Shown here piece after piece: positions 1 to 64,000 of a DNA stretch of 64,000 nucleotides; the stretch's first letter is position 1; the number at the start of each line of letters is the position of its first letter. Origin of the DNA: Burkholderiaceae bacterium (GTDB lineage Bacteria; Pseudomonadota; Gammaproteobacteria; Burkholderiales; Burkholderiaceae_C). The stretch lies in contig JAGOPK010000005.1 in the NCBI GenBank assembly GCA_017992055.1, forward strand, positions 62,001 to 126,000, read 5' to 3'. The position numbers and the translations under genes were made by a program. The notes beneath the pieces are model-generated. The model was not told the origin of the DNA. It saw only the letters and a program-made list of their open reading frames with translations, and did not search any database.

Positions 1-1347
1 CTTGCTGGTGCGCGCACGGATCACCGACTCGCTGCTGGGCAGGGCACCGGTGATGGACCAGCTGTTGCCCTGCAGGTCGGCCGTGATGCCGCTGACATCC
101 TCCTTCGAGGCCCACAGCGCCACCGGCTTGCCGGCGTTGTCCATCATCTTCAGCTGCTCGACGATGCTGCCGTAGTGGTCGCTGTGGCCGTGGGTCAGCC
201 AGATGTCGGTGACGGCGCGCGGGTCCAGGCCCAGCAGCTCCATGTTCTTCCAGTACTGGTAGCCGCTGTTGGGCCAGCCGCCGTCGACCTTGATCAGCTT
301 GTCGTCCGAGGGGTCGTTGGGCGTGCCCATGTCGGCCTTCAGCAGGTACGACGCGACCTCGTTGTCGCCGACGTAGTAGAGGGTGTTCTTCACCATCTCG
401 AACGGCTCGGTGCTGCGGCTGTAGGGCGCCGTGGTCGGGCTGGTGGCATTGATCGCCACATAGGCCTGGCCCGAGATCGGATCGGTGCCCTTGTCGGCCA
501 GCATCGGGCTTTGCGTGGGCACGTCCCACACCGGCTTGCCGTCGCTGGTGGAGCGTGGCGTGAAGTACCAGATGGCCACCACCTTGGCCTTGTCGGCGTT
601 CTGGTGGTTGTTGTCGAACAGCAGATAGGCCGCCTGGCGCGAGGTGGTGCTGTAGTGGTAGTCGGCGGTCACCGGAATCGAGGCGAAGTCCGAGGCTGCG
701 CTCTGCGCATAGTTGCTGGTGTTGACATTGAACACCTTCACGTCCGGCGCGACCGCATAGGTCTCTTCATAACGCTTGATCGGCACGGTATAGGGCCGGC
801 CCGCCTGGTCGGCCACCACCATGCGGCCATCGCCGACGGTGATGCTGCTGCTGCCGCGGTTGTAGACCCAGCCCGCGGCCACCATGGGCCCGGGCACGTC
901 GTTGTTGCGCGTCACCTCCGGGCCGTACCTGGCGGCATCGAACTGGGCGTTGCTGGAACTGCCCTTGGACAGGATGACGTTGAAGCTCTGCGCCGGCGTG
1001 CTCGCCAGCTGCACGCGGTCCTTGTCGGTTTCGCTCAGCGGCAGCCAGTCGACCAGGTTGCCCGGCACCAGTTTGGCGGCCAGGGCGCTGGCATCGCTGG
1101 CCGACATTGGGCCGGCGCTCAGCGTGCGCACACCGGTCTGCGACAGCACGGCCACCTTCAGCGACTGCTGGCCGGAGGCCTCGCTGACCAGTTCGGGCGC
1201 GGCATAGACCATGCCGGCCGAGCGGAACGAGGCGCTGGGCGACGGCGCCTGGCCGCCGATCTCCACCGAGCTGCCTCCGCAGCCGAGCATCAGCGCCGAG
1301 GCCAGCAATGCCGGCAGCAGGCGCAAGCCTTTGGAATACAGGTTCAC
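1..1347 (-). CDS. MBL-fold hydrolase, predicted lipoprotein (3' end cut by window)
   Basis: Minus-strand frame open from a GTG at 1347 to the left edge (449 codons visible). The GTG is preceded by AAGGAG at good spacing. The N-terminus is a lipoprotein-type signal peptide (two Lys/Arg-bearing turns, a hydrophobic stretch, then LMLGC near residue 23). The metallo-beta-lactamase signature HGHSDH lies at residues 386-391, preceded by the LYYVGDNEVASYLL strand typical of the fold. About 310 residues therefore precede the metal-binding domain, far longer than a plain beta-lactamase or glyoxalase II. The remaining metal ligands lie outside the window. Known of the fold: a Zn-dependent hydrolase acting on esters, lactams or sulfates. 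The substrate cannot be inferred here. It is divergent from the LacI-type gene at 1622. Confidence 0.8.
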   Translation of the reverse strand, partial: MNLYSKGLRLLPALLASALMLGCGGSSVEIGGQAPSPSASFRSAGMVYAAPELVSEASGQQSLKVAVLSQTGVRTLSAGPMSASDASALAAKLVPGNLVDWLPLSETDKDRVQLASTPAQSFNVILSKGSSSNAQFDAARYGPEVTRNNDVPGPMVAAGWVYNRGSSSITVGDGRMVVADQAGRPYTVPIKRYEETYAVAPDVKVFNVNTSNYAQSAASDFASIPVTADYHYSTTSRQAAYLLFDNNHQNADKAKVVAIWYFTPRSTSDGKPVWDVPTQSPMLADKGTDPISGQAYVAINATSPTTAPYSRSTEPFEMVKNTLYYVGDNEVASYLLKADMGTPNDPSDDKLIKVDGGWPNSGYQYWKNMELLGLDPRAVTDIWLTHGHSDHYGSIVEQLKMMDNAGKPVALWASKEDVSGITADLQGNSWSITGALPSSESVIRARTSK

Positions 1348-1515
1348 AGAAGGTCTCCTTGAAGGTGGGGGCCCGCAGCAGGCGGGCCACGGGACGCGGA
1401 AAAGGCCGCTTGTATCGTTATCAAGAATGGGCGCACTCAGCCATCCACCGGGGCTTGTGGCGCCCGGTCCGGCACTGTTGTGCAGCTGGCTTTTGAAGCC
1501 GTATGCGATTCATTG

Positions 1516-1525
1516 TTAACGTTAA
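1516..1525. promoter_or_regulatory. Palindrome TTAACGTTAA, candidate LacI-family operator
   Basis: A perfect 10-bp palindrome with a central CpG sits in the divergent intergenic region between the lipoprotein gene (start 1347) and the LacI-type regulator. LacI/GalR proteins commonly bind A/T-flanked palindromes centred on CG, so this is the natural candidate for autoregulation and control of the divergent hydrolase gene. It overlaps the region just upstream of a possible GTG start at 1541, which argues for the later ATG at 1622. Confidence 0.45.
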
Positions 1526-1621
1526 AAGACTGGCTTTCAAGTGGCTATCAGGTCTGACAACTCGGTGGAAACCCTGGTGCGCAGCGGCCTGGCTTACAGT
1601 GCGCCCAGCCCGCTCCGACCC

Positions 1622-2644
1622 ATGACCGACACAGCCGACAACAACAAGCCCAGCAAGGTCACCGTGGTCGACGTGGCGCGCCTGGCCGGCGTGTCGGCGA
1701 TGACCGTGTCACGCGTGCTGAACACGCCCGACAGCGTGCCCGCGCCCACGGTGCAGCGGGTGCGCGAGGCGGTGGACCAGCTGGGCTATGTGCGCAACCG
1801 CCTGGCCGGCAGCCTGCGGTCGGCGCGCAGCCAGCTGGTGGCGGCGGTGGTGCCCACGCTGTCGGGGCCGATCTTCCTGGAGAGCATCGATGCGCTGAAC
1901 GCCGGCCTGGCGCGGCGCGGCTACCACCTGATCGTCGCCCAGGGCGGCTATGCCGATCACGACCGGCGCGAGGACGAGCTGTTGTCAGACCTCCTCAGCC
2001 GCCGGCCCGATGCCCTGGTGCTCACCGGCACCCTGCATTCGGCGCAGGCCAAGCGGCGTTTGCTGTCGGCCGGCATCCCGGTGCTGGAGATCTGGGATCT
2101 GAGCAACGACCCCATCGACATGCTGATCGGCTTTTCGCACGAGGCCGTGGGCGCGGCCGTGGCCCAGCAGTTCCAGGCCGGCGGGCGGCGCCGGCTGGCG
2201 CTGATCGGCGGCGACGATGCACGCTCGCAGCGGCGCTGGGCCAGCTTTCGCCAGCGTGCGCTGGACCTGGGCCTGGACGAGCCGCATGCCGAGTTCGTGC
2301 CGGCGCCGGCGCGGCTGGGCGACGGCCGGCGCGCGCTGCGCCGGCTGCTGCAGGCCCGGCCCGGGGTTGATGCGCTGTTCTGCAGCTCGGACATGATGGC
2401 CGCCGGCGTGCTGATCGAGGCCCAGGCCCAGGGCCTGGCGGTGCCGGGCCGGCTGGCCGTGGTCGGCTTTGGCGACCTGAACTTTGCCGCCGACCTGGAG
2501 CCGGCGCTGAGCACGGTGCGCATCGATGCCCAGCGCATCGGCGAGCTGGCGGCCGAGACCCTGGTGCGCCGGCTGGGCGGCCAGGCCCTGCCGCAGCGCA
2601 TCGTCGACGTGGGCTTCGAGCTGGTGCGCCGCGCCAGCGGCTGA
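1622..2644 (+). CDS. LacI/GalR-family transcriptional regulator
   Basis: 340 aa from the ATG at 1622. An in-frame GTG at 1541 would add 27 residues unlike the family, so I prefer 1622. Residues about 11-65 form the LacI helix-turn-helix and hinge helix (VDVARLAGVSAMTVSRVLN, then a GYVRNRLAGSLRS hinge). The rest is a periplasmic-binding-protein-like effector domain (FLESIDALNAGLARRGYHL; later LAVVGFGDLNFA). The family binds a sugar or sugar acid and usually represses neighbouring catabolic genes. The effector domain resembles gluconate-type GntR regulators, but the ligand is not determinable. The likely target is the divergent MBL-fold lipoprotein gene through the palindrome at 1516. Confidence 0.88.
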   Translation: MTDTADNNKPSKVTVVDVARLAGVSAMTVSRVLNTPDSVPAPTVQRVREAVDQLGYVRNRLAGSLRSARSQLVAAVVPTLSGPIFLESIDALNAGLARRGYHLIVAQGGYADHDRREDELLSDLLSRRPDALVLTGTLHSAQAKRRLLSAGIPVLEIWDLSNDPIDMLIGFSHEAVGAAVAQQFQAGGRRRLALIGGDDARSQRRWASFRQRALDLGLDEPHAEFVPAPARLGDGRRALRRLLQARPGVDALFCSSDMMAAGVLIEAQAQGLAVPGRLAVVGFGDLNFAADLEPALSTVRIDAQRIGELAAETLVRRLGGQALPQRIVDVGFELVRRASG

Positions 2645-2653
2645 GGCCGGGGC

Positions 2654-2986
2654 TCAGGCCAGCGGCGGCGGCAGCGCGTCGCCCGCCCGGCGGCGGCGGA
2701 ACAGGCCGGCGCGGGCCAGCACCATGGTCGTCACCGGCGCGGTGATGGACAGCACGATGATGATCAGCCACACATGCGGCGCCAGGCTGCCGGCGCGCAG
2801 CGAGAAGTGCAGGATGGACGCCGCCGTCACCAGCCAGGCCGCCAGCGTCGAGGCCAGGGCCGGCGCATGCATGCGCATGAAGAAGTCCGGCAGCCGCCAC
2901 AGGCCCAGCGCGGCCAGCAGCACCACGCCGGCACTGGCCAGCAGCAGCAGGGCCACGACGGCCTCGCCCAAGGGTGGCAGGTTCAT
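2654..2986 (-). CDS. mrpG: Mrp/Pha monovalent cation/H+ antiporter subunit G
   Basis: 110 aa, the last gene of the antiporter operon. Three hydrophobic segments, with the family pattern LWRLPDFFMRMHAPALASTL after the first helix (the conserved RLPD..RMHA signature of MnhG/PhaG). Its ATG overlaps the stop of the F gene by four bases (ATGA), which indicates translational coupling. MrpG is a small subunit of the hetero-oligomeric inner-membrane antiporter and is needed for complex assembly and activity. The C-terminus is Arg-rich and short. It converges on the LacI-type gene with a 9-bp gap. Confidence 0.92.
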   Translation of the reverse strand: MNLPPLGEAVVALLLLASAGVVLLAALGLWRLPDFFMRMHAPALASTLAAWLVTAASILHFSLRAGSLAPHVWLIIIVLSITAPVTTMVLARAGLFRRRRAGDALPPPLA

Positions 2987-3261
2987 TCGATGGCCTCGCC
3001 ACGCAGCAGGAACTTGGCCATGGCCACCGAGCCGACAAAGCCGAACAGCACCATCAGCAGCGCGCCCTCGAAGTACATGCTGCTGTCGAAGCGGATGGCC
3101 AGCACCAGCATCACCAGCATGCCGACCACGTACAGGAAGTCCAGCGCCAGCACCCGGTCCTGGGCGCTGGGGCCACGCGCCAGGCGCAGCAGGCCCAGCA
3201 CCATGGCCAGCGCATACAGCACCAGCGTGGCGGTGATGGCCAGCGAGAGAAAGCCGCTCAT
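2983..3261 (-). CDS. mrpF: Mrp/Pha cation/H+ antiporter subunit F
   Basis: 92 aa with three predicted membrane helices. The family signature RLARGPSAQDRVLALD follows the first helix, as in MnhF/PhaF. The start ATG at 3261 overlaps the 3' end of the E gene by four bases and the stop overlaps mrpG by four, so E, F and G are tightly coupled. It is an accessory membrane subunit of the seven-component antiporter that exports Na+ or K+ in exchange for protons and supports pH and salt homeostasis. Confidence 0.93.
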   Translation of the reverse strand: MSGFLSLAITATLVLYALAMVLGLLRLARGPSAQDRVLALDFLYVVGMLVMLVLAIRFDSSMYFEGALLMVLFGFVGSVAMAKFLLRGEAIE

Positions 3262-3746
3262 CCAAAGATCTCCAGCAGGGGCTGTTCGTAGTCGCGCTTG
3301 AAGTCGGCGATGAAGCGCGCCTCGTCGTCCAGGTCGAACACATGCAGCAGCAGCAGGCTGTGGTCGGGCGCCAGCTCGGCCCACACCGTGCCCGGCACCA
3401 CCGCGGTGATGATGGCCAGCGCCGCCAGGCCGTGGCTGTCGCGCAGCTGCAGCGGCACCCGCACGAAGCCGCCGCGTGGCGGCCGCCGGCCGGCGCGCAG
3501 CACGCCGCGCGCCACCTGCAGGGCCGACACCAGCACGTCGCGGCCGACGCGCAGGATCAGCCCCAGCAGCCGGGCCGGCCGGCGCAGCGGGCGCGGCGCC
3601 GGGCGCAGCGGCGCCATCAGCAGCGGCATGGCCAGGGCCAGCAGCACGGCCACCAGCAGGTCGGCCGGCTGCAGCGATTCGTTCAGCAGCAGCCAGCCGC
3701 CGAAGATGGCCAGCGACAGCCAGGGTGCGGGCAGCCAGCGGTTCAT
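3258..3746 (-). CDS. mrpE: Mrp/Pha cation/H+ antiporter subunit E
   Basis: 162 aa. Two N-terminal helices (WLSLAIFGGWLLLNESLQP; LLVAVLLALAMPLLMAPL) are followed by a soluble domain containing the typical TAVVPGTVWAEL segment and a His/Asp-rich C-terminal half (LLLLHVFDLDDEA). The length matches MnhE/PhaE. The start overlaps the end of mrpD by four bases. The role is structural: MrpE dimerises the complex and is required for antiport. Confidence 0.93.
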   Translation of the reverse strand: MNRWLPAPWLSLAIFGGWLLLNESLQPADLLVAVLLALAMPLLMAPLRPAPRPLRRPARLLGLILRVGRDVLVSALQVARGVLRAGRRPPRGGFVRVPLQLRDSHGLAALAIITAVVPGTVWAELAPDHSLLLLHVFDLDDEARFIADFKRDYEQPLLEIFG

Positions 3747-5386
3747 CGCGCCGCCTCCGGCAGCGCCGCCGGCACGACCCGGGGCCGGGCGGCCATCACG
3801 GCCTCGATGTACAGCCGCGGCTGGTGCAGGGCCTGGGCGGTGTGGCGGGCATAGGCCAGCGCCGGTTCGCCCTGCACCACCAGGGCCAGCGAGGCGCCCA
3901 GCAGCAGGGCGATGGGCAGGGTCTCGATCAGGCGCAGCCGCGGCGCGGCGCGCTCGCTGCCGGTCCAGAAGTGGCGCATGCCCACGCGCATCAGCGCCAT
4001 CGCCGCCAGCAGGCCCGAGCCGATCAGCAGCGCAAACAGCGTCCAGGCCGCGGCGCCGCCCAGGGCCGGCAGGGCCTGCAGCATGGCCAGCTTGGCGACA
4101 AAGCCCGACAGCGGCGGCAGGCCGGCGACGATGATGGCGCAGACCGTGAAGGCCAGGCCCAGAAAGGCCAGCGCACCGGGCAGGGCGCGGCCGATCAGCG
4201 CGTCCTCGTTGTCGTCGAGGTTGACGCCGGGCGGCGGCTCGGCGTCGAAGAAGGCCGGCAGCCGGTCCTGGCCGTCGTCGATCTGCTGCGGCCCCAGCTC
4301 GACCTGGCGCGAGCGCTCCAGCAACTCCACCAGCAGGAACAGCGCACAGCCGGCCAGCGTGGAGCTGGCCAGGTAGAACAGCGCGCCACCGCTGAGGCCC
4401 GGGTCGTCGAAGCCGGTGGCCGCGATCAGCGTGCCCGACGAGGCGATGACGCTGTAGCCGGCCAGCCGTGCCAGCTGCTGCGAGGCCAGCATGCCCACCG
4501 CGCCGAAGGCCAGCGTGGCCAGGCCGCCCCAGACCAGCACGCCGCCGCCGAAGTGGGCCGAGGCCCCGGCATCGGCCGGAAAGCACAGCGTCCACAGCCT
4601 CAGGATGGCGTAGACGCCGACCTTGGTGAGGATGGCGAACAGCGCCGCCACCGGCGCGCTGGCCGCGGCATAGGCGCCGGGCAGCCAGAAGCACAGCGGC
4701 CACAGCGCGGCCTTGGCCAGGAAGGCGATGGCCAGGATGGCCGCGCCGGCATGCAGCAGGCCGCGGTCGGCCACCGGCACGGCCGCCAGCTTGTGGGCGA
4801 TGTCGGCCATGTTCAGCGTGCCGGTGACGCCATAGAGCACGGCCACGCCGATCAGGAACAGCAGCGAGGCCATCAGGTTGATGGCGATGTAGTGCAGGCC
4901 GGAGCGCACGCGCGCGCTGCCGCCGCCGTGCAGCAGCAGGCCGTAGCTGGCGGCCAGCAGCACCTCGAAGAACACGAACAGGTTGAACAGGTCGGCGGTG
5001 AGGAAGGCGCCGTACAAGCCCATCAGCTGCAGCTGGAACAGCACATGGAAATAGACGCCGGCATGCTGCCAGCGGGCCAGCGCATACAGCAGCGCCGCCA
5101 GGCCCACGCTGCCGGCCAGCACCGCCATCAGCGCCGACAGCCGGTCGGCCACCAGCACGATGCCGTAGGGCACGGGCCAGTTGCCGGGCAGGTAGACGGC
5201 AAAGGCGCTGGCCGCGTCCAGCCGGTCGACCTGCAGCAGCAGCGCCACCGCGGCGGCCAGGCTGGCCAGCGTGGACAGCAGGTTGGCGGCGGCCTTCAGC
5301 GAGCGTCGGCCTTCGCCCAGCAGCAGCATCAGGCCGGCGGTGGCCAGCGGCAGCAGCACCGGCGCGACGATCAGTTCCGGCCTCAT
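3743..5386 (-). CDS. mrpD: Mrp/Pha cation/H+ antiporter subunit D (NuoN/L-like)
   Basis: 547 aa polytopic protein of the proton-conducting membrane transporter family, homologous to complex I antiporter-like subunits. MRPELIVAPVLLPLATAGL at the start and FAILTKVGVYAILRLW in the middle are characteristic (the Lys of ILTKVG is the conserved proton-path lysine). An acidic loop around residues 377-398 (AEPPPGVNLDDNEDAL) breaks two helices and is longer than I would expect for the family. The start overlaps the end of mrpC by four bases. Together with subunit A it forms the ion-translocating core. Confidence 0.93.
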   Translation of the reverse strand: MRPELIVAPVLLPLATAGLMLLLGEGRRSLKAAANLLSTLASLAAAVALLLQVDRLDAASAFAVYLPGNWPVPYGIVLVADRLSALMAVLAGSVGLAALLYALARWQHAGVYFHVLFQLQLMGLYGAFLTADLFNLFVFFEVLLAASYGLLLHGGGSARVRSGLHYIAINLMASLLFLIGVAVLYGVTGTLNMADIAHKLAAVPVADRGLLHAGAAILAIAFLAKAALWPLCFWLPGAYAAASAPVAALFAILTKVGVYAILRLWTLCFPADAGASAHFGGGVLVWGGLATLAFGAVGMLASQQLARLAGYSVIASSGTLIAATGFDDPGLSGGALFYLASSTLAGCALFLLVELLERSRQVELGPQQIDDGQDRLPAFFDAEPPPGVNLDDNEDALIGRALPGALAFLGLAFTVCAIIVAGLPPLSGFVAKLAMLQALPALGGAAAWTLFALLIGSGLLAAMALMRVGMRHFWTGSERAAPRLRLIETLPIALLLGASLALVVQGEPALAYARHTAQALHQPRLYIEAVMAARPRVVPAALPEAAR

Positions 5387-5738
5387 CGCGCCCCGGCCCT
5401 TTCGGTGTCTTCTTCTTCCTCGTGGCCGTCCACATGGTCGCCGCCGCTCAGGCCGCGCAGCGCCAGGATCACCACCAGGAACAGCGCCGTGGTGGCGAAG
5501 CCGATGACGATGGCCGTCAGCACCAGCGACTGCGGCAGCGGATCGCTGTAGTGCGCCAGGTCGGCCGGCAGGCCGGGCTTGACGATGGGCTCCTGGCCGA
5601 TCGACAGGCTGCCGACGCTGAAGATGAACAGGTTGATCGCATACGACAGCAGCGACAGGCCGATCAGCACCTGGAAGCTGCGCGGCCGCAGCACCAGCCA
5701 CACGCCGGCGCCGGCGAGCACGCCGATGGCCAGCGAGA

Positions 5739-5751
<13 letters not shown>
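5383..5751 (-). CDS. mrpC: Mrp/Pha cation/H+ antiporter subunit C (NuoK-like)
   Basis: 122 aa with three helices, homologous to NuoK. Recognisable segments are YAINLFIFSVG and PLPQSLVLTAIVIGFATTA, including the conserved D-P-LPQ-LVLTAIVI pattern of MnhC/PhaC. The C-terminus is a soluble acidic tail (DGHEEEEDTER). Its start lies inside the 3' end of mrpA (13-bp overlap) and its stop overlaps mrpD by four bases, so it is coupled on both sides. Confidence 0.93.
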
Positions 5752-8663
<2,912 letters not shown>

Positions 8664-8744
8664 GTGATTCGAGTGTACGGGTGGGCCGGAAAGGTTCCGC
8701 CAAGCCCCGGCCGACCAGCGTCAATGCGGGAAAGCGTGAATCAA

Positions 8745-8781
8745 TTCCAATATTGGAAATAGTTTCCAGAACGAATAACAT
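8745..8781 (+). promoter_or_regulatory. IclR-type operator overlapping a sigma-70-like promoter of the ThuA/quinoprotein operon
   Basis: TGGAAATAGTTTCCA at 8754-8768 matches the IclR-family consensus TGGAAATnATTTCCA with one mismatch. It shares its left arm with a second perfect palindrome, TTCCAATATTGGAA (8745-8758). TTGGAA at 8753-8758 can serve as a -35 and TAACAT at 8776-8781 as a -10, with exactly 17 bp between them. The same arrangement recurs in front of the TRAP operon at 16438. The local sequence is A/T-rich against a very G+C-rich background, as expected of a promoter. Binding by the IclR protein encoded at 15590-16372 is inference. Confidence 0.65.
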
Positions 8782-8892
8782 TTCTGCGAGCCCGGCCAGG
8801 CGGCCTCCCTGGGCCGTGTCTGTAGTCACCGTCGGTGTGCCGCGCGCAGGCGTGGAACGGGGCCCGCACCAGCCTTTGGAGGAGCACATCGC

Positions 8893-9849
8893 ATGAAGAC
8901 AAACCTGGTTCGCCGCAGCACCTGGGCGCTGGCGGCCGTGGCGGCCCTGGCCGGCGGCGCGGCCGTCGCGCAGACCGGAGCGGCCAAGAAGATCAACCCG
9001 AAGAACATCGACACCTACTACAACGTCTGCCGCGGCCTGAGCACCGACTGCTACAACGACTGGCACGCCTTCGACAGCCTGCCCAACAAGGTGCTGATCT
9101 ATTCGCGCACCGCCGGGCCGCGCCATGCCAACCTGGGCACGGCCATGCCGGCCGGCCTGAACCCGCCGATGGCCGAGAACAATGTGATGCAGGCCGGCCT
9201 GGTGCGCATGCTGGCGGCCGCCGGCATCGTCGCCGACTGGACCGAGGACGTGACCGTGCTCACCAGCCGCATCAACAACTACAAGGCGGTGATCTTCGCC
9301 AGCTCCAACCGCGACACGCTGTGGAATGCCGCGGCCACCACCAGCAACGACGCGGCGCGCACCGCGCTGCGCAACTACATGCGCCGTGGCGGCGGCTTCG
9401 TCGGCCTGCACAACGCCTTCGGCGCCGAGTACAACTGGCCTTATTACGAAGGCCTGCTGGGCAATGCCAACTTCTACAACCACGGCCCCAACCGCAACGG
9501 CAATGTCGTGATCACCGCGGCCGATCCGTCGACCGCCGGCGTGCCCGCCACCTTTGCCTTCCAGGACGAGTGGTACAACCTCGCGCCGTTCCCGACCAAC
9601 GTCAAGTTCCTGGCCAAGGTCGACACCTCGTCGCTGAGCCCGCTGAGCGGCGCGCCGCACCCGGGCCATGCCGACTTCCATCCGGTGGCCTGGTGCCAGT
9701 ACTACGACGGCGGCCGCTCCTGGGTCAGCACGCTGGGCCACAACGCGCATTCGTTCAACGGCAGCGGCGTCGGCGCGGCGGCCTTCGAGAAGCTGGTCGT
9801 GCAGGGCGTGATGTCGGTGATGGGCCTGACCCCGTTCTGCACCAACTGA
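8893..9849 (+). CDS. Exported ThuA-like domain protein
   Basis: 318 aa, first gene of the exported-protein operon. ATG at 8893 follows GGAGG. A Sec signal peptide covers residues 1-~27 (hydrophobic core, then AVAQTG). The mature part has the ThuA / class-I-glutamine-amidotransferase-like fold: VLIYSRTAGPRHANLG (strand and His turn), YKAVIFASSNRDTL, and RNYMRRGGGFVGLHNAFGAE, where the GGGFVGLH nucleophile-elbow-like turn is the ThuA hallmark. A late WVSTLGHNAHSFN segment is also typical. ThuA proteins take part in 3-keto-sugar (for example keto-trehalose) metabolism, but many exported members are uncharacterised. Four Cys in the mature protein could form disulfides. Its exact substrate is unknown. 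Confidence 0.85.
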   Translation: MKTNLVRRSTWALAAVAALAGGAAVAQTGAAKKINPKNIDTYYNVCRGLSTDCYNDWHAFDSLPNKVLIYSRTAGPRHANLGTAMPAGLNPPMAENNVMQAGLVRMLAAAGIVADWTEDVTVLTSRINNYKAVIFASSNRDTLWNAAATTSNDAARTALRNYMRRGGGFVGLHNAFGAEYNWPYYEGLLGNANFYNHGPNRNGNVVITAADPSTAGVPATFAFQDEWYNLAPFPTNVKFLAKVDTSSLSPLSGAPHPGHADFHPVAWCQYYDGGRSWVSTLGHNAHSFNGSGVGAAAFEKLVVQGVMSVMGLTPFCTN

Positions 9850-9860
9850 GCGGGCCGGCG

Positions 9861-10457
9861 ATGAACCTCCTCAAGCCATCCCCCTGGCGCCAGGCCCTGC
9901 GTGGCGCCGTGCTGGCCGCGGCGCTGGCCGGCGCCGGCCTGGGCGCCCAGGCCGTCGAGCAGGCACCGGGCACGCTGCAACTGGCCTTCAGCAACATCTA
10001 CAGCGTGGGCCTGTCCGGAGACAGCGACAACACCACCTGGACCGCCTGGCTGCCCACGGGCGCCACCATCACCCGATTGTCCTGGCAGGTCACGGTGGAG
10101 GCCTTCGATCCCAGCTGGCTGCAGGAGCTGACGCTGGCGCTGACCAACAGCGCCGGCGAGGGCGTGCAGTTCAGCCCGGCGCTGGACATCGCCGAATCCG
10201 GCAGCCACCAGAGCTCGGGCCAGATCGACCTGGTCAACAGCGGCCTGTCGTTTGCCGTCGGCAGCGACCGCCGGCTGCACCTGGAGTGGTACGACGCCTG
10301 GGACGACCTGGACGGCCTGCCCGATGGCCGCTGGACCCAGGCCAGCCTGCAGATCGGCTACACCGCGCCGGTGCCCGAGCCGGCCTCGGCGGCCCTGCTG
10401 CTGGCCGGCCTGCTGGGCGTGGCCGGTGCCGCCAGCCGGCGCCGCCGCCGCGACTGA
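9861..10457 (+). CDS. PEP-CTERM sorting-domain protein (first of three)
   Basis: 198 aa, starting 11 bp after the ThuA-like gene. Signal peptide at residues 1-~31 (RGAVLAAALAGAGLGAQA). The mature domain is about 140 aa, mostly beta-strand and rich in Trp/Asp (for example LEWYDAWDDLDGLPDGRW). The C-terminus from about residue 171 is a canonical PEP-CTERM tail: VPEPASAALLLAGLLGVAG followed by an Arg cluster. PEP-CTERM proteins are processed by exosortase EpsH-type enzymes and released or attached to the extracellular matrix. No exosortase gene is in this window. The function of the mature domain is unknown. Same operon as the quinoprotein. Confidence 0.88.
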   Translation: MNLLKPSPWRQALRGAVLAAALAGAGLGAQAVEQAPGTLQLAFSNIYSVGLSGDSDNTTWTAWLPTGATITRLSWQVTVEAFDPSWLQELTLALTNSAGEGVQFSPALDIAESGSHQSSGQIDLVNSGLSFAVGSDRRLHLEWYDAWDDLDGLPDGRWTQASLQIGYTAPVPEPASAALLLAGLLGVAGAASRRRRRD

Positions 10458-10574
10458 GGCGCGCCGCCGGCCCGCCGCCCCCGCATCGTCCATCGCCACC
10501 CGGCGCGCCAGGCGCGTGCCGGCGTGGCCACCTTTTGCCCGCATCCGGGTGCCCGCCACCCGAGGAGAGCCTCC

Positions 10575-12605
10575 ATGTTCCTCACCAACCTGCGCCTGCT
10601 TGCCGCGGGTGCCCTGCTGCTGCCGCTGGCGGCGGCTGCGGTCGACAACTGCTGCCTGGCCACCACCACCGACTTCCCCAAGGTCGGCGGCAACCTGGGC
10701 AACCAGAACTACAGCTCGCTGGCCAAGATCCACAAGGCCAACATCGGCCAGCTGGGCGCGGCCTGGCTGACCAGCCTGGAAGGCGGCGCCAAGTCCGGCA
10801 ACAACCAGAGCACGGCGGTGGCCGTCAACGGCGTGCTCTACATCGAGACCGCCCAAGGCCGCGTGCATGCGGTGGACGGCAAGACCGGCGCCGTGAAGTG
10901 GAGCTACAACCCTGGCCGCGGCGGCCAGACGCGGCGCGGCGTGGCCGTCGGCGATGGCAAGGTCTATACGCTGACCACCGGCAACTATGTGATCGCACTC
11001 GACCAGAACACCGGCCAGGTGGTCTGGGAGCGGCAGTACAACGGCTACGGCAACATCGCCAAGGTGGCCGTGGTTTACCACGACGGCATGATCTACGTCG
11101 GCACCAACGACGGCAACCGCGGCGCGGCCCTGGCCTTCCATGCCAGCAACGGCGACCTGGCCTGGCACTTCTGGGGCACGGCCGCGCCGGGCACCATCGG
11201 CGGCGACACCTGGGAAGGCGACACCTACCTGACCGGTGGCGCGACACCCTGGATCCACCCGGCCATCGACCCGGTGCTGAACACGGTGTACTGGACCTTC
11301 GGCAATGTGCGCGCCGGCTCGTCGCAGAACGGCTCCAGCCGCGGCGGCCAGAACCTGTTCGGCAATTCCATCGTGGCCATGGATGCCAAGACCGGCGTCT
11401 ACAAATGGCACTTCCAGTCGGTGCACCACGACATCTGGGACATGGACAACGTGATGTCGCCGGTGCTGGCCGACATCACGGTCAAGGGCCAGCCGCGCAA
11501 GGCCGTGGTCTATGGCAGCAAGACCGGCATGTACTACATCCTGGACCGTGCCACTGGCGCGCCGCTGATCGGCATCGACGAGAAGCCGGTGCCGCAGGAT
11601 GCGCGCCAGAAGACCTGGCCGACCCAGCCCTATCCGCGTGGCGGCAGCTTCGTGCCCACCTGCCCGACCACCGACGGCCCGGCACGCGCCGTGCCGAACT
11701 TCAAGCAGGGCTGCCTGTTCGTGCCGCACTGGGACGAGCCCATCCTGTCCTTCCCCGGCCAGGGCGGCGGCGCCGACTGGAACCACCAGTCCTTCAGCCA
11801 CAGCACCAAGCTGATGTACACCGGCGTCGGCTACGTCGCCGTGGCGCACTCGCTGACCGAGGCCAGCAACGGCCTGCGTCCGCTGGGCACGCCGATGTCG
11901 GGCGGCGTGGTGGCGGTGGACCCCAGCACCAACAGCGTGGTCTGGCGCAAGTCGCTGCCCTGGTCGGTGGCCCATGGCAACGGCATCCTCAGCACGGCCA
12001 GCAACCTGCTGTTCATGGGCCAGCCCGACGGCACCCTGCTGGCCATGGACGCGCTGAACGGCCGCGACCTGTGGAAGTTCCAGACCGGCGCGGCCATCAA
12101 CGCCAGCCCGATCAGCTACCAGATCGACGGCGAGCAGTACATCGCGGTGTTTGCCGGCGGCTCGGGCCTGCCCTTTGCCGATGCGCCGCGGGGCGACTAC
12201 CTGTGGGCCTTCAAGCTGGGCGGCACGGTGGCGCCGCTGCCGGCGCCCAAGCCGCCGGCACTGCGCCGCGACATCACGGCCGCGGCGGTGGAGGGCAGCG
12301 TGGTCAACAACACCATCGTGCTCAACCGCAGCTACAGCGGCGGCGCGGTGGGCACGGTGGAGCTGGACACGGTGAATGCCATGGCGCCGCAGCACCTGCG
12401 TGTGCCGCTGGGCACGACGGTGACCTTCTCCAACCCGGCCAGCAACACCAAGCCGCACTGCGCCACGCAGTTCTTCGAAGGCCTGTTCAACATCGGACCG
12501 CTGGCCCCGGGCCAGGCCGCCGCCTACACCTTCAACCAGCGCGGCGAGTTCTTCTTCAACGACTGCACCAGCCCGCGCGCCACCGGCAAGGTGGTCGTGT
12601 ACTGA
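10575..12605 (+). CDS. PQQ-dependent quinoprotein dehydrogenase with C-terminal cupredoxin-like domain
   Basis: 676 aa from the ATG at 10575, with CGAGGAGAGCCTCC just upstream. Signal peptide to about residue 22. Residues ~30-560 form a PQQ beta-propeller (YIETAQGRVHAVDGKTGAVKW; GDTWEGDTYLTGGATPW; FGNSIVAMDAKTGVYKW), close in layout to methanol/ethanol dehydrogenases. HDIWDMD at 285-291 corresponds to the catalytic-Asp segment, and D289/D291 give the Asp-x-Asp pairing that marks lanthanide-type enzymes. The conserved Asn is present (FGN). The final ~95 residues resemble a plastocyanin-like domain, but the usual Cys-x-x-His-x-x-Met loop reads NDCTSPRATGK, lacking His and Met, so a type-1 copper site looks lost. 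No haem motif CxxCH. The substrate is unknown; it is predicted to act in the periplasm or outside the cell. Confidence 0.82.
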   Translation: MFLTNLRLLAAGALLLPLAAAAVDNCCLATTTDFPKVGGNLGNQNYSSLAKIHKANIGQLGAAWLTSLEGGAKSGNNQSTAVAVNGVLYIETAQGRVHAVDGKTGAVKWSYNPGRGGQTRRGVAVGDGKVYTLTTGNYVIALDQNTGQVVWERQYNGYGNIAKVAVVYHDGMIYVGTNDGNRGAALAFHASNGDLAWHFWGTAAPGTIGGDTWEGDTYLTGGATPWIHPAIDPVLNTVYWTFGNVRAGSSQNGSSRGGQNLFGNSIVAMDAKTGVYKWHFQSVHHDIWDMDNVMSPVLADITVKGQPRKAVVYGSKTGMYYILDRATGAPLIGIDEKPVPQDARQKTWPTQPYPRGGSFVPTCPTTDGPARAVPNFKQGCLFVPHWDEPILSFPGQGGGADWNHQSFSHSTKLMYTGVGYVAVAHSLTEASNGLRPLGTPMSGGVVAVDPSTNSVVWRKSLPWSVAHGNGILSTASNLLFMGQPDGTLLAMDALNGRDLWKFQTGAAINASPISYQIDGEQYIAVFAGGSGLPFADAPRGDYLWAFKLGGTVAPLPAPKPPALRRDITAAAVEGSVVNNTIVLNRSYSGGAVGTVELDTVNAMAPQHLRVPLGTTVTFSNPASNTKPHCATQFFEGLFNIGPLAPGQAAAYTFNQRGEFFFNDCTSPRATGKVVVY

Positions 12606-12618
12606 TCGGGAGCATTCC

Positions 12619-13419
12619 ATGAACCTCTTTTCCAAGCAGCCGCTGCGTGCGGCCACCCTGCTGATCGGCGCAGCCGCCCTGCTGGCCAGCGTGCCGGCGC
12701 GCGCCGTCGATGCCAGCGCCACGCTGCAGGTCACCCAGCTGCAGTGGATCACCACCGGCGGCGCCACGCTGCAATGGCTGGACGGCTTTGCCTACCAGGC
12801 GGCCTTCACCGAGTCGCGCGAGGCCGGTGGCCTGGGCGGCAACAGCCTGCAGGAGCCGGTGCCGCTGCTGGCCTGGAGCGATCAATCGCTGGCCACCGCC
12901 ACCGCCCATGCGGCGGCGGCTCTGCAGGCCGGCAGCGCCGGCAGCTCCAGCCTGTCGGCCAGCGCCACGCGCCATGTCTTCGATCCGCTGAACCCGCTGG
13001 TGGCTCAGCCGCACAGCGCCAGCGCCTGGCTGCAGCAGGCCGGCGCCTTCACGGCCTCGGCCACCACCCAGGTGACGGTGCTGATCGACTACCAGCTCAG
13101 CGTGGCCGCGCCCTTCGATGACCAGGGCGAGACCTTCGCCCAGGCCACGCTGACGCTGAACCTGGGCAACTTCGACAGCGGCGCCAGCTTCAGCGAGCAG
13201 CGCAGCCTGTGGTCCACCCAGCTGCTGGGCGGTGCGGGCAGCCAGAACGGCCAGCTCAGCTTTGTGCTGGACCTGGCCGATGCGCAGCAGATCGGCTGGT
13301 ACGACCTGCGCGCCAACATCGATGTCTCGGCCACCGCCGCCGTGCCCGAGCCCCAGGCCTGGGCCCTGCTGGCCGCCGGCCTGGGCGTGGTGCTGATGCG
13401 CACGCGCCGCCGCCGCTGA
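12619..13419 (+). CDS. PEP-CTERM sorting-domain protein (second of three)
   Basis: 266 aa, 13 bp after the quinoprotein with GGGAG before the ATG. Signal peptide to about residue 30 (GAAALLASVPARAVDA). The mature region is low in charge, Ala/Gln/Ser-rich and predicted beta-rich, with no family I recognise. The tail from about residue 242 is VPEPQAWALLAAGLGVVLM followed by RTRRRR, a typical PEP-CTERM signal. Co-transcription with the quinoprotein and two further PEP-CTERM genes suggests that the products are displayed together on the cell surface or in the matrix. Confidence 0.86.
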   Translation: MNLFSKQPLRAATLLIGAAALLASVPARAVDASATLQVTQLQWITTGGATLQWLDGFAYQAAFTESREAGGLGGNSLQEPVPLLAWSDQSLATATAHAAAALQAGSAGSSSLSASATRHVFDPLNPLVAQPHSASAWLQQAGAFTASATTQVTVLIDYQLSVAAPFDDQGETFAQATLTLNLGNFDSGASFSEQRSLWSTQLLGGAGSQNGQLSFVLDLADAQQIGWYDLRANIDVSATAAVPEPQAWALLAAGLGVVLMRTRRRR

Positions 13420-13436
13420 ATGCTCGGGGAGACACG

Positions 13437-14099
13437 ATGAACAACAAGAGTTCAAAGAAGGCGCGGCGTCTGGTGGCGGCGCTGGCCACGGCGCTGTGTT
13501 GGGGCGCGGGCGCCGTCTCGGCGCAGACGCTGGAGATCGGCGGCCTGACGCTGCAGCAGCAGGGCTTTGCCGACCAATGGATCAGCGGCAGCGGCAGCTT
13601 CACCACCAATGCCGCATCGCCGGCCGCGGCGCTGACCGATGCCGACCTGGCCACCTGGGTGCGCAGCGACACGCCGGGCGCCAGCGTGGTGCTGGCCTTC
13701 ACCAACAACCGCGTCGTCAACGGCGTCGGCGACGACATCGCGCTGTTCGAGGTCGGCCACGAGGCCTATGAGTATTCGCAGGAGGGCTTCGACAGCCTGT
13801 GGATCACCATCAACGGCCAGACCCGGCTGTACTTCACCACCGAGACCACGACCATCGTCGACGACCACAACGTCAACATGACGCGGCTGGACCTGAGCCA
13901 CTTCGGCCTGGCCGCCGGGGCGCAGATCGACCGCATCCAGATCGGCCTGGACTACGACACGCGCGGCTCGCTGCCGCAGCTGCAGCTGGTGGCGGCCATC
14001 CACAGCGTGGCCGCGCCGGTGCCCGAGGCGTCGAGCTGGGCCTTGCTGCTTGCCGGCCTGGCCGGCTTGTCTGGAGTGGCGCGGTGGCGACGGCGCTGA
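13437..14099 (+). CDS. PEP-CTERM-like protein with variant VPEA motif (third of three)
   Basis: 220 aa from the ATG at 13437 (GGGGAGACACG upstream). Signal peptide ending near GAVSAQT. The mature part contains ITINGQTRLYFTTETTT and DLSHFGLAAGAQIDRIQIG, a beta-sandwich-like pattern resembling discoidin/cell-surface domains, but I cannot assign a family. The C-terminal tail (from about residue 195) has the PEP-CTERM architecture, yet the signature reads VPEASSWALLLAGLAGL instead of VPEP, so the last residue of the motif is substituted. The TM stretch and the terminal RWRRR are intact. The stop overlaps the start of the next gene by 16 bp. Confidence 0.82.
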   Translation: MNNKSSKKARRLVAALATALCWGAGAVSAQTLEIGGLTLQQQGFADQWISGSGSFTTNAASPAAALTDADLATWVRSDTPGASVVLAFTNNRVVNGVGDDIALFEVGHEAYEYSQEGFDSLWITINGQTRLYFTTETTTIVDDHNVNMTRLDLSHFGLAAGAQIDRIQIGLDYDTRGSLPQLQLVAAIHSVAAPVPEASSWALLLAGLAGLSGVARWRRR

Positions 14100-15616
14100 A
14101 CCGCCGGCGCTGGCTGGCCGCCGCCGCCCTGCTGGCCTGCTGCGGCTTTGCCGGCGAGCTGGCCGCGCAATGGAAGCCGCCGCGGCCGCGGCCGGTGTCG
14201 GTGCCGGTCAACCTGATGGCGCTGAGCGAGCAGCAGCTGCTGCTCAGCGTCGACGACGGCCGCCATGGTCAGGAGCTGTGGAGCCTGGACCCGGCCACGC
14301 TGCAGGCGCAGCTGCTGGCCGATCTGCGGCCCGGCGAGCTGGGCAGTCATCCGTCGCAGCCGGTGCGCCTGGGCCAGGGAGCGGGCGCACAGGCCTGCTT
14401 TGCCGCCAACGACGGCCACAGCGGCTTCGAGCTGTGGTGCAGCGACGGCAGTGCCGCCGGCACGCGCCGCGTGGCCGACATCCGCCCCGGCCCCGAGGAC
14501 AGCGTGCCCAGCGCGCTGACCGCCGTGGGCGCGCAGCTGCTGCTGGTGGCCGACGATGGCCGCCACGGCTTCGAACTGTGGCGCAGCGACGGCACGGCCG
14601 AGGGCACGCGCCTGGTCGCCGACCTGCAGGCCGGCGCCGCCGGCAGCAATCCACGCGAGCTGGTGGCGCTGGGCGGGCGGGTGTTCTTCGTCGCCGACGA
14701 TGGCCGCCACGGATCGGAGTTATGGGTCAGCGACGGCACGACCGCCGGCACGCGCCTGGTGAAGGACCTGCGGCCCGGCGCCGCCGGTGCCGCGCCGGCG
14801 CGGCTGACGGTGCTGGGCCAGCGCCTGTACTTCGTGGCCGACGACGGCCGCCACGGCCCCGAGCTGTGGACCAGCGACGGCACGGCGCGTGGCACGCGCC
14901 TGGTGCGCGACATCCTGCCTGGCGCCCAGGGCGCGCGGCCGGCGGGGCTGACGGCCTGGCAGGGCCGGCTGTACTTTGCCGCCGACGATGGCCGCCACGG
15001 CATCGAGTTATGGACCAGCGACGGCACGGCGGCCGGCACGCGCCTGGTGCACGACCTGCGGCCCGGCGCCGCCCATGGCCTGCCGGCGCATCTGACGGCC
15101 GGCGCCGACGCGCTGTACTTCGCCGCCAGCGACGGCGCCTCGCCGGTGCAGCTGTGGCGCAGCAATGGCACATCGGCCGGCACACGCGCCGTGCCCCAGG
15201 GCCTGCCGGCCGAGCAGGCGCGGGCGGCGCTGGCCGCGCGGGCCGTGCCCGGCGAGGTGGTGCCACGCCAGGCCGTGCCCGGTGGCGAACTGCCCAACCG
15301 GCTGCTGCGCGACGGTGGCCGCCTGCTGTATGCGGCGCTGGATGCCGAGCATGGCTACGAGCTGTGGAGCAGCGATGGCACGGCCGCCGGCACGCGCTTG
15401 CTGGCCGACCTGGCGCCGGGGCCGGCCGACAGCTTTCCGCACCAGTTCACGCGCCTGGGCCAGCGGCTGTTCTTCGCCGCCGACGATGGCGAGGGCCTGA
15501 CCTCGCTGTGGTGCGAGCAGGCCGATGGCCGCATCGTGCAGGTGGCCCTGCCGCGTGGGGCGGCGGCAGCGACCCCGGTCGCCGCGGCCTCAGGCCGCGC
15601 GGCGGAACAGCGTTGA
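14084..15616 (+). CDS. Exported ELWxxDGT-repeat protein
   Basis: 510 aa from GTG 14084, chosen because TGGAG lies about 8 nt upstream and the preceding residues belong to no signal peptide. Residues 1-~25 are a signal peptide (RRRWLAAAALLACCGFAGELAAQ). The rest is about nine repeats of roughly 50 aa with core DDGRHGxELWxSDGTxxGTRLVxDLxPG; the last copies are degenerate (VQLWRSNGT, TSLWCEQ). ELWxxDGT repeats form beta-propeller-like blades in exported proteins of unknown function. It is the last gene of the operon beginning at 8893 and overlaps the convergent IclR gene by 27 bp. Confidence 0.86.
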   Translation: MATALNRRRWLAAAALLACCGFAGELAAQWKPPRPRPVSVPVNLMALSEQQLLLSVDDGRHGQELWSLDPATLQAQLLADLRPGELGSHPSQPVRLGQGAGAQACFAANDGHSGFELWCSDGSAAGTRRVADIRPGPEDSVPSALTAVGAQLLLVADDGRHGFELWRSDGTAEGTRLVADLQAGAAGSNPRELVALGGRVFFVADDGRHGSELWVSDGTTAGTRLVKDLRPGAAGAAPARLTVLGQRLYFVADDGRHGPELWTSDGTARGTRLVRDILPGAQGARPAGLTAWQGRLYFAADDGRHGIELWTSDGTAAGTRLVHDLRPGAAHGLPAHLTAGADALYFAASDGASPVQLWRSNGTSAGTRAVPQGLPAEQARAALAARAVPGEVVPRQAVPGGELPNRLLRDGGRLLYAALDAEHGYELWSSDGTAAGTRLLADLAPGPADSFPHQFTRLGQRLFFAADDGEGLTSLWCEQADGRIVQVALPRGAAAATPVAAASGRAAEQR

Positions 15617-16372
15617 GGCGTTGCTGGCGCGGCCGATCTGCTCGGCCGCCGCCACCAGCACCGGGCCCAGGCTCAGCATGCGCTCCTCGGTCAGCCGGAT
15701 CATCGGGCCGGCGATGGTGACCACGCCGACGACGCGGCCGCGTGGATCGTGCACCGGCGCGGCCATCGCCGACATGGCCGGCGCAAACACCTCGCAGATG
15801 ACCGAGAAGCCGCGGCTGCGCGCCAGCTTCAGGTGCGCCAGCAAGGCCTTGACCGTGGTCGGCGCCTTGGGGCCGAAGTGCTCGGGCTGGCCGAAGCCCT
15901 GGCGGGCCACGCGCTGCAGCGCTTCCTCGTCGCTCATCGTCGACAGCCAGGCATGACCGGCGGCACTGCAGGACAGCTGCACCGACAGGCCCATGTCGGG
16001 GTCGTAGCGCAGGCCGCTGCGTGCGCCCTGGGCCTTGGCCACGAAGGTGAGGGCGTCGCCGTCGACCACCGCCAGCCGCACCAGCTCGCCGGCCTCGGCG
16101 GCCAGCTGGTCGAGCATGGGCTGGGCGACATCGGTGATGCCGGTGGCGCTGAGAAAGCTCAGCCCCATGGCCACCAGCTTGATGGTCAGCATGTACTCGC
16201 CATGGCTCTGGTCCTGGCGCACATAGCCCAGGCGGATCAGCTCGGCCAGCAGGCGATGCGTGGCGCTGAGCGGCAGGCCCAGCGCGCCCGACACCGACGA
16301 CAGCGAGCAGCCCTCGGGATGGGCCACCAGGTGCTCCAGCACGCTGAAGCTGCGTTCGGTCTGTCCGCTCAT
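15590..16372 (-). CDS. IclR-family transcriptional regulator
   Basis: 260 aa from the ATG at 16372; longer in-frame starts would cross the divergent promoter. N-terminal winged helix-turn-helix (SVLEHLVAHPEGCSLSSVSGAL ... LSATHRLLAELIRLGYV), then the IclR effector domain (LVRLAVVDGDALTFVAKAQG; CSAAGHAWLS; GVVTIAGPMIRLTEER). The family senses organic acids or aromatic intermediates (IclR, KdgR, PcaR/PcaU) and binds TGGAAAT-type palindromes. The gene sits between two plus-strand operons whose promoters each contain such a palindrome (8754 and 16439), so it is the obvious regulator of both and probably of itself. Confidence 0.9.
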   Translation of the reverse strand: MSGQTERSFSVLEHLVAHPEGCSLSSVSGALGLPLSATHRLLAELIRLGYVRQDQSHGEYMLTIKLVAMGLSFLSATGITDVAQPMLDQLAAEAGELVRLAVVDGDALTFVAKAQGARSGLRYDPDMGLSVQLSCSAAGHAWLSTMSDEEALQRVARQGFGQPEHFGPKAPTTVKALLAHLKLARSRGFSVICEVFAPAMSAMAAPVHDPRGRVVGVVTIAGPMIRLTEERMLSLGPVLVAAAEQIGRASNASTLFRRAA

Positions 16373-16437
16373 GTCCGGGGCCCCTGCTGAGATGTGATGC
16401 CGATCAGTGTAGCCAAAGTCGTGAAAAAAATTACCGA

Positions 16438-16466
16438 TTGGAAAAGTTTTCCATATCGTATAGAGT
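16438..16466 (+). promoter_or_regulatory. IclR-type operator and promoter of the TRAP operon
   Basis: TGGAAAAGTTTTCCA at 16439-16453 is a perfect 7-1-7 inverted repeat close to the IclR consensus. As at 8753, the left arm provides a TTGGAA -35 (16438-16443). TAGAGT at 16461-16466 gives a 17-bp spacer (TATAGA at 16459 is the alternative at 15). It lies between the divergent iclR start (16372) and the TRAP substrate-binding protein start (16504). The shared architecture with 8745-8781 is seen directly; regulation is inference. Confidence 0.7.
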
Positions 16467-16503
16467 GCGCCACACCGCCCACAAACCTCCAGGAGACATT
16501 GCC

Positions 16504-17520
16504 TTGAACCGTTCCCTGCTTTCCACCGCCGCGCTGGCCTTGTGCTTCGGTCTTTCGCTGGGCCTGTCGGCGCCGGCACAGGCCCAGGCCAGCGAGCGGG
16601 TGATCCGCTTCGGCCACCTCAACAACACCGACCACCCGGTCAGCCTGGGCGTGAAGAAGTTCGCCGAGCTGCTGGCGGCCAAGAGCGGCGGCAAGCTCAA
16701 GGTGCAGGAGTTCCCGTCCTCGCAGCTGGGCAACGAGCTGCAGCAGCAGTCGGCCCTGCAGGGCGGCGTGCAGCAGATGTCGGCGCCGGCCACCACCTCG
16801 CTGGCCGGCATCGTCAAGGAGTTCGGCCTGATCGACTTTCCGTTCGCCGTGTCCAGCTTTGCGCAGGCCGATGCGCTGCTGGATGGTCCCTTCGGCCAGG
16901 CGCTGATCGCCAAGCTGCCCGAGAAGGGCCTGGTGGCCCTGGGCTACTGGGACCTGGGCTTTCGCAACGTCACCAACAGCCGCCGCGCCATCACCAAGCC
17001 CGAGGACCTGGACGGCCTGAAGCTGCGCGTGATCCCCAACCCGGTGTTCATCGAGACCTTCAAGGCCTTCAAGGCCAACCCGGTGCCGATGCCCTTTGCC
17101 GAGCTGTACGGCGCGCTGGAGGCCAAGGCCGTGGACGGCCAGGAGAACCCGTTCGCGGTGATCCTGTCGAACAAGTTCTTCGAGGTGCAAAAGCACGTCA
17201 GCGCCACCAACCACGTGTACGCCGCCAACATCGTGCTGGTGAGCAAGAAGTTCTGGGACCAGCTCAGCCCGGCCGAGCAGAAGATGATGCACGAGGCCGC
17301 CGACGAGTCGCGTGCCCACCAGCGCCAGGTCAGCCGCGCCGCGGCCGCCAAGGCCGTGGGCGAGCTGCAGGCCAAGGGCATGCAGTACAACGAGCTGAGC
17401 CCGGCCGAGCAGGGGCGCATGCGCGCCATTGCCAAGCCGGTGACCGAGAAGTTCGCCGCCAGCTATGACCCGGTGCTGGTCAAGCTCTACAACGACGAAC
17501 TGGCCAAGGTGCAGAAATGA
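16504..17520 (+). CDS. dctP: TRAP transporter substrate-binding protein (DctP family)
   Basis: 338 aa. I chose TTG 16504 because AGGAG lies 8 nt upstream and it gives a clean signal peptide (ALALCFGLSLGLSAPAQAQA). The mature protein is a DctP-type solute receptor: VIRFGHLNNTDHPVSLG, the DLDGLKLRVIPNPVFIETFKAF segment containing the Arg that grips substrate carboxylates, then the FAELYGALEAKAVDGQENP motif of the family. It captures an organic acid in the periplasm and hands it to DctQM. The identity of the acid is not evident. It overlaps aroQ by four bases. Confidence 0.92.
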   Translation: MNRSLLSTAALALCFGLSLGLSAPAQAQASERVIRFGHLNNTDHPVSLGVKKFAELLAAKSGGKLKVQEFPSSQLGNELQQQSALQGGVQQMSAPATTSLAGIVKEFGLIDFPFAVSSFAQADALLDGPFGQALIAKLPEKGLVALGYWDLGFRNVTNSRRAITKPEDLDGLKLRVIPNPVFIETFKAFKANPVPMPFAELYGALEAKAVDGQENPFAVILSNKFFEVQKHVSATNHVYAANIVLVSKKFWDQLSPAEQKMMHEAADESRAHQRQVSRAAAAKAVGELQAKGMQYNELSPAEQGRMRAIAKPVTEKFAASYDPVLVKLYNDELAKVQK

Positions 17521-17987
17521 GCACGGCCACCGCCCAGCGGCCGCTGACCATCCTGGTGCTGCACGGCCCCAACCTCAACCTGTTCGGCCGGCGCGAGCCG
17601 CACATCTACGGCACCACCACGCTGGCGCAGATCGATGCCCGGCTGCTGGAGCTGGCCGGCAGCCTGGGGGTGCAGATCAAGAGCCTGCAGTCCAACCACG
17701 AGGGCGCGCTGATCGACTTCCTGCACCACCACATCGACACCGCCGACGGCGCGCTGATCAACCCCGCCGGCCTGACCCAGCACGGCGTGCCGCTGCACGA
17801 TGCGATCAAGGCCATGCCCTTCCCGAGCATCGAGGTGCACATGTCCAACATCGCTGCCCGCGAGGCCTGGCGCGCGCACTCCATCATCTCGCCGGCGGTG
17901 CGCGGCACGGTGCAGGGCCTGGGCGTGCAGAGCTATCTGTCGGCGCTGCGCGGCCTGGTGGAGCTGCTGCGCGAGGCGCGCACATGA
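17517..17987 (+). CDS. aroQ: Type II 3-dehydroquinate dehydratase in the TRAP operon
   Basis: 156 aa; typical length is about 145-150. Family motifs are present: LHGPNLNLFGRREPHIYG (with the catalytic Tyr after the flexible Arg loop), NPAGLTQHG in place of the usual NPAAYTHTS, EVHMSN with the catalytic His, and GLGVQSYLSAL. It interconverts 3-dehydroquinate and 3-dehydroshikimate, either in the shikimate pathway or in quinate degradation. The start overlaps dctP and the stop overlaps dctQ (ATGA at each), so it is embedded in the transporter operon. This placement, and the divergence at the NPAxYTH loop, suggest a catabolic rather than biosynthetic job, or an altered substrate. Confidence 0.88.
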   Translation: MSTATAQRPLTILVLHGPNLNLFGRREPHIYGTTTLAQIDARLLELAGSLGVQIKSLQSNHEGALIDFLHHHIDTADGALINPAGLTQHGVPLHDAIKAMPFPSIEVHMSNIAAREAWRAHSIISPAVRGTVQGLGVQSYLSALRGLVELLREART

Positions 17988-18487
17988 GTCCGCCGGCCCG
18001 GTCCGGCTGGGTGCGAGGCCTGGATCTGCTGTGTGCCGCCTGCCTGGCGGTGATGGTGGTGCTGGTGGCCGGCAACGTGCTGCTGCGCTACCTGTTCAAC
18101 AGCGGCATCACGGTCAGCGAGGAACTGGCGCGCTGGCTGTTCATCTGGCTGACCTTCCTGGGTGCCATCGCCGCGCTGGCCGAGCGTGGCCACATGGGCA
18201 GTGATCTGCTGCTGGACCGGCTGGGCCCGCGCGCACAGCGCTGGCTGGGCCTGGCCGGCACGCTGCTGATGCTGGCCACCAGCGTGCTGCTGCTGCGCGG
18301 TGCCTGGCTGCAGACGCGCATCAACTGGGATGTGCAGGCGCCGGTCAGCGGCGCCTCGATGGCCTGGTTCTATGCCTCGGGCCTGGTGTTTGCCGCCGGT
18401 GCCATCCCCTGCCTGCTGCTGCAGCTGCGCAAGCAGTGGCGCGGCCAGGCGCTGACGCCGTCGGCCGACGTCCTCAAGGAAGTCTGA
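17984..18487 (+). CDS. dctQ: TRAP transporter small membrane subunit (DctQ)
   Basis: 167 aa with four predicted membrane helices. The DctQ signature VSEELARWLFIWLTFLGA is at about residues 45-62, followed by a GHMG motif. It bridges the receptor and the large permease. It overlaps aroQ by four bases, and its TGA overlaps the start of dctM by one base, so translation is coupled. Confidence 0.92.
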   Translation: MSPPARSGWVRGLDLLCAACLAVMVVLVAGNVLLRYLFNSGITVSEELARWLFIWLTFLGAIAALAERGHMGSDLLLDRLGPRAQRWLGLAGTLLMLATSVLLLRGAWLQTRINWDVQAPVSGASMAWFYASGLVFAAGAIPCLLLQLRKQWRGQALTPSADVLKEV

Positions 18488-19767
18488 TGACCATCCTGGT
18501 CTTTCTCGGCGCCCTGCTGGGCGCCATGGCCCTGGGCGTGCCCATCGCCTTTGCGCTGCTGGTCTCGGGCGTGGCCCTGATGTGGCAGCTGGACCTGTTC
18601 GACACGCAGATCCTGGCGCAGAACGTGATCAACGGCGCCGACAGCTTTCCGCTGCTGGCGGTGCCGTTTTTCATGCTCGCCGGCGAGATCATGAACGTCG
18701 GCGGCCTGTCGCGGCGCATCGTCCACCTGGCGCTCACGCTGGTGGGCCACAAGCGTGGTGGCCTCGGCTACGTCACCATCCTGGCGGCCTGCCTGATGGC
18801 GGCGCTGTCGGGCTCGGCGGTGGCCGACACCGCGGCGCTGGCGGCCCTGCTGCTGCCGATGATGGTGGCCGCCGGCCACGACCGCGCGCGCTCGGGCGGG
18901 CTGATCGCATCGGCCGGCATCATCGCGCCGGTGATCCCGCCGTCGATCGGCTTCGTGGTCTTCGGCGTGGCCGCCAATGTGTCCATCGGCAAGCTGTTCC
19001 TGGCCGGCATCGTGCCGGGGCTGCTGATGGGCGTGGCGATTGCCGTGGCCTGGTGGTGGGTGGCGCGGCGCGAGGCGGTGCAGCCGCCGGCCGCGGCCAG
19101 CCTGGGCCAGAAGCTGCAGGCGCTGCGCGAGGCCACCTGGGCCCTGGTGCTGCCGCTGATCGTGCTGGTGGGCCTGAAGTTCGGCGTGTTCACGCCCACC
19201 GAGGCGGCGGTGGTGGCAGCGGTGTATGCGCTGTTCGTGTCGGTCTTCGTCTACCGCGAGCTGAAGCCTTCGCAGCTGCTGGCGGTGTTCGTGGCCTCGG
19301 CGCGCACCTCGGCGGTGATCATGTTCCTGGTGGCCGCGGCCATGGTCAGCGCCTGGCTGATCACGGTGGCGCAGATCCCGGCGCAGATGGTCAGCCTGCT
19401 GCAGCCCTTCCTGGAGCATCCGACCCTGCTGCTGGTGGCCATCATGCTGCTGGTCATCGCCGTGGGCACGGCCATGGACATGACGCCGACCATCCTGATC
19501 ATGACGCCGGTGCTGATGCCGGTGGTCAAGGCCGCGGGCATCGACCCGGTGTACTTCGGCGTGCTGTTCATGATCAACAACGCCATCGGCCTGATCACGC
19601 CGCCGGTGGGCACGGTGCTCAACGTGGTGGCCGGCGTCGGCAGGATGAAGATCGACGAGGTCACGCGCGGCGTGCTGCCGTTCATGACCGCGCAGTTCTT
19701 CGTGCTGTTCCTGCTGGTGCTGTTTCCGGCCCTGGTGCTGGTGCCGGCGCGCTGGCTGGCGGGCTGA
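18487..19767 (+). CDS. dctM: TRAP transporter large permease subunit (DctM)
   Basis: 426 aa, about 12 helices, starting at ATG 18487 inside the dctQ stop. Family features: the N-terminal MTILVFLGALLGAMALGVPIAFALL, the GGLGYVTILAACLMAALSGSAVADTAALA loop region, IIAPVIPPSIGF, and the C-terminal GLITPPVGTVLNVV. It is a sodium-driven importer of organic acids together with DctP and DctQ. Its stop is directly adjacent to the stop of the convergent sigma-54 activator. Confidence 0.94.
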   Translation: MTILVFLGALLGAMALGVPIAFALLVSGVALMWQLDLFDTQILAQNVINGADSFPLLAVPFFMLAGEIMNVGGLSRRIVHLALTLVGHKRGGLGYVTILAACLMAALSGSAVADTAALAALLLPMMVAAGHDRARSGGLIASAGIIAPVIPPSIGFVVFGVAANVSIGKLFLAGIVPGLLMGVAIAVAWWWVARREAVQPPAAASLGQKLQALREATWALVLPLIVLVGLKFGVFTPTEAAVVAAVYALFVSVFVYRELKPSQLLAVFVASARTSAVIMFLVAAAMVSAWLITVAQIPAQMVSLLQPFLEHPTLLLVAIMLLVIAVGTAMDMTPTILIMTPVLMPVVKAAGIDPVYFGVLFMINNAIGLITPPVGTVLNVVAGVGRMKIDEVTRGVLPFMTAQFFVLFLLVLFPALVLVPARWLAG

Positions 19768-21798
<2,031 letters not shown>

Positions 21799-21892
21799 GG
21801 TGGAAAGCTCCTGGGTTCTGGGTCGGCCGGCGGCTATGCAAGACCGTGCATGGGGACAACCCCGGGGGCCGTGGCGCGGCTGTTGCCGCCGC

Positions 21893-21919
21893 TGTGCCAT
21901 GGCGCAACGCCATGACACG
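21893..21919. promoter_or_regulatory. Inverted repeat, candidate upstream activating sequence
   Basis: TGTGCCATGGCG, three bases, then CGCCATGACACG: ten of twelve arm positions are complementary. It sits 86 bp upstream of the -24 element at 22005, a typical enhancer distance for a sigma-54 activator, and lies in the divergent gap between that activator gene and the aldehyde dehydrogenase gene. Confidence 0.6.
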
Positions 21920-22004
21920 GCGGCGGGGCGAATGCCGGGTCCAGGCGCAGGTTCCGGGCCAGGTTTGCGCCGCGATGGCGGGGCCGGCGGTTGGAACCGC
22001 GGCA

Positions 22005-22020
22005 TGGCATGGGCCCTGCA
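22005..22020 (+). promoter_or_regulatory. Sigma-54 (-24/-12) promoter of the aldehyde dehydrogenase gene
   Basis: TGGCATGGGCCCTGCA matches the consensus TGGCACG-N4-TTGCA at the invariant GG (22006-22007) and GC (22018-22019) with correct spacing. Transcription should start near 22031, leaving a ~50-nt leader with a GAGAGGAG ribosome-binding site before ATG 22082. Confidence 0.75.
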
Positions 22021-22081
22021 CTGAAGGCCTGGCTGTTGCCCACCCACCACCCACCATCCAACACCACCGAGAGGAGCCTCC

Positions 22082-23605
<1,524 letters not shown>

Positions 23606-23633
23606 CGGCTGGGTGCAGCGACGCGGTCAGGGC

Positions 23634-23647
23634 TTGACTTCGGACAA
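23634..23647. promoter_or_regulatory. CRP/FNR-family box (DNR/NnrR-like)
   Basis: TTGACTTCGGACAA has the TTGnn-N4-nnCAA form of FNR/DNR sites, with one imperfect arm position. It lies 60 bp upstream of the DUF59 gene start, a workable activator position. It suggests oxygen or nitric-oxide control of the two genes that follow. Confidence 0.5.
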
Positions 23648-23706
23648 GTCCCTGCCGCCGGCAGGTGAGCAGCATGGGTGCCTGTTGCCCGCTGCCGCCT
23701 GCCGCC

Positions 23707-24045
23707 ATGTCCGAACTGCCCGCCCCCGATCCGCATCCGCTGCATGACGCGGCCATGGCCGCGCTGCGCCGCGTGGCCGACCCCGAGCTGGGCGAGTCCA
23801 TCGTCGACCTGGGCCTGGTGGCCAGTCTGCAGATCGACGCGCAGGGGGCCCAGCTGACGCTGATCCCGACCAGCGCCACCTGCCCGATGCTGGACCTGCT
23901 GGTCGACGACGCCGGCCAGGCCCTGGTCGACGTGCTGCCGGCGGGCGCGGCCGTCGAGGTCGACGTGGACTGGGACACGCCCTGGTCGCCCGAGCGCATG
24001 TCACCGGCGCTGCGCACGCGCTTCGGCTGGAGCGGCGGTGGCTGA
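23707..24045 (+). CDS. DUF59/MIP18-family iron-sulfur assembly-type protein
   Basis: 112 aa from ATG 23707 (an earlier GTG at 23665 would add a Pro/Cys-rich leader unlike the family). DUF59 features: RVADPELGESIVDLGLV at residues 17-33, then TSATCPM with the conserved reactive Cys, and a hydrophobic C-terminal amphipathic part. The family (SufT, PaaD, MIP18) assists Fe-S cluster or metal-centre maturation. The stop overlaps the start of the next gene by 8 bp. With the FNR-like box upstream and a polytopic NnrS-like partner, a role in nitrosative or anaerobic metabolism is plausible but not shown. Confidence 0.8.
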   Translation: MSELPAPDPHPLHDAAMAALRRVADPELGESIVDLGLVASLQIDAQGAQLTLIPTSATCPMLDLLVDDAGQALVDVLPAGAAVEVDVDWDTPWSPERMSPALRTRFGWSGGG

Positions 24046-25153
24046 GCGGCCGGCCGCGGCCCTGCCCAGGGCCTGGCTGGCGGCCACCGCGCTGCTGGCC
24101 GGCGCGGCGCTGCTGCTGGCCCTGGGCGGCGGCCTGTCGCGCCTGGGCCTGCTGCCGGACATGGCCTGGGGGCCGGCCGGCCCGCTGGCCAGGGAGCTGC
24201 ATGGCGCGCTGATGCTGCCGGGCTTCTTCGGCGCGGTGATCGCGCTGGAGCGGGTGGTGGCGCTGCGCCGCGGCCTGTGGGTGCCGATCTGCGCCGGCCT
24301 GGGCGCGCTGCTGGTGGCCTGGCCGCTGCTGGCCGCCGGCCTCTGGCTGGCCTCGGCCGCGGGCCTGCTGGGCCTGTACCTGCGGGCCGCGCGCCAGCGC
24401 CATGCCGATCTGCCGCTGGCGGTGGAGGCCTCGGGCGCCGCCGCGCTGCTGCTGGGCACGCTGGCCTGGGCCCTGCACAACGCCGCCGGTGCCCGCCTGG
24501 GCTGGGCCGGCTTTCTGCTGCTGACGATTGCCGGCGAGCGCCGCGAGCTGAGTCGCTTGCTGCGCCTGCCGGCGCTGGCGCAGCGGCTGTTTCTCGGCCT
24601 GTGGCTGGCGCTGCTGGCGGCCATCGCGCTGGGCCAGCTGCCGGCGGCCACGGTCTGGGCCGAGCGCCTGTGGTGGTGCGCCTGCCTGGCGCTGGCGCTG
24701 TGGCTGCTGCGCCATGACCTGGCGCCGCGCCAGCGTCACCAGCCCGGCTGGGCCGGCCACACGGCCTGGTGCGTGATCGTCGCCAGCCTCTGGCTGGGCT
24801 TGTCGGCGCTGGCCGGCCTGGCTGGCTGGGCCGTGGCCTGGCATGGGCTGTGGCTGGGCTTCGTGTTTGCGATGGTCTTCGGCCACGCGCCCATCATGCT
24901 GCCGGTGCTGGCCGGCTGGCGGCCGCGGCCCACGCGCTGGGCCCTGGCGCCGCTGGGCCTGATGGCCGCCAGCCTGCTGCTGCGTGCCCTGGCCCAGCAG
25001 GGCCTGCTGGGCACGGCCTCGGCGGCAGCGCTGCCGCTGGCGGCCCTGGGCCATGTGGCGGCGCTGCTGCTGTTTGCCGCGGTCATGGTGCGCTCGGTGC
25101 GTCAGGGGCGGCTGCGGCCGGCAGGCCGAACAGCGCATCAAAGGCCCAGTTGA
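24038..25153 (+). CDS. Polytopic membrane protein, possibly NnrS-like
   Basis: 371 aa with roughly 10-12 hydrophobic helices and hardly any soluble loops. Several His residues sit at helix ends (RELHGALMLPGFFGAVIALERVVAL; FAMVFGHAPIMLPVLAGW), reminiscent of haem/copper-binding NnrS-type proteins of denitrifiers, but I cannot make a firm match. It is translationally coupled to the DUF59 gene. The last 71 bp overlap the 3' end of the convergent PACE gene, so one of the two C-termini may be less constrained. Confidence 0.6.
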   Translation: MAERPAAALPRAWLAATALLAGAALLLALGGGLSRLGLLPDMAWGPAGPLARELHGALMLPGFFGAVIALERVVALRRGLWVPICAGLGALLVAWPLLAAGLWLASAAGLLGLYLRAARQRHADLPLAVEASGAAALLLGTLAWALHNAAGARLGWAGFLLLTIAGERRELSRLLRLPALAQRLFLGLWLALLAAIALGQLPAATVWAERLWWCACLALALWLLRHDLAPRQRHQPGWAGHTAWCVIVASLWLGLSALAGLAGWAVAWHGLWLGFVFAMVFGHAPIMLPVLAGWRPRPTRWALAPLGLMAASLLLRALAQQGLLGTASAAALPLAALGHVAALLLFAAVMVRSVRQGRLRPAGRTAHQRPS

Positions 25154-25523
25154 AGGCCACGGTGTAGACCAGGAAGAATAGCACCAGGCCCAGGTCCATC
25201 ACCAGGGCCTGCCACAGGCCGATCTGCAGCCACCAGGCGATCAGCGGCACCAGCAGCAGCACCAGGCCGCCTTCGAAGCCCAGGCCATGGGCCAGGCGCC
25301 GCGCCAGGCTGCGGCCACGGCGGGCCTGGCGGGCTTCCCAGCGCTCGAACAGGCTGTTGAACAGCGCATTCCACAGCAGGGCCACGGCCGAGGTGGCCAG
25401 GGCCAGGCCGGCGGTGGTGGCCGCGCCATGCTCGGACATCAGGGCCAGGCCGGTGGTGGTCAGCAGCACGGCAAAGGCCTCGTACAGCACGGCATGGACC
25501 CAGCGGCGGGTGAGGCCTTGCAT
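25083..25523 (-). CDS. PACE-family (AceI-like) multidrug efflux protein
   Basis: 146 aa with four helices arranged as two bacterial transmembrane-pair domains. The first is TRRWVHAVLYEAFAVLLTTTGLALM with WNALFNSLFERWEAR; the second repeats as RLAHGLGFEGGLVLLLVPLIAWW with VAFNWAFDALFG. The conserved RR..HA..(Y/F)E and W/YN..FD motifs of both halves are present, including the membrane Glu equivalent to the essential AceI Glu. The family exports chlorhexidine and other biocides or short diamines. It is divergent from a LysR gene, the same arrangement as aceI/aceR. It overlaps the preceding convergent gene at the 3' end. Confidence 0.88.
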   Translation of the reverse strand: MQGLTRRWVHAVLYEAFAVLLTTTGLALMSEHGAATTAGLALATSAVALLWNALFNSLFERWEARQARRGRSLARRLAHGLGFEGGLVLLLVPLIAWWLQIGLWQALVMDLGLVLFFLVYTVAFNWAFDALFGLPAAAAPDAPSAP

Positions 25524-25588
25524 GGCCAGCTCCAAAAACGGGGATGAGGCACTGTAGGCGGTGCTTGCTGATATAAAAAGCCAACTCC

Positions 25589-25605
25589 TATCAGATGGAC
25601 TGACA
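25589..25605. promoter_or_regulatory. Candidate LysR-binding dyad
   Basis: TATCAG-N5-CTGACA is an imperfect dyad of 17 bp in the 83-bp gap between the divergent PACE and LysR genes, right beside the LysR ATG. LysR proteins bind T-N11-A dyads and repress themselves while activating the divergent gene. The short arms keep this tentative. Confidence 0.35.
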
Positions 25606-25606
25606 G

Positions 25607-26515
25607 ATGACGCTGGACTCCGAGGCGCTGAAGCTGCTGCTGGCGGTGGTCGAGCACGGTTCGTTCTCGGCCGCGGCGCGGGCCCTGGGCCGCGTGCCCT
25701 CGGCGGTGAGCATGGCCGTGGCCCAGCTGGAGGCCGAGCTGGACCTGCCGCTGTTCGACCGCAGCGGCCGCGAGCCGCGGCCCACGCCGCAGGCCCTGGC
25801 CCTGCTGCCGCAGGCGCGGCTGCTGGTCGACCAGCTGCAGCAGCTGAACCGCCATGCGCTGGCGCTGAGCCAGGGCCTGGAGCCGCGGCTGGCCCTGGCC
25901 GTGCTGCCCGAGTTGCTGGCCGCCGCGCCCTGGACCCAGGCCCTGGCCCGGCTGAGCCAGGAGCATCCGCTGCTGGAGGTGGAGGTGCTGGCCGCGCCCC
26001 AGGCCGATGCGCTGGACCTGCTGCACAGCGGCCGGGTGCAGCTGGCCCTGGTGTTCGAGCGGCCGTCGCTGGACTCGGCCGAGGGCTTCCAGGAAATGGG
26101 CCAGGAGACCCTGGTGGCGGTGGTGGCGCCCGGCCATGCGCTGCTGCAGGCCGCCGCGCCGGCCTCGGCGCTGCGTGAACAGCACCTGGCGGCGGCGCGG
26201 CAGATCGTCGTCGCCGGCCGCCATGGCGGCGACGTGGATGCGCGCATCGCCGTGTCGCGCCAGCCCTGGCGCAGCGACAACCCGCTGGCCGCCCAGGCCC
26301 TGGTGATGGCCGGACTGGGCTGGGCCTGGCTGCCGCTGAGCCTGGTGCAGCCGGCGCTGGACGCCGGCCAGCTGGTGCGCATCCCGTTCGAGAACTTCTC
26401 CAACCTGCTGCAGCTGTGGGTGGACGTGGTCTGGTCCAAGCGCCGGCCGCTGGGTCGGGCCGGGCGGCGACTGCTGGAGCTGCTGGGCGAGGTGGCCGCG
26501 CCGAGGCGGGCTTAG
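25607..26515 (+). CDS. LysR-family regulator, likely controls the PACE gene
   Basis: 302 aa. The N-terminal LysR helix-turn-helix is clear: LKLLLAVVEHGSFSAAARALG then RVPSAVSMAVAQLEAEL and LFDRSG. The co-inducer domain follows from residue ~90. The position immediately divergent from the AceI-like efflux gene parallels AceR. The C-terminus is short of typical only by a few residues. Its stop overlaps that of the convergent pirin gene by a few bases. Confidence 0.9.
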   Translation: MTLDSEALKLLLAVVEHGSFSAAARALGRVPSAVSMAVAQLEAELDLPLFDRSGREPRPTPQALALLPQARLLVDQLQQLNRHALALSQGLEPRLALAVLPELLAAAPWTQALARLSQEHPLLEVEVLAAPQADALDLLHSGRVQLALVFERPSLDSAEGFQEMGQETLVAVVAPGHALLQAAAPASALREQHLAAARQIVVAGRHGGDVDARIAVSRQPWRSDNPLAAQALVMAGLGWAWLPLSLVQPALDAGQLVRIPFENFSNLLQLWVDVVWSKRRPLGRAGRRLLELLGEVAAPRRA

Positions 26516-27438
26516 TCCTTCCAGACCGGGCCGGCGATGCGCTCGGTTTCGCCTGGAATCGGCTCGAAGCCGCCGTCGGCCCAGCGCCGGGCGGCCTCGG
26601 CGATGCGCTCACGCTCGCTGGCGACGAAGTTCCACCACATGCGCACCGGCTGCGCCAGCGGCGCGCCACCCAGCAGCACCAGGCGCGCGCCCTGCTCGCC
26701 GGCCTGCAGCAGGTGCTGGCCCGGCTGCTGCCGCACCCACAGCCTGCCGGCGGGCAGGGCCTGGCCGTCGATCTGCAGCGCCGGCGCAGCGCCGGGCTCG
26801 GCCGGGTCCACGCCGTACAGCGCCAGCTCGGGCGCCAGCTCCGGCAGCTCCAGCTGCGCGCCGGGCGGCAGGCGCAGGTCGATGTACAGCGTCGGCGAGG
26901 CACTGCGCACCGGGCTGGTCTGGCCCCAGGCGCTGCCGACCATCAGCCGGCCCGTCACCGGGCCCGTCGCGTGGCCATCCACGCCGCCGTCCAGCACCAG
27001 CCGCGGCAGATCCTCGGCCGCCACATGCTGGAAGTCGGGCGCGCACTGCTCCAGCCCGGGCGGCAGCGCCACCCACAGCTGCAGGCCGTGCAGGCGCCGC
27101 GCCTGGCCACGCGCCTCGTCGGGCGTGCGCTCGCTGTGCACGATGCCGCGGCCGGCGGTCATCCAGTTGATGGCGCCGGGCAGGATGGTCTGCACGCTGC
27201 CCAGGCTGTCGCGGTGCAGCAGCCGGCCTTCGAACAGATAGGTCACCGTGGCCAGGCCGATGTGCGGATGGCCGGCGATGTCGCTGTCCTGCTCGGCCGG
27301 CAGCGTGACCGGGCCGAAATGGTCGAAGAAGATGAACGGCCCGACCGCGCGGCGCTGCGCATGCGGCAGCAGGCGGCGCACGCGCATGCCGCCGGGCAGC
27401 AGCTGTTCATGCCCTTGCAGCAGCAGCGATGGCGACAT
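26512..27438 (-). CDS. Pirin-family bicupin protein
   Basis: 308 aa from ATG 27438, chosen over an upstream ATG (27477) because GGAGG precedes it at good distance. The N-terminal cupin carries the pirin metal motif: FIFFDHFGP, then HPHIGLATVTYLFEG and the later HSERTP. A second cupin follows with a pirin C-terminal domain (LYIDLRLPPGAQ; LVLLGGAPL). Bacterial pirins are metal-binding and some have quercetinase activity or modulate pyruvate metabolism. The role here is unassigned. Single-gene unit between a LysR gene and cysC. Confidence 0.88.
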   Translation of the reverse strand: MSPSLLLQGHEQLLPGGMRVRRLLPHAQRRAVGPFIFFDHFGPVTLPAEQDSDIAGHPHIGLATVTYLFEGRLLHRDSLGSVQTILPGAINWMTAGRGIVHSERTPDEARGQARRLHGLQLWVALPPGLEQCAPDFQHVAAEDLPRLVLDGGVDGHATGPVTGRLMVGSAWGQTSPVRSASPTLYIDLRLPPGAQLELPELAPELALYGVDPAEPGAAPALQIDGQALPAGRLWVRQQPGQHLLQAGEQGARLVLLGGAPLAQPVRMWWNFVASERERIAEAARRWADGGFEPIPGETERIAGPVWKD

Positions 27439-27486
27439 GGTTTCCGGTCCTCCGCGCGTGATGGCGGTGGCCAGCATAGCGCCGCT

Positions 27487-28098
27487 TCAGTCCAGCCAGC
27501 CCAGGGCCTGCAAGCGCTGCAGCACCTGGCCGGCGGCCAGCTCGGGCGTGCCCACCGAGCCATCCAGGCGCAGTTCGGGCGCCAGCGGCTCCTCGTAGGG
27601 CGAGTCGATGCCGGTGAACTGCAGCAGCTCGCCGGCGCGGGCGCGCCGGTACAGGCCCTTCACGTCGCGCTGCTCGGCCACCGCCAGCGGCGTGGCGACG
27701 TGGATCTCGGCAAAGGCGCAGCCGCCGGGGGCGGCGGTCAGGCGCTGGCGCGCCCAGTCGCGCTCGGCGCGGAACGGCGAGATCAGCGCCGTCAGCACGA
27801 TCAGGCCGGCATCGGCCATCAGCCGCGCCACCTCGGCCACGCGGCGCACGTTCTCGGCCCGGTCGGCGGGGCTGAAGCCCAGGTCGCGGTTCAGGCCGGT
27901 GCGCAGATCGTCGCCGTCCAGCAGATAGGTGCGCCGGCCCAGGGCCTGCAGCCGCTGCTCGACGCAGCGGGCGATGCTGCTCTTGCCGGCGCCCGACAGG
28001 CCGGTGAACCACAGCACGCCGGGGCGCTGGCCGAGGCGGCCGGTTTCGCAGGAGGGGGGTGCCGTCGGCGGCTGCAGCGGTTCGGGGCTGGGGCTCAT
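27487..28098 (-). CDS. cysC: Adenylylsulfate (APS) kinase
   Basis: 203 aa. Walker [10 protein letters not shown] at about residue 33, then the APS-kinase motifs [18 protein letters not shown] and [17 protein letters not shown], followed by [12 protein letters not shown] and [13 protein letters not shown]. It phosphorylates APS to PAPS with ATP in the cytoplasm. It stands alone, without cysDN beside it. The neighbouring divergent gene is cysQ, whose product degrades the by-product PAP. Confidence 0.93.
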
Positions 28099-28187
28099 CA
28101 GGCTGGCGATGGTAGCGGCCGGGTGTTGCCGGCTGTAAAGCGCCGGGCCGGCCGGGGCCTGCCCGTCCGCCCGATATGCTCGGCGCC

Positions 28188-29009
28188 ATGACCCTGTCTT
28201 CCCTGCTGCCGGCCGTCGAGGCCCTGGCGCGCCGCGCCGGCGCGTGCGTGATGGCCATTTATGCCGAGGGCGACGGCGCCGCCCGCCAGCTGCGCCACAA
28301 GGCCGATGCCTCGCCGGTGACCGCCGCCGACGAGCAGGCCGAGGCGCTGATCCTGGCCGGCCTGGCCGGGCTGACGCCGGACATCCCGGTGGTGGCCGAA
28401 GAATCGGTGGCCGCCGGCCACGTGCCCGACATCGCAGGCGGCCGCTTCTGGCTGGTCGATCCGCTGGACGGCACGCGCGAGTTCGTCTCGCGCAATGGCG
28501 AGTTCACCGTCAACCTGGCGCTGATCGACCAGGGCCGGCCGGTGCTGGGCGTGGTGCTGGCGCCCGCGCTGGACGGCGGCGCGGGCCGGCTGTGGTCGGG
28601 CTGGACCGGGCCGGACGGCCGGGGCGCCTGGGTCGAGGACCACCAGGGCCGGCGGCCCATGGCCTGCCGCGCCGTGCCGCCGGCCGGGCTCAGCGTGCTG
28701 GCCAGCCGCTCGCATGGCGACGCCGCGGCGCTGCAGGCCTTTCTGGCCGGGCGTGTGGTGGCCGAAAGCCTGGCCGCCGGCTCGTCGCTGAAGCTGTGCT
28801 GGGTTGCCGAGGGCCGGGCCGACCTGTATCCGCGCCTGGGACGGACCATGGAATGGGACATCGCCGCCGGCGATGCGGTGCTGCGCGCGGCCGGTGGCGG
28901 CGTCTGGCGGCTGGACGATGGCCGGCCGCTGGACTATGGCAAGCCGGGCTTTGCCAATCCTCACTTCTGCGCCGCGGCCTGCGCGGCCACGGCGCTGGGC
29001 GCCGGCTGA
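28188..29009 (+). CDS. cysQ: 3'(2'),5'-bisphosphate nucleotidase
   Basis: 273 aa from ATG 28188; an in-frame upstream start at 28176 adds only four residues. Inositol-monophosphatase-fold motifs: [29 protein letters not shown] (metal ligands) and [15 protein letters not shown]. CysQ hydrolyses PAP to AMP, keeping sulfate assimilation from stalling. It is divergent from cysC with an 89-bp gap, a functional pair. The last 49 bp overlap the convergent ClC channel gene. Confidence 0.92.
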
Positions 29010-30403
29010 TCGGCGGCGGCCGGCAGCGGCAGCAGGGCCGCCAGCTCGGTGTACATCGGCCGCGTGACCAGGCGCGCCACGCCGCTGGCCAGCAGCGAGC
29101 AGGCCATCAGGCTCAGCACCATGGCCTGGCCCGAGACCATCTCCATGACGATGATGAAGGCGGTGATCGGCCCGCCGGTGGTGGCGGCCAGGAAGCCGAC
29201 CATGCCCAGCGCGATCAGCGGGATCGCCGCCTCGCGGCCCACGCCGGCCAACTGGGCCACGTCATGGCCGATGCCGGCGCCGATGGCCAGCGAGGGCGCG
29301 AACACGCCCGCCGGCACGCCCGACCAGGCCGACAGCCAGGTGGCGCAGAACTTCAGCAGCGTGTAGACGCCGGGCAGCTCGGCCTGGCCTTCCAGCAGGG
29401 CCCGCGTGGGCGCATAGCCGGCGCCGGCGGTGGCCCCCTGGCTCACCAGGCCGATCAGGGCCACGCCCAGGCCGCAGCCGGCGGCAAAGCGCAGCGGGTG
29501 CTGGCGGCGCCAGCGGCTGAAGCGGTCGGGCAGGCCCTGCACCGAGACGATGATCAGGCGCGAGAACAGGCCGCCGGCCAGGCCCGCGGCCAGCGCCACC
29601 ACCAGGCCCGGCCCCAGCAAGTCCCAGCCCAGCTGCTGCACGCGCAGGCGGCCGAAGTAGGTCTGATTGCCGAACACCGACACCGCCACCAGGCCGGCCA
29701 GCACGATGGCGGCGATGACCAGGGCGCTGTGCGAGATGCCGCGCCGGCGCGACAGCTGCTCCAGCGCAAACACGATGCCGCCCAGCGGCGTGTTGAAGGC
29801 CGCGGCGATGCCGGCGGCGGCGCCGGCCACCATCAGGTCATGGGCGTCGATGCCCGATTGCGGCGACAGCCAGCGCCGTGCGCCGACCATCACGCCGGCG
29901 CCGACCTGCACCGTCGGCCCCTCGCGGCCGATCGACAGCCCGGCCAGCAGGCCGCCGGCGACCAGGCCGATCTTGTGCAGCGACAGGCGCAGCGACACCA
30001 GCCAGTCCTGCTGCACGGCCGGCAGCGGCGTGTCCAGTGCCCTCACCACCTGGGGGATGCCCGAGCCGCCGGCGCCGGCGGCAAACCGGCGCGTCCACCA
30101 CAGCAGGGCCACGGTCAGCGCCGGCGTCCACAGCAGGGTCAACCAGGGCGCCAGCGGGTGCAGGGAGCGCAGTACCGCGAAGGCATGGCTGGCGGCCTCG
30201 GCCAGCAGGGTGAAGCCGACCACCAGGGCGCCGGTCAGCACCGCATAGACCAGCACCACGCTGCGGTCCACCCACTGCCGCCAGGTGGCCAGCTCGACCT
30301 GCAGGTTGCGGAAGAACTCGGGCTCCACCGCGCGCACGGCCTGCAGTGCCGCCTGCAGTCGGGCCAGCGGAGATGGCGCCCGATCGGGAGCAGGAATTCG
30401 CAT
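28961..30403 (-). CDS. ClC-family chloride channel/transporter
   Basis: 480 aa from ATG 30403 (longer upstream starts run through the terminator hairpin at 30476). About 10-12 membrane helices. The three selectivity motifs are present: GSGIPQV, GREGPTVQ (with the gating Glu) and GVFAPSLAIGAGIG. There is no C-terminal CBS pair, so it belongs to the short bacterial type. It moves Cl- across the inner membrane, as a channel or a Cl-/H+ exchanger. It overlaps cysQ at the 3' end by 49 bp. Confidence 0.92.
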   Translation of the reverse strand: MRIPAPDRAPSPLARLQAALQAVRAVEPEFFRNLQVELATWRQWVDRSVVLVYAVLTGALVVGFTLLAEAASHAFAVLRSLHPLAPWLTLLWTPALTVALLWWTRRFAAGAGGSGIPQVVRALDTPLPAVQQDWLVSLRLSLHKIGLVAGGLLAGLSIGREGPTVQVGAGVMVGARRWLSPQSGIDAHDLMVAGAAAGIAAAFNTPLGGIVFALEQLSRRRGISHSALVIAAIVLAGLVAVSVFGNQTYFGRLRVQQLGWDLLGPGLVVALAAGLAGGLFSRLIIVSVQGLPDRFSRWRRQHPLRFAAGCGLGVALIGLVSQGATAGAGYAPTRALLEGQAELPGVYTLLKFCATWLSAWSGVPAGVFAPSLAIGAGIGHDVAQLAGVGREAAIPLIALGMVGFLAATTGGPITAFIIVMEMVSGQAMVLSLMACSLLASGVARLVTRPMYTELAALLPLPAAADQPAPSAVAAQAAAQK

Positions 30404-30412
30404 TGGTACAAA

Positions 30413-30418
30413 TATAAT
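30413..30418 (+). promoter_or_regulatory. Perfect -10 element TATAAT
   Basis: TATAAT within the gap between the divergent ClC and MarR genes, in an A/T-rich patch. No good -35 hexamer is visible 16-18 bp upstream, so an activator or an extended contact may be needed. Transcription would begin near 30425 and meet the hairpin terminator at 30476 about 80 nt later. Confidence 0.5.
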
Positions 30419-30424
30419 CGAAGC

Positions 30425-30506
30425 GCGCATTTCCGCTGCAGCAGCGGGATGGGCGGTCAACAGTGACTGTGATTGGGGCCTGCCGGCCGCGGCAGGCCCA
30501 TTTTTT
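30425..30506 (+). ncRNA. Candidate ~80-nt small RNA or MarR leader attenuator
   Basis: Between the -10 at 30413 and the intrinsic terminator ending at 30506 the sequence folds well: CCGCTG-CAG-CAGCGG (six-pair hairpin near 30433), ACAGT-G-ACTGT (near 30460), then the terminator stem. There is no convincing coding potential; the short frame beginning at 30463 runs through the hairpin into MarR out of family register. It could be an independent sRNA or a leader that attenuates the marR-type gene. It matches no RNA family I know. Confidence 0.4.
30476..30506 (+). terminator. Intrinsic terminator ahead of the MarR gene
   Basis: Perfect nine-pair stem GGGCCTGCC / GGCAGGCCC with a six-base GGCCGC loop, then A and six T. 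The T-run fixes the plus-strand direction. It lies 56 bp before the MarR start, so it terminates something begun just upstream, not a neighbouring gene. Confidence 0.8.
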
Positions 30507-30561
30507 CTGGGCTCGGGCCAGGGCGTCAAAGCAGCATGAAGATCCGCCTAAGATCGCCGCA

Positions 30562-31065
30562 ATGTGTGCCATTCCCTCTGCAGATCGGCCGGCCCAGGCC
30601 GTGCCAGCCGATGCCGCGGCCCAGGTGCTGCGGCGCTTTCGCATCGTCTTCAATGCCGTCAAGACGCATTTCCAACAGGTGGAAAAGCGCGCCGGCCTGG
30701 GCGGCGCCCAGGTCTGGGCGCTGAGCCTGGTGCGCGACCGGCCGGGCCTGGGCGTGGGCGAGCTGGCGCGGGCCATGGATGTGCACCAGACCACCGCCAG
30801 CAACCTGGTCAAGTCGTTGGTGCAGGCCGGGCTGGTGCAGGCCGGGCGGCTGGCCAGCGACCGCCGAGCGGTGCAACTGCACATCAGCGACGCAGGACAG
30901 CGCCTGCTGGGCCAGGCCCCCGGACCGTTCAGTGGCGTGCTACCGGATGCCTTGTCGCGACTGGATGCCCAGACGCTGGCCCGCTTGGATGCCGACCTGG
31001 GCCGGCTGATCGCCGTGCTGCAGGCCGACGAAGGTGCCGGGCGCAAACCCCTGGCGCAGATGTAG
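30562..31065 (+). CDS. MarR-family transcriptional regulator
   Basis: 167 aa from ATG 30562. Winged-helix core: GGAQVWALSLVRDRPGLGVGELARAM then VHQTTASNLVKSLVQAGLV (recognition helix) and the wing RLASDRRAVQLHISDAG. Dimerisation helices lie at both ends. MarR proteins respond to phenolic or oxidative ligands and usually repress neighbours. The divergent ClC gene is the only candidate target nearby. The ribosome-binding site is weak. A hairpin terminator stands just upstream. Confidence 0.88.
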   Translation: MCAIPSADRPAQAVPADAAAQVLRRFRIVFNAVKTHFQQVEKRAGLGGAQVWALSLVRDRPGLGVGELARAMDVHQTTASNLVKSLVQAGLVQAGRLASDRRAVQLHISDAGQRLLGQAPGPFSGVLPDALSRLDAQTLARLDADLGRLIAVLQADEGAGRKPLAQM

Positions 31066-31086
31066 CGCCCCGGAGCGGCAAACCGG

Positions 31087-31974
31087 TCAGAAGGCCTTGT
31101 CGCGCAGCAGCTTCTGCAGGTACTGGCCGTAGCCGTTCTTGGCCAGCGGCGCGGCCAGGTCTTCGAGCTGCTCGGCGCTGATCCAGCCGGAGCGGAAGGC
31201 GATCTCCTCGGGGCAGGCCACCTTCAGGCCCTGGCGCTTTTCCAGCGTGGCAATGAACTGGCCGGCCTCGAGCAGGCTGTCGTGGGTGCCGGTGTCCAGC
31301 CAGGCATAACCCCGGCCCATGATCTCGACCTCCAGCTGGTCACGCTCCAGGTAGGTGGCGTTGACGGTGGTGATCTCCAGCTCGCCGCGTGCGCTGGGCC
31401 GGATGCTGGCGGCGATGTCACAGACCTGGGTGTCGTAGAAGTACAGGCCGGTGACCGCGTAGTTGCTCTTGGGCACGGCCGGCTTTTCCTCGATCGACAG
31501 CGCATGCTTGTGCTCGTTGAACTCGACCACGCCGTAGCGCTCGGGGTCCTGCACATGGTAGGCAAACACGCTGGCGCCGCTGTCGCGCGCATCGGCGCGC
31601 TGCAGCAGGGTCTGGAAGTCGTGACCGTAGAAGATGTTGTCGCCCAGCACCAGGGCGCTGGGATGGCCGTCGACGAACTGCTTGCCCAGGATGAAGGCCT
31701 GGGCCAGGCCGTCGGGGCTGGGCTGCACGCAGTAGCTGAGGTTGATGCCCCAGCGGCTGCCGTCGCCCAGCAGGGCCTGGAAGCGCGGCGTGTCCTGCGG
31801 CGTGCTGATCAGCAGGATGTCGCGCATGCCGGCCAGCATCAGCGTGCTGAGCGGGTAGTAGACCATCGGCTTGTCGTACACCGGCAGCAACTGCTTGCTG
31901 ATGGCCAGCGTGGCCGGGTGCAGGCGGGTGCCGGATCCGCCGGCGAGGATGATGCCCTTGCGTGGCTTGCTCAT
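31087..31974 (-). CDS. rfbA: Glucose-1-phosphate thymidylyltransferase
   Basis: 295 aa, full length for RmlA. Nucleotidyltransferase motif GGSGTRLHP near the start, [30 protein letters not shown], and the C-terminal [10 protein letters not shown]. It makes dTDP-glucose from dTTP and glucose-1-phosphate, the first step to dTDP-deoxysugars. Last gene of the minus-strand polysaccharide cluster, 30 bp after rfbB. Confidence 0.95.
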
Positions 31975-32004
31975 GTGCTGCTCCCTCGAATGGCGCTGCC
32001 GGCT

Positions 32005-33066
32005 TCAGGCCTGGCTGTATTGCTTGGACACCCAGTCGCGGTAGCCGCCGCTCTGCACATTGGCCACCCACTCGGCATTCGCCAGGTACCACTGCACGGT
32101 CTTGCGGATGCCGGTGTCGAAGGTCTCGGCCGGGCGCCAGCCCAGCTCGCGCTCGATCTTGCGCGCGTCGATGGCATAACGCCGGTCGTGGCCGGGCCGG
32201 TCCTTGACGTAGGTGATCAGCCGGCTGTAGGGGCCGTCGGCGCTGGGCTTGAGCTCATCGAGCAGGGCGCAGACGGTGTGCACGATGTCGAGGTTGGGCT
32301 TCTCGTTCCAGCCGCCGATGTTGTAGGTCTCGCCCAGGCGTCCACCGGCCAGCACGGCGCGGATGGCGCTGCAGTGGTCGCGCACATACAGCCAGTCGCG
32401 CACCTGCTGGCCGTCGCCGTACACCGGCAGCGGCTTGCCCGCCAGGGCATTGACGATCATCAGCGGGATCAGCTTCTCGGGGAAATGAAAGGGCCCGTAG
32501 TTGTTGCTGCAGTTGGTGGTGACCACCGGCAGGCCATAGGTGTGGTGCCAGGCGCGCACCAGGTGGTCGCTGGCGGCCTTGCTGGCGCTGTAGGGGCTGT
32601 TGGGCTCGTAGGGATGGTCTTCGGTGAAGGCCGGCGCCTCGGGCGCCAGGCTGCCGTAGACCTCGTCGGTGGACACATGGTGGAAGCGGAACGCCGCCTT
32701 GGCCGCATCGTCCAGCGCGCCCCAGTGGCCGCGCGCGGCCTCCAGCAGCGTGAAGGTGCCGTCCACATTGGTCTTCATGAAGGCGCCGGGGCCGTGGATC
32801 GAGCGGTCCACATGGCTTTCGGCGGCGAAGTGCACGATGGCCCGCGGCCGGTGCGTGGCCAGCAGGCTGTCGACCAGGGCGCGATCGCAGATGTCGCCGT
32901 GCACGAACACATGGCGCGCATCGCCGTCCAGGCTGGCCAGGTTGGCGCGGTTGCCGGCATAGGTGAGGGCGTCGAGGTTGACGACGGTCTCACCGCTGCC
33001 CGCCAGCCAGTCGAGCACGAAGTTGCTGCCGATGAAGCCGGCGCCGCCGGTGACGAGGATGGTCAT
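32005..33066 (-). CDS. rfbB: dTDP-glucose 4,6-dehydratase
   Basis: 353 aa extended-SDR enzyme. NAD motif [10 protein letters not shown], then [11 protein letters not shown], the catalytic [15 protein letters not shown] and [19 protein letters not shown]. It converts dTDP-glucose to dTDP-4-keto-6-deoxyglucose. Its start overlaps the end of cpsB by four bases. Neither rfbC nor rfbD, needed for dTDP-rhamnose, is in the window, so the 4-keto product may feed another deoxysugar or those genes lie elsewhere. Confidence 0.95.
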
Positions 33067-34529
33067 TTCGGTGCCCTTCCGTAAGTGTCTTCAAAACGCA
33101 CGATGTCGTCCTCGCCCAGGTAGCTGCCGGACTGCACCTCGATGATCTCCAGCGGCACCTTGCCCGGGTTGGCCAGGCGGTGGGTCTGGCCCAGCGGGAT
33201 GTAGGTGCTCTGGTTCTCGCTCAGCAGCAGCACCTTGTCGCCATTGGTGATCTCGGCCGTGCCCGAGACCACGATCCAATGCTCGGCGCGGTGGTGGTGC
33301 ATCTGCAGGCTCAAGGACGCGCCGGGCTTGACCATGATGCGCTTGACCTGGTGGCGCGGGCCGTTGTCGATCGAGTCGTACCAGCCCCAGGGACGGTGCA
33401 CCTTGCGGTGCAGCACCTGCTCGCCACGCTGCTCGGCGCCCAGCTGGTTGACGATCTGCTTGACCTCCTGGCTGCGCGAGCGGTCGGCCACCAGCACCGC
33501 ATCGGGGGTCTCGACGACGATCACGTCCTGCAGGCCGACGGCGCTGACCAGGCGGCTGGTGGCATGCACCAGGGTGTTCTTCGAATCCTTGACGATGGCG
33601 TCGCCGACGCTGGCATTGCCCTGCGCGTCCTTGGGCGCCACCTGCCACACGGCTTCCCAGGCACCGAGGTCGTTCCAGCCGGCGTCGAGTGCCACCATGC
33701 GGATGTCGAAGGCGCTGCCCGGGCAGCGCTCCATCACCGCATAGTCCACCGATTCGCTGGGCACCGCGGCAAACTCGGCCTTGCCCGGACGCACGAACTT
33801 CTGGTCGGTGCTGCGCGCAGCCCAGGCGGCGCGGGTGGCGGCCTCGATGTCGGGGCGGAAGGCGCCCAGCGCCTTGAGCCACACCGAGGCCTTGAGCACG
33901 AACATGCCGGCATTCCAGTAGTAGCCGCCCTGGTCCAGGTACTGCTGGGCGGTGGCCGCATCGGGCTTCTCGACGAAGCGCTGCACCGGCAGCGCGCCGT
34001 CGCCGGCGGTGGCGGCCGCCCCGGCCTGGATGTAGCCATAGCCGGTCTCGGGCCGGTCGGGCGTGATGCCCAGGATCACCACCGAGCCCGCGGCCGCAGC
34101 CTGCACGGCCCGGCGCAGCGCGCTGGCGAAGGCCGCGCCGTCGCTGACGGTCTGGTCGGCCGGCGTGACCACCAGCACCGGGTCCTGGCCGGACTCGATC
34201 GCCGCCAGCGCTGCCAGCGTCACCGCCGGCGCGGTGTTGCGGCCCAGCGGCTCCAGCAGCACGGCGCCGGGCTCGGCCTTCTGCTCGCGCAGCTGGTCCA
34301 GCACCAGGAAGCGGTGCTCCTCGTTGCCGACGATCATCGGCGCGGCCACGGCGATGCCCTCGCCGCCCAGGCCCTGCAGGCGCGCCACCGCCTGCTGGAA
34401 CAGGCTGGCGTTGTTGTCCGGATCCCCCGAAAGCACCAGGAACTGCTTGGGAAAGCCGGCGCGCGACAGCGGCCACAGCCGGGTGCCGGACCCACCGGCC
34501 ATGATCACGGGTTGGACGGAGATGCTCAT
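33063..34529 (-). CDS. cpsB: Mannose-1-phosphate guanylyltransferase / mannose-6-phosphate isomerase
   Basis: 488 aa from ATG 34529. The N-terminal nucleotidyltransferase ([20 protein letters not shown]) makes GDP-mannose. The C-terminal type II phosphomannose isomerase cupin ([30 protein letters not shown]) interconverts fructose-6-P and mannose-6-P. The ManC/AlgA/XanB type is bifunctional. It overlaps galE and rfbB by four bases on each side, so the three are one translational unit. It supplies GDP-mannose for the exopolysaccharide. Confidence 0.94.
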
Positions 34530-35581
34530 GCTTGGGGGGCTTCGAAGCCTTGGGGGTTCATCTGTTGCCAGCGCCAGCTGTCCTGGCACATGCGGTCCAG
34601 GTCATGCCGGGCGCGCCAGCCCAGCAGTGTGGCCGCCAGGGCCGGGTCCGCGTAACACGAGGCCACGTCGCCGGGCCGGCGGGCGACGATGTCGTAAGGA
34701 ATGTCACGCCCGCTGGCCCGGGCGTAGGCGGCCACCAGTTCGAGCACGCTGTAGCCGCGGCCGGTGCCCAGGTTGACGGTCAGCGAGCCGGGATGGTCGA
34801 ACAGGCGCTGCAGCGCCGCCACATGGCCCTCGGCCAGGTCGCTGACATGGATGTAGTCGCGCACGCCGGTGCCATCGGGCGTGGCGTAGTCGTTGCCGAA
34901 CACCGCCAGCCGTGCGCGCCGGCCCACGGCCACCTGGGCCACATAGGGCATCAGATTGTTCGGCGTGCCACGCGGGTCCTCGCCGATCAGGCCGGATTCG
35001 TGGGCACCCACCGGATTGAAGTAACGCAGGCAGGCCGTCTGCCACGCGGGGCCCAGGGCCCCGCCTTGGGTGGCCATGGCATCGGCGGCGCCCAGGTCGC
35101 GCAGCACGGTCTCGCCGATCAGCTTGGTCTGGCCATAGGGATTGGTGGCCGACAGCGGCATGTCCTCGGTGATCGGCAGGCGTGCCGGATCACCGTAGAC
35201 GGTGGCACTGCTGCTGAAGACGAAGCGCTTGCAGTGGGCCGCGCGCATGGCCTCGCAGACCGTGACCAGGCCACCGAGGTTGTTGCGGTAGTAGTCCAGC
35301 GGCTTCTGCGTCGACTCGCCGACGGCCTTGAAGGCCGCGAAGTGCACCACCGCGTCGATGCGCTGGCGCGCAAACAGCGCGGCCATGGCCGCGGCATCGC
35401 AGACGCTGGCGCGCTCGAACTGCGGTGTGCGGCCCGACAGGCGCTGCAGCCGGTTCAGCACCTCGGGCGAGCTGTTGGAGAAGTCGTCGACGCCGATGAC
35501 GTCGAAGCCGGCGGCCTGCAGGGCCAGCCAGGTGTGGCTGGCGATGTAGCCGGTGGCGCCGGTGAGCAGGATGGTGGTCAT
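34526..35581 (-). CDS. galE: UDP-glucose 4-epimerase
   Basis: 351 aa. NAD motif GATGYIASHTWL at the N-terminus, HFAAFKAVGES, catalytic Tyr in NPYGQTKLIGE, then RYFNPVGAHESGLIGEDP and GTGRGYSVLELV. It interconverts UDP-glucose and UDP-galactose. It sits between the EpsL-like outer-membrane gene and cpsB, so its product likely serves polysaccharide assembly rather than galactose catabolism. Confidence 0.94.
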   Translation of the reverse strand: MTTILLTGATGYIASHTWLALQAAGFDVIGVDDFSNSSPEVLNRLQRLSGRTPQFERASVCDAAAMAALFARQRIDAVVHFAAFKAVGESTQKPLDYYRNNLGGLVTVCEAMRAAHCKRFVFSSSATVYGDPARLPITEDMPLSATNPYGQTKLIGETVLRDLGAADAMATQGGALGPAWQTACLRYFNPVGAHESGLIGEDPRGTPNNLMPYVAQVAVGRRARLAVFGNDYATPDGTGVRDYIHVSDLAEGHVAALQRLFDHPGSLTVNLGTGRGYSVLELVAAYARASGRDIPYDIVARRPGDVASCYADPALAATLLGWRARHDLDRMCQDSWRWQQMNPQGFEAPQA

Positions 35582-35597
35582 GCGCGTTCTGCCCGGC

Positions 35598-36875
35598 TCA
35601 CTGGATCACAAATTGGCCATAGCAGCTCAGGCTGTTGGCGTTGTAGTCCCAGGACAGGCTGCTGTTGGCACTGCGCTGCTCGTGGCTGAGATCGCAGCCC
35701 AGCTGCACCGCCCGCGTCGGCTGCCAGCGCAGGCCCAGGGCCAGCGAGGTGGTGTTGTCACTGCCTTCGCGGCTGGACAGCAGCACGCCGCCCAGCGTGC
35801 GCGTGTCGACCAGCGAGCGGCGCTGGTGGCTCAGCGAGGCGGTGGCGGCCAGCTTGGCCGTGGCGTCGTAGTTGGCACCCAGCTGCAGGCCGGTGGTGGT
35901 GCGGCCGTAGTCGACCACGCCCTGGCCGAAGGCGCCGAGGCTGAAACTGTCGGCGCTCTGGCCGTTGTCGCGCCACAGCCGCGAGTTCAGCCTGAGCTTG
36001 CCGCTGGCGCGCCAGTCCCAGGTGGCGATGCCGGTGAGGCCGGAAATGTCGCGCGCCTGATCGCGGTCGTAGCGGGTGCGCGTCGGGCTCAGCCGCGCAT
36101 AGAACTGGCTGTTGCCGCTGGGGTTCCAGTTGGCCGTCAGGTCCAGGTCGGTGCGGCGGTAGGTGTCGGCCTGGTAGCCGCTGCTGGTGAGCAGAAAGCG
36201 AGGCACCTTGCCGTCGGTCAGGCGCAGCGCTGCACCCAACTGCAGCTGCGGGCCGGAGCGCCAGCGCACACCGGCGCTGCCATAGGTCTGGCGATAGTCG
36301 CGGCTGTCGTAGGCGGCGGCCGAGTAGTCGCGCTGGCGATAGCCCAGGCCGGCCTCCAGCGTCAGCCGGGTCACGCCGCCCAGCCGCGCCGTCGCATCGA
36401 ACTGGTTGGTGCGCTCGGTGTTGCGCTGGGTGATCAGATTGCCATTGCCGTCGCGGGTGTTGAACTGCGCCAGCGCCTGATTGCTGGAGAGTCCCAGCGT
36501 GCCCGACAGCCGGCCCACGGTCTGCCAGTCGAGGTTGGCCTTCAGGCCGTAGCCGGTGTTGTCGAGCTGGCTGTTGTTCTGGTATTTGCTCGCCCGCACC
36601 GAGGCCGTGGCATTCAGGCGCTGGCGGCCCAGCATCTGGTCCAGCCCGCCCAGCACCGAGCTGGCGTACACCGTGTCGGACTTGCTGTATGGCGCCGACA
36701 GGGTCTCGCCGTCGCTGACGCGGTACAGGTTGGATTCGTGGCCCACCGACTGCGAAATGCCCAGGTACCAGGGGCTGGACTGCGCCTGGGCGGCCAGCGG
36801 CAGCGCGAGGATCAGGGCCGGCAGCAGTTGTGGCAGCCGGGCCAGCAGAGGGCACTGTGTCACGGGCAATGTCAT
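35598..36875 (-). CDS. EpsL-like outer-membrane beta-barrel protein of exopolysaccharide export
   Basis: 425 aa from ATG 36875, preceded by AAGGACTGCC; the upstream ATG at 36917 overlaps the preceding gene and lacks a site. Signal peptide LLPALILALPLAAQAQ. The mature protein is a run of alternating amphipathic strands with Tyr/Trp girdle residues (YLGISQSVGHESNLYR at its start, typical of the EpsL/putative-beta-barrel-porin family; ends YGQFVIQ with a hydrophobic/aromatic C-terminus suited to Bam insertion). EpsL proteins lie in methanolan/PEP-CTERM-associated eps clusters, presumably as a late export component. Confidence 0.8.
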   Translation of the reverse strand: MTLPVTQCPLLARLPQLLPALILALPLAAQAQSSPWYLGISQSVGHESNLYRVSDGETLSAPYSKSDTVYASSVLGGLDQMLGRQRLNATASVRASKYQNNSQLDNTGYGLKANLDWQTVGRLSGTLGLSSNQALAQFNTRDGNGNLITQRNTERTNQFDATARLGGVTRLTLEAGLGYRQRDYSAAAYDSRDYRQTYGSAGVRWRSGPQLQLGAALRLTDGKVPRFLLTSSGYQADTYRRTDLDLTANWNPSGNSQFYARLSPTRTRYDRDQARDISGLTGIATWDWRASGKLRLNSRLWRDNGQSADSFSLGAFGQGVVDYGRTTTGLQLGANYDATAKLAATASLSHQRRSLVDTRTLGGVLLSSREGSDNTTSLALGLRWQPTRAVQLGCDLSHEQRSANSSLSWDYNANSLSCYGQFVIQ

Positions 36876-36906
36876 GGGCAGTCCTTGGCGGCGGTTCTTG
36901 GAAACA

Positions 36907-38298
36907 TCAGTAGGCATTGCTCTCGCCCTTCATCGCCTTGATGGTGCGCAGGATGATCACCAGGTCCAGGCCCAGCGACCAGTTGCGCAGGTATTCCAGG
37001 TCGTACTCCACCCGCGCCTGCATCTTCTCGATGGTGTCGGTCTCGCCGCGGTGGCCATTGACCTGGGCCCAGCCGGTGATGCCCGGCTTGACCTTGTGGC
37101 GCACCATGTAGGCCTTGATCAGCTGGCGGTACATCTCGTTGTGTGCCACCGCATGCGGGCGCGGGCCGACGATGCTCATGCGGCCCTGCAGCACATTGAT
37201 GAACTGCGGCAGCTCGTCCAGCGAGGTGCGGCGGATGAAGGCGCCGAAGGGCGTGATGCGCGGGTCGCCCTTGGTCGCCTGCTTGACCACGGTGCCGTTG
37301 TCCATGGCCCGCATCGAGCGGAACTTGTAGACGATGATCTCCTCGCCATCCAGGCCGTTGCGGCGCTGGCGGAAGATCGCCGGCCCCGGCGAGCTGAGCT
37401 TCACGCCGATGGCCACGGCCAGCATGATGGGCGAGATCAGCACCAGGATCAGGCTGGCCAGCACGATGTCGCTGATGCGCTTGATCAGCCGGTTGGTGCC
37501 GGTGAACGGGGTCTCGGTCAGGCCGACCATGGGCACGCCGCCCACGTCGCGCAGCCGGCCCTGGATGATGCTGATGCCGAACACGTCGGGCACGAAGTAG
37601 ATCGACGCGGTCGTGCCCTGCAGGGCCTCGAGCAGCTCGATGATGCGCGGCTGCGAGCCCAGCGGCAGCGTGATGTAGACGTCCTTCACGCCATGGGCGC
37701 GGATGAACTCGGCCGCATCCTTGAGCCCGCCCAGGCGGCGCTCGCCGACATCGGCATGCACGCGGTCGTTGGTGCGGTCGTCGAAGAAGCCCAGCACGTC
37801 GATGCCCTGCACCGGGTTGGCCGACACCGAGCGCGCCACCTTCACCGCCAGCGCCCCGGCGCCCAGCACCACGGCGGCGCGCCGGTTGGCCGGGTCCACC
37901 GCCTGGCGGCGCAGCGCCATGTAGCCGATGCGCACCGCCAGCAGCTGCAGCACCGGCGTGGCCACGGCCCAGAACAGCAGCACCTGGGTGTCGAAGAACT
38001 CCAGGCTGCGCGTGCCGTAGCCGAAGGCGGCCAGGATGGCCAGCAGCGTCAGCCAGGAGCCCAGCACGCCCACCGCGGCATTCGACAGGCGCTCGCCGAA
38101 GCGGTTGATGCCGGGCCAGGTCAGCGCAAAGACCAGGAAGCACAGCGTCAGGTCGGCCCGGCCCACCGGTTCGTCGGCCCAGGCCAGAGCGGCCAGATAG
38201 ACCAGCACCGTGATCGCCGGCTCGAGCAGCGTCGCCACCAGGTTGGTGACCGACTGGGGGGCACTGCTGAAATTGCGTGCGTTGCGTTGATCAAACAT
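36907..38298 (-). CDS. Undecaprenyl-phosphate hexose-1-phosphate transferase (WcaJ/EpsB-like)
   Basis: 463 aa. Four to five N-terminal helices, then a CoA-binding-like Rossmann region (AVVLGAGALAVKVARSV; DVLGFFDDR), a fifth helix (ISDIVLASLILVLISPIMLA) and the bacterial sugar transferase domain (SSPGPAIFRQRRNGLDGE; YKFRSM; DELPQFINVL; GPRPHAVAHNE; KPGITGWAQVNG). It begins polysaccharide repeat-unit synthesis by moving a hexose-1-phosphate, usually glucose, onto undecaprenyl phosphate at the inner membrane. First gene of the minus-strand cluster; its promoter must lie in the 184-bp gap to ubiJ. Confidence 0.93.
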   Translation of the reverse strand: MFDQRNARNFSSAPQSVTNLVATLLEPAITVLVYLAALAWADEPVGRADLTLCFLVFALTWPGINRFGERLSNAAVGVLGSWLTLLAILAAFGYGTRSLEFFDTQVLLFWAVATPVLQLLAVRIGYMALRRQAVDPANRRAAVVLGAGALAVKVARSVSANPVQGIDVLGFFDDRTNDRVHADVGERRLGGLKDAAEFIRAHGVKDVYITLPLGSQPRIIELLEALQGTTASIYFVPDVFGISIIQGRLRDVGGVPMVGLTETPFTGTNRLIKRISDIVLASLILVLISPIMLAVAIGVKLSSPGPAIFRQRRNGLDGEEIIVYKFRSMRAMDNGTVVKQATKGDPRITPFGAFIRRTSLDELPQFINVLQGRMSIVGPRPHAVAHNEMYRQLIKAYMVRHKVKPGITGWAQVNGHRGETDTIEKMQARVEYDLEYLRNWSLGLDLVIILRTIKAMKGESNAY

Positions 38299-38447
38299 CC
38301 GTGGGGTCTGCCGTCGTCGTGGCGCTCGCCGGCGCCGGGATCGCGTCAGATCGCTTGTGTTCCGAGGAGTACTGGCGACCCACGATTGTGCATGGGCGGC
38401 CGGGCCGGATTCTGGGCGATATTCGTGACGTTTCGGAACTGAATGCG

Positions 38448-38475
38448 TTGGAGTTGGTTACCGGCTGCCTACAAT
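38448..38475 (+). promoter_or_regulatory. Sigma-70-type promoter of ubiJ
   Basis: TTGGAG (38448-38453), 16 bp, then TACAAT (38470-38475), placing the start close to the ATG at 38483, so the message would be leaderless or nearly so. It lies in the gap divergent from the wcaJ-like gene. Confidence 0.5.
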
Positions 38476-38482
38476 CTCCCTA

Positions 38483-39010
38483 ATGTTTGAACAGCTGAAC
38501 CTGCTGCTGGCACCCGCGCTGATGGAGCGGCTGGTGCTGGTGGTCAACCATGTGCTGGCCCGCGAACCGCAGGCCGTGGCGCGGCTGCTGCCGCATGCCG
38601 GCCGCGTGATGCGGCTGGAACCCGAGCAATTGCCGCGCCTGCTGCAGCCGGCGCCGCCGCTGGCCTTTCGCATCACGCCGGCCGGCCTGGTCGAATGGTG
38701 CAACGAGCCGGCCGATCTGGTGCAGGCCGACCTCAGCGTGCGGCTGGATGCCTCCAATCCGGCGGCGCTGGCGCTGCAGCTGGCCACCGGCCAGATGCCG
38801 GCCCTGGTGATCGACGGCGATGCCCAGTTCGCCACCGACGTCGACTGGCTCAGCAAGAACCTGCGCTGGGACGTGGCCGACGAACTGCAGCGCCTGTTCG
38901 GCCCCGCCGTGGCGCGCCAGGTGCACGGCCTGGGCAGCGCGCTGGCGCGGGCGCTGCGCAGCGCGGTGCAGGGCGCGGTGACCGTGGCCGGGCGCATGCG
39001 CTCGCGCTGA
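38483..39010 (+). CDS. ubiJ: UbiJ, SCP2-domain ubiquinone biosynthesis factor
   Basis: 175 aa. SCP2 sterol-carrier-type lipid-binding fold ([70 protein letters not shown]), matching UbiJ in length. UbiJ binds ubiquinone-precursor lipids and scaffolds the soluble Ubi metabolon. The ubiB gene follows 34 bp later, as in many betaproteobacteria. No ubiE adjacent. Confidence 0.9.
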
Positions 39011-39044
39011 ACCCGCAGCCGTCCGCCGTCCGCCTCCCGCATCC

Positions 39045-40616
39045 ATGGGCCATTTCTTCCGGCTGATCTACATCGGCCTGACGGTGCTGCGCTTCGGCCT
39101 CGACGAGGTGGCGCTGTCGGGCTTCCGCCAGGGCTGGGTGCGCGCCCTGGTGCGCGTGGCCACCATCGGCCGGCGCCGGCGCCTGGACGCACCGCGCGGC
39201 GCGCGGCTGCGCATGGCGCTGGAGAAGCTGGGGCCGATCTTCGTCAAGTTCGGCCAGGTGCTGAGCACACGCCGCGACCTGCTGCCGCCCGACATCGCCG
39301 AGGAGCTGGCGCGGCTGCAGGACCGCGTGCCGCCGTTTCCGGGCCGCGAGGCCGAGGCGCTGGTGGAGAAGGCCTTCGGCCGGCCGCTGAACCAGGTCTT
39401 CACCGAGTTCAGCACCGAGCCGGTGGCCAGTGCCTCGATCGCCCAGGTGCACTTCGCCACGCTGCGCAATGCCGATGGCACGGCCGGCCGCGAGGTGGCG
39501 GTGAAGGTGCTGCGCCCGGGCATGCTGGAGGTCATCGAGCACGACCTGGGCCTGCTGTACTCGCTGGCGCGGGTGGTCGAGCGCGTCTGGGCCGACGGCA
39601 AGCGGCTGAAGCCACGCGAGGTGGTGGCCGAGTTCGACACCTATCTGCACGACGAGCTGGACCTGGTGCGCGAGGCCGCCAACGCCGCCCAGCTGCGCCG
39701 CAACATGCAGGGCCTGGATCTGGTGCTGGTGCCCGAGATGGTGTGGGACTTCTGCACCCCCACGGTGATGGTCATGCAGCGCATGGACGGCGTGCCGATC
39801 AGCCAGATCGCCCGGCTGCGCGAGGCCGGCGTCGACATCCCCAAGCTGGCGCGCGACGGCGTGACCATCTTCTTCACCCAGGTGTTCCGCGACGGCTTCT
39901 TCCATGCCGACATGCACCCCGGCAACATCCAGGTCAGCGTGGCGCCGGCCAGCTTCGGCCGCTACATCGCGCTGGATTTCGGCATCGTCGGCACGCTCAC
40001 CGACTGGGACAAGGAATACCTCGCGCAGAACTTCCTGGCCTTCTTTCGCCGCGACTACAAGCGCGTGGCCGAGCTGCATGTCGAGTCGGGCTGGGTGCCG
40101 CCCAGCACGCGCGTCGATGCGCTGGAAAGCGCCATCCGCGCCGTCTGCGAGCCGCATTTCGACCGGCCGCTGAAGGACATCTCGCTGGGCCAGGTGCTGA
40201 TGCGGCTGTTCCAGACCTCGCGCCGCTTCAACGTCGAGATCCAGCCCCAGCTGGTGCTGCTGCAGAAGACCCTGCTCAACATCGAGGGCCTGGGCCGCCA
40301 GCTCGACCCCGAGCTGGACCTGTGGAGCACGGCCAAGCCCTTCCTGGAGAGCTGGATGAACCGCCAGGTCGGCTGGGAGGCCCTGGTCGAGCGGCTGAAG
40401 AACGAGGCGCCGCGTTATGCCCAGCTGCTGCCCGAGCTGCCGCGGCTGGCGCACCAGGCGCTGCAGCGTGGGCGCGACACCGATCCGGCGGTGCTGGCCC
40501 TGCTGGCCGAGCAGCGCCGCACCAACCGCCTGCTGCAGGGCCTGCTGTACGGCGCCATTGGCTTCATCGCCGGCGCGCTGCTGATGCAGATCCTGCTGCG
40601 CTGGCACGGGATGTGA
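39045..40616 (+). CDS. ubiB: UbiB, ABC1/COQ8-type atypical kinase/ATPase
   Basis: 523 aa. The KxGQ motif ([14 protein letters not shown]) that identifies the family, an Ala-rich loop ([14 protein letters not shown]), the catalytic AVKVLRPG lysine, HADMHPGN and DFGIVGTL. Two C-terminal helices ([19 protein letters not shown]) anchor it to the membrane. It is required for ubiquinone synthesis, probably using ATPase activity to extract lipid intermediates for the Ubi complex. It is cotranscribed with ubiJ. Confidence 0.95.
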
Positions 40617-40713
40617 ATGCGGGGCGCGGGCACCACGTCGGTGCCGGCTGCCCGGTGGCCGCGCCGATAATGCGCGCCGGCTGTCCCGGTCTGCCGTTTT
40701 TTGCATTGCTGGC

Positions 40714-42177
40714 ATGAACACCACCCTGATCCTCTTCGTCGTGCTCTATCTGGTGGGCACCCTGGCCATCGGCATGTGGGCCGGCACCCGCGTCAAGAAC
40801 ACCGCCGACTTCGCCATCGCCGGGCGCAGCCTGCCGCTGGTGATGGTCATCACCACCACCTTCGCCACCTGGTTCGGTGCCGAGACAGTGATGGGCATCC
40901 CGGCCAAGTTCGTGCAGGGCGGGCTGAACGCCATCGTCGAGGACCCGTTCGGCGCCGGCATGTGCCTGGTGCTGGTGGGCGTGTTCTTCGCCGCGCGGCT
41001 GTACCGGCTGAACCTGCTGACCATCGGCGACTTCTACCGCCAGCGCTACGGCAAGGGCGTGGAGGTGTTCTGCTCCGGCGCCATCATCCTCAGCTACCTG
41101 GGCTGGGTGGCGGCGCAGATCACCGCGCTGGGCCTGGTGTTCAGCGTGCTGACCAATGGCGCGATGAGCGAAACCGCCGGCATGGTGGTGGGCACGCTGG
41201 CGGTGCTGGTGTATGTGGTGGTCGGTGGCTTCCTGGCCGTGGCCTGGACCGACTTCATCCAGATGATCGTGCTGGTGGTGGGCATGTCCATCATCGCCTG
41301 GTTCTCGGCCGACCTGGCCGGTGGCGCCCATGTGGTGCTGGACAAGGTTGCTTCGCAGGACCTGTGGCGCTTCCTGCCCGAGCCCAGCTTCACCGACATG
41401 GCGTTTTTCATCGGCGCCGGCGTGACCATGATGTTCGGCAGCATCCCGCAGCAGGACGTCTACCAGCGCGTGATGTCGGCCAAGGATGCCAACACCGCGC
41501 GCAACGGCGCGGTCATCGGCGGCATCAGCTACATCCTGTTCGCCTTTGTGCCGATGTTCGTGGTCGCCAGCGCCGTGGTGGTGATGGGCGACCAGGCCCT
41601 GGCCATCGCCAAGGACGACTACCAGCGTCTGCTGCCCACCTTCGTGATGAGCCAGATGCCGCTGGTGATGCAGATCCTGTTCTTCGGCGCCCTGCTGTCG
41701 GCGATCAAGAGCACCTCGTCGGCCACGCTGCTGGCGCCGGCCACCAGCTTCGTCGAGAACATCCTGAAGAACCTGCGCCCGCACATGGGCGACCGCCAGC
41801 AGCTGAAGGCGATGCGCTTTTCCATCGTCGCCTTTGCCGGCTTCGTGCTGGCCTATGCCATCGCGATGAAGGGCACCTCGATCTACGACCTGGTGTCCTC
41901 GGCCTACCAGGTCACGCTGGTGGCGGCCTTCATCCCGCTGGTGTTCGGCCTGTACTGGAAGCGCGCCACGACCCAGGGCGCGATCACCTCGATCACCGCG
42001 GGCATCGCGGTGTGGATCGTCTTCATGCCGCAGATCAGCACGCTGGGCGAGGCCTTCCCGGGCCAGCTGGCCGGCCTGCTGGCGGCCCTGGCCGGCATGA
42101 TCATTGGCTCGCTGGCGCCGCAGGTGCTGCAGAACCGCCACGACGCCGATCACCATGTCAAGGGCTTGAACGCCTGA
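40714..42177 (+). CDS. Sodium:solute symporter family protein
   Basis: 487 aa, about 13 helices. SSS family pattern: VLYLVGTLAIGMWAG then the TADFAIAGRSLPLVMVITTTFATWFGAETVMG first-repeat motif, and SIPQQDVYQRVMSAKD in the central region, which is the SSS signature. The fold is LeuT-like. It imports a solute with Na+; the substrate cannot be told. It stands alone, 97 bp after ubiB and with no linked catabolic gene. Confidence 0.9.
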   Translation: MNTTLILFVVLYLVGTLAIGMWAGTRVKNTADFAIAGRSLPLVMVITTTFATWFGAETVMGIPAKFVQGGLNAIVEDPFGAGMCLVLVGVFFAARLYRLNLLTIGDFYRQRYGKGVEVFCSGAIILSYLGWVAAQITALGLVFSVLTNGAMSETAGMVVGTLAVLVYVVVGGFLAVAWTDFIQMIVLVVGMSIIAWFSADLAGGAHVVLDKVASQDLWRFLPEPSFTDMAFFIGAGVTMMFGSIPQQDVYQRVMSAKDANTARNGAVIGGISYILFAFVPMFVVASAVVVMGDQALAIAKDDYQRLLPTFVMSQMPLVMQILFFGALLSAIKSTSSATLLAPATSFVENILKNLRPHMGDRQQLKAMRFSIVAFAGFVLAYAIAMKGTSIYDLVSSAYQVTLVAAFIPLVFGLYWKRATTQGAITSITAGIAVWIVFMPQISTLGEAFPGQLAGLLAALAGMIIGSLAPQVLQNRHDADHHVKGLNA

Positions 42178-42215
42178 GCGCAGGCCCCAACTGAGCCGGC
42201 GCCGTTTGGGTTGCT

Positions 42216-42244
42216 CCGGGTTGCTGCAACCCGGCCCTTATACT
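42216..42244 (+). promoter_or_regulatory. 19-bp perfect inverted repeat plus -10 upstream of fmdB
   Basis: CCGGGTTGC-T-GCAACCCGG (42216-42234) is a perfect 9-1-9 palindrome ending five bases before TATACT (42239-42244), so it covers the -35 and spacer. With a single central base it makes a poor RNA hairpin and fits an operator better than a terminator, and no T-run follows directly. Confidence 0.5.
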
Positions 42245-42271
42245 TTCACGTTTTGCGTCAAGGGTTTAGCC

Positions 42272-42586
42272 ATGCCGATCTACGCCTACCGCTGCACCAG
42301 CTGTGGCCATGCGAAGGACGTGCTGCAGAAGATGTCCGACCCGGTGCTCACCACCTGTCCGGCCTGCGGCGCCGAGAGCTTTGCCAAGCAGCTCACCGCC
42401 GCCGGCTTTCAGCTCAAGGGCTCGGGCTGGTATGCGACCGACTTCAAGGGGGGTGGCAGCGCGGCTGCGGCCTCCACCGCCGCCGCATCGACCGCCGAAG
42501 CCAAGCCCGCGGGCGGCGAGGCCGCGCCGGCCGCCGCCTCGGCGACCAGCGGCACGGCCTGCGGCGGCTCCTGCGCCTGCCATTGA
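42272..42586 (+). CDS. FmdB-family zinc-ribbon regulatory protein
   Basis: 104 aa from ATG 42272. Residues 1-~50 are the FmdB ribbon: MPIYAYRCTSCGH ... TTCPACGAE, two CxxC pairs for one Zn. The rest is a low-complexity Ala/Gly/Ser tail ending in GGSCACH, which carries two extra Cys and a terminal His and could bind metal. FmdB-like proteins are widespread; their regulatory function is poorly defined. It begins the fmdB-DUF502-aspS block conserved in Burkholderiales. Confidence 0.88.
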   Translation: MPIYAYRCTSCGHAKDVLQKMSDPVLTTCPACGAESFAKQLTAAGFQLKGSGWYATDFKGGGSAAAASTAAASTAEAKPAGGEAAPAAASATSGTACGGSCACH

Positions 42587-42625
42587 GATCGTCCCGCAGC
42601 GGCCGCCAGCGCGAGAAAGCCCCCA

Positions 42626-43276
42626 GTGAAGAAATACATCATCGCCGGCCTGCTGGTCTGGCTGCCTCTGGCCATCACCGTCTGGGTGCTGCTGTGGCTG
42701 CTGGGCCTGCTGGACGGCGTGTTCTCGGGCCTGCTGTCGGTGGGAGAGGCGGTGCTGCCGGTCGGCGCCGGCGCCCAGCTCGACCGCCTGCGCCATGTGC
42801 CGGGCCTGGGCGTGCTGGTGATGGCGCTGCTGCTGTTTGCCACCGGCGTCTTCGTCACCAACATCTTCGGCCAGTGGTGGGTGCGGCAGTGGGACCGGGT
42901 GATGCACCGCATCCCGCTGGTCAAGTCCATCTACAGCTCGGTCAAGCAGGTCTCGGACACGCTGTTCTCCAGCAGTGGCAATGCCTTCCGCGAGGCGGTG
43001 CTGGTGCAGTACCCGCACCAGGGCTCGTGGACCATCGCCTTCGTCACCGGCCGGCCGGCCGGCGAGGTGGCGGCGCACCTGGACGGCGAGCACATCGGCC
43101 TGTACGTGCCGACCACGCCCAACCCGACCTCGGGCTTCTTCCTGATGATGCCGCGCCATGCGGTGCGGCCGCTGCAGATGAGCGTGGACGAGGCGCTGAA
43201 GTACATCATCTCGATGGGCGTGGTGGCACCGCCGCCGCCGGCGCCCCCGGCCGTGCCGGTGGCGGCACGAAATTGA
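42626..43276 (+). CDS. DUF502 family membrane protein
   Basis: 216 aa. Two N-terminal helices (KKYIIAGLLVWLPLAITVWVLLWLLGLLDG and GLGVLVMALLLFATGVFVTNIFGQ) followed by a soluble domain with the DUF502 motifs MHRIPLVKSIYSSVKQV and VPTTPNPTSGFFLMMP. The C-terminus is Pro/Ala-rich. The family has no proven function. It lies 39 bp after fmdB and 138 bp before aspS. Confidence 0.9.
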   Translation: MKKYIIAGLLVWLPLAITVWVLLWLLGLLDGVFSGLLSVGEAVLPVGAGAQLDRLRHVPGLGVLVMALLLFATGVFVTNIFGQWWVRQWDRVMHRIPLVKSIYSSVKQVSDTLFSSSGNAFREAVLVQYPHQGSWTIAFVTGRPAGEVAAHLDGEHIGLYVPTTPNPTSGFFLMMPRHAVRPLQMSVDEALKYIISMGVVAPPPPAPPAVPVAARN

Positions 43277-43414
43277 CGGGGCCGGGCGCACAGGCGCTGC
43301 CCCCGGTCCTGACGGCCCCGACTCCGGCCGCTTGCTGACGCCTCCCTGATCCCATTGCCGGTGCCCGCCCCGCGCGAGTGCCCGATCCCCGAATCCGCCT
43401 GGAGCAAGAACACC

Positions 43415-45205
43415 ATGAGAACCACCTACTGCGGCCTGGTCAGCGAAGCGCTGATGGGCCAGACCGTCACGCTGTTTGGCTGGGCGCATCGCCGCCGCGA
43501 CCATGGCGGCGTGATCTTCATCGACCTGCGCGACCGCGAAGGCCTGGTGCAGATCGTCTGCGACCCCGACCGCGCCGACATGTTCAAGACCGCCGAGGGC
43601 GTGCGCAACGAGTTCTGCCTGAAGGTGGTGGGCCTGGTGCGCGGCCGCCCCGAGGGCACGCACAACGCCAACCTGGTGTCCGGCAAGATCGAGGTGCTGT
43701 GCCATGAGCTGGAGGTGCTGAACCCCAGCGTCACGCCGCCGTTCCAGCTCGACGACGAGAACCTCAGCGAAACCACGCGCCTGACGCACCGCGTGCTGGA
43801 CCTGCGCCGCCCGACGATGCAGAAGAACCTGCGCCTGCGCTACCGCGTGGCCATCGAGGTGCGCAAGTTCCTCGACGAAAAGGGCTTCATCGACATCGAG
43901 ACGCCGATGCTGACCAAGAGCACGCCGGAAGGTGCGCGCGACTACCTGGTGCCCAGCCGGGTGCACGACGGCGCCTTCTTCGCGCTGCCGCAGAGCCCGC
44001 AGCTGTTCAAGCAGTTGCTGATGGTGGCCGGCTTCGACCGCTACTATCAGATCACCAAGTGCTTCCGCGACGAGGACCTGCGCGCCGACCGCCAGCCCGA
44101 ATTCACGCAGATCGACATCGAGACCTCGTTCCTGGACGAGGAGGAGATCCGCGCCATCACCGAGGCCATGGTGCGCACGGTGTTCCGCAAGACCATGGGC
44201 CTGGAGCTGCCGGTCTATGCCCAGCTGACCTATGCCGAGGCCATGCACCGCTACGGCTCGGACAAGCCCGACCTGCGCGTCAAGCTCGAGTTCACCGAGC
44301 TGACCGACGTGATGAAGTCGGTGGACTTCAAGGTCTTCAGCGGCCCGGCCAACAGCGCCAACGGCCGCGTGGCGGCGCTGCGCGTGCCGGCCGGTGGCGA
44401 GATGAGCCGCGGCGAGATCGACGCCTACACCGAGTTCGTCAAGATCTACGGCGCCAAGGGCCTGGCCTGGATCAAGGTCAACGACATGGCCAAGGGCCGC
44501 GACGGCCTGCAGAGCCCGATCGTCAAGAACCTCAGCGACGGCGCGCTGGAACAGACGCTGGCACGCACCGGTGCGCGCAACGGCGACCTGATCTTCTTCG
44601 GCGCCGACAAGGCCAAGGTGGTCAACGACGCGCTGGGCGCGCTGCGCGTGAAGATCGGCCACAGCGAGTTCGGCCGCAACCACGGCCTGTTCGAGGACCG
44701 CTGGGCGCCGCTGTGGGTGGTGGACTTCCCGATGTTCGAGCACGACGAGGACAGCGACCGCTGGGTGGCCGTGCACCATCCGTTCACCGCGCCCAAGGAC
44801 GGCCACGAGGACCTGATGACCACCGATCCGGGCCAGTGCGTGGCCAAGGCCTACGACATGGTGCTCAACGGCTGGGAGATCGGCGGTGGCTCGGTGCGTA
44901 TCCACCGCGCCGATGTGCAGGCCAAGGTGTTCGACGCGCTGAAGATCTCGCCCGAAGAGCAGCGCATCAAGTTCGGCTTCCTGCTCGACGCGCTGCAGTA
45001 CGGCGCGCCGCCGCACGGCGGCCTGGCCTTCGGCCTGGACCGCATCGCCACGCTGATGACCGGCGCTGAGAGCATCCGCGACGTGATCGCCTTCCCCAAG
45101 ACCCAGCGTGCCCAATGCCTGCTGACCGGCGCGCCCAGCCTGGTGGACGAGAAGCAGCTGCGCGAGCTGCACATTCGACTCAGGAATCCGACCCCGGCAG
45201 CCTGA
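43415..45205 (+). CDS. aspS: Aspartyl-tRNA synthetase
   Basis: 596 aa from ATG 43415 (an in-frame ATG at 43355 would add 20 unrelated residues; GGAGC precedes the chosen start). OB-fold anticodon domain ([22 protein letters not shown]), class II motif 2 [18 protein letters not shown] and motif 3 [13 protein letters not shown], with the GAD insertion between them as in bacterial AspRS. It charges tRNA-Asp, perhaps also tRNA-Asn; the non-discriminating type cannot be excluded by eye. Confidence 0.96.
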
Positions 45206-45214
45206 GTGAGCCCC

Positions 45215-45339
45215 CGGCCGCCTGGCGGCCGCCCCCCGAGGGGGCTACCGGGCAAGGCCGGGCAACCCGTCCTTGCCCGGCCCTTCCGACGCCACCGCGC
45301 TCCCCTGGCCGCTGCGCGGGCCTGTCCCCTGCCGGGGAC
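45215..45339. repeat. Cluster of REP-like inverted repeats downstream of aspS
   Basis: Three clear hairpin-forming units in 125 bp: CGGCCGCC-T-GGCGGCCG (45215-45231, perfect), CCGGGCAAGG ... CCTTGCCCGG (45248-45280, perfect ten-pair stem with a 13-base loop) and GTCCCC-TGCC-GGGGAC (45324-45339, perfect). A C6-GA-G5 stretch adds another near 45232-45244. They resemble intergenic palindromic elements and could terminate or stabilise the aspS message. Confidence 0.6.
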
Positions 45340-45381
45340 GGGTGTGAGCCTGGCTGGGGTTGTGGCGTTGGTTCTGGCTTG

Positions 45382-45402
45382 GGTATAACATCCGTTATAA
45401 CC
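45382..45402 (+). promoter_or_regulatory. Dyad operator/promoter of the AbrB-Doc toxin-antitoxin operon
   Basis: GGTATAAC-ATCC-GTTATAACC is an inverted repeat 16 bp before the antitoxin ATG that contains TATAAC, a likely -10. AbrB/MazE-type antitoxins bind such A/T-rich dyads and repress their own operon. The A/T-rich patch contrasts with the G+C-rich surroundings. Confidence 0.6.
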
Positions 45403-45417
45403 ATTCCGGAGCCCGCC

Positions 45418-45642
45418 ATGCACGCCCTCAAGCTCACCCAGATCGGCAATTCCGTCGGCGTGATCCTGCCCAAGGAGGTGCTGGCGCGGCTGAAGCTGGA
45501 GAAGGGCGACACGGTCTATGTCACCGAAACCCCCGATGGCTTTGCGCTGACGCCGCTGGACCCCAGCTTCGAGCAGCAGCTGGAACTGGGGCGCGAGTTC
45601 ATGCGCGACTACCGCGACACCTTCCGCGCGCTGGCCAAGTGA
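45418..45642 (+). CDS. AbrB/MazE-type antitoxin
   Basis: 74 aa. SpoVT-AbrB domain: LKLTQIGNSVGVILPKEVLARLKLEKGDTVYV at residues 4-35, a swapped-hairpin DNA-binding fold. The C-terminal ~30 residues (ELGREFMRDYRDTFRALAK) form the toxin-neutralising tail. The toxin gene starts seven bases after its stop. It likely neutralises Doc and represses the operon through the dyad at 45382. Confidence 0.9.
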   Translation: MHALKLTQIGNSVGVILPKEVLARLKLEKGDTVYVTETPDGFALTPLDPSFEQQLELGREFMRDYRDTFRALAK

Positions 45643-45649
45643 GCGGTCC

Positions 45650-46039
45650 ATGTCCTGGCGCTGGGTCGACCGACGGCTGCTGGTGCTGCTGCACGACGAG
45701 AGCCTGGCCATGCATGGCGGTGCCTCGGGCCTGCGTGACGAGGGCCTGCTCGATTCGGCGCTGATGCGGCCGCAGAACCTCGCCGGTTATGGCGACCCTC
45801 CACCCGATCTGGCCGGCCTGGCCGCCTGCTATGCCTTCGGTCTGGCGCAGAACCATCCTTTCGTCGATGGCAACAAGCGCGCGGCCTTTCTGTCGGTCGG
45901 CCTGTTCCTCGGCCTCAATGGGCATCGGCTCACGGCCTCGCAGGCCGAGGCCACCGTCGCCATGTTCGCGCTGGCCGGCGGGGACTGGGACGAAGCCACT
46001 TTCACCGCCTGGCTGCGCGAACGCATCGCGCCGCGCTGA
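45650..46039 (+). CDS. doc: Doc-type Fic-fold toxin
   Basis: 129 aa. The Fic/Doc catalytic loop HPFVDGNKRAAF at about residues 69-80 is intact (HxFxDGNKR). DRRLLVLLHDESLAMHGG at the N-terminus and GLLDSALMRPQN match the death-on-curing family. Doc phosphorylates EF-Tu and arrests translation. It is paired here with an AbrB-type antitoxin. The pair interrupts an otherwise housekeeping stretch between aspS and the DAHP synthase. Confidence 0.92.
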   Translation: MSWRWVDRRLLVLLHDESLAMHGGASGLRDEGLLDSALMRPQNLAGYGDPPPDLAGLAACYAFGLAQNHPFVDGNKRAAFLSVGLFLGLNGHRLTASQAEATVAMFALAGGDWDEATFTAWLRERIAPR

Positions 46040-46071
46040 GCGGTCCTCACCCCAAGGGAAACGGAAACCCC

Positions 46072-47169
46072 ATGCCCAACACCGACCTGACGGTGACCAC
46101 CACGCTGGACACCACCCGCATCGACGACACCCGCATCGCCGCGGTGCGTGCCCTGGTGTCGCCGGCCGTGCTGCTGGAAGAACTGCCGGTCACGGCCGAG
46201 GTCGAGCACCTGGTCGAGACCACGCGAAAGTCCATCGGCGACGTGCTGCATGGCCGCGACGACCGCCTGGTGGCCGTGGTCGGGCCCTGCTCCATCCACG
46301 ACCGTGCCGATGCGCTGCATTACGCCCGCCTGCTCAAGCGCCTGGCCGATGAACTGAGCGACGAACTGCTGCTGGTGATGCGCGTGTATTTCGAGAAGCC
46401 GCGCACCACCGTGGGCTGGAAGGGCCTGGTCAACGACCCGCGCCTGGACGGCAGCTTCCGCATCAACGAGGGCCTGCGCCTGGCGCGCGAGATCCTGCTG
46501 GAGATCAGCGCCCTGGGCCTGGCCGCCGGCACCGAGTTCCTGGACCTGCTGACGCCGCAGTACATGAGCGACCTGATTGCCTGGGGCGCGATCGGCGCGC
46601 GCACCACCGAAAGCCAGAGCCACCGCCAGCTGGCCTCGGGCCTGAGCTGCCCGGTGGGCTTCAAGAACGGCACCGATGGCGGCGTGCAGGTGGCCGCCGA
46701 TGCGGTGGTGTCGGCCGCCGCCGCCCACAGCTTCATGGGCATGACCAAGATGGGCGTGGCGGCGATCTTCGAGACCCGCGGCAATGCCGACGGCCACATC
46801 ATCCTGCGCGGCGGCAGCAAGGCGCCCAACTACGACGCGGCGGCGATCGAAGCCGCCTGCGCCGTGCTGCGCAAGGCCGGCCTGGCCGAGCGCGTGATGG
46901 TCGATTGCTCGCATGCCAACTCGGCCAAGCAGCACCGGCGGCAGATCGAGGTGGCTGCCGACGTGGCGGCGCAGATCGCCGCCGGCGAGCAGCGCATCAT
47001 GGGCGTGATGGTCGAGAGCCATCTGCACGAGGGCCGGCAGGACCTGAAGGACGGCTGCACGCTGCAGCCCGGCGTGTCCATCACCGACGCCTGCATCGGC
47101 TGGGACGACACCGTGCCCTTGCTGCGCGGCCTGGCCGCGGCGGTGAAGGCGCGCCGCGCCAAGCTCTGA
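46072..47169 (+). CDS. aroG: 3-deoxy-7-phosphoheptulonate (DAHP) synthase, class I
   Basis: 365 aa. AroAI-alpha motifs: VAVVGPCSIHDRADAL, MRVYFEKPRTTVGWKGL, LDLLTPQYMSDLIAWGAIGARTTESQ and GVMVESHLHEGRQ. It condenses PEP with erythrose-4-phosphate, the entry to the shikimate pathway. The N-terminal ~40 residues (feedback region) are present. Whether it is the Phe-, Tyr- or Trp-sensitive type cannot be told safely. GGAAAC-type ribosome-binding sequence upstream. It is 7 bp from nudB. Confidence 0.93.
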   Translation: MPNTDLTVTTTLDTTRIDDTRIAAVRALVSPAVLLEELPVTAEVEHLVETTRKSIGDVLHGRDDRLVAVVGPCSIHDRADALHYARLLKRLADELSDELLLVMRVYFEKPRTTVGWKGLVNDPRLDGSFRINEGLRLAREILLEISALGLAAGTEFLDLLTPQYMSDLIAWGAIGARTTESQSHRQLASGLSCPVGFKNGTDGGVQVAADAVVSAAAAHSFMGMTKMGVAAIFETRGNADGHIILRGGSKAPNYDAAAIEAACAVLRKAGLAERVMVDCSHANSAKQHRRQIEVAADVAAQIAAGEQRIMGVMVESHLHEGRQDLKDGCTLQPGVSITDACIGWDDTVPLLRGLAAAVKARRAKL

Positions 47170-47176
47170 GGCGGGC

Positions 47177-47650
47177 ATGAGCCGCCGGTTCAAGATCCCC
47201 GAGAGCGTGCTGGTGGTGATCCACACCCCGGCGCTCGAGGTGCTGCTGATCGAGCGCGCCGACCGCCCGGGTTATTGGCAGAGCGTCACCGGCAGCCTGG
47301 ATGCGCCCGACGAGCAGCTGGCCGCCACCGCGGCGCGCGAGGTGGCCGAGGAGACCGGCATCGTGGTCGGCAGCCCCGCCATCCCGGCCGAGTCGCTGCG
47401 CGACTGGGGCCTGGCCAATGTCTACGAGATCTACCCGGTGTGGCGCCACCGCTATGCGCCGGGCGTCACGCACAACACCGAGCATGTGTTCGGCCTCACC
47501 GTGCCGGCCGGCACCGCGGTGACGCTGAACCCGCGCGAGCACCTGCGCTTCGAGTGGCTGCCCTGGCAGGCGGCGGCCGACCGCTGCTTCTCGCCCAGCA
47601 ATGCCGAGGCTGTGCTGCACCTGCCGCGGCTGGGCGGCGGCCAACCGTGA
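47177..47650 (+). CDS. nudB: Dihydroneopterin triphosphate pyrophosphatase (Nudix)
   Basis: 157 aa. The Nudix box is complete (GSLDAPDEQLAATA then REVAEETGI) at about residues 36-59, with the long NudB-type flanks PESVLVVIHTPALEVLLIERAD and NVYEIYPVWRHRYAPGVTHNTEHVFGL. It hydrolyses dihydroneopterin triphosphate in folate synthesis. It sits next to aspS-linked genes, as in many betaproteobacteria. Confidence 0.92.
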   Translation: MSRRFKIPESVLVVIHTPALEVLLIERADRPGYWQSVTGSLDAPDEQLAATAAREVAEETGIVVGSPAIPAESLRDWGLANVYEIYPVWRHRYAPGVTHNTEHVFGLTVPAGTAVTLNPREHLRFEWLPWQAAADRCFSPSNAEAVLHLPRLGGGQP

Positions 47651-47657
47651 ACCCGCG

Positions 47658-48470
47658 ATGAGCCCGCACCGCGCCGATTTCGCCGGCACCCGCTCGCCGG
47701 CCAGCAGCCTGATGAGCCACCAGCACCTGCGCGTGGCCACCTACAACATCCACAAGGGCGTGCGCGGCGTGGGCCCGGGCAAGCGGCTGGAGATCCACAA
47801 CCTGGGCCTGGGCATCGAGGCCCTGGATGCCGACCTGGTGTGCCTGCAGGAGGTGCGGCTGTACCACCGCGGCGATGCCGCGCGCTTCGACCACACCCAC
47901 CTGGGCTGGCCCGAGGTCGGCCAGGCCGAGTACCTGGCGCCCGAGGGCTACACGGTGGCCTACCGCAGCAATGCCATCACCCGCCATGGCGAGCATGGCA
48001 ATGCCCTGCTGTCGCGCTGGCCCATCGGCGACATCGGCCACCACGACGTGTCCGACCACCGCTTCGAGCAGCGTGGCCTGCTGCATGTGCCGGTGATGTG
48101 GCAGGGCGTGGAGGTGCATGCGGTGGTGGCGCACTTCGGCCTGATCCATGCCAGCCGCGTGCGCCAGGTCGAGCGCCTGGCCGAGTTCATCGCCGCCCAT
48201 GTGCCGGCCGGCGCGCCGCTGCTGGTGGCCGGCGACTTCAACGACTGGGGCGAGAAGCTCGACGGCCCGATGGCCGCGGTGGGCCTGGGCCGCGCCCGCC
48301 ATGGCCCCGAGCGGGCCCAGCGCACCTTTCCCAGCCGCGTGCCGGTGTTTGCACTCGACCGCGTCTACACCCGCGGCCTGGCCTGCGTCGGTGCCCATGT
48401 GCCACGCAGCCCGGGCTGGGCGCGCATGTCCGACCACCTGCCGCTGCTGGTGGACCTGCGGCTGGACTGA
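47658..48470 (+). CDS. Endonuclease/exonuclease/phosphatase-family protein (YbhP-like)
   Basis: 270 aa from ATG 47658; ATG 47712 (18 residues shorter) starts directly at the conserved strand and is equally possible. EEP-fold motifs: RVATYNIHKGV, DLVCLQEVRL (metal Glu), GNALLSRWPI, VVAHFGLIHASRVRQ, LLVAGDFNDWGEK and MSDHLPLLVDL. It is a Mg-dependent phosphodiesterase fold with unknown substrate. The next gene is a clsB-type cardiolipin synthase, the same pairing as E. coli ybhP-clsB, which suggests a phospholipid-related function. Confidence 0.88.
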   Translation: MSPHRADFAGTRSPASSLMSHQHLRVATYNIHKGVRGVGPGKRLEIHNLGLGIEALDADLVCLQEVRLYHRGDAARFDHTHLGWPEVGQAEYLAPEGYTVAYRSNAITRHGEHGNALLSRWPIGDIGHHDVSDHRFEQRGLLHVPVMWQGVEVHAVVAHFGLIHASRVRQVERLAEFIAAHVPAGAPLLVAGDFNDWGEKLDGPMAAVGLGRARHGPERAQRTFPSRVPVFALDRVYTRGLACVGAHVPRSPGWARMSDHLPLLVDLRLD

Positions 48471-48488
48471 TCGCGCAGCCCAGGGGAC

Positions 48489-49817
48489 ATGAGGCGGGAC
48501 ATGGCACCGGACCTGTTCACGCGTTTCACGCTGCCGGGCCAGCAGCGCGCGATGCGCCTGCTCGGCGGCAACGACGTGCAGCTGCTGGCCGGCGGCGACG
48601 AGCTGTTTCCGGCCATGTGCACGGCCATTGCCGCGGCCCAGCACCGCATCTGGCTGGTGACCTACATCTTCCACGACGATGCGGCGTCGGCCCAGGTGGC
48701 CGAGGCCCTGGCCGCGGCGGCGCGGCGTGGCGTCTGGGTCGGCGTGGTCGTCGACGGCTTCGGCAGCAAGGCCAGCCTGGAGGCGCTGCGCGCCTGGCTG
48801 CAGCCGGCTGGCGTGCACCTGAGCGTGTTCCGCCCGGTCGACCGCTGGTGGCGGCTGCTGCAACCGGGCCAGTTGCGCCGGCTGCACCACAAGCTGTGCG
48901 TGGTCGATGGCGACATCGGCTTCGTCGGCGGCATCAATGTCATCGACGACCGCAACGACCTGCACCATGGCCTCTCCGAGCTGCCGCGGCTGGACTTCGC
49001 GGTGCAGGTCACCGGCCCGCTGGTGGCGCGCATCGAGCAGACCTCGCGCGCGATGTGGAGCCGCGCCGCGCTGGGCGCCGACTGGCGCGAAGAGATCGCT
49101 CAGCTGCTGCAGTCGGCCGAGCCGCTGGCGCGCATGCGCCGGCTGGCGCAGCGGCTGCGCCTGCCCAGGCCGCTGCCGCTGCATGAGCGCCGCTCGCGCT
49201 GGGCGCCCAGCACCCAGGCCGATGCCGGCGGCGGCCTGGCGCCGATGCGCGCCATGCTGCTGGTGCGCGACAACCTGCGCCAGCGCCGCGCCATCGAGCA
49301 GGCCTACATCGAGGCCATCCACCATGCGCGGCAGCGGGTGGAGATCATCTGCCCCTATTTCTATCCCGGCCGCGCCTTCCGCCGCGCGCTGCGCCGCGCC
49401 GCGCTGCGTGGCGTGCAGGTGCGCCTGCTGCTGCAGGGCAAGGCCGACTACCGCTTTGCCGCGCTGGCCGCCCAGGTGCTGTACGACGAGCTGCTGGCCA
49501 CCGGCGTGCGCATCTACGAGTACACGCCGGCCTTTCTGCATGCCAAGGTGGCGGTGGTCGACGACGACTGGGCCACGGTGGGCAGCTCCAACATCGACCC
49601 GCTGAGCCTGCTGCTGAACCTGGAGGCGAATGTGGTGGTGCGCGACGCCGCCTTCACCGCCACGCTGGCGCTGCGCTTCGAGGCCGCGGTGCTGGCCTCC
49701 AGCGAGGTGCTGCGCCCGCCGGTGCAGGTGGGCTGGCTGGCGGCGCTGCGCCGCGGCTTCGTGGCCTGGTCGGCGCACTGGTTTCTGCGCCTGGCCGGCA
49801 TGAGCGGCCGCTACTGA
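48489..49817 (+). CDS. clsB: Cardiolipin synthase B (phospholipase D superfamily)
   Basis: 442 aa (ATG 48501 is a close alternative with a better-placed GAGG). Two HKD motifs: HHKLCVVDGDIGFVGGINV and HAKVAVVDDDWATVGSSNI. The N-terminal GGNDVQLLAGGDELFPAM and the C-terminal long helix fit ClsB rather than ClsA, and there are no N-terminal membrane helices. It makes cardiolipin by transferring a phosphatidyl group between phosphatidylglycerol and another lipid at the inner membrane. Confidence 0.92.
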   Translation: MRRDMAPDLFTRFTLPGQQRAMRLLGGNDVQLLAGGDELFPAMCTAIAAAQHRIWLVTYIFHDDAASAQVAEALAAAARRGVWVGVVVDGFGSKASLEALRAWLQPAGVHLSVFRPVDRWWRLLQPGQLRRLHHKLCVVDGDIGFVGGINVIDDRNDLHHGLSELPRLDFAVQVTGPLVARIEQTSRAMWSRAALGADWREEIAQLLQSAEPLARMRRLAQRLRLPRPLPLHERRSRWAPSTQADAGGGLAPMRAMLLVRDNLRQRRAIEQAYIEAIHHARQRVEIICPYFYPGRAFRRALRRAALRGVQVRLLLQGKADYRFAALAAQVLYDELLATGVRIYEYTPAFLHAKVAVVDDDWATVGSSNIDPLSLLLNLEANVVVRDAAFTATLALRFEAAVLASSEVLRPPVQVGWLAALRRGFVAWSAHWFLRLAGMSGRY

Positions 49818-49824
49818 GCCGCGC

Positions 49825-50859
49825 ATGGCCGACGACCTGGTGGTGGCCAGTCCGCAGGGCCTGTACTGCCCGCCCGGCGACTTCTTCATCGACCCCTGGC
49901 GGCCGGTGCACCGCGCCGTCATCACCCATGCCCATGCCGACCATGCCCGCGCCGGCCATGGCCAGGTGCTGGCCACCGCCATTAGCGCCGGCGTGCTGCG
50001 CCAGCGCCTGGGCGCCGACCTGGCACTGCAGGGCCTGGCCTATGGCGAGGCGGTCGAGCACCGCGGCGTGCGCATCAGCCTGCACCCGGCCGGCCATGTG
50101 CTGGGCTCGGCCCAGGTGCGGCTGCAGCACGCCGGCCGCGTCTGGGTGGTCTCGGGCGACTACTACCTGAGCGCCCACGACGAGGCCAATCCCACCTGCG
50201 CGCCGTTCGAGCCGCAGCGCTGCGACTGCTTCATCACCGAATCCACCTTCGGCCTGCCGGTCTACCGCTGGCGGCCGCAGGCCGAGGTGTTTGCCGAGGT
50301 CAACCAGTGGTGGCGGGCCAACGCCGCCGCCGGCCGGCCCAGCCTGCTGCTGGGCTACAGCTTCGGCAAGGCGCAGCGCCTGCTGGCCGGCGTCGATGCG
50401 TCCATCGGGCCGATCCTGGTGCACGGCGCGGTGGCGCCGATCAATGCCGCCTACCGCGAGGCCGGCGTGGCCCTGCCCGAGACGCGCACGCTGGGCGATC
50501 TGCAACAGGACCGCAGCCAGCGCCGTGCCCTGGCCGATGTGCTGCGCCAGGCCCTGGTGATCGCGCCGCCATCGGTGCATGCCAGCGCCTGGGCACGCCG
50601 GCTGGGCGATTTCAGCGACGGCTTTGCCAGCGGCTGGATGCAGCTGCGCGGCGCGCGCCGCCGCCAGGGCGTGGACCGCGGCTTCGTGCTCAGCGACCAT
50701 GCCGACTGGCCCGGCCTGCAGCGCGCCATCGCCGCCAGCGGCGCCCAGCGCATCATCGTCACCCATGGCGACGAGGCCTTGCTGGTGCGCTGGCTGGTCG
50801 AGCAGGGCCTGGACGCCGGCCTGCTGCAGGCGCCATACAGCGATGGCGGAGACGCCTGA
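49825..50859 (+). CDS. Ligase-associated DNA exonuclease (MBL/beta-CASP fold)
   Basis: 344 aa. Metallo-beta-lactamase signature HAHADHAR at about residues 33-40, GHVLGSAQVRLQH, WVVSGDYY, ESTFGLPVY and the beta-CASP-like end FVLSDHADWPGL. This is the protein regularly found beside ATP-dependent LigB/C-type ligases. The ligase gene starts inside its stop codon. Such pairs are thought to act in DNA repair in stationary phase. Confidence 0.93.
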   Translation: MADDLVVASPQGLYCPPGDFFIDPWRPVHRAVITHAHADHARAGHGQVLATAISAGVLRQRLGADLALQGLAYGEAVEHRGVRISLHPAGHVLGSAQVRLQHAGRVWVVSGDYYLSAHDEANPTCAPFEPQRCDCFITESTFGLPVYRWRPQAEVFAEVNQWWRANAAAGRPSLLLGYSFGKAQRLLAGVDASIGPILVHGAVAPINAAYREAGVALPETRTLGDLQQDRSQRRALADVLRQALVIAPPSVHASAWARRLGDFSDGFASGWMQLRGARRRQGVDRGFVLSDHADWPGLQRAIAASGAQRIIVTHGDEALLVRWLVEQGLDAGLLQAPYSDGGDA

Positions 50860-52604
50860 TGCGCCGCTTTGCCACGCTGTATGCCGCACTGGACGCCAGC
50901 ACCTCCACCGAGGCCAAGCTGCAGGCCCTGGTCGACCACCTGGGCCAGGCGCCGCCGGCCGATGCGGCCTGGGCCGTCTACCTGCTGGCCGGCGGCAAGC
51001 CGCGCCAGACCGTGGCCACGGCCCTGCTGCGCCGCACCGCCATGGCCGCCGCCGGCCTGCCCGACTGGTTGTTCGAGGCCAGCTACGCCGTCGTCGGCGA
51101 CCTGGCCGAGACCATCGCCCATGTGCTGCCGCCGCCCAGCCGCCACAGCGAGCTGGGCCTGGCGCAGTGGATGGAGCAGCGCCTGCTGCCGCTGCGCGGC
51201 GCTGCGCCCGAGGCCCAGGCCGAGGCGCTGCGCAGCTGGTGGGACGAACTGCCCGCCGAGCAGCGCTTTCTGCTGGTCAAGCTGATCGGCGGCGGCTTTC
51301 GCGTCGGCGTCAGCAAGCTGCTGGTGCAGCGCGCGCTGGCCCGCCATGCCGGGCTCGATCCGGCCCTGGTGGCCCAGCGCATGATGGGCTGGACCGATGG
51401 CCGCACGCCGCCCAGTGCCGAGCGCTTGCAGCGCCTGCTGGCGCCGGTGGCGGCCGATGCAGTCGACGGCCAGGACCAGGGCCGGCCGCTGCCGTTTTTC
51501 CTGGCCCATGCGCTGGAGGCCGGCCTGAGCTGCGAGCAGCTGGCGCAGCGCCTGGGCCCGGCCGCCGACTGGCTGGCCGAATGGAAGTACGACGGCATCC
51601 GCGCCCAGCTGCTGCGCCACGGCGGCCGCAGCTGGCTGTGGTCGCGTGGCGAGGAGCTGATGGACGGCCGCTTTCCCGAGGTCGAGGCCGCCGCCCTGGC
51701 CCATCTGCCCGAAGGCTGCGTGCTCGACGGCGAACTGCTGGTCTGGCCCGCGGGCGCGGACCGGCCGGCACCGTTCCAGCAGCTGCAGACGCGGTTGAAC
51801 CGCCGCACGCTGAGCCGGCGCCTGCTGGCCGAGGCGCCGGTGGTGTTCGTCGCCTACGACCTGCTGGCCGAGTCCGGCCAGGACCTGCGCAGCCAGCCGC
51901 TGCGCCAGCGGCGCGCCCGGCTGCAGGCCTTGCTGGCCGCAGCGGACCCGACCTGCCTGCGCCTGTCGCCGGCCGTGGCCGGTGCCGACTGGGCCGGGCG
52001 CGCCGCCCAGCGCCAGCGCAGCCGCGCCCTGGGCGTCGAAGGCCTGATGCTCAAGCCCTGGGACTCGGTCTACGGCCTGGGCCGCAGCCGGCCGGCGCCC
52101 GACGGCTGGTGGAAGTGGAAGATCGAGCCGCTGCGCGCCGATGGCGTGCTGATCTATGCCCAGGCCGGCCATGGCCGGCGCGCCGGCCTGTACACCGATT
52201 ACACCTTCGCGGTCTGGAACCGCACGCCGCGCGACGCCGCCGAGGCCCAGGCGGTGCTGGAGGCCATCAACCGCCGCGAGCCGCCCACCCCCGGCGGTCT
52301 GCAGCTGGTGGCCTTTGCCAAGGCCTATTCGGGCTTGAGCGATGCCGAGTTCGCCCAGGTCGACCGCGAGATCCGCGCGCAGACGCTGGAGCGCTTCGGC
52401 CCGGTGCGCAGCGTGCGGCCCACGCTGGTGATGGAGCTGGGCTTCGAGGGCCTGCAGCCCAGCGCCCGCCACAAGAGCGGCCTGGCCGTGCGTTTTCCGC
52501 GCATGCTGCGCCTGCGGTCCGACAAACCGGTGCACGAGGCCGACAGTCTCGATACCCTGAAAACCTTGCTCGAATGTGTGGCACCCCCCTTGAACGCAGG
52601 GTGA
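50859..52604 (+). CDS. ATP-dependent DNA ligase
   Basis: 581 aa, overlapping the exonuclease gene by one base (TGATG). All-helical N-terminal domain (about 1-200), then the nucleotidyltransferase domain with the adenylation motif EWKYDGIRAQ (Lys at about residue 243), DGELLVW, and motif V WWKWKIEP, and an OB-fold C-terminal part (DYTFAVWNRTPRDA; ELGFEGLQPSARHKSGLAVRFPR). It is the ligase of the exonuclease-ligase-helicase repair module. The Lhr-type helicase and the phosphoesterase that usually follow are absent here. Confidence 0.93.
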   Translation: MRRFATLYAALDASTSTEAKLQALVDHLGQAPPADAAWAVYLLAGGKPRQTVATALLRRTAMAAAGLPDWLFEASYAVVGDLAETIAHVLPPPSRHSELGLAQWMEQRLLPLRGAAPEAQAEALRSWWDELPAEQRFLLVKLIGGGFRVGVSKLLVQRALARHAGLDPALVAQRMMGWTDGRTPPSAERLQRLLAPVAADAVDGQDQGRPLPFFLAHALEAGLSCEQLAQRLGPAADWLAEWKYDGIRAQLLRHGGRSWLWSRGEELMDGRFPEVEAAALAHLPEGCVLDGELLVWPAGADRPAPFQQLQTRLNRRTLSRRLLAEAPVVFVAYDLLAESGQDLRSQPLRQRRARLQALLAAADPTCLRLSPAVAGADWAGRAAQRQRSRALGVEGLMLKPWDSVYGLGRSRPAPDGWWKWKIEPLRADGVLIYAQAGHGRRAGLYTDYTFAVWNRTPRDAAEAQAVLEAINRREPPTPGGLQLVAFAKAYSGLSDAEFAQVDREIRAQTLERFGPVRSVRPTLVMELGFEGLQPSARHKSGLAVRFPRMLRLRSDKPVHEADSLDTLKTLLECVAPPLNAG

Positions 52605-52618
52605 AACAAGTGAAACAA
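52601..52618 (+). repeat. Tandem direct repeat GTGAAACAA x2
   Basis: Two head-to-tail copies of GTGAAACAA (52601-52609, 52610-52618) spanning the ligase stop codon and the start of the gap before the N-acyl amino acid synthase gene, 34 bp ahead of a likely -35. It could be a paired regulator site. Confidence 0.4.
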
Positions 52619-52651
52619 AGGTGTCCAGTGAGTGAGATCGCACAGTCCCGA

Positions 52652-52681
52652 TTGAGCGCCGTCATGGCCCGGGGCTATCAT
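52652..52681 (+). promoter_or_regulatory. Sigma-70-type promoter of the N-acyl amino acid synthase gene
   Basis: TTGAGC (52652-52657), 18 bp, TATCAT (52676-52681). Transcription would start near 52688, about 44 nt before the GTG start at 52732. Confidence 0.5.
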
Positions 52682-52731
52682 CAAACGAACCCAATCGATG
52701 TCTCCCGGCTTTCCCGCCTGGGGTCCAGCTC

Positions 52732-53562
52732 GTGAAGTCCAGCACACTCTTTGCCGCCTCGATGCGCTTCAAGCCCCAGCAGACGGGCAGCATGCTGGTG
52801 CAGAGCCCGCGCATCGACATGCTGCCCGACGGCACGGCAGGACCGCGACGCTTCAAGATCAAGTCGGCAGATACGCAAGGCCGGCGCGGCATGGTCGACA
52901 GCCTGCTGAAGAACCGCTACGGCTGGCGCGGTTACAAAGAGGTGCGCCTGCCCACCGACCAGTCGGTGACCCGCTTCACCCTGGTGGCCATCGAGGACGA
53001 GGGCACCATCGGCACCATCACCGTGGCCTTCGACTCCGAGCAGGGCCTGTCGGTCGACGATGCCTTCGGCCCCGAGGTCAAGGCGCTGCGCTCGCAGGGC
53101 CGCAAGATCTGCGAGTTCACCAAGCTGGCGGTCGACCCCACGGTGGGCACCAAGCGCGTGCTGGCCACGCTGTTCCACGTGGCCTACATCGTGGCCCACC
53201 GCATCCGCGGCTACGACTGCCTGCTGATCGAGGTCAATCCCCGCCATGTGCGCTACTACGAGCGCATGCTGGGCTTCCGCGTCATCGCCGAGGAGCGGCT
53301 GAACCGCTCGGTCAATGCACCGGCGGTGCTGCTGATGGTGGACTTTTCCTATGTGATGCAGCAGATCGGCGAGCTGGCCGGCCAGCCCGAGCGCTTGGCT
53401 ACCGAGCGCTCGCTGTACCCGGCCTTCATGTCGCTGCGCGAAGAAGCCGGCGTCACCGCCAAGATGCTGCAGAAGCAGGCCCTGGCCGACCAGCTGGCCG
53501 AAGGCGATGGCGGCCGTCCGAGCCAGGCGCCCGAGTTCCAGCCCTCGGACATCATGACCTGA
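52732..53562 (+). CDS. FeeM-type N-acyl amino acid synthase (GNAT fold)
   Basis: 276 aa from GTG 52732 (ATG 52762 is an alternative ten residues in). GNAT-like FeeM core: TRFTLVAIEDEGTIGTITVAFDS, ICEFTKLAVDPTVGTKRVLATLFHVAY, and LLIEVNPRHVRYYERMLGFRVIAEE. The C-terminal ~70 residues are helical. Relatives make N-acyl amino acids from acyl-ACP, and a related group is tagged as PEP-CTERM/exosortase-system-associated. Its place between DNA repair genes and a giant surface protein, in a genome with several PEP-CTERM proteins, fits that association, but the product is unproven. Confidence 0.8.
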   Translation: MKSSTLFAASMRFKPQQTGSMLVQSPRIDMLPDGTAGPRRFKIKSADTQGRRGMVDSLLKNRYGWRGYKEVRLPTDQSVTRFTLVAIEDEGTIGTITVAFDSEQGLSVDDAFGPEVKALRSQGRKICEFTKLAVDPTVGTKRVLATLFHVAYIVAHRIRGYDCLLIEVNPRHVRYYERMLGFRVIAEERLNRSVNAPAVLLMVDFSYVMQQIGELAGQPERLATERSLYPAFMSLREEAGVTAKMLQKQALADQLAEGDGGRPSQAPEFQPSDIMT

Positions 53563-53713
53563 GCGCGGGGCCGGGCGGTCCCGCCGGCCCACGAATGGCC
53601 GGCTGAGACGGTCTTTATCCCCCCATTGGCCCCCACGGGCCCTGACGACACTGCGGACAGCCTGGGCGGCTTTGTTGCGCCCTGTGTCTCGATGTCTGAG
53701 CGTGGGTGGGGCG

Positions 53714-56700
53714 ATGAACAAGAACCGCAGGGGCTGGGTCCGTGGAGGGATGCTGTGCGTTGCGCTGGCCTGGACCGGCGCAATGGCCAACAGCGTGAGC
53801 ACCGGGCCGAACTACTTTGCCAACGACCTGGCGCCCGGCGCCTACATCGTGGTCGGGCCCAACGGCACCAATGGCCAGAACGCCAATGGCGACGGCGGCA
53901 ACTGCAACCACGGGCCGATCCCCGGCACCGATGCGCCGACACCGGCGGCGTCGGTGGTGGCCTCGGTGGTGTTTCTGCCGAACAAGCAGCCCTTCAACGG
54001 CACCATCATCGCCGCCGGCAGCACCGGTGGCACCGGTGGCCAGGGTGGCAATGGCGATCCCCAGGGCCAGTGCGGCAAGGGCGATTTCAACGGCCGCGCC
54101 GGCGCCAAGGCCGGCAGCGTGATGGTCACGGTGCGCCCGGGCAGCAATCCGCCCTGGGCCGGCTATGCGCTGACCAGCACCGGCATCGTGGCCTTCAGCC
54201 ATGGCGGCAACGGCGGCAACGGCGGCAACAACACCCGCGACAAGAGCGGCTACAGCGGCGGTGACGGCGGCGCCGCCGGCGCCGGTGGCACGGTCGGCAT
54301 CGACAACAGCGCCAGCTTCAGCGTCAGCGGCGGCGTCAGCATGTTCGGCATCGTCGCGCAGAGCGCCGGCGGCCAGGGTGGCGAGGGCGGCTCGTCCGAC
54401 AACGGCAAGGCCACCGGCGGCAGCGGCCTGCCCGGCGGTGCCGGCGCGGCGGTGCAGATCACCAACAGCGGCGCCATCGGGACCGATGGCGGCATGGCCA
54501 TCGCGGCGCAGAGCATCGGCGGCTTCGGCGGCAGCGCCGGCACCAATGTCAACGGCTATGGCGGCGGCGCCGGCTATGGCGGCGACGGCGGCACGGTGAC
54601 CATCGGCAACAGCGGCCGGCTGAGCGTGGGCTCGGCGGCGCTGCCGCGCTGCAGCGACAGCCTGAGCACCGGCTGCAATCCGGCCGGGGGCTACGGCCTG
54701 GCCGCGCAGTCGGTGGGCGGCGGCGGCGGCAATGCCGGCGCCAAGGCCGGGCTGATCGCGCTGGGCGCCAGCGGCGGCACGGCCGGCATCGGCAGTGCGG
54801 TCAGCGTCAGCAACAGCGGCGACATCGCCGTGTTTGGCGAGGCCTCGGTGGCTCTGTATGCCCAGTCGGTGGGCGGTGGCGGCGGCAGCGGCGGCATGGC
54901 GGTGTCCACCGGCACGCATGCCACGGCCATCGGCGGCAGCGGCGGTGGCGGCGGCAATGGCGGCGCGGTCAGCGTCGGCAACACCGGCCACCTGTGCACC
55001 GGTGCGGCCTGCTCCGGCAGCACGGCAGCGGTGAACGACTCGGCCGGCGGCGCCGTGGGCCTGCTGGCGCAGTCGGTGGGCGGCGGCGGCGGCGTGGGCG
55101 GCTTTGCCCGCGCCGTGGGCCACAGCAACTCGATCTTCGGCAGCTCGTCGGCGGTGGCGCTGGGCGGCTCGGGCGGCAGCGGCGGCAATGGCCTGGCGGT
55201 GTCGGTGAACAACAGCGGCAGCATCGCCACGGTGGAGATCAATTCGGCGGCGCTGCTGGCGCAGTCGATCGGCGGCGGTGGCGGCTCGGCCGGCGGCAGC
55301 CTGGCCTTCTCGGCCGCGCTGGTGGGCGATGCGGTGGCCATTGCGCATGGCGGCAGTGGCGGCAGCGGCGGCTCGGGCGGCACGGTGGCGGTCAACTGCA
55401 ACAGCTTCAGCCTGGCCTCCACCAGTTCGCTGGCCTGCCAGGGCCTGCCCCTGCTGGACGCGGTGACGCCGGGCGCCTCGATCACGACGGCCGGCATAGC
55501 CTCGCCGGGCATGGCGGCCGAGTCCATCGGCGGCGGCGGTGGCTCGGGCGGTTATGCGATGGCCTTGTCGGGCAGCGTGGCCGTGTCGGCCTCGGTGGCC
55601 TGGGGCGGCAAGGGCGGCGGTGGCGGCACCGGCGGTGCGGTGTTTGCCGGCACCAACGGCCTGCGCATCGATACCCAGGGCATTTACTCGCCCGGCCTGC
55701 TGGCGCAATCCATCGGCGGTGGCGGCGGCAGCGGCGGCACGGCGCTGGACCTGAGCCTGGCCTACACCGGCTCGTCGGTGGCGGTGGGCATCGGCGGCAG
55801 CGGCGGCTCGGGCGCCAAGGCGGGCGCGGTGCAGGTCGAGAACCCCGGCGGCGTCATCAGCACCAGCGGCGAGGGCTCGCAGGGGCTGTCGGCGCAGTCC
55901 ATCGGCGGTGGCGGTGGCAATGGCGGCTCGGCCATCAGCATGGCCGCGGCCGGCGTGTACAGCGCGGCGCTGTCGGTGGGCGGCTCGGGCGGCAGCGGCG
56001 GCACGGCGGGCAACGTCAGCGTGGCCAACGAGAGCAGCGTCGACAACGCCAGCTTCGGCAGCGGCGCCATCACCACGCGGGGCTATGCGGCCAGCGCGAT
56101 CCAGGCGCAGTCGATTGGCGGCGGCGGTGGCAACGGCGGCTTCACGGTGTCGCTGTCGGGCGCGCTGACGGCGGCCGGCGCGGTGAGCGTCGGCGGCTCG
56201 GGCGGCTCGGGCCACAACGCCGGCACGGTGCAGGTCAGCAACCACGGCGCGCTGAGCACCAGCGGCGGCGGTGCGGCCGTGCTGCAGGCGCAGTCCATCG
56301 GCGGCGGTGGCGGTTCGGGCGGTTATGCCTTTGCCGGCTCGCTGTCGGACGTGGGCGCCATCGCCATCGGCGTGGGCGGCAGCGGCGGCTCCGGCGCGGC
56401 CGGCGCCGCGGTGACGGTGAACAACAGCGGCGCCATCGTCAGCAGCGCCGGCAGCACCGGCAATGCGCCGGGCATCCTGGCGCAGTCGATCGGCGGCGGC
56501 GGGGGCAGCGGCGGCTTTGCGGCCGCGGCGGCCGCAGCCCTGGACGCCTCGGCCAGCATTGCCGTGGGCGGCGGCGGCGGCAATGGCGGCACGGCCTCGA
56601 CGGTGACGGTGGCCAACACCGCCAGCATCACGCTGGCCGGCGTGCTGTCGCCCGGCGTGGTGGCGCAAAGCCTGGGCGGCAACGGCGGCAGCGGCGGCTT

Positions 56701-59700
56701 TGCGCTGGCCGGCGGCGTGGCCGCCGGCGCCAGCGTGGCCGCGGCCATCGGCGGTGGCGGCGGCAGCGGCGGCACGGCCGGCAATGTGGCGGTGACGCTG
56801 GGTGGCGGCGGGCAAAGCCTGTCGTCCACCGGCGACCAGTCGGCGGCGGTGCTGGCCCAGTCCATCGGCGGCAGCGGCGGCAACGGCGGCTGGAGCCTGG
56901 CCGGCAGCATCGGCGGCCTGGCCGCGCCCAGCATCAGCCTGGGCGGTGCAGGCGGCAAGGGTGGCCATGCCGGCACGGTGGTGGTGGACAGCGGCGAGAG
57001 CCTCTACACCAACGGCCTGCTGTCGCCCGGCATCCTGGCGCAGTCGATCGGTGGCAGCGGCGGCAGCGGCGGCTTCAGCGCCGCGCTGTCTGGCACGGTG
57101 CTGATGGCGGCCGCCACCTCGGTGGGCGGCACGGGCGGCACCGGCAGCATTGCCAACACGGTGACGGTGTCGGCCACGGCCGGCATCAGCACGCGGGCCG
57201 ACCAGTCGGCCGGCATCATTGCGCAATCCATCGGCGGCAACGGCGGCAACGGTGGCTCGGCCTTCAGCGGCAGCGCCGCCACCGGCAGCCCGGCGACCAC
57301 GGTGTCGGTGGGCGCGTCCGGCACCAGCGGTGGCACCGGCGGCACCGGCCAGGCCGGCAGCACGGTGGCGGTGAGCAGCAGCGGCGGCATCAGCACGCTG
57401 GGCCGGCGCTCGGTGGGCATCATTGCGCAATCGATTGGCGGCGGCGGCGGCAATGGCGGCTCCAGCGCGGCCTTCAGCGCCAGCGCCTCGGGCGGCAATC
57501 CCGATTCGACCAGCGTCTCGGCCTCGGTGTCGGTGGGCGGCAAGGGTGCGGCCGGCGGCAATGCCGCCCAGGTGTCGGTGATGCAGTCTGGCGCCATCCA
57601 GACCGGGGGAGGTGATGGCGTCGGCAGCGGCGACCAGGCCGTGGGCCTGCTGGCGCAGAGCATCGGCGGCAGCGGCGGCAATGGCGGTTCCTCGTATGCC
57701 AATGCGCTGTCGGGCAGCGGCGCGGCCGCGGTGGCCGTGGGCGGCGGCGGCGGCGTGGGCAGCACCGGCGGCACGGTGCTGGTGTGCAGCAACAGCACGG
57801 CCAGCGGCTGCAGCGCGGCGGCCAGCAGCGGTGGCAGCGGCGGCATCTTCACCGGCGGCAACCAGGCGCCGGCCATCGTGGCCCAGTCCATCGGCGGCGG
57901 TGGCGGCAACGGCGGCGCGGCCACGGCCAGCGCCACCAGCAACAAGTACGCGGTGGCCGTGGCGGTGGGCGGTTATGGCGCCGGCGGCGGCGATGCCGGC
58001 GCGGTGACGGTCAGCGCCGGCGGCACGCTGAGCACCCAGGGCGCGCAGTCGGCCAGCATCTTCGCCCAGTCGGTGGGCGGCGGCGGCGGCAATGGCGGCT
58101 CGGCCTCGGCCTCGGCGGCCGGCGCCCAGGGCGCGGTGCTGGAGGCCGGGGTCGCGGCCTACACCGGCTTCGTCGGCAAGACGGCGGGCAATGCCACGGT
58201 GGCGGTGGCGCAGAAGTTCAGCCAGGACAGTGGTTCGGCGACGGCGCCACAGGACGACGACAACGGCGCCGGCGCCTCGCTGAGCATCGGCGGCGCGGGC
58301 GGCCTGGGCGGCAAGGGCGGCGCGGTCAGCGTCAACAGCACGGCGGTGATCCGCACCGTGGGCGATCTGTCCAACGGCGTGTTCGCGCAATCCATCGGCG
58401 GCGGTGGCGGCAATGGCGGCTCCAGCAGTTCCAACGCCAGCGGCGGCAACATGGCGGCCTCGGTCAGCCTGGGCGGTTCGGGCGGAGTCGGCGGCGATGC
58501 GTCCACCGTCACCGTCAACAACAGCAACAGCATCAGTACCGCGGGCTCGCAGTCGCTGGGCGTGTTTGCGCAGTCGGTGGGCGGCGGCGGCGGCAGCGGC
58601 GGCTCGGCCAGCAGCACGGCCGGTTCGGGCGGCAAGGCCGCGGCCTCGTTCGGCCTGGGTGGCAGCGGCGGCGGCGGCGGCGTGGGCGCGGCGGTGACGC
58701 TGGCCAACAGCGGCAGCATCAGCACGCTGGGCAGCAATGCGGCCGGCCTGTTTGCGCAATCGGTGGGCGGCGGCGGCGGCAATGGCGGCGCGGCTTCCTG
58801 CGCGGCCACGGTATCGGCCGACGCGGACGACAGCGACAGCACCAAGGCTTCGACCGGCACGGTGTCGACCAGCTCGGCGCCCAGCAACAGCAGCAACTCG
58901 GCCAGCGCCGGCACGGTGCCGGCCTCGGGCAGCACGGCCACCAGCAAGGGATCGGCGGCCGGGGCCGACAGCGGCTATGCGGCCGGCCTGAGCCTGGGCG
59001 GCGCCGGTGGCAAGGGCAGCGCCGGTGGCGCGGTTTCGCTGCAGAACAGCGGCAGCATCGTCACCGGCAGCGCCGACGACAGCACGACGGTGAATTCGGC
59101 GGCGATCTTTGCGCAGTCGGTGGGCGGCGGCGGCGGCAATGGCGGCTCGGCCAGCAGCAATGCCGATGCCGGCAAGGCCAGCGTGGCGCTGTCGCTGGGC
59201 GGCATCGGCGGTGGGGCCGGCGCCGGTGGCGCGGTCAGCGTGGGCTCCACCGGCGGCAGCCTGGTGACCTATGCGGCCAACTCGGCGGCGGTGTTTGCGC
59301 AGTCGGTGGGCGGCGGTGGCGGCTCGGGCGGCTCGGCCTCGTCGACCAGCGGCTCGGGCGGCTCGGTCTCGGCCGCGCTGGGCCTGGGGGGATCCGGTGC
59401 CGGCGGCGGCGGCGGCGGTGCCGTGCTGGTCTGTGGCACGGTGAATGGCACGGCCTGCGCCAGCGGCCTGGCCGGCAATGGCATCGTGACCCATGGCGCC
59501 AACTCGCATGGCGTGTTTGCGCAGTCGGTGGGTGGCGGTGGCGGTTCGGGCGGCTCGGTGACCACCGCGGCCAGCGGCAGCGGTGGCGATGATTCGGCCG
59601 CGGCCGACAACAGCGCGGCCGACAACAGCGCGGCCGGTGGCAGCAGCGGCAACTCGGCCTCGGCCGGCAGCGGCGTGGCCCTGGCGGCTGGCCTGGGCGG

Positions 59701-62700
59701 CAGCGGTGGCGGCGGTGGTGCCGGCAGCGCGGTGACGGTCTCGCTGGCCAGCGTGGTGCAGACCTATGGCGACCAGGCGGCGGCGGTTTATGCCCAATCG
59801 GTGGGCGGCGGCGGCGGTGCTGCCGGCTCCAGCACCAGCAATGCCAACAGCGGCGCCTATGCGCTGAGCTTTGCGCTCGGCGGCTCGGGCGGCACTGGCG
59901 GCAAGGGCGGTGCGGTATCGCTGAGCACCGCCAGCAGCGCCCAGCTGGCCACCCGCGGCGTGCTGGCCTATGGCCTGCTGGCGCAGTCGGTGGGCGGCGG
60001 GGGCGGCGTGGCCGGTTCGTCCAGCGCCACCAGTGCCGATGGTGGCAATGCCTCGATCGCCATGGCCCTGGGCGGCTCGGCCGGCAGCGGCCAGGACGGC
60101 GGCACGGTGGCGGTGAGCCATGGCGGCACGGTCGCCACGGCCGGTGATGGCGCGACCGGCATCCTGGCGCAGTCGGTGGGTGGCGGCGGTGGCATCGGCG
60201 GCTCCAGCCAGTCGAGCGCCTCCGAGGGCAAGGTCACGGCGGCCCTGGCCATGGGCGGCAGCGGCGGCGCGGCCGGCAATGGCAGCGTGGTGAGCGTGGC
60301 CATCGCCAACTGGGTGGCCACCGCCGGCGACAACGCCGCCGCGGTGTTTGCCCAATCGATTGGCGGCGGCGGCGGTTCCGGCGGCTCGGTCACCACCACG
60401 GCGGCGGCCGGCAACAGCGACAACAAGACGCCGCCGGTCAGCCTGTCGCTGGGCGGCAGCGGCTCGGGCGGTGGCAGTGGCGGCGCGGTGTCGGTGACGC
60501 TGCAGAACGCGGCCGGCTTTGCGCTGAGCCTGAGCGACGGAACCACCACCAGCCAGGTGCCGGTGGCGCTGTTCACCCAGGGCGCCAATTCGGCGGCGCT
60601 GTTGGCGCAGTCGGTGGGCGGTGGTGGTGGCAATGGCGGCTCGTCGACCTCGACCTCGGGCGCCAGCGGCGCCAATGCGGTGAGCCTGGCGCTGGGCGGA
60701 TCGGCCAATGGCGGTGGGGCCGGCGGCAGCGTCAGCGTCTGCGGCACGGTGGGCTCGGGCGGCGCCTGCGGCTCGGCGCTGTCCGGTGCCGGCATCGTCA
60801 CCCTCGGGCTCAACTCCAGCGGCATCTTTGCGCAGTCGGTGGGCGGTGGTGGCGGCAATGGCGGGGCGTCGAGTTCGGCCAGCACGGCCGGCGGCAGCAG
60901 TGACAACAACAGCAACAATGACAGCGGCTTTTCGCTGAATGCCAGCCTGGGCGGCAAGGCCGGTGCCGGTGGTGCCGGCGGCGCGGTGGCGGTGGCCAGC
61001 GGCCTGTTCATCGAGACCCTGGGCGACCAGGCGGCGGCGATCTTTGCGCAATCGGTGGGCGGCGGCGGCGGCAATGGCGGCTCGGCCGCCGGCAAGGCCG
61101 ATGGTTCGACCTTTGCCGCCACGTTTGCGCTGGGCAGCAGCGGCGGCAGCGGCGGCAAGGGCGGCGCGGTGACGGTCAGCCACAGCAGCAGCGGCAGCAT
61201 CGTCACCGCGGGTGCGCTGTCCTACGGCGTGTTTGCGCAGTCGGTGGGCGGTGGTGGCGGCAGCGCCGGCGCGTCCAGCACCCTGGCCAGCGGCGCGGCC
61301 ACGGCCAGCCTGACGCTGGCCATGGGCGGCAGCGGTGGCAGCGGCCAGGACGGCGGCGCCGTGTCGGTGGACAGCCAGGGCAGCGTGGCGACCTATGGCG
61401 CCAATGCCAATGCGCTGTTTGCCCAGTCGGTGGGCGGCGGCGGCGGTGCCGGCGGCTCGGCCACCAGCGGCGCGGCCGGCGGCAAGGTCTCGACCTCGCT
61501 GGCGCTGGGCGGCAGCGGTGGCTCCGGCGGCCTGGGCGGCGCGGTGAGCCTGAGCTTCGGCAATGCGCTGGCCACCCATGGCGACAATGCCGCGGCCATC
61601 GTCGCCCAGTCGGTGGGCGGCGGCGGCGGCAGCGGTGGCGCCTCGAATGCCAGCAGCGCCAGCGATGGCAGCCTGTCGGCCAGCCTGGCCCTGGGCGGCA
61701 AGGGCAGCGGCAGCGGTGCCGGCGGCGCGGTCAGCGTCAGCAGCACGGTGGCCACATCGGTGACCACCAGCGGCGCCAATGCTTCGGCCCTGGTGGCGCA
61801 GAGCATCGGCGGCGGCGGCGGCCTGGGCGGCTCGGCCTCCAGCAGCACCGGCGGCAGCAGCAGCCTGGCCACCGGCCTGGCCCTGGGTGGCACCGGCGGT
61901 GCCGGTGGCGCTGGTGGCGCGGTCACGGTCAAGCTCGGCGGCGCCGGCAGCAGCCTGGTGACGCAGGGCGTGAATGCCTTTGGCGTGCTGGCCCAGTCCA
62001 TTGGCGGTGGCGGCGGCAGCGGCGCGGTGGCCATGGCCTCGGGCCACAGCGACCTGGGCACGGCCAGCATCAGCGGATCGCTGGGCGGCTCGGGCGGCAG
62101 CGGTGGTGCCGGTGGCGCAGTCACGCTGACCAGCAGCGACAGCATCGCCACCTGGGGCGAGCAGTCGCCGGGCCTGCTGGCGCAGAGCGTGGGCGGCGGC
62201 GGTGGCGTGGCCGCGGCGGCGGCCTCGCCGTCCAGCATCTTCACCGGCACGATGAGCCTGGGTGGCAAGGGCGGCAGCGGCGGCGCCGGCGGCGCCGTCA
62301 GCGTCAGCAACAGCGGCAGCATCGGCACCGCGGCGGCCCTGTCCTCGGCCCTGGTGGCGCAGAGCATCGGCGGCGGCGGCGGCGTCAGCGAGGTGCGCGC
62401 CAGCAGCGTGGCGCTGGGCGGCGTGGTCGGTGGCGCCTCGGGCGCGGTGAGCGTGAGCAACACGGCCAGCCTGACCACGGCCGGCGGCGCCTCGGCTGGC
62501 CTGGTGGCGCAGAGCATCGTCGGCGGCGGTGGCCTGGCCACCTCCACCGGCAGCGTGACCCTGGGCGGCACGGCCCCGGGCAGCACCAGCGGCGCGCTGA
62601 CGGTGAACAACAACGGCAGCATCAACACGGCCGGCGCTTCGTCCATCGGCCTGCTGGCCCAGGCCATCGGTGCCGGCGGCGGCGCCGTGCTGTCGGCCGA

Positions 62701-64000
62701 CCATGCGCTGACGGCCGACTTCGTCAACGCCACCGGCCTGCCGGGCGCGGTGTCGGTGACCAACAGCGGCGCCATCGCCACCAGCGGCGCCGGCGCGGTG
62801 GCGCTGCTGGCCCAGGCCATCAGCAGCGGCGGCGGCGCCGTGGTGGCCAGCTACAGCGATGCCGGCAATGGCAGCTACACCGCCAGGATGGGCGGCACCA
62901 CCGGCGACAAGGACGTCAGCAGCACGGTCAGCGTGGGCACCGGCAGCGTGGCCATCACCACCAGCGCTGCCAATGCCTCGGCCGTGGTGGCGCAATCCAT
63001 CGGCGGCGCGGGCGGCTACCTGGCCTCGACCAATGCCGCGGCCAACAGCACCATCAGCGGCAATGTGCTGCTGGGATCGGATGCGCGCTACGGCCCGGGC
63101 GGCGTGCTCAACCTGAGCCTGCTCGACACCCGCATCGGCACGCTGGGCGCCAACTCCTTTGGCGTGGTGGCGCAGTCGGTGGGCGGCGGCGGCGGCATGG
63201 CCAGCCTGGCTGCGGCCGCCGGCAACTCTGGCAGCAACACCATCAACGGCACGATCACCGGCCAGCTGGGCCAGGTGGGCGGTGCCGGCATCAGCGGCAC
63301 GGTGACGGTCGACGGCAGCGTGGCCATCAGCACCCAGGGCCTGCAGTCGGCGGGCCTGCTGGCGCAGAGCATCACCGGCGGCGGCGGCGTGGCCGTGCTG
63401 TCCTCGTCGGCGGCCAGCAGCTTCAGCGGCACGGTGCGCCTGGGCTCCACCGGCGGCGGCTCGGACTGGACCAATCCGGTCAGCGTCAACCTGAAGGCCG
63501 GCAGCAGCATCAGCACCAGCGGCGCCATGTCGCCGGCCCTGGTGGCCCAGGACATCGCCGGCGGCGGCGGCCTGAGCCTGCTGCGCGCCAGCAATGTGGT
63601 GCTGGGCGGCGTGACCAACAGCAGCGCGATGATCAACGGCAGCACCACCACGCCCGCCGTGACCGTGACCAATGCGGCCAGCATCAGCACCAGCGGCGCG
63701 GCCTCGGTGGGCATCGTCGCGCAGGCGATTGGCGGCGGCGGCGGCCTGGCCCTGGCCAGCGGCAGCGCCACGCTGGGCGGCGCGCCCGGCGGCTCGAACG
63801 CCGGCGCGGTGCTGGTCAACAGCAATGCGCCCATCCGCACCAGCGGCGTCAATGCCATCGGCATCCTGGCGCAGAGCGTGGGTGGCGGCGGCGGCGCCGT
63901 GCTGTCCACCGGCGATGCGATCACGTCCACCTTCAAGTCCGGCAGCGGCAATGCCGGCGCGGTGACGGTCAACGTCAATGCCTCGATCAGCACCAGCGGT
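53714..64000 (+). CDS. Giant exported glycine-rich repeat protein, autotransporter/adhesin-like (3' end beyond window)
   Basis: ATG 53714 opens a frame with no stop to the right edge: 3429 codons. Residues 1-~25 are a signal peptide (RRGWVRGGMLCVALAWTGAMA). About 190 Gly/Asn-rich residues follow, including two Cys. From about residue 214 on, some 49 repeats of ~50-75 aa share (L/F/V)AQS(I/V)GGGGGxGG, then LGGxGGxGGxGGxVxVxNxGxIxTxG. The pattern predicts a right-handed beta-helix with a Gly loop per coil, the passenger of a very large adhesin. Any beta-barrel or sorting tail must lie downstream. Six repeats carry a Cys pair. Ribosome-binding sequence GGGTGGGGCG is weak. Function (adhesion, biofilm) is inference. 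Confidence 0.85.
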   Translation, partial: MNKNRRGWVRGGMLCVALAWTGAMANSVSTGPNYFANDLAPGAYIVVGPNGTNGQNANGDGGNCNHGPIPGTDAPTPAASVVASVVFLPNKQPFNGTIIAAGSTGGTGGQGGNGDPQGQCGKGDFNGRAGAKAGSVMVTVRPGSNPPWAGYALTSTGIVAFSHGGNGGNGGNNTRDKSGYSGGDGGAAGAGGTVGIDNSASFSVSGGVSMFGIVAQSAGGQGGEGGSSDNGKATGGSGLPGGAGAAVQITNSGAIGTDGGMAIAAQSIGGFGGSAGTNVNGYGGGAGYGGDGGTVTIGNSGRLSVGSAALPRCSDSLSTGCNPAGGYGLAAQSVGGGGGNAGAKAGLIALGASGGTAGIGSAVSVSNSGDIAVFGEASVALYAQSVGGGGGSGGMAVSTGTHATAIGGSGGGGGNGGAVSVGNTGHLCTGAACSGSTAAVNDSAGGAVGLLAQSVGGGGGVGGFARAVGHSNSIFGSSSAVALGGSGGSGGNGLAVSVNNSGSIATVEINSAALLAQSIGGGGGSAGGSLAFSAALVGDAVAIAHGGSGGSGGSGGTVAVNCNSFSLASTSSLACQGLPLLDAVTPGASITTAGIASPGMAAESIGGGGGSGGYAMALSGSVAVSASVAWGGKGGGGGTGGAVFAGTNGLRIDTQGIYSPGLLAQSIGGGGGSGGTALDLSLAYTGSSVAVGIGGSGGSGAKAGAVQVENPGGVISTSGEGSQGLSAQSIGGGGGNGGSAISMAAAGVYSAALSVGGSGGSGGTAGNVSVANESSVDNASFGSGAITTRGYAASAIQAQSIGGGGGNGGFTVSLSGALTAAGAVSVGGSGGSGHNAGTVQVSNHGALSTSGGGAAVLQAQSIGGGGGSGGYAFAGSLSDVGAIAIGVGGSGGSGAAGAAVTVNNSGAIVSSAGSTGNAPGILAQSIGGGGGSGGFAAAAAAALDASASIAVGGGGGNGGTASTVTVANTASITLAGVLSPGVVAQSLGGNGGSGGFALAGGVAAGASVAAAIGGGGGSGGTAGNVAVTLGGGGQSLSSTGDQSAAVLAQSIGGSGGNGGWSLAGSIGGLAAPSISLGGAGGKGGHAGTVVVDSGESLYTNGLLSPGILAQSIGGSGGSGGFSAALSGTVLMAAATSVGGTGGTGSIANTVTVSATAGISTRADQSAGIIAQSIGGNGGNGGSAFSGSAATGSPATTVSVGASGTSGGTGGTGQAGSTVAVSSSGGISTLGRRSVGIIAQSIGGGGGNGGSSAAFSASASGGNPDSTSVSASVSVGGKGAAGGNAAQVSVMQSGAIQTGGGDGVGSGDQAVGLLAQSIGGSGGNGGSSYANALSGSGAAAVAVGGGGGVGSTGGTVLVCSNSTASGCSAAASSGGSGGIFTGGNQAPAIVAQSIGGGGGNGGAATASATSNKYAVAVAVGGYGAGGGDAGAVTVSAGGTLSTQGAQSASIFAQSVGGGGGNGGSASASAAGAQGAVLEAGVAAYTGFVGKTAGNATVAVAQKFSQDSGSATAPQDDDNGAGASLSIGGAGGLGGKGGAVSVNSTAVIRTVGDLSNGVFAQSIGGGGGNGGSSSSNASGGNMAASVSLGGSGGVGGDASTVTVNNSNSISTAGSQSLGVFAQSVGGGGGSGGSASSTAGSGGKAAASFGLGGSGGGGGVGAAVTLANSGSISTLGSNAAGLFAQSVGGGGGNGGAASCAATVSADADDSDSTKASTGTVSTSSAPSNSSNSASAGTVPASGSTATSKGSAAGADSGYAAGLSLGGAGGKGSAGGAVSLQNSGSIVTGSADDSTTVNSAAIFAQSVGGGGGNGGSASSNADAGKASVALSLGGIGGGAGAGGAVSVGSTGGSLVTYAANSAAVFAQSVGGGGGSGGSASSTSGSGGSVSAALGLGGSGAGGGGGGAVLVCGTVNGTACASGLAGNGIVTHGANSHGVFAQSVGGGGGSGGSVTTAASGSGGDDSAAADNSAADNSAAGGSSGNSASAGSGVALAAGLGGSGGGGGAGSAVTVSLASVVQTYGDQAAAVYAQSVGGGGGAAGSSTSNANSGAYALSFALGGSGGTGGKGGAVSLSTASSAQLATRGVLAYGLLAQSVGGGGGVAGSSSATSADGGNASIAMALGGSAGSGQDGGTVAVSHGGTVATAGDGATGILAQSVGGGGGIGGSSQSSASEGKVTAALAMGGSGGAAGNGSVVSVAIANWVATAGDNAAAVFAQSIGGGGGSGGSVTTTAAAGNSDNKTPPVSLSLGGSGSGGGSGGAVSVTLQNAAGFALSLSDGTTTSQVPVALFTQGANSAALLAQSVGGGGGNGGSSTSTSGASGANAVSLALGGSANGGGAGGSVSVCGTVGSGGACGSALSGAGIVTLGLNSSGIFAQSVGGGGGNGGASSSASTAGGSSDNNSNNDSGFSLNASLGGKAGAGGAGGAVAVASGLFIETLGDQAAAIFAQSVGGGGGNGGSAAGKADGSTFAATFALGSSGGSGGKGGAVTVSHSSSGSIVTAGALSYGVFAQSVGGGGGSAGASSTLASGAATASLTLAMGGSGGSGQDGGAVSVDSQGSVATYGANANALFAQSVGGGGGAGGSATSGAAGGKVSTSLALGGSGGSGGLGGAVSLSFGNALATHGDNAAAIVAQSVGGGGGSGGASNASSASDGSLSASLALGGKGSGSGAGGAVSVSSTVATSVTTSGANASALVAQSIGGGGGLGGSASSSTGGSSSLATGLALGGTGGAGGAGGAVTVKLGGAGSSLVTQGVNAFGVLAQSIGGGGGSGAVAMASGHSDLGTASISGSLGGSGGSGGAGGAVTLTSSDSIATWGEQSPGLLAQSVGGGGGVAAAAASPSSIFTGTMSLGGKGGSGGAGGAVSVSNSGSIGTAAALSSALVAQSIGGGGGVSEVRASSVALGGVVGGASGAVSVSNTASLTTAGGASAGLVAQSIVGGGGLATSTGSVTLGGTAPGSTSGALTVNNNGSINTAGASSIGLLAQAIGAGGGAVLSADHALTADFVNATGLPGAVSVTNSGAIATSGAGAVALLAQAISSGGGAVVASYSDAGNGSYTARMGGTTGDKDVSSTVSVGTGSVAITTSAANASAVVAQSIGGAGGYLASTNAAANSTISGNVLLGSDARYGPGGVLNLSLLDTRIGTLGANSFGVVAQSVGGGGGMASLAAAAGNSGSNTINGTITGQLGQVGGAGISGTVTVDGSVAISTQGLQSAGLLAQSITGGGGVAVLSSSAASSFSGTVRLGSTGGGSDWTNPVSVNLKAGSSISTSGAMSPALVAQDIAGGGGLSLLRASNVVLGGVTNSSAMINGSTTTPAVTVTNAASISTSGAASVGIVAQAIGGGGGLALASGSATLGGAPGGSNAGAVLVNSNAPIRTSGVNAIGILAQSVGGGGGAVLSTGDAITSTFKSGSGNAGAVTVNVNASISTSG
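54350..63880 (+). repeat. About 49 tandem coding repeats (AQS[I/V]GGGGG unit)
   Basis: Counted by eye on the AQS core. Spacing is mostly 180-200 bp (about 62 aa) with longer units of 220-360 bp where insertions occur, and about 150 bp in several late units (62350-62810 and 63715-63866). Central copies (58063-61602) mostly read FAQSVGGG and are nearly identical in DNA; outer copies read LAQSIGGG or VAQSIGGG. Some late copies have lost the Ser (AQAIG, AQDIA). Confidence 0.85.

Follow-up and report, generated by a model that had tools for sequence, protein, structure and literature searches.

A predicted IclR regulon joining an exported ThuA-quinoprotein operon to a TRAP-AroQ operon in a Burkholderiaceae bacterium

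The window, a 64,000-nucleotide stretch of the genome of a Burkholderiaceae bacterium, carries two operons separated by a gene for an IclR-family regulator (Table 1). One encodes a ThuA-domain protein, a quinoprotein, three PEP-CTERM or PEP-CTERM-like proteins and an ELWxxDGT repeat protein, and the other a TRAP transporter, with DctP, DctQ and DctM all present, together with an AroQ-like dehydroquinase. That the regulator gene lies between the operons had been noted in an initial sequence-only reading and is borne out, the gene being divergent from the TRAP operon. Both domains of the family were recognized above cut-off (HTH_IclR, PF09339, 4.9e-14; IclR_C, PF01614, 7.5e-26).

Table 1. Genes, boxes and putative promoters of the two operons, with positions counted from the first base of the window
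Feature	Position	Strand	Remarks
Degenerate second box, 19 bp upstream of box 1	8735..8749	+	4/12 mismatches
Putative sigma-70 promoter, ThuA operon	8753..8781	+	TTGGAA (8753-8758), 17 bp, TAACAT (8776-8781); missed by generic scan
IclR-type box 1, TGGAAATAGTTTCCA	8754..8768	+	overlaps -35 of ThuA operon
ThuA-domain protein, 318 aa	8893..9849	+	Pfam ThuA E 5e-40; signal peptide judged by eye
PEP-CTERM protein a, 198 aa	9861..10457	+	profile matches
PQQ-dehydrogenase-like quinoprotein, 676 aa	10575..12605	+	signal peptide and C-terminal cupredoxin-like stretch judged by eye
PEP-CTERM-like protein b, 266 aa	12619..13419	+	C-terminal matches below cut-offs; no Pfam match
PEP-CTERM protein c, 220 aa	13437..14099	+	profile matches
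ELWxxDGT repeat protein, 510 aa	14084..15616	+	TIGR04534, 493 bits
IclR-family regulator, 260 aa	15590..16372	-	HTH motif PLSATHRLL
Degenerate second box, 17 bp upstream of box 2	16422..16436	+	3/12 mismatches
Putative sigma-70 promoter, TRAP operon	16438..16466	+	TTGGAA (16438-16443), 17 bp, TAGAGT (16461-16466); missed by generic scan
IclR-type box 2, TGGAAAAGTTTTCCA	16439..16453	+	intergenic, between IclR and DctP
TRAP solute-binding protein DctP	16504..17520	+	TTG start chosen by eye
AroQ-like type II dehydroquinase	17517..17987	+	NPAGLTQHG vs GLTHTS-type stretches of solved dehydroquinases
TRAP small permease DctQ	17984..18487	+	profile match
TRAP large permease DctM	18487..19767	+	profile match

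The quinoprotein falls within the PF01011 superfamily (294.8 bits, cut-off 26.7) and scores below the cut-offs of the models for QuiA-type quinate/shikimate PQQ dehydrogenases (TIGR03074; 221.3 bits, cut-off 832.65) and methanol/ethanol PQQ alcohol dehydrogenases (TIGR03075; 283.2 bits, cut-off 480.05). A copper site in its cupredoxin-like stretch was considered by eye and rejected, as the His expected after the Cys varies (Thr, His, Phe). The AroQ-like protein is matched by PF01220 and NF003807 and stays below the cut-off of TIGR01088 (153.1 bits, cut-off 169.85). In the TRAP-linked AroQ orthologues Gln replaces the active-site His, a residue that we take to contact the substrate. Because a separate pair of QuiC-like and canonical AroQ genes is located on contig 17 of the same genome, the variant AroQ may act otherwise.

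The sequence-only reading had claimed that the same IclR box stands at both operon promoters, together with a TTGGAA -35 and a -10 at 17-bp spacing, and all of these were found in the places given. Box 1 and box 2 do not differ at any of the 12 defined positions of the pattern TGGAAANNNTTTCCA and are its only exact sites in the whole genome of 5,895,641 bases, in which the reversed control pattern has none. With up to two mismatches allowed, the window still contains only these two matches, where 0.21 would be expected, and two matches were reached in 2 of 100 shuffled windows. Box 2 lies approximately 74 bp upstream of the IclR start and so is also at the regulator gene's own promoter. Because the hexamers are weak (four of six matches each) and a generic scan called neither promoter, it is conservation in relatives that supports the two promoters.

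Boxes were compared among 12 loci with this type of IclR from 10 Burkholderiales genomes, the window included. This motif scan, which the sequence-only reading had proposed, placed boxes with at most one mismatch at 9 of 9 DctP and 8 of 9 ThuA unit heads, again counting the window, and in front of none of nine internal quinoprotein genes; about 1.6% of 350-bp windows in 17 loci reach this level as background, true boxes included. For the unit-head counts, L043 and L055, which represent one and the same place in Xylophilus, were counted once, the L056 ThuA and second L061 ThuA genes were left out as internal, and the second DctP in L138 was left out as a paralogue (52% identical, best box with 6 mismatches). 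Also left out were L041, whose 20 kb include this IclR type without any ThuA or TRAP match, L044, L045, L057 and L060, which have variant boxes and a non-Leu IclR (see below), and L059, L063 and L086, in which no such IclR was found. Placement is not uniform: the L125 ThuA box is about 330 bp from the ThuA start, ThuA in L058 has only 2-mismatch boxes, and the IclR promoter in L089 is without a box (best 4 mismatches). A third exact site in Xylophilus (L145) adjoins a TerC-like gene, as judged by eye.

Exact TGGAAANNNTTTCCA sites number 13 in 11 genomes, 10 of them chosen for carrying this IclR and its operons and one (G103) as a contrast, and 12 of the 13 are at ThuA, DctP or IclR promoters. 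Box placement survives rearranged gene order across genera. In Variovorax boronicumulans L056 the DctP, ThuA, quinoprotein and pqqB, C and E genes are codirectional with a single 1-mismatch box in front. Operons standing apart and without the box had been named as evidence against a joint regulon; in Acidovorax sp. CF316 they do stand apart on separate contigs (L089 with IclR and ThuA-quinoprotein, L135 with IclR and DctP-AroQ), yet each contig carries an exact box. Three quinoprotein loci lack this IclR within the sequence compared (Ramlibacter L059, Rhizobacter L063, Schlegelella L086), and their best boxes have 3–5 mismatches. As compared here by sequence, the box recurs with this IclR type, and a palindrome located at the regulator's own locus and conserved along with the regulator is the pattern by which an IclR operator is recognized. 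Sites are not absent elsewhere: the 58 other relatives, which are the 60 searched minus G012 and the own genome, have 16 exact matches, and the reversed control pattern has 2 there. The likelihood that random IclR-like palindromes were paired here by coincidence is nonetheless next to nil, given unit-head conservation across genera with rearranged gene order and two sites that flank IclR and are absent from the rest of the genome; a chance origin of the boxes was rejected after tests with shuffled windows, the reversed pattern as control and windows drawn at random.

Promoter geometry was examined in 18 promoters, the L061 quinoprotein head and the L125 ThuA promoter being left out. A -10 with at least four of six matches lies at exactly 17 bp in 12 of the 18, a count reached by none of 5000 letter shuffles; only 8 of the 18 retain TTGGAA. 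In most promoters the -35, together with the first part of the spacer, lies under the strong box. A weaker second box recurs upstream with a peak offset of -18, where mismatches average 4.44 of 12, versus means of 8.2–10.6 at offsets outside -19 to -17.

Residue 35 of the IclR protein is Leu in all 13 proteins with a TGGAAA-type main box, and 10 other aligned IclRs have Arg (8), His (1) or Lys (1) there. A candidate box was found for seven of these ten, and in six of the seven the A at arm position 6 is missing in one or both arms; the exception, L057 (Arg), has this A on both sides. Leu-type loci L058 and L061 also contain weaker boxes with another base at arm position 6. The pairing of residue 35 with box type is not clean.

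In the mechanism that we propose, an IclR repressor would bind tandem palindromes at the two promoters, each with a strong TGGAAANNNTTTCCA box over the -35 region and a weaker box about 18 bp upstream. The single regulon so controlled would comprise the regulator's own gene along with the divergent TRAP-AroQ operon and the operon encoding the exported ThuA protein and quinoprotein. One local regulator appears to switch both neighbouring gene sets together. Box recurrence with this IclR in relatives supports the joint regulon suggested in the sequence-only reading, and the predicted joint control of the ThuA/quinoprotein and TRAP-AroQ operons is very probable. We infer binding by IclR, repression rather than activation, and autoregulation. 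The strong box over the -35 and spacer start would favour blocking of RNA polymerase; IclR-family activators-repressors of quinate/protocatechuate genes, such as PcaU, are described in the available part of PMC4213383, but activation of both operons here in the manner of PcaU or PobR is unlikely. Control might also be narrower, if this IclR regulated only the TRAP operon and itself and the ThuA box were a relic or the site of another paralogue. More distant paralogues may exist, since a first search of the own genome gave 36 IclR candidates, and Acidovorax CF316 and V. boronicumulans each have two IclR copies at two box-bearing loci. However, only one IclR in the own genome matches at E 1e-40 or better, and the two boxes agree at every defined position with no further exact site in that genome, which makes the narrower control improbable.

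Not all genes of the two operons recur. Those that do so across loci are ThuA, quinoprotein, TRAP and AroQ. The PEP-CTERM genes that the sequence-only reading included are mostly lineage-specific, with all three together only in the same-genus L040 and weak relatives of one (30–34%) in L063 and L136, and ELWxxDGT is found in 5 of 13 Burkholderiales quinoprotein loci among the best 80 of 587 matches.

To compare loci, 78 of these best 80 of 587 matches were grouped as 23 actinobacterial, 13 Burkholderiales and 42 distant, L065 and L087 being left out. Among these best 80, a QuiC-type 3-dehydroshikimate dehydratase gene is present in 12 of the 23 actinobacterial ThuA-quinoprotein loci, in 1 of the 42 distant loci (a weak case) and in none of the 13 Burkholderiales loci, and the PQQ synthesis genes pqqC/E are present in 14 of the 23 actinobacterial loci; pqqB, C and E are downstream of the quinoprotein gene in L056 and L062. 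At E 1e-60 each of 16 such actinobacterial genomes searched has only one or two QuiC genes. The QuiC model scores 269–421 bits in 7 of 7 tested, over the dehydratase part only, and its cut-off of 1200 bits was passed by no match in any genome searched. In L045 the neighbours of IclR and DctP-AroQ include a second TRAP as well as genes resembling QuiC and shikimate dehydrogenase, and in L047, L048 and L051 a TGGAAT-type box separates the gene of a sister IclR from a divergently oriented shikimate-dehydrogenase-like gene. A search of V. gossypii (G102), a regulon carrier, found no 3-dehydroshikimate dehydratase domain; in the own genome no pqqE was above cut-off, and a pqqC search run without a positive control found none.

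From the actinobacterial PQQ and QuiC neighbours and the shikimate-dehydrogenase-like genes at related IclR and TRAP-AroQ loci, we lean towards catabolism of quinate/shikimate-type compounds as the role of the regulon; both gene sets probably let the bacterium use plant compounds of this type. The periplasmic quinoprotein would oxidise the substrate, e.g. quinate to 3-dehydroquinate, the TRAP transporter would import substrate or product for dehydration by the AroQ-like enzyme, and a 3-dehydroshikimate dehydratase encoded elsewhere would pass the product on to protocatechuate. The regulon may be real and the substrate a sugar, sugar acid or other cyclitol, with the quinoprotein and ThuA oxidising and cleaving a sugar or glycoside outside the cytoplasm, TRAP importing the sugar acid and the AroQ relative dehydrating it. 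Pointing in this direction are the second-best PDB match of DctP (7bbr, presumably a sugar-acid binding protein), the likeness of DctM to the diketogulonate TRAP protein YiaN (538.8 bits, short of the cut-off of 800), the naming of ThuA after trehalose use and the Gln in place of the AroQ active-site His. A sugar-type substrate is nevertheless unlikely, as 14 of 23 actinobacterial loci of this quinoprotein also contain QuiC-type, AroQ-like or quinate/shikimate-dehydrogenase-like genes, versus 1 of 42 distant loci, among the best 80 of 587 matches. The full explanation of an IclR repressor, tandem boxes, a joint regulon and quinate/shikimate-type catabolism is considered likely.

More tentatively, the exported quinoprotein with ThuA could be a second type of PQQ-dependent quinate/shikimate-type dehydrogenase outside QuiA, common to Burkholderiales and actinobacteria. 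In Burkholderiales an IclR repressor would link this pair to a TRAP importer and its modified dehydroquinase, and the ELWxxDGT protein would be a regulated part of the pathway. If the quinoprotein does oxidise quinate or shikimate, this would be a further PQQ route from common plant acids to protocatechuate, common to both groups. The predictions give a testable function to the recurring ThuA-quinoprotein pair and to the ELWxxDGT and TRAP-linked AroQ proteins, which now have general family names only, and a ready operator and inducer test for one branch of IclR regulators. Among the titles listed in literature searches, none describes the regulon for these genes together and none links a 3-keto-glycoside role of ThuA to this gene set.

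With PQQ alcohol dehydrogenases (PDB 1yiq, 1kb0; TIGR03075) the quinoprotein shares a significant match over the propeller, and its Trp, Asn, Asp and Lys positions align with the PQQ pocket of 1yiq/1kb0, where these residues presumably serve in PQQ binding; unlike in those enzymes, the Cys-Cys pair and metal-ligand Glu are not aligned. The E. coli IclR operator is TGGAAATNATTTCCA (available part of PMC8222616). The IclR of the window has the same family domains, a 15-bp palindrome with TGGAAA/TTTCCA arms and predicted local operon control, yet it scores 114 bits, below the IclR equivalog cut-off of 380, and here two tandem-box promoters precede a transporter and exported enzymes rather than the glyoxylate bypass. 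IclR regulogs described by Suvorova and Gelfand (2021, PMC8222616), as far as that text was available, have tandem palindromes 18–22 nt apart in 94 groups and include DctPQM and quinate/shikimate gene sets, features that resemble those described here; the main text of that paper has no mention of TRAP, dehydroquin-, PQQ, Variovorax or Comamonadaceae. In Acinetobacter the qui-pca genes are under PcaU, and QuiA oxidises quinate in the periplasm, followed by dehydroquinate dehydratase and QuiC (available part of PMC4213383). IclR-family control and periplasmic oxidation followed by a dehydratase are likewise proposed for the present regulon, whereas QuiA is described in that part of the source as a membrane-bound PQQ type and the quinoprotein of the window belongs to another family, accompanied by ThuA, a TRAP importer and an exported ELWxxDGT protein.

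A sequence-only reading of the window had placed one IclR-type box (TGGAAA/TTTCCA-type arms) before the ThuA/quinoprotein operon (operon 1) and another before the TRAP-AroQ operon (operon 2), and both were located exactly where it had put them. Each donates a TTGGAA -35 hexamer followed by a putative -10 at 17-bp spacing, and the IclR gene does lie between the operons. It overlaps the 3' end of operon 1 and is divergent from operon 2, which leaves box 2 in a shared promoter region; IclR could therefore also control its own gene through that box, an addition to the earlier reading. Operon structure, apart from a terminator scan, is presumed from gene direction and spacing. The scan (8600-19900) returned 7 weak candidates versus 3.7 expected, none of them in the gap preceding the quinoprotein gene.

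Boxes, putative -10 elements and genes of the two operons in the window
Feature	Position	Strand	Remark
Box 1, TGGAAATAGTTTCCA	8754-8768		at ThuA operon promoter
Putative -10, TAACAT	8776-8781		17 bp after TTGGAA of box 1
Operon 1: ThuA, PEP-CTERM a, quinoprotein, PEP-CTERM b, PEP-CTERM c, ELWxxDGT	ThuA 8893; quinoprotein 10575; to 15616		convergent with IclR
IclR gene	15590-16372	minus	
Box 2, TGGAAAAGTTTTCCA	16439-16453		between IclR and DctP
Putative -10, TAGAGT	16461-16466		17 bp after TTGGAA of box 2
Operon 2: DctP, AroQ-like, DctQ, DctM	DctP 16504; to 19767		divergent from IclR

No third box was found in the window, even allowing 2 mismatches (of 12 defined positions), nor any exact match beyond the two in the whole 5.9 Mb genome. 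A 16-letter pattern, searched on both strands at up to 2 mismatches, gave 19 matches versus 7 for a reversed control, so weight rests on exact or near-exact sites only. Past the end of the TRAP operon (19768-23605), inspection by eye showed a gene resembling a sigma-54 activator on the minus strand and, divergent from it, an aldehyde dehydrogenase gene; the search at up to 2 mismatches found no box in this stretch.

Matches to the IclR at E 1e-40 or better were present in 9 of 100 genomes, this one included. Loci with the same IclR type and either ThuA or DctP were counted, giving 12 in 10 genomes (the window and homologous loci L040, L042, L043, L056, L058, L061, L062, L089, L125, L135 and L138). 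The motif scan of relatives suggested alongside the original reading supports it: a box with at most 1 mismatch precedes 9/9 DctP unit heads (8/8 without the window) and 8/9 ThuA unit heads (7/8 without it). The ThuA exception, L058, has two 2-mismatch boxes. At L125 (Pseudacidovorax) the counted ThuA box, with TACGAT at 17 bp, stands some 330 bp ahead of the gene start and falls outside the 330-bp search span. Internal quinoprotein genes have no box (0/9, best 4-6 mismatches), while the sole quinoprotein gene heading a unit, at L061, has two 1-mismatch boxes. The L089 IclR gene lacks a box at its promoter, the best match there having 4 mismatches. Across 17 loci, 1.6% of 350-bp windows contain a match with no more than 1 mismatch, a figure that counts the true boxes too. 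Across 11 genomes, the 10 carrying the regulon plus G103 as contrast, 12 of the 13 exact sites are at ThuA, DctP or IclR promoters. Of these genomes, G041 and G103 hold no exact site. In a set of 60 searched relatives, the 58 other than the window's own genome and G012 hold 16 exact sites, at positions of any kind, versus 2 for the reversed control.

The boxes persist through rearrangement. L040, from the same genus, has the entire locus including the PEP-CTERM and ELWxxDGT genes, with both promoters boxed. Both boxes are also kept where gene order is altered (L042) and where ThuA-quinoprotein runs in the opposite direction (L043 of Xylophilus Leaf220, which coincides with L055). In V. boronicumulans (L056) one 1-mismatch box is followed by DctP, ThuA, quinoprotein, pqqB, pqqC and pqqE. 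The proposed joint regulon withstands even the case of operons occurring apart, as in Acidovorax CF316 they are on separate contigs (L089, L135), and both contigs have a copy of IclR together with an exact box. A separate ELWxxDGT gene at L125 is preceded at 66 bp by a 1-mismatch box; none was found at the L062 ELWxxDGT gene (best 6 mismatches, the estimated gene start being uncertain). At L061 (13798-15737) a tandem ThuA pair, 64 and 67% identical to the window ThuA, precedes an ELWxxDGT gene. Three quinoprotein loci with this IclR absent from the fetched locus (L059, L063, L086) gave best matches of 3-5 mismatches, and L059 and L063 have another IclR nearby. Besides the quinoprotein and the different IclR, these two (L059 3342-9657, L063 3259-9654) encode an aldehyde dehydrogenase, a class III CoA-transferase and a thiamine-diphosphate enzyme, and they might wire the same pathway in another way.

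Promoter geometry recurs as well. A -10 with at least 4/6 matches lies at exactly 17 bp in 12/18 box promoters, a score reached by 0/5000 letter shuffles, and TTGGAA itself is retained in 8/18. A weaker second box 17-19 bp upstream has at most 4/12 mismatches in 13/18 promoters, averaging 4.44 mismatches at offset -18 versus 8.2-10.6 outside -19 to -17; it is absent at L061 ThuA (9 mismatches) and L125 ELWxxDGT (8). In a survey of IclR regulators (PMC8222616), tandem sites 18-22 nt apart occur in 94 groups, which makes the arrangement typical for the family. We read the tandem boxes as probable tetramer binding. Most likely, an IclR tetramer would occupy them and block the -35 until a pathway metabolite releases it; the rival reading is that IclR activates, as PcaU does.

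Pairing of regulator and box points the same way. Where the main box is of the TGGAAA type, position 35 of the IclR protein is Leu (motif PLSA) in 13/13 cases, those of the 12 counted loci and L041; among the other ten aligned IclRs it is Arg in eight, His in one and Lys in one. A candidate box goes with seven of the ten, three having none assigned, and 6/7 boxes lack A at arm position 6 in one or both arms (TGGAAT, TGGAAC or mixed), L057 being the exception. Leu-type loci L058 and L061 also hold weaker boxes with a different base there. This is support, not proof, because the two groups coincide with phylogenetic ones and box choice was by hand.

Membership of the quinoprotein in its superfamily is firm, and its scores fall short of the family cut-offs for QuiA-type and for alcohol dehydrogenases. 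A quinoprotein-alignment search of genome contigs yielded 587 loci, of which the best 80 were mapped; the following counts refer to these. ThuA is present in 21/23 actinobacterial versus 0/42 more distant loci, and PQQ synthesis genes in 14/23 versus 0/42. In 12/23 actinobacterial loci a gene for a QuiC-type 3-dehydroshikimate dehydratase is found at a distance of up to about 10 kb, with one weak case among the 42 (L130, 27% identity). Seven tested actinobacterial proteins score 269-421 bits over the dehydratase part of the QuiC model, and no match passed its whole-protein cut-off of 1200. As genomes carry one or two QuiC copies at E 1e-60 (16 of 23 such genomes searched), chance closeness to the quinoprotein is very unlikely. 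AroQ relatives occur in 4/23 actinobacterial loci and quinate/shikimate-dehydrogenase-like genes in 2/23. L090 (Microbacterium) brings a quinoprotein gene together with TRAP genes, an AroQ-like gene and two candidate QuiC-like genes. L045, of the window's genus, has IclR and DctP-AroQ with a QuiC-like gene (165 bits), shikimate-dehydrogenase-like genes and a second TRAP system. Sister IclRs at L047, L048 and L051 have a TGGAAT-type box between IclR and a facing shikimate-dehydrogenase-like gene, and on contig 17 of the window's own genome a canonical AroQ adjoins a QuiC-like gene. In four Bacilli loci (L097, L098, L104, L105) a quinoprotein 39-40% identical has TRAP DctP and DctM nearby and no ThuA match.

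The company of QuiC-type, AroQ-like and shikimate-dehydrogenase-like genes suggests a quinate/shikimate-type catabolic role. Several observations count against it. In the TRAP-linked AroQ (17517-17987) and its orthologues NPAGLTQHG replaces the canonical TH stretch, with Gln for the expected His in all orthologues of at least 70% identity whose match covers the position; the His is also missing from more distant relatives in quinoprotein loci L060, L066 and L090. DctP resembles PDB 7bbr, which we take to be a sugar-acid binding protein. None of the 13 Burkholderiales quinoprotein loci has a QuiC-type gene, and the 3-dehydroshikimate dehydratase domain, found somewhere in 12/13 genomes searched, was not found in V. 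gossypii (G102). The substrate may be a different ring acid and not quinate.

PQQ synthesis genes lie downstream of the quinoprotein in two Variovorax loci, both with a prolyl-aminopeptidase-like alpha/beta hydrolase after pqqE (L056 11327-12274, L062 15306-16289). Also counting against the proposed role, in the window's whole genome no pqqE match passed the cut-off (the best scored 107.7 bits) and no pqqC was found in a search without positive control, so the quinoprotein may need neighbours' PQQ or be idle; a same-genus genome (G012) has pqqE.

Among the paper titles listed, none describes this gene set, and the supplementary regulog tables of PMC8222616 may list the IclR group. The set resembles the Acinetobacter qui-pca system (PMC4213383) in its IclR-family control, periplasmic oxidation and dehydratases, but its dehydrogenase, importer and exported partners are different.
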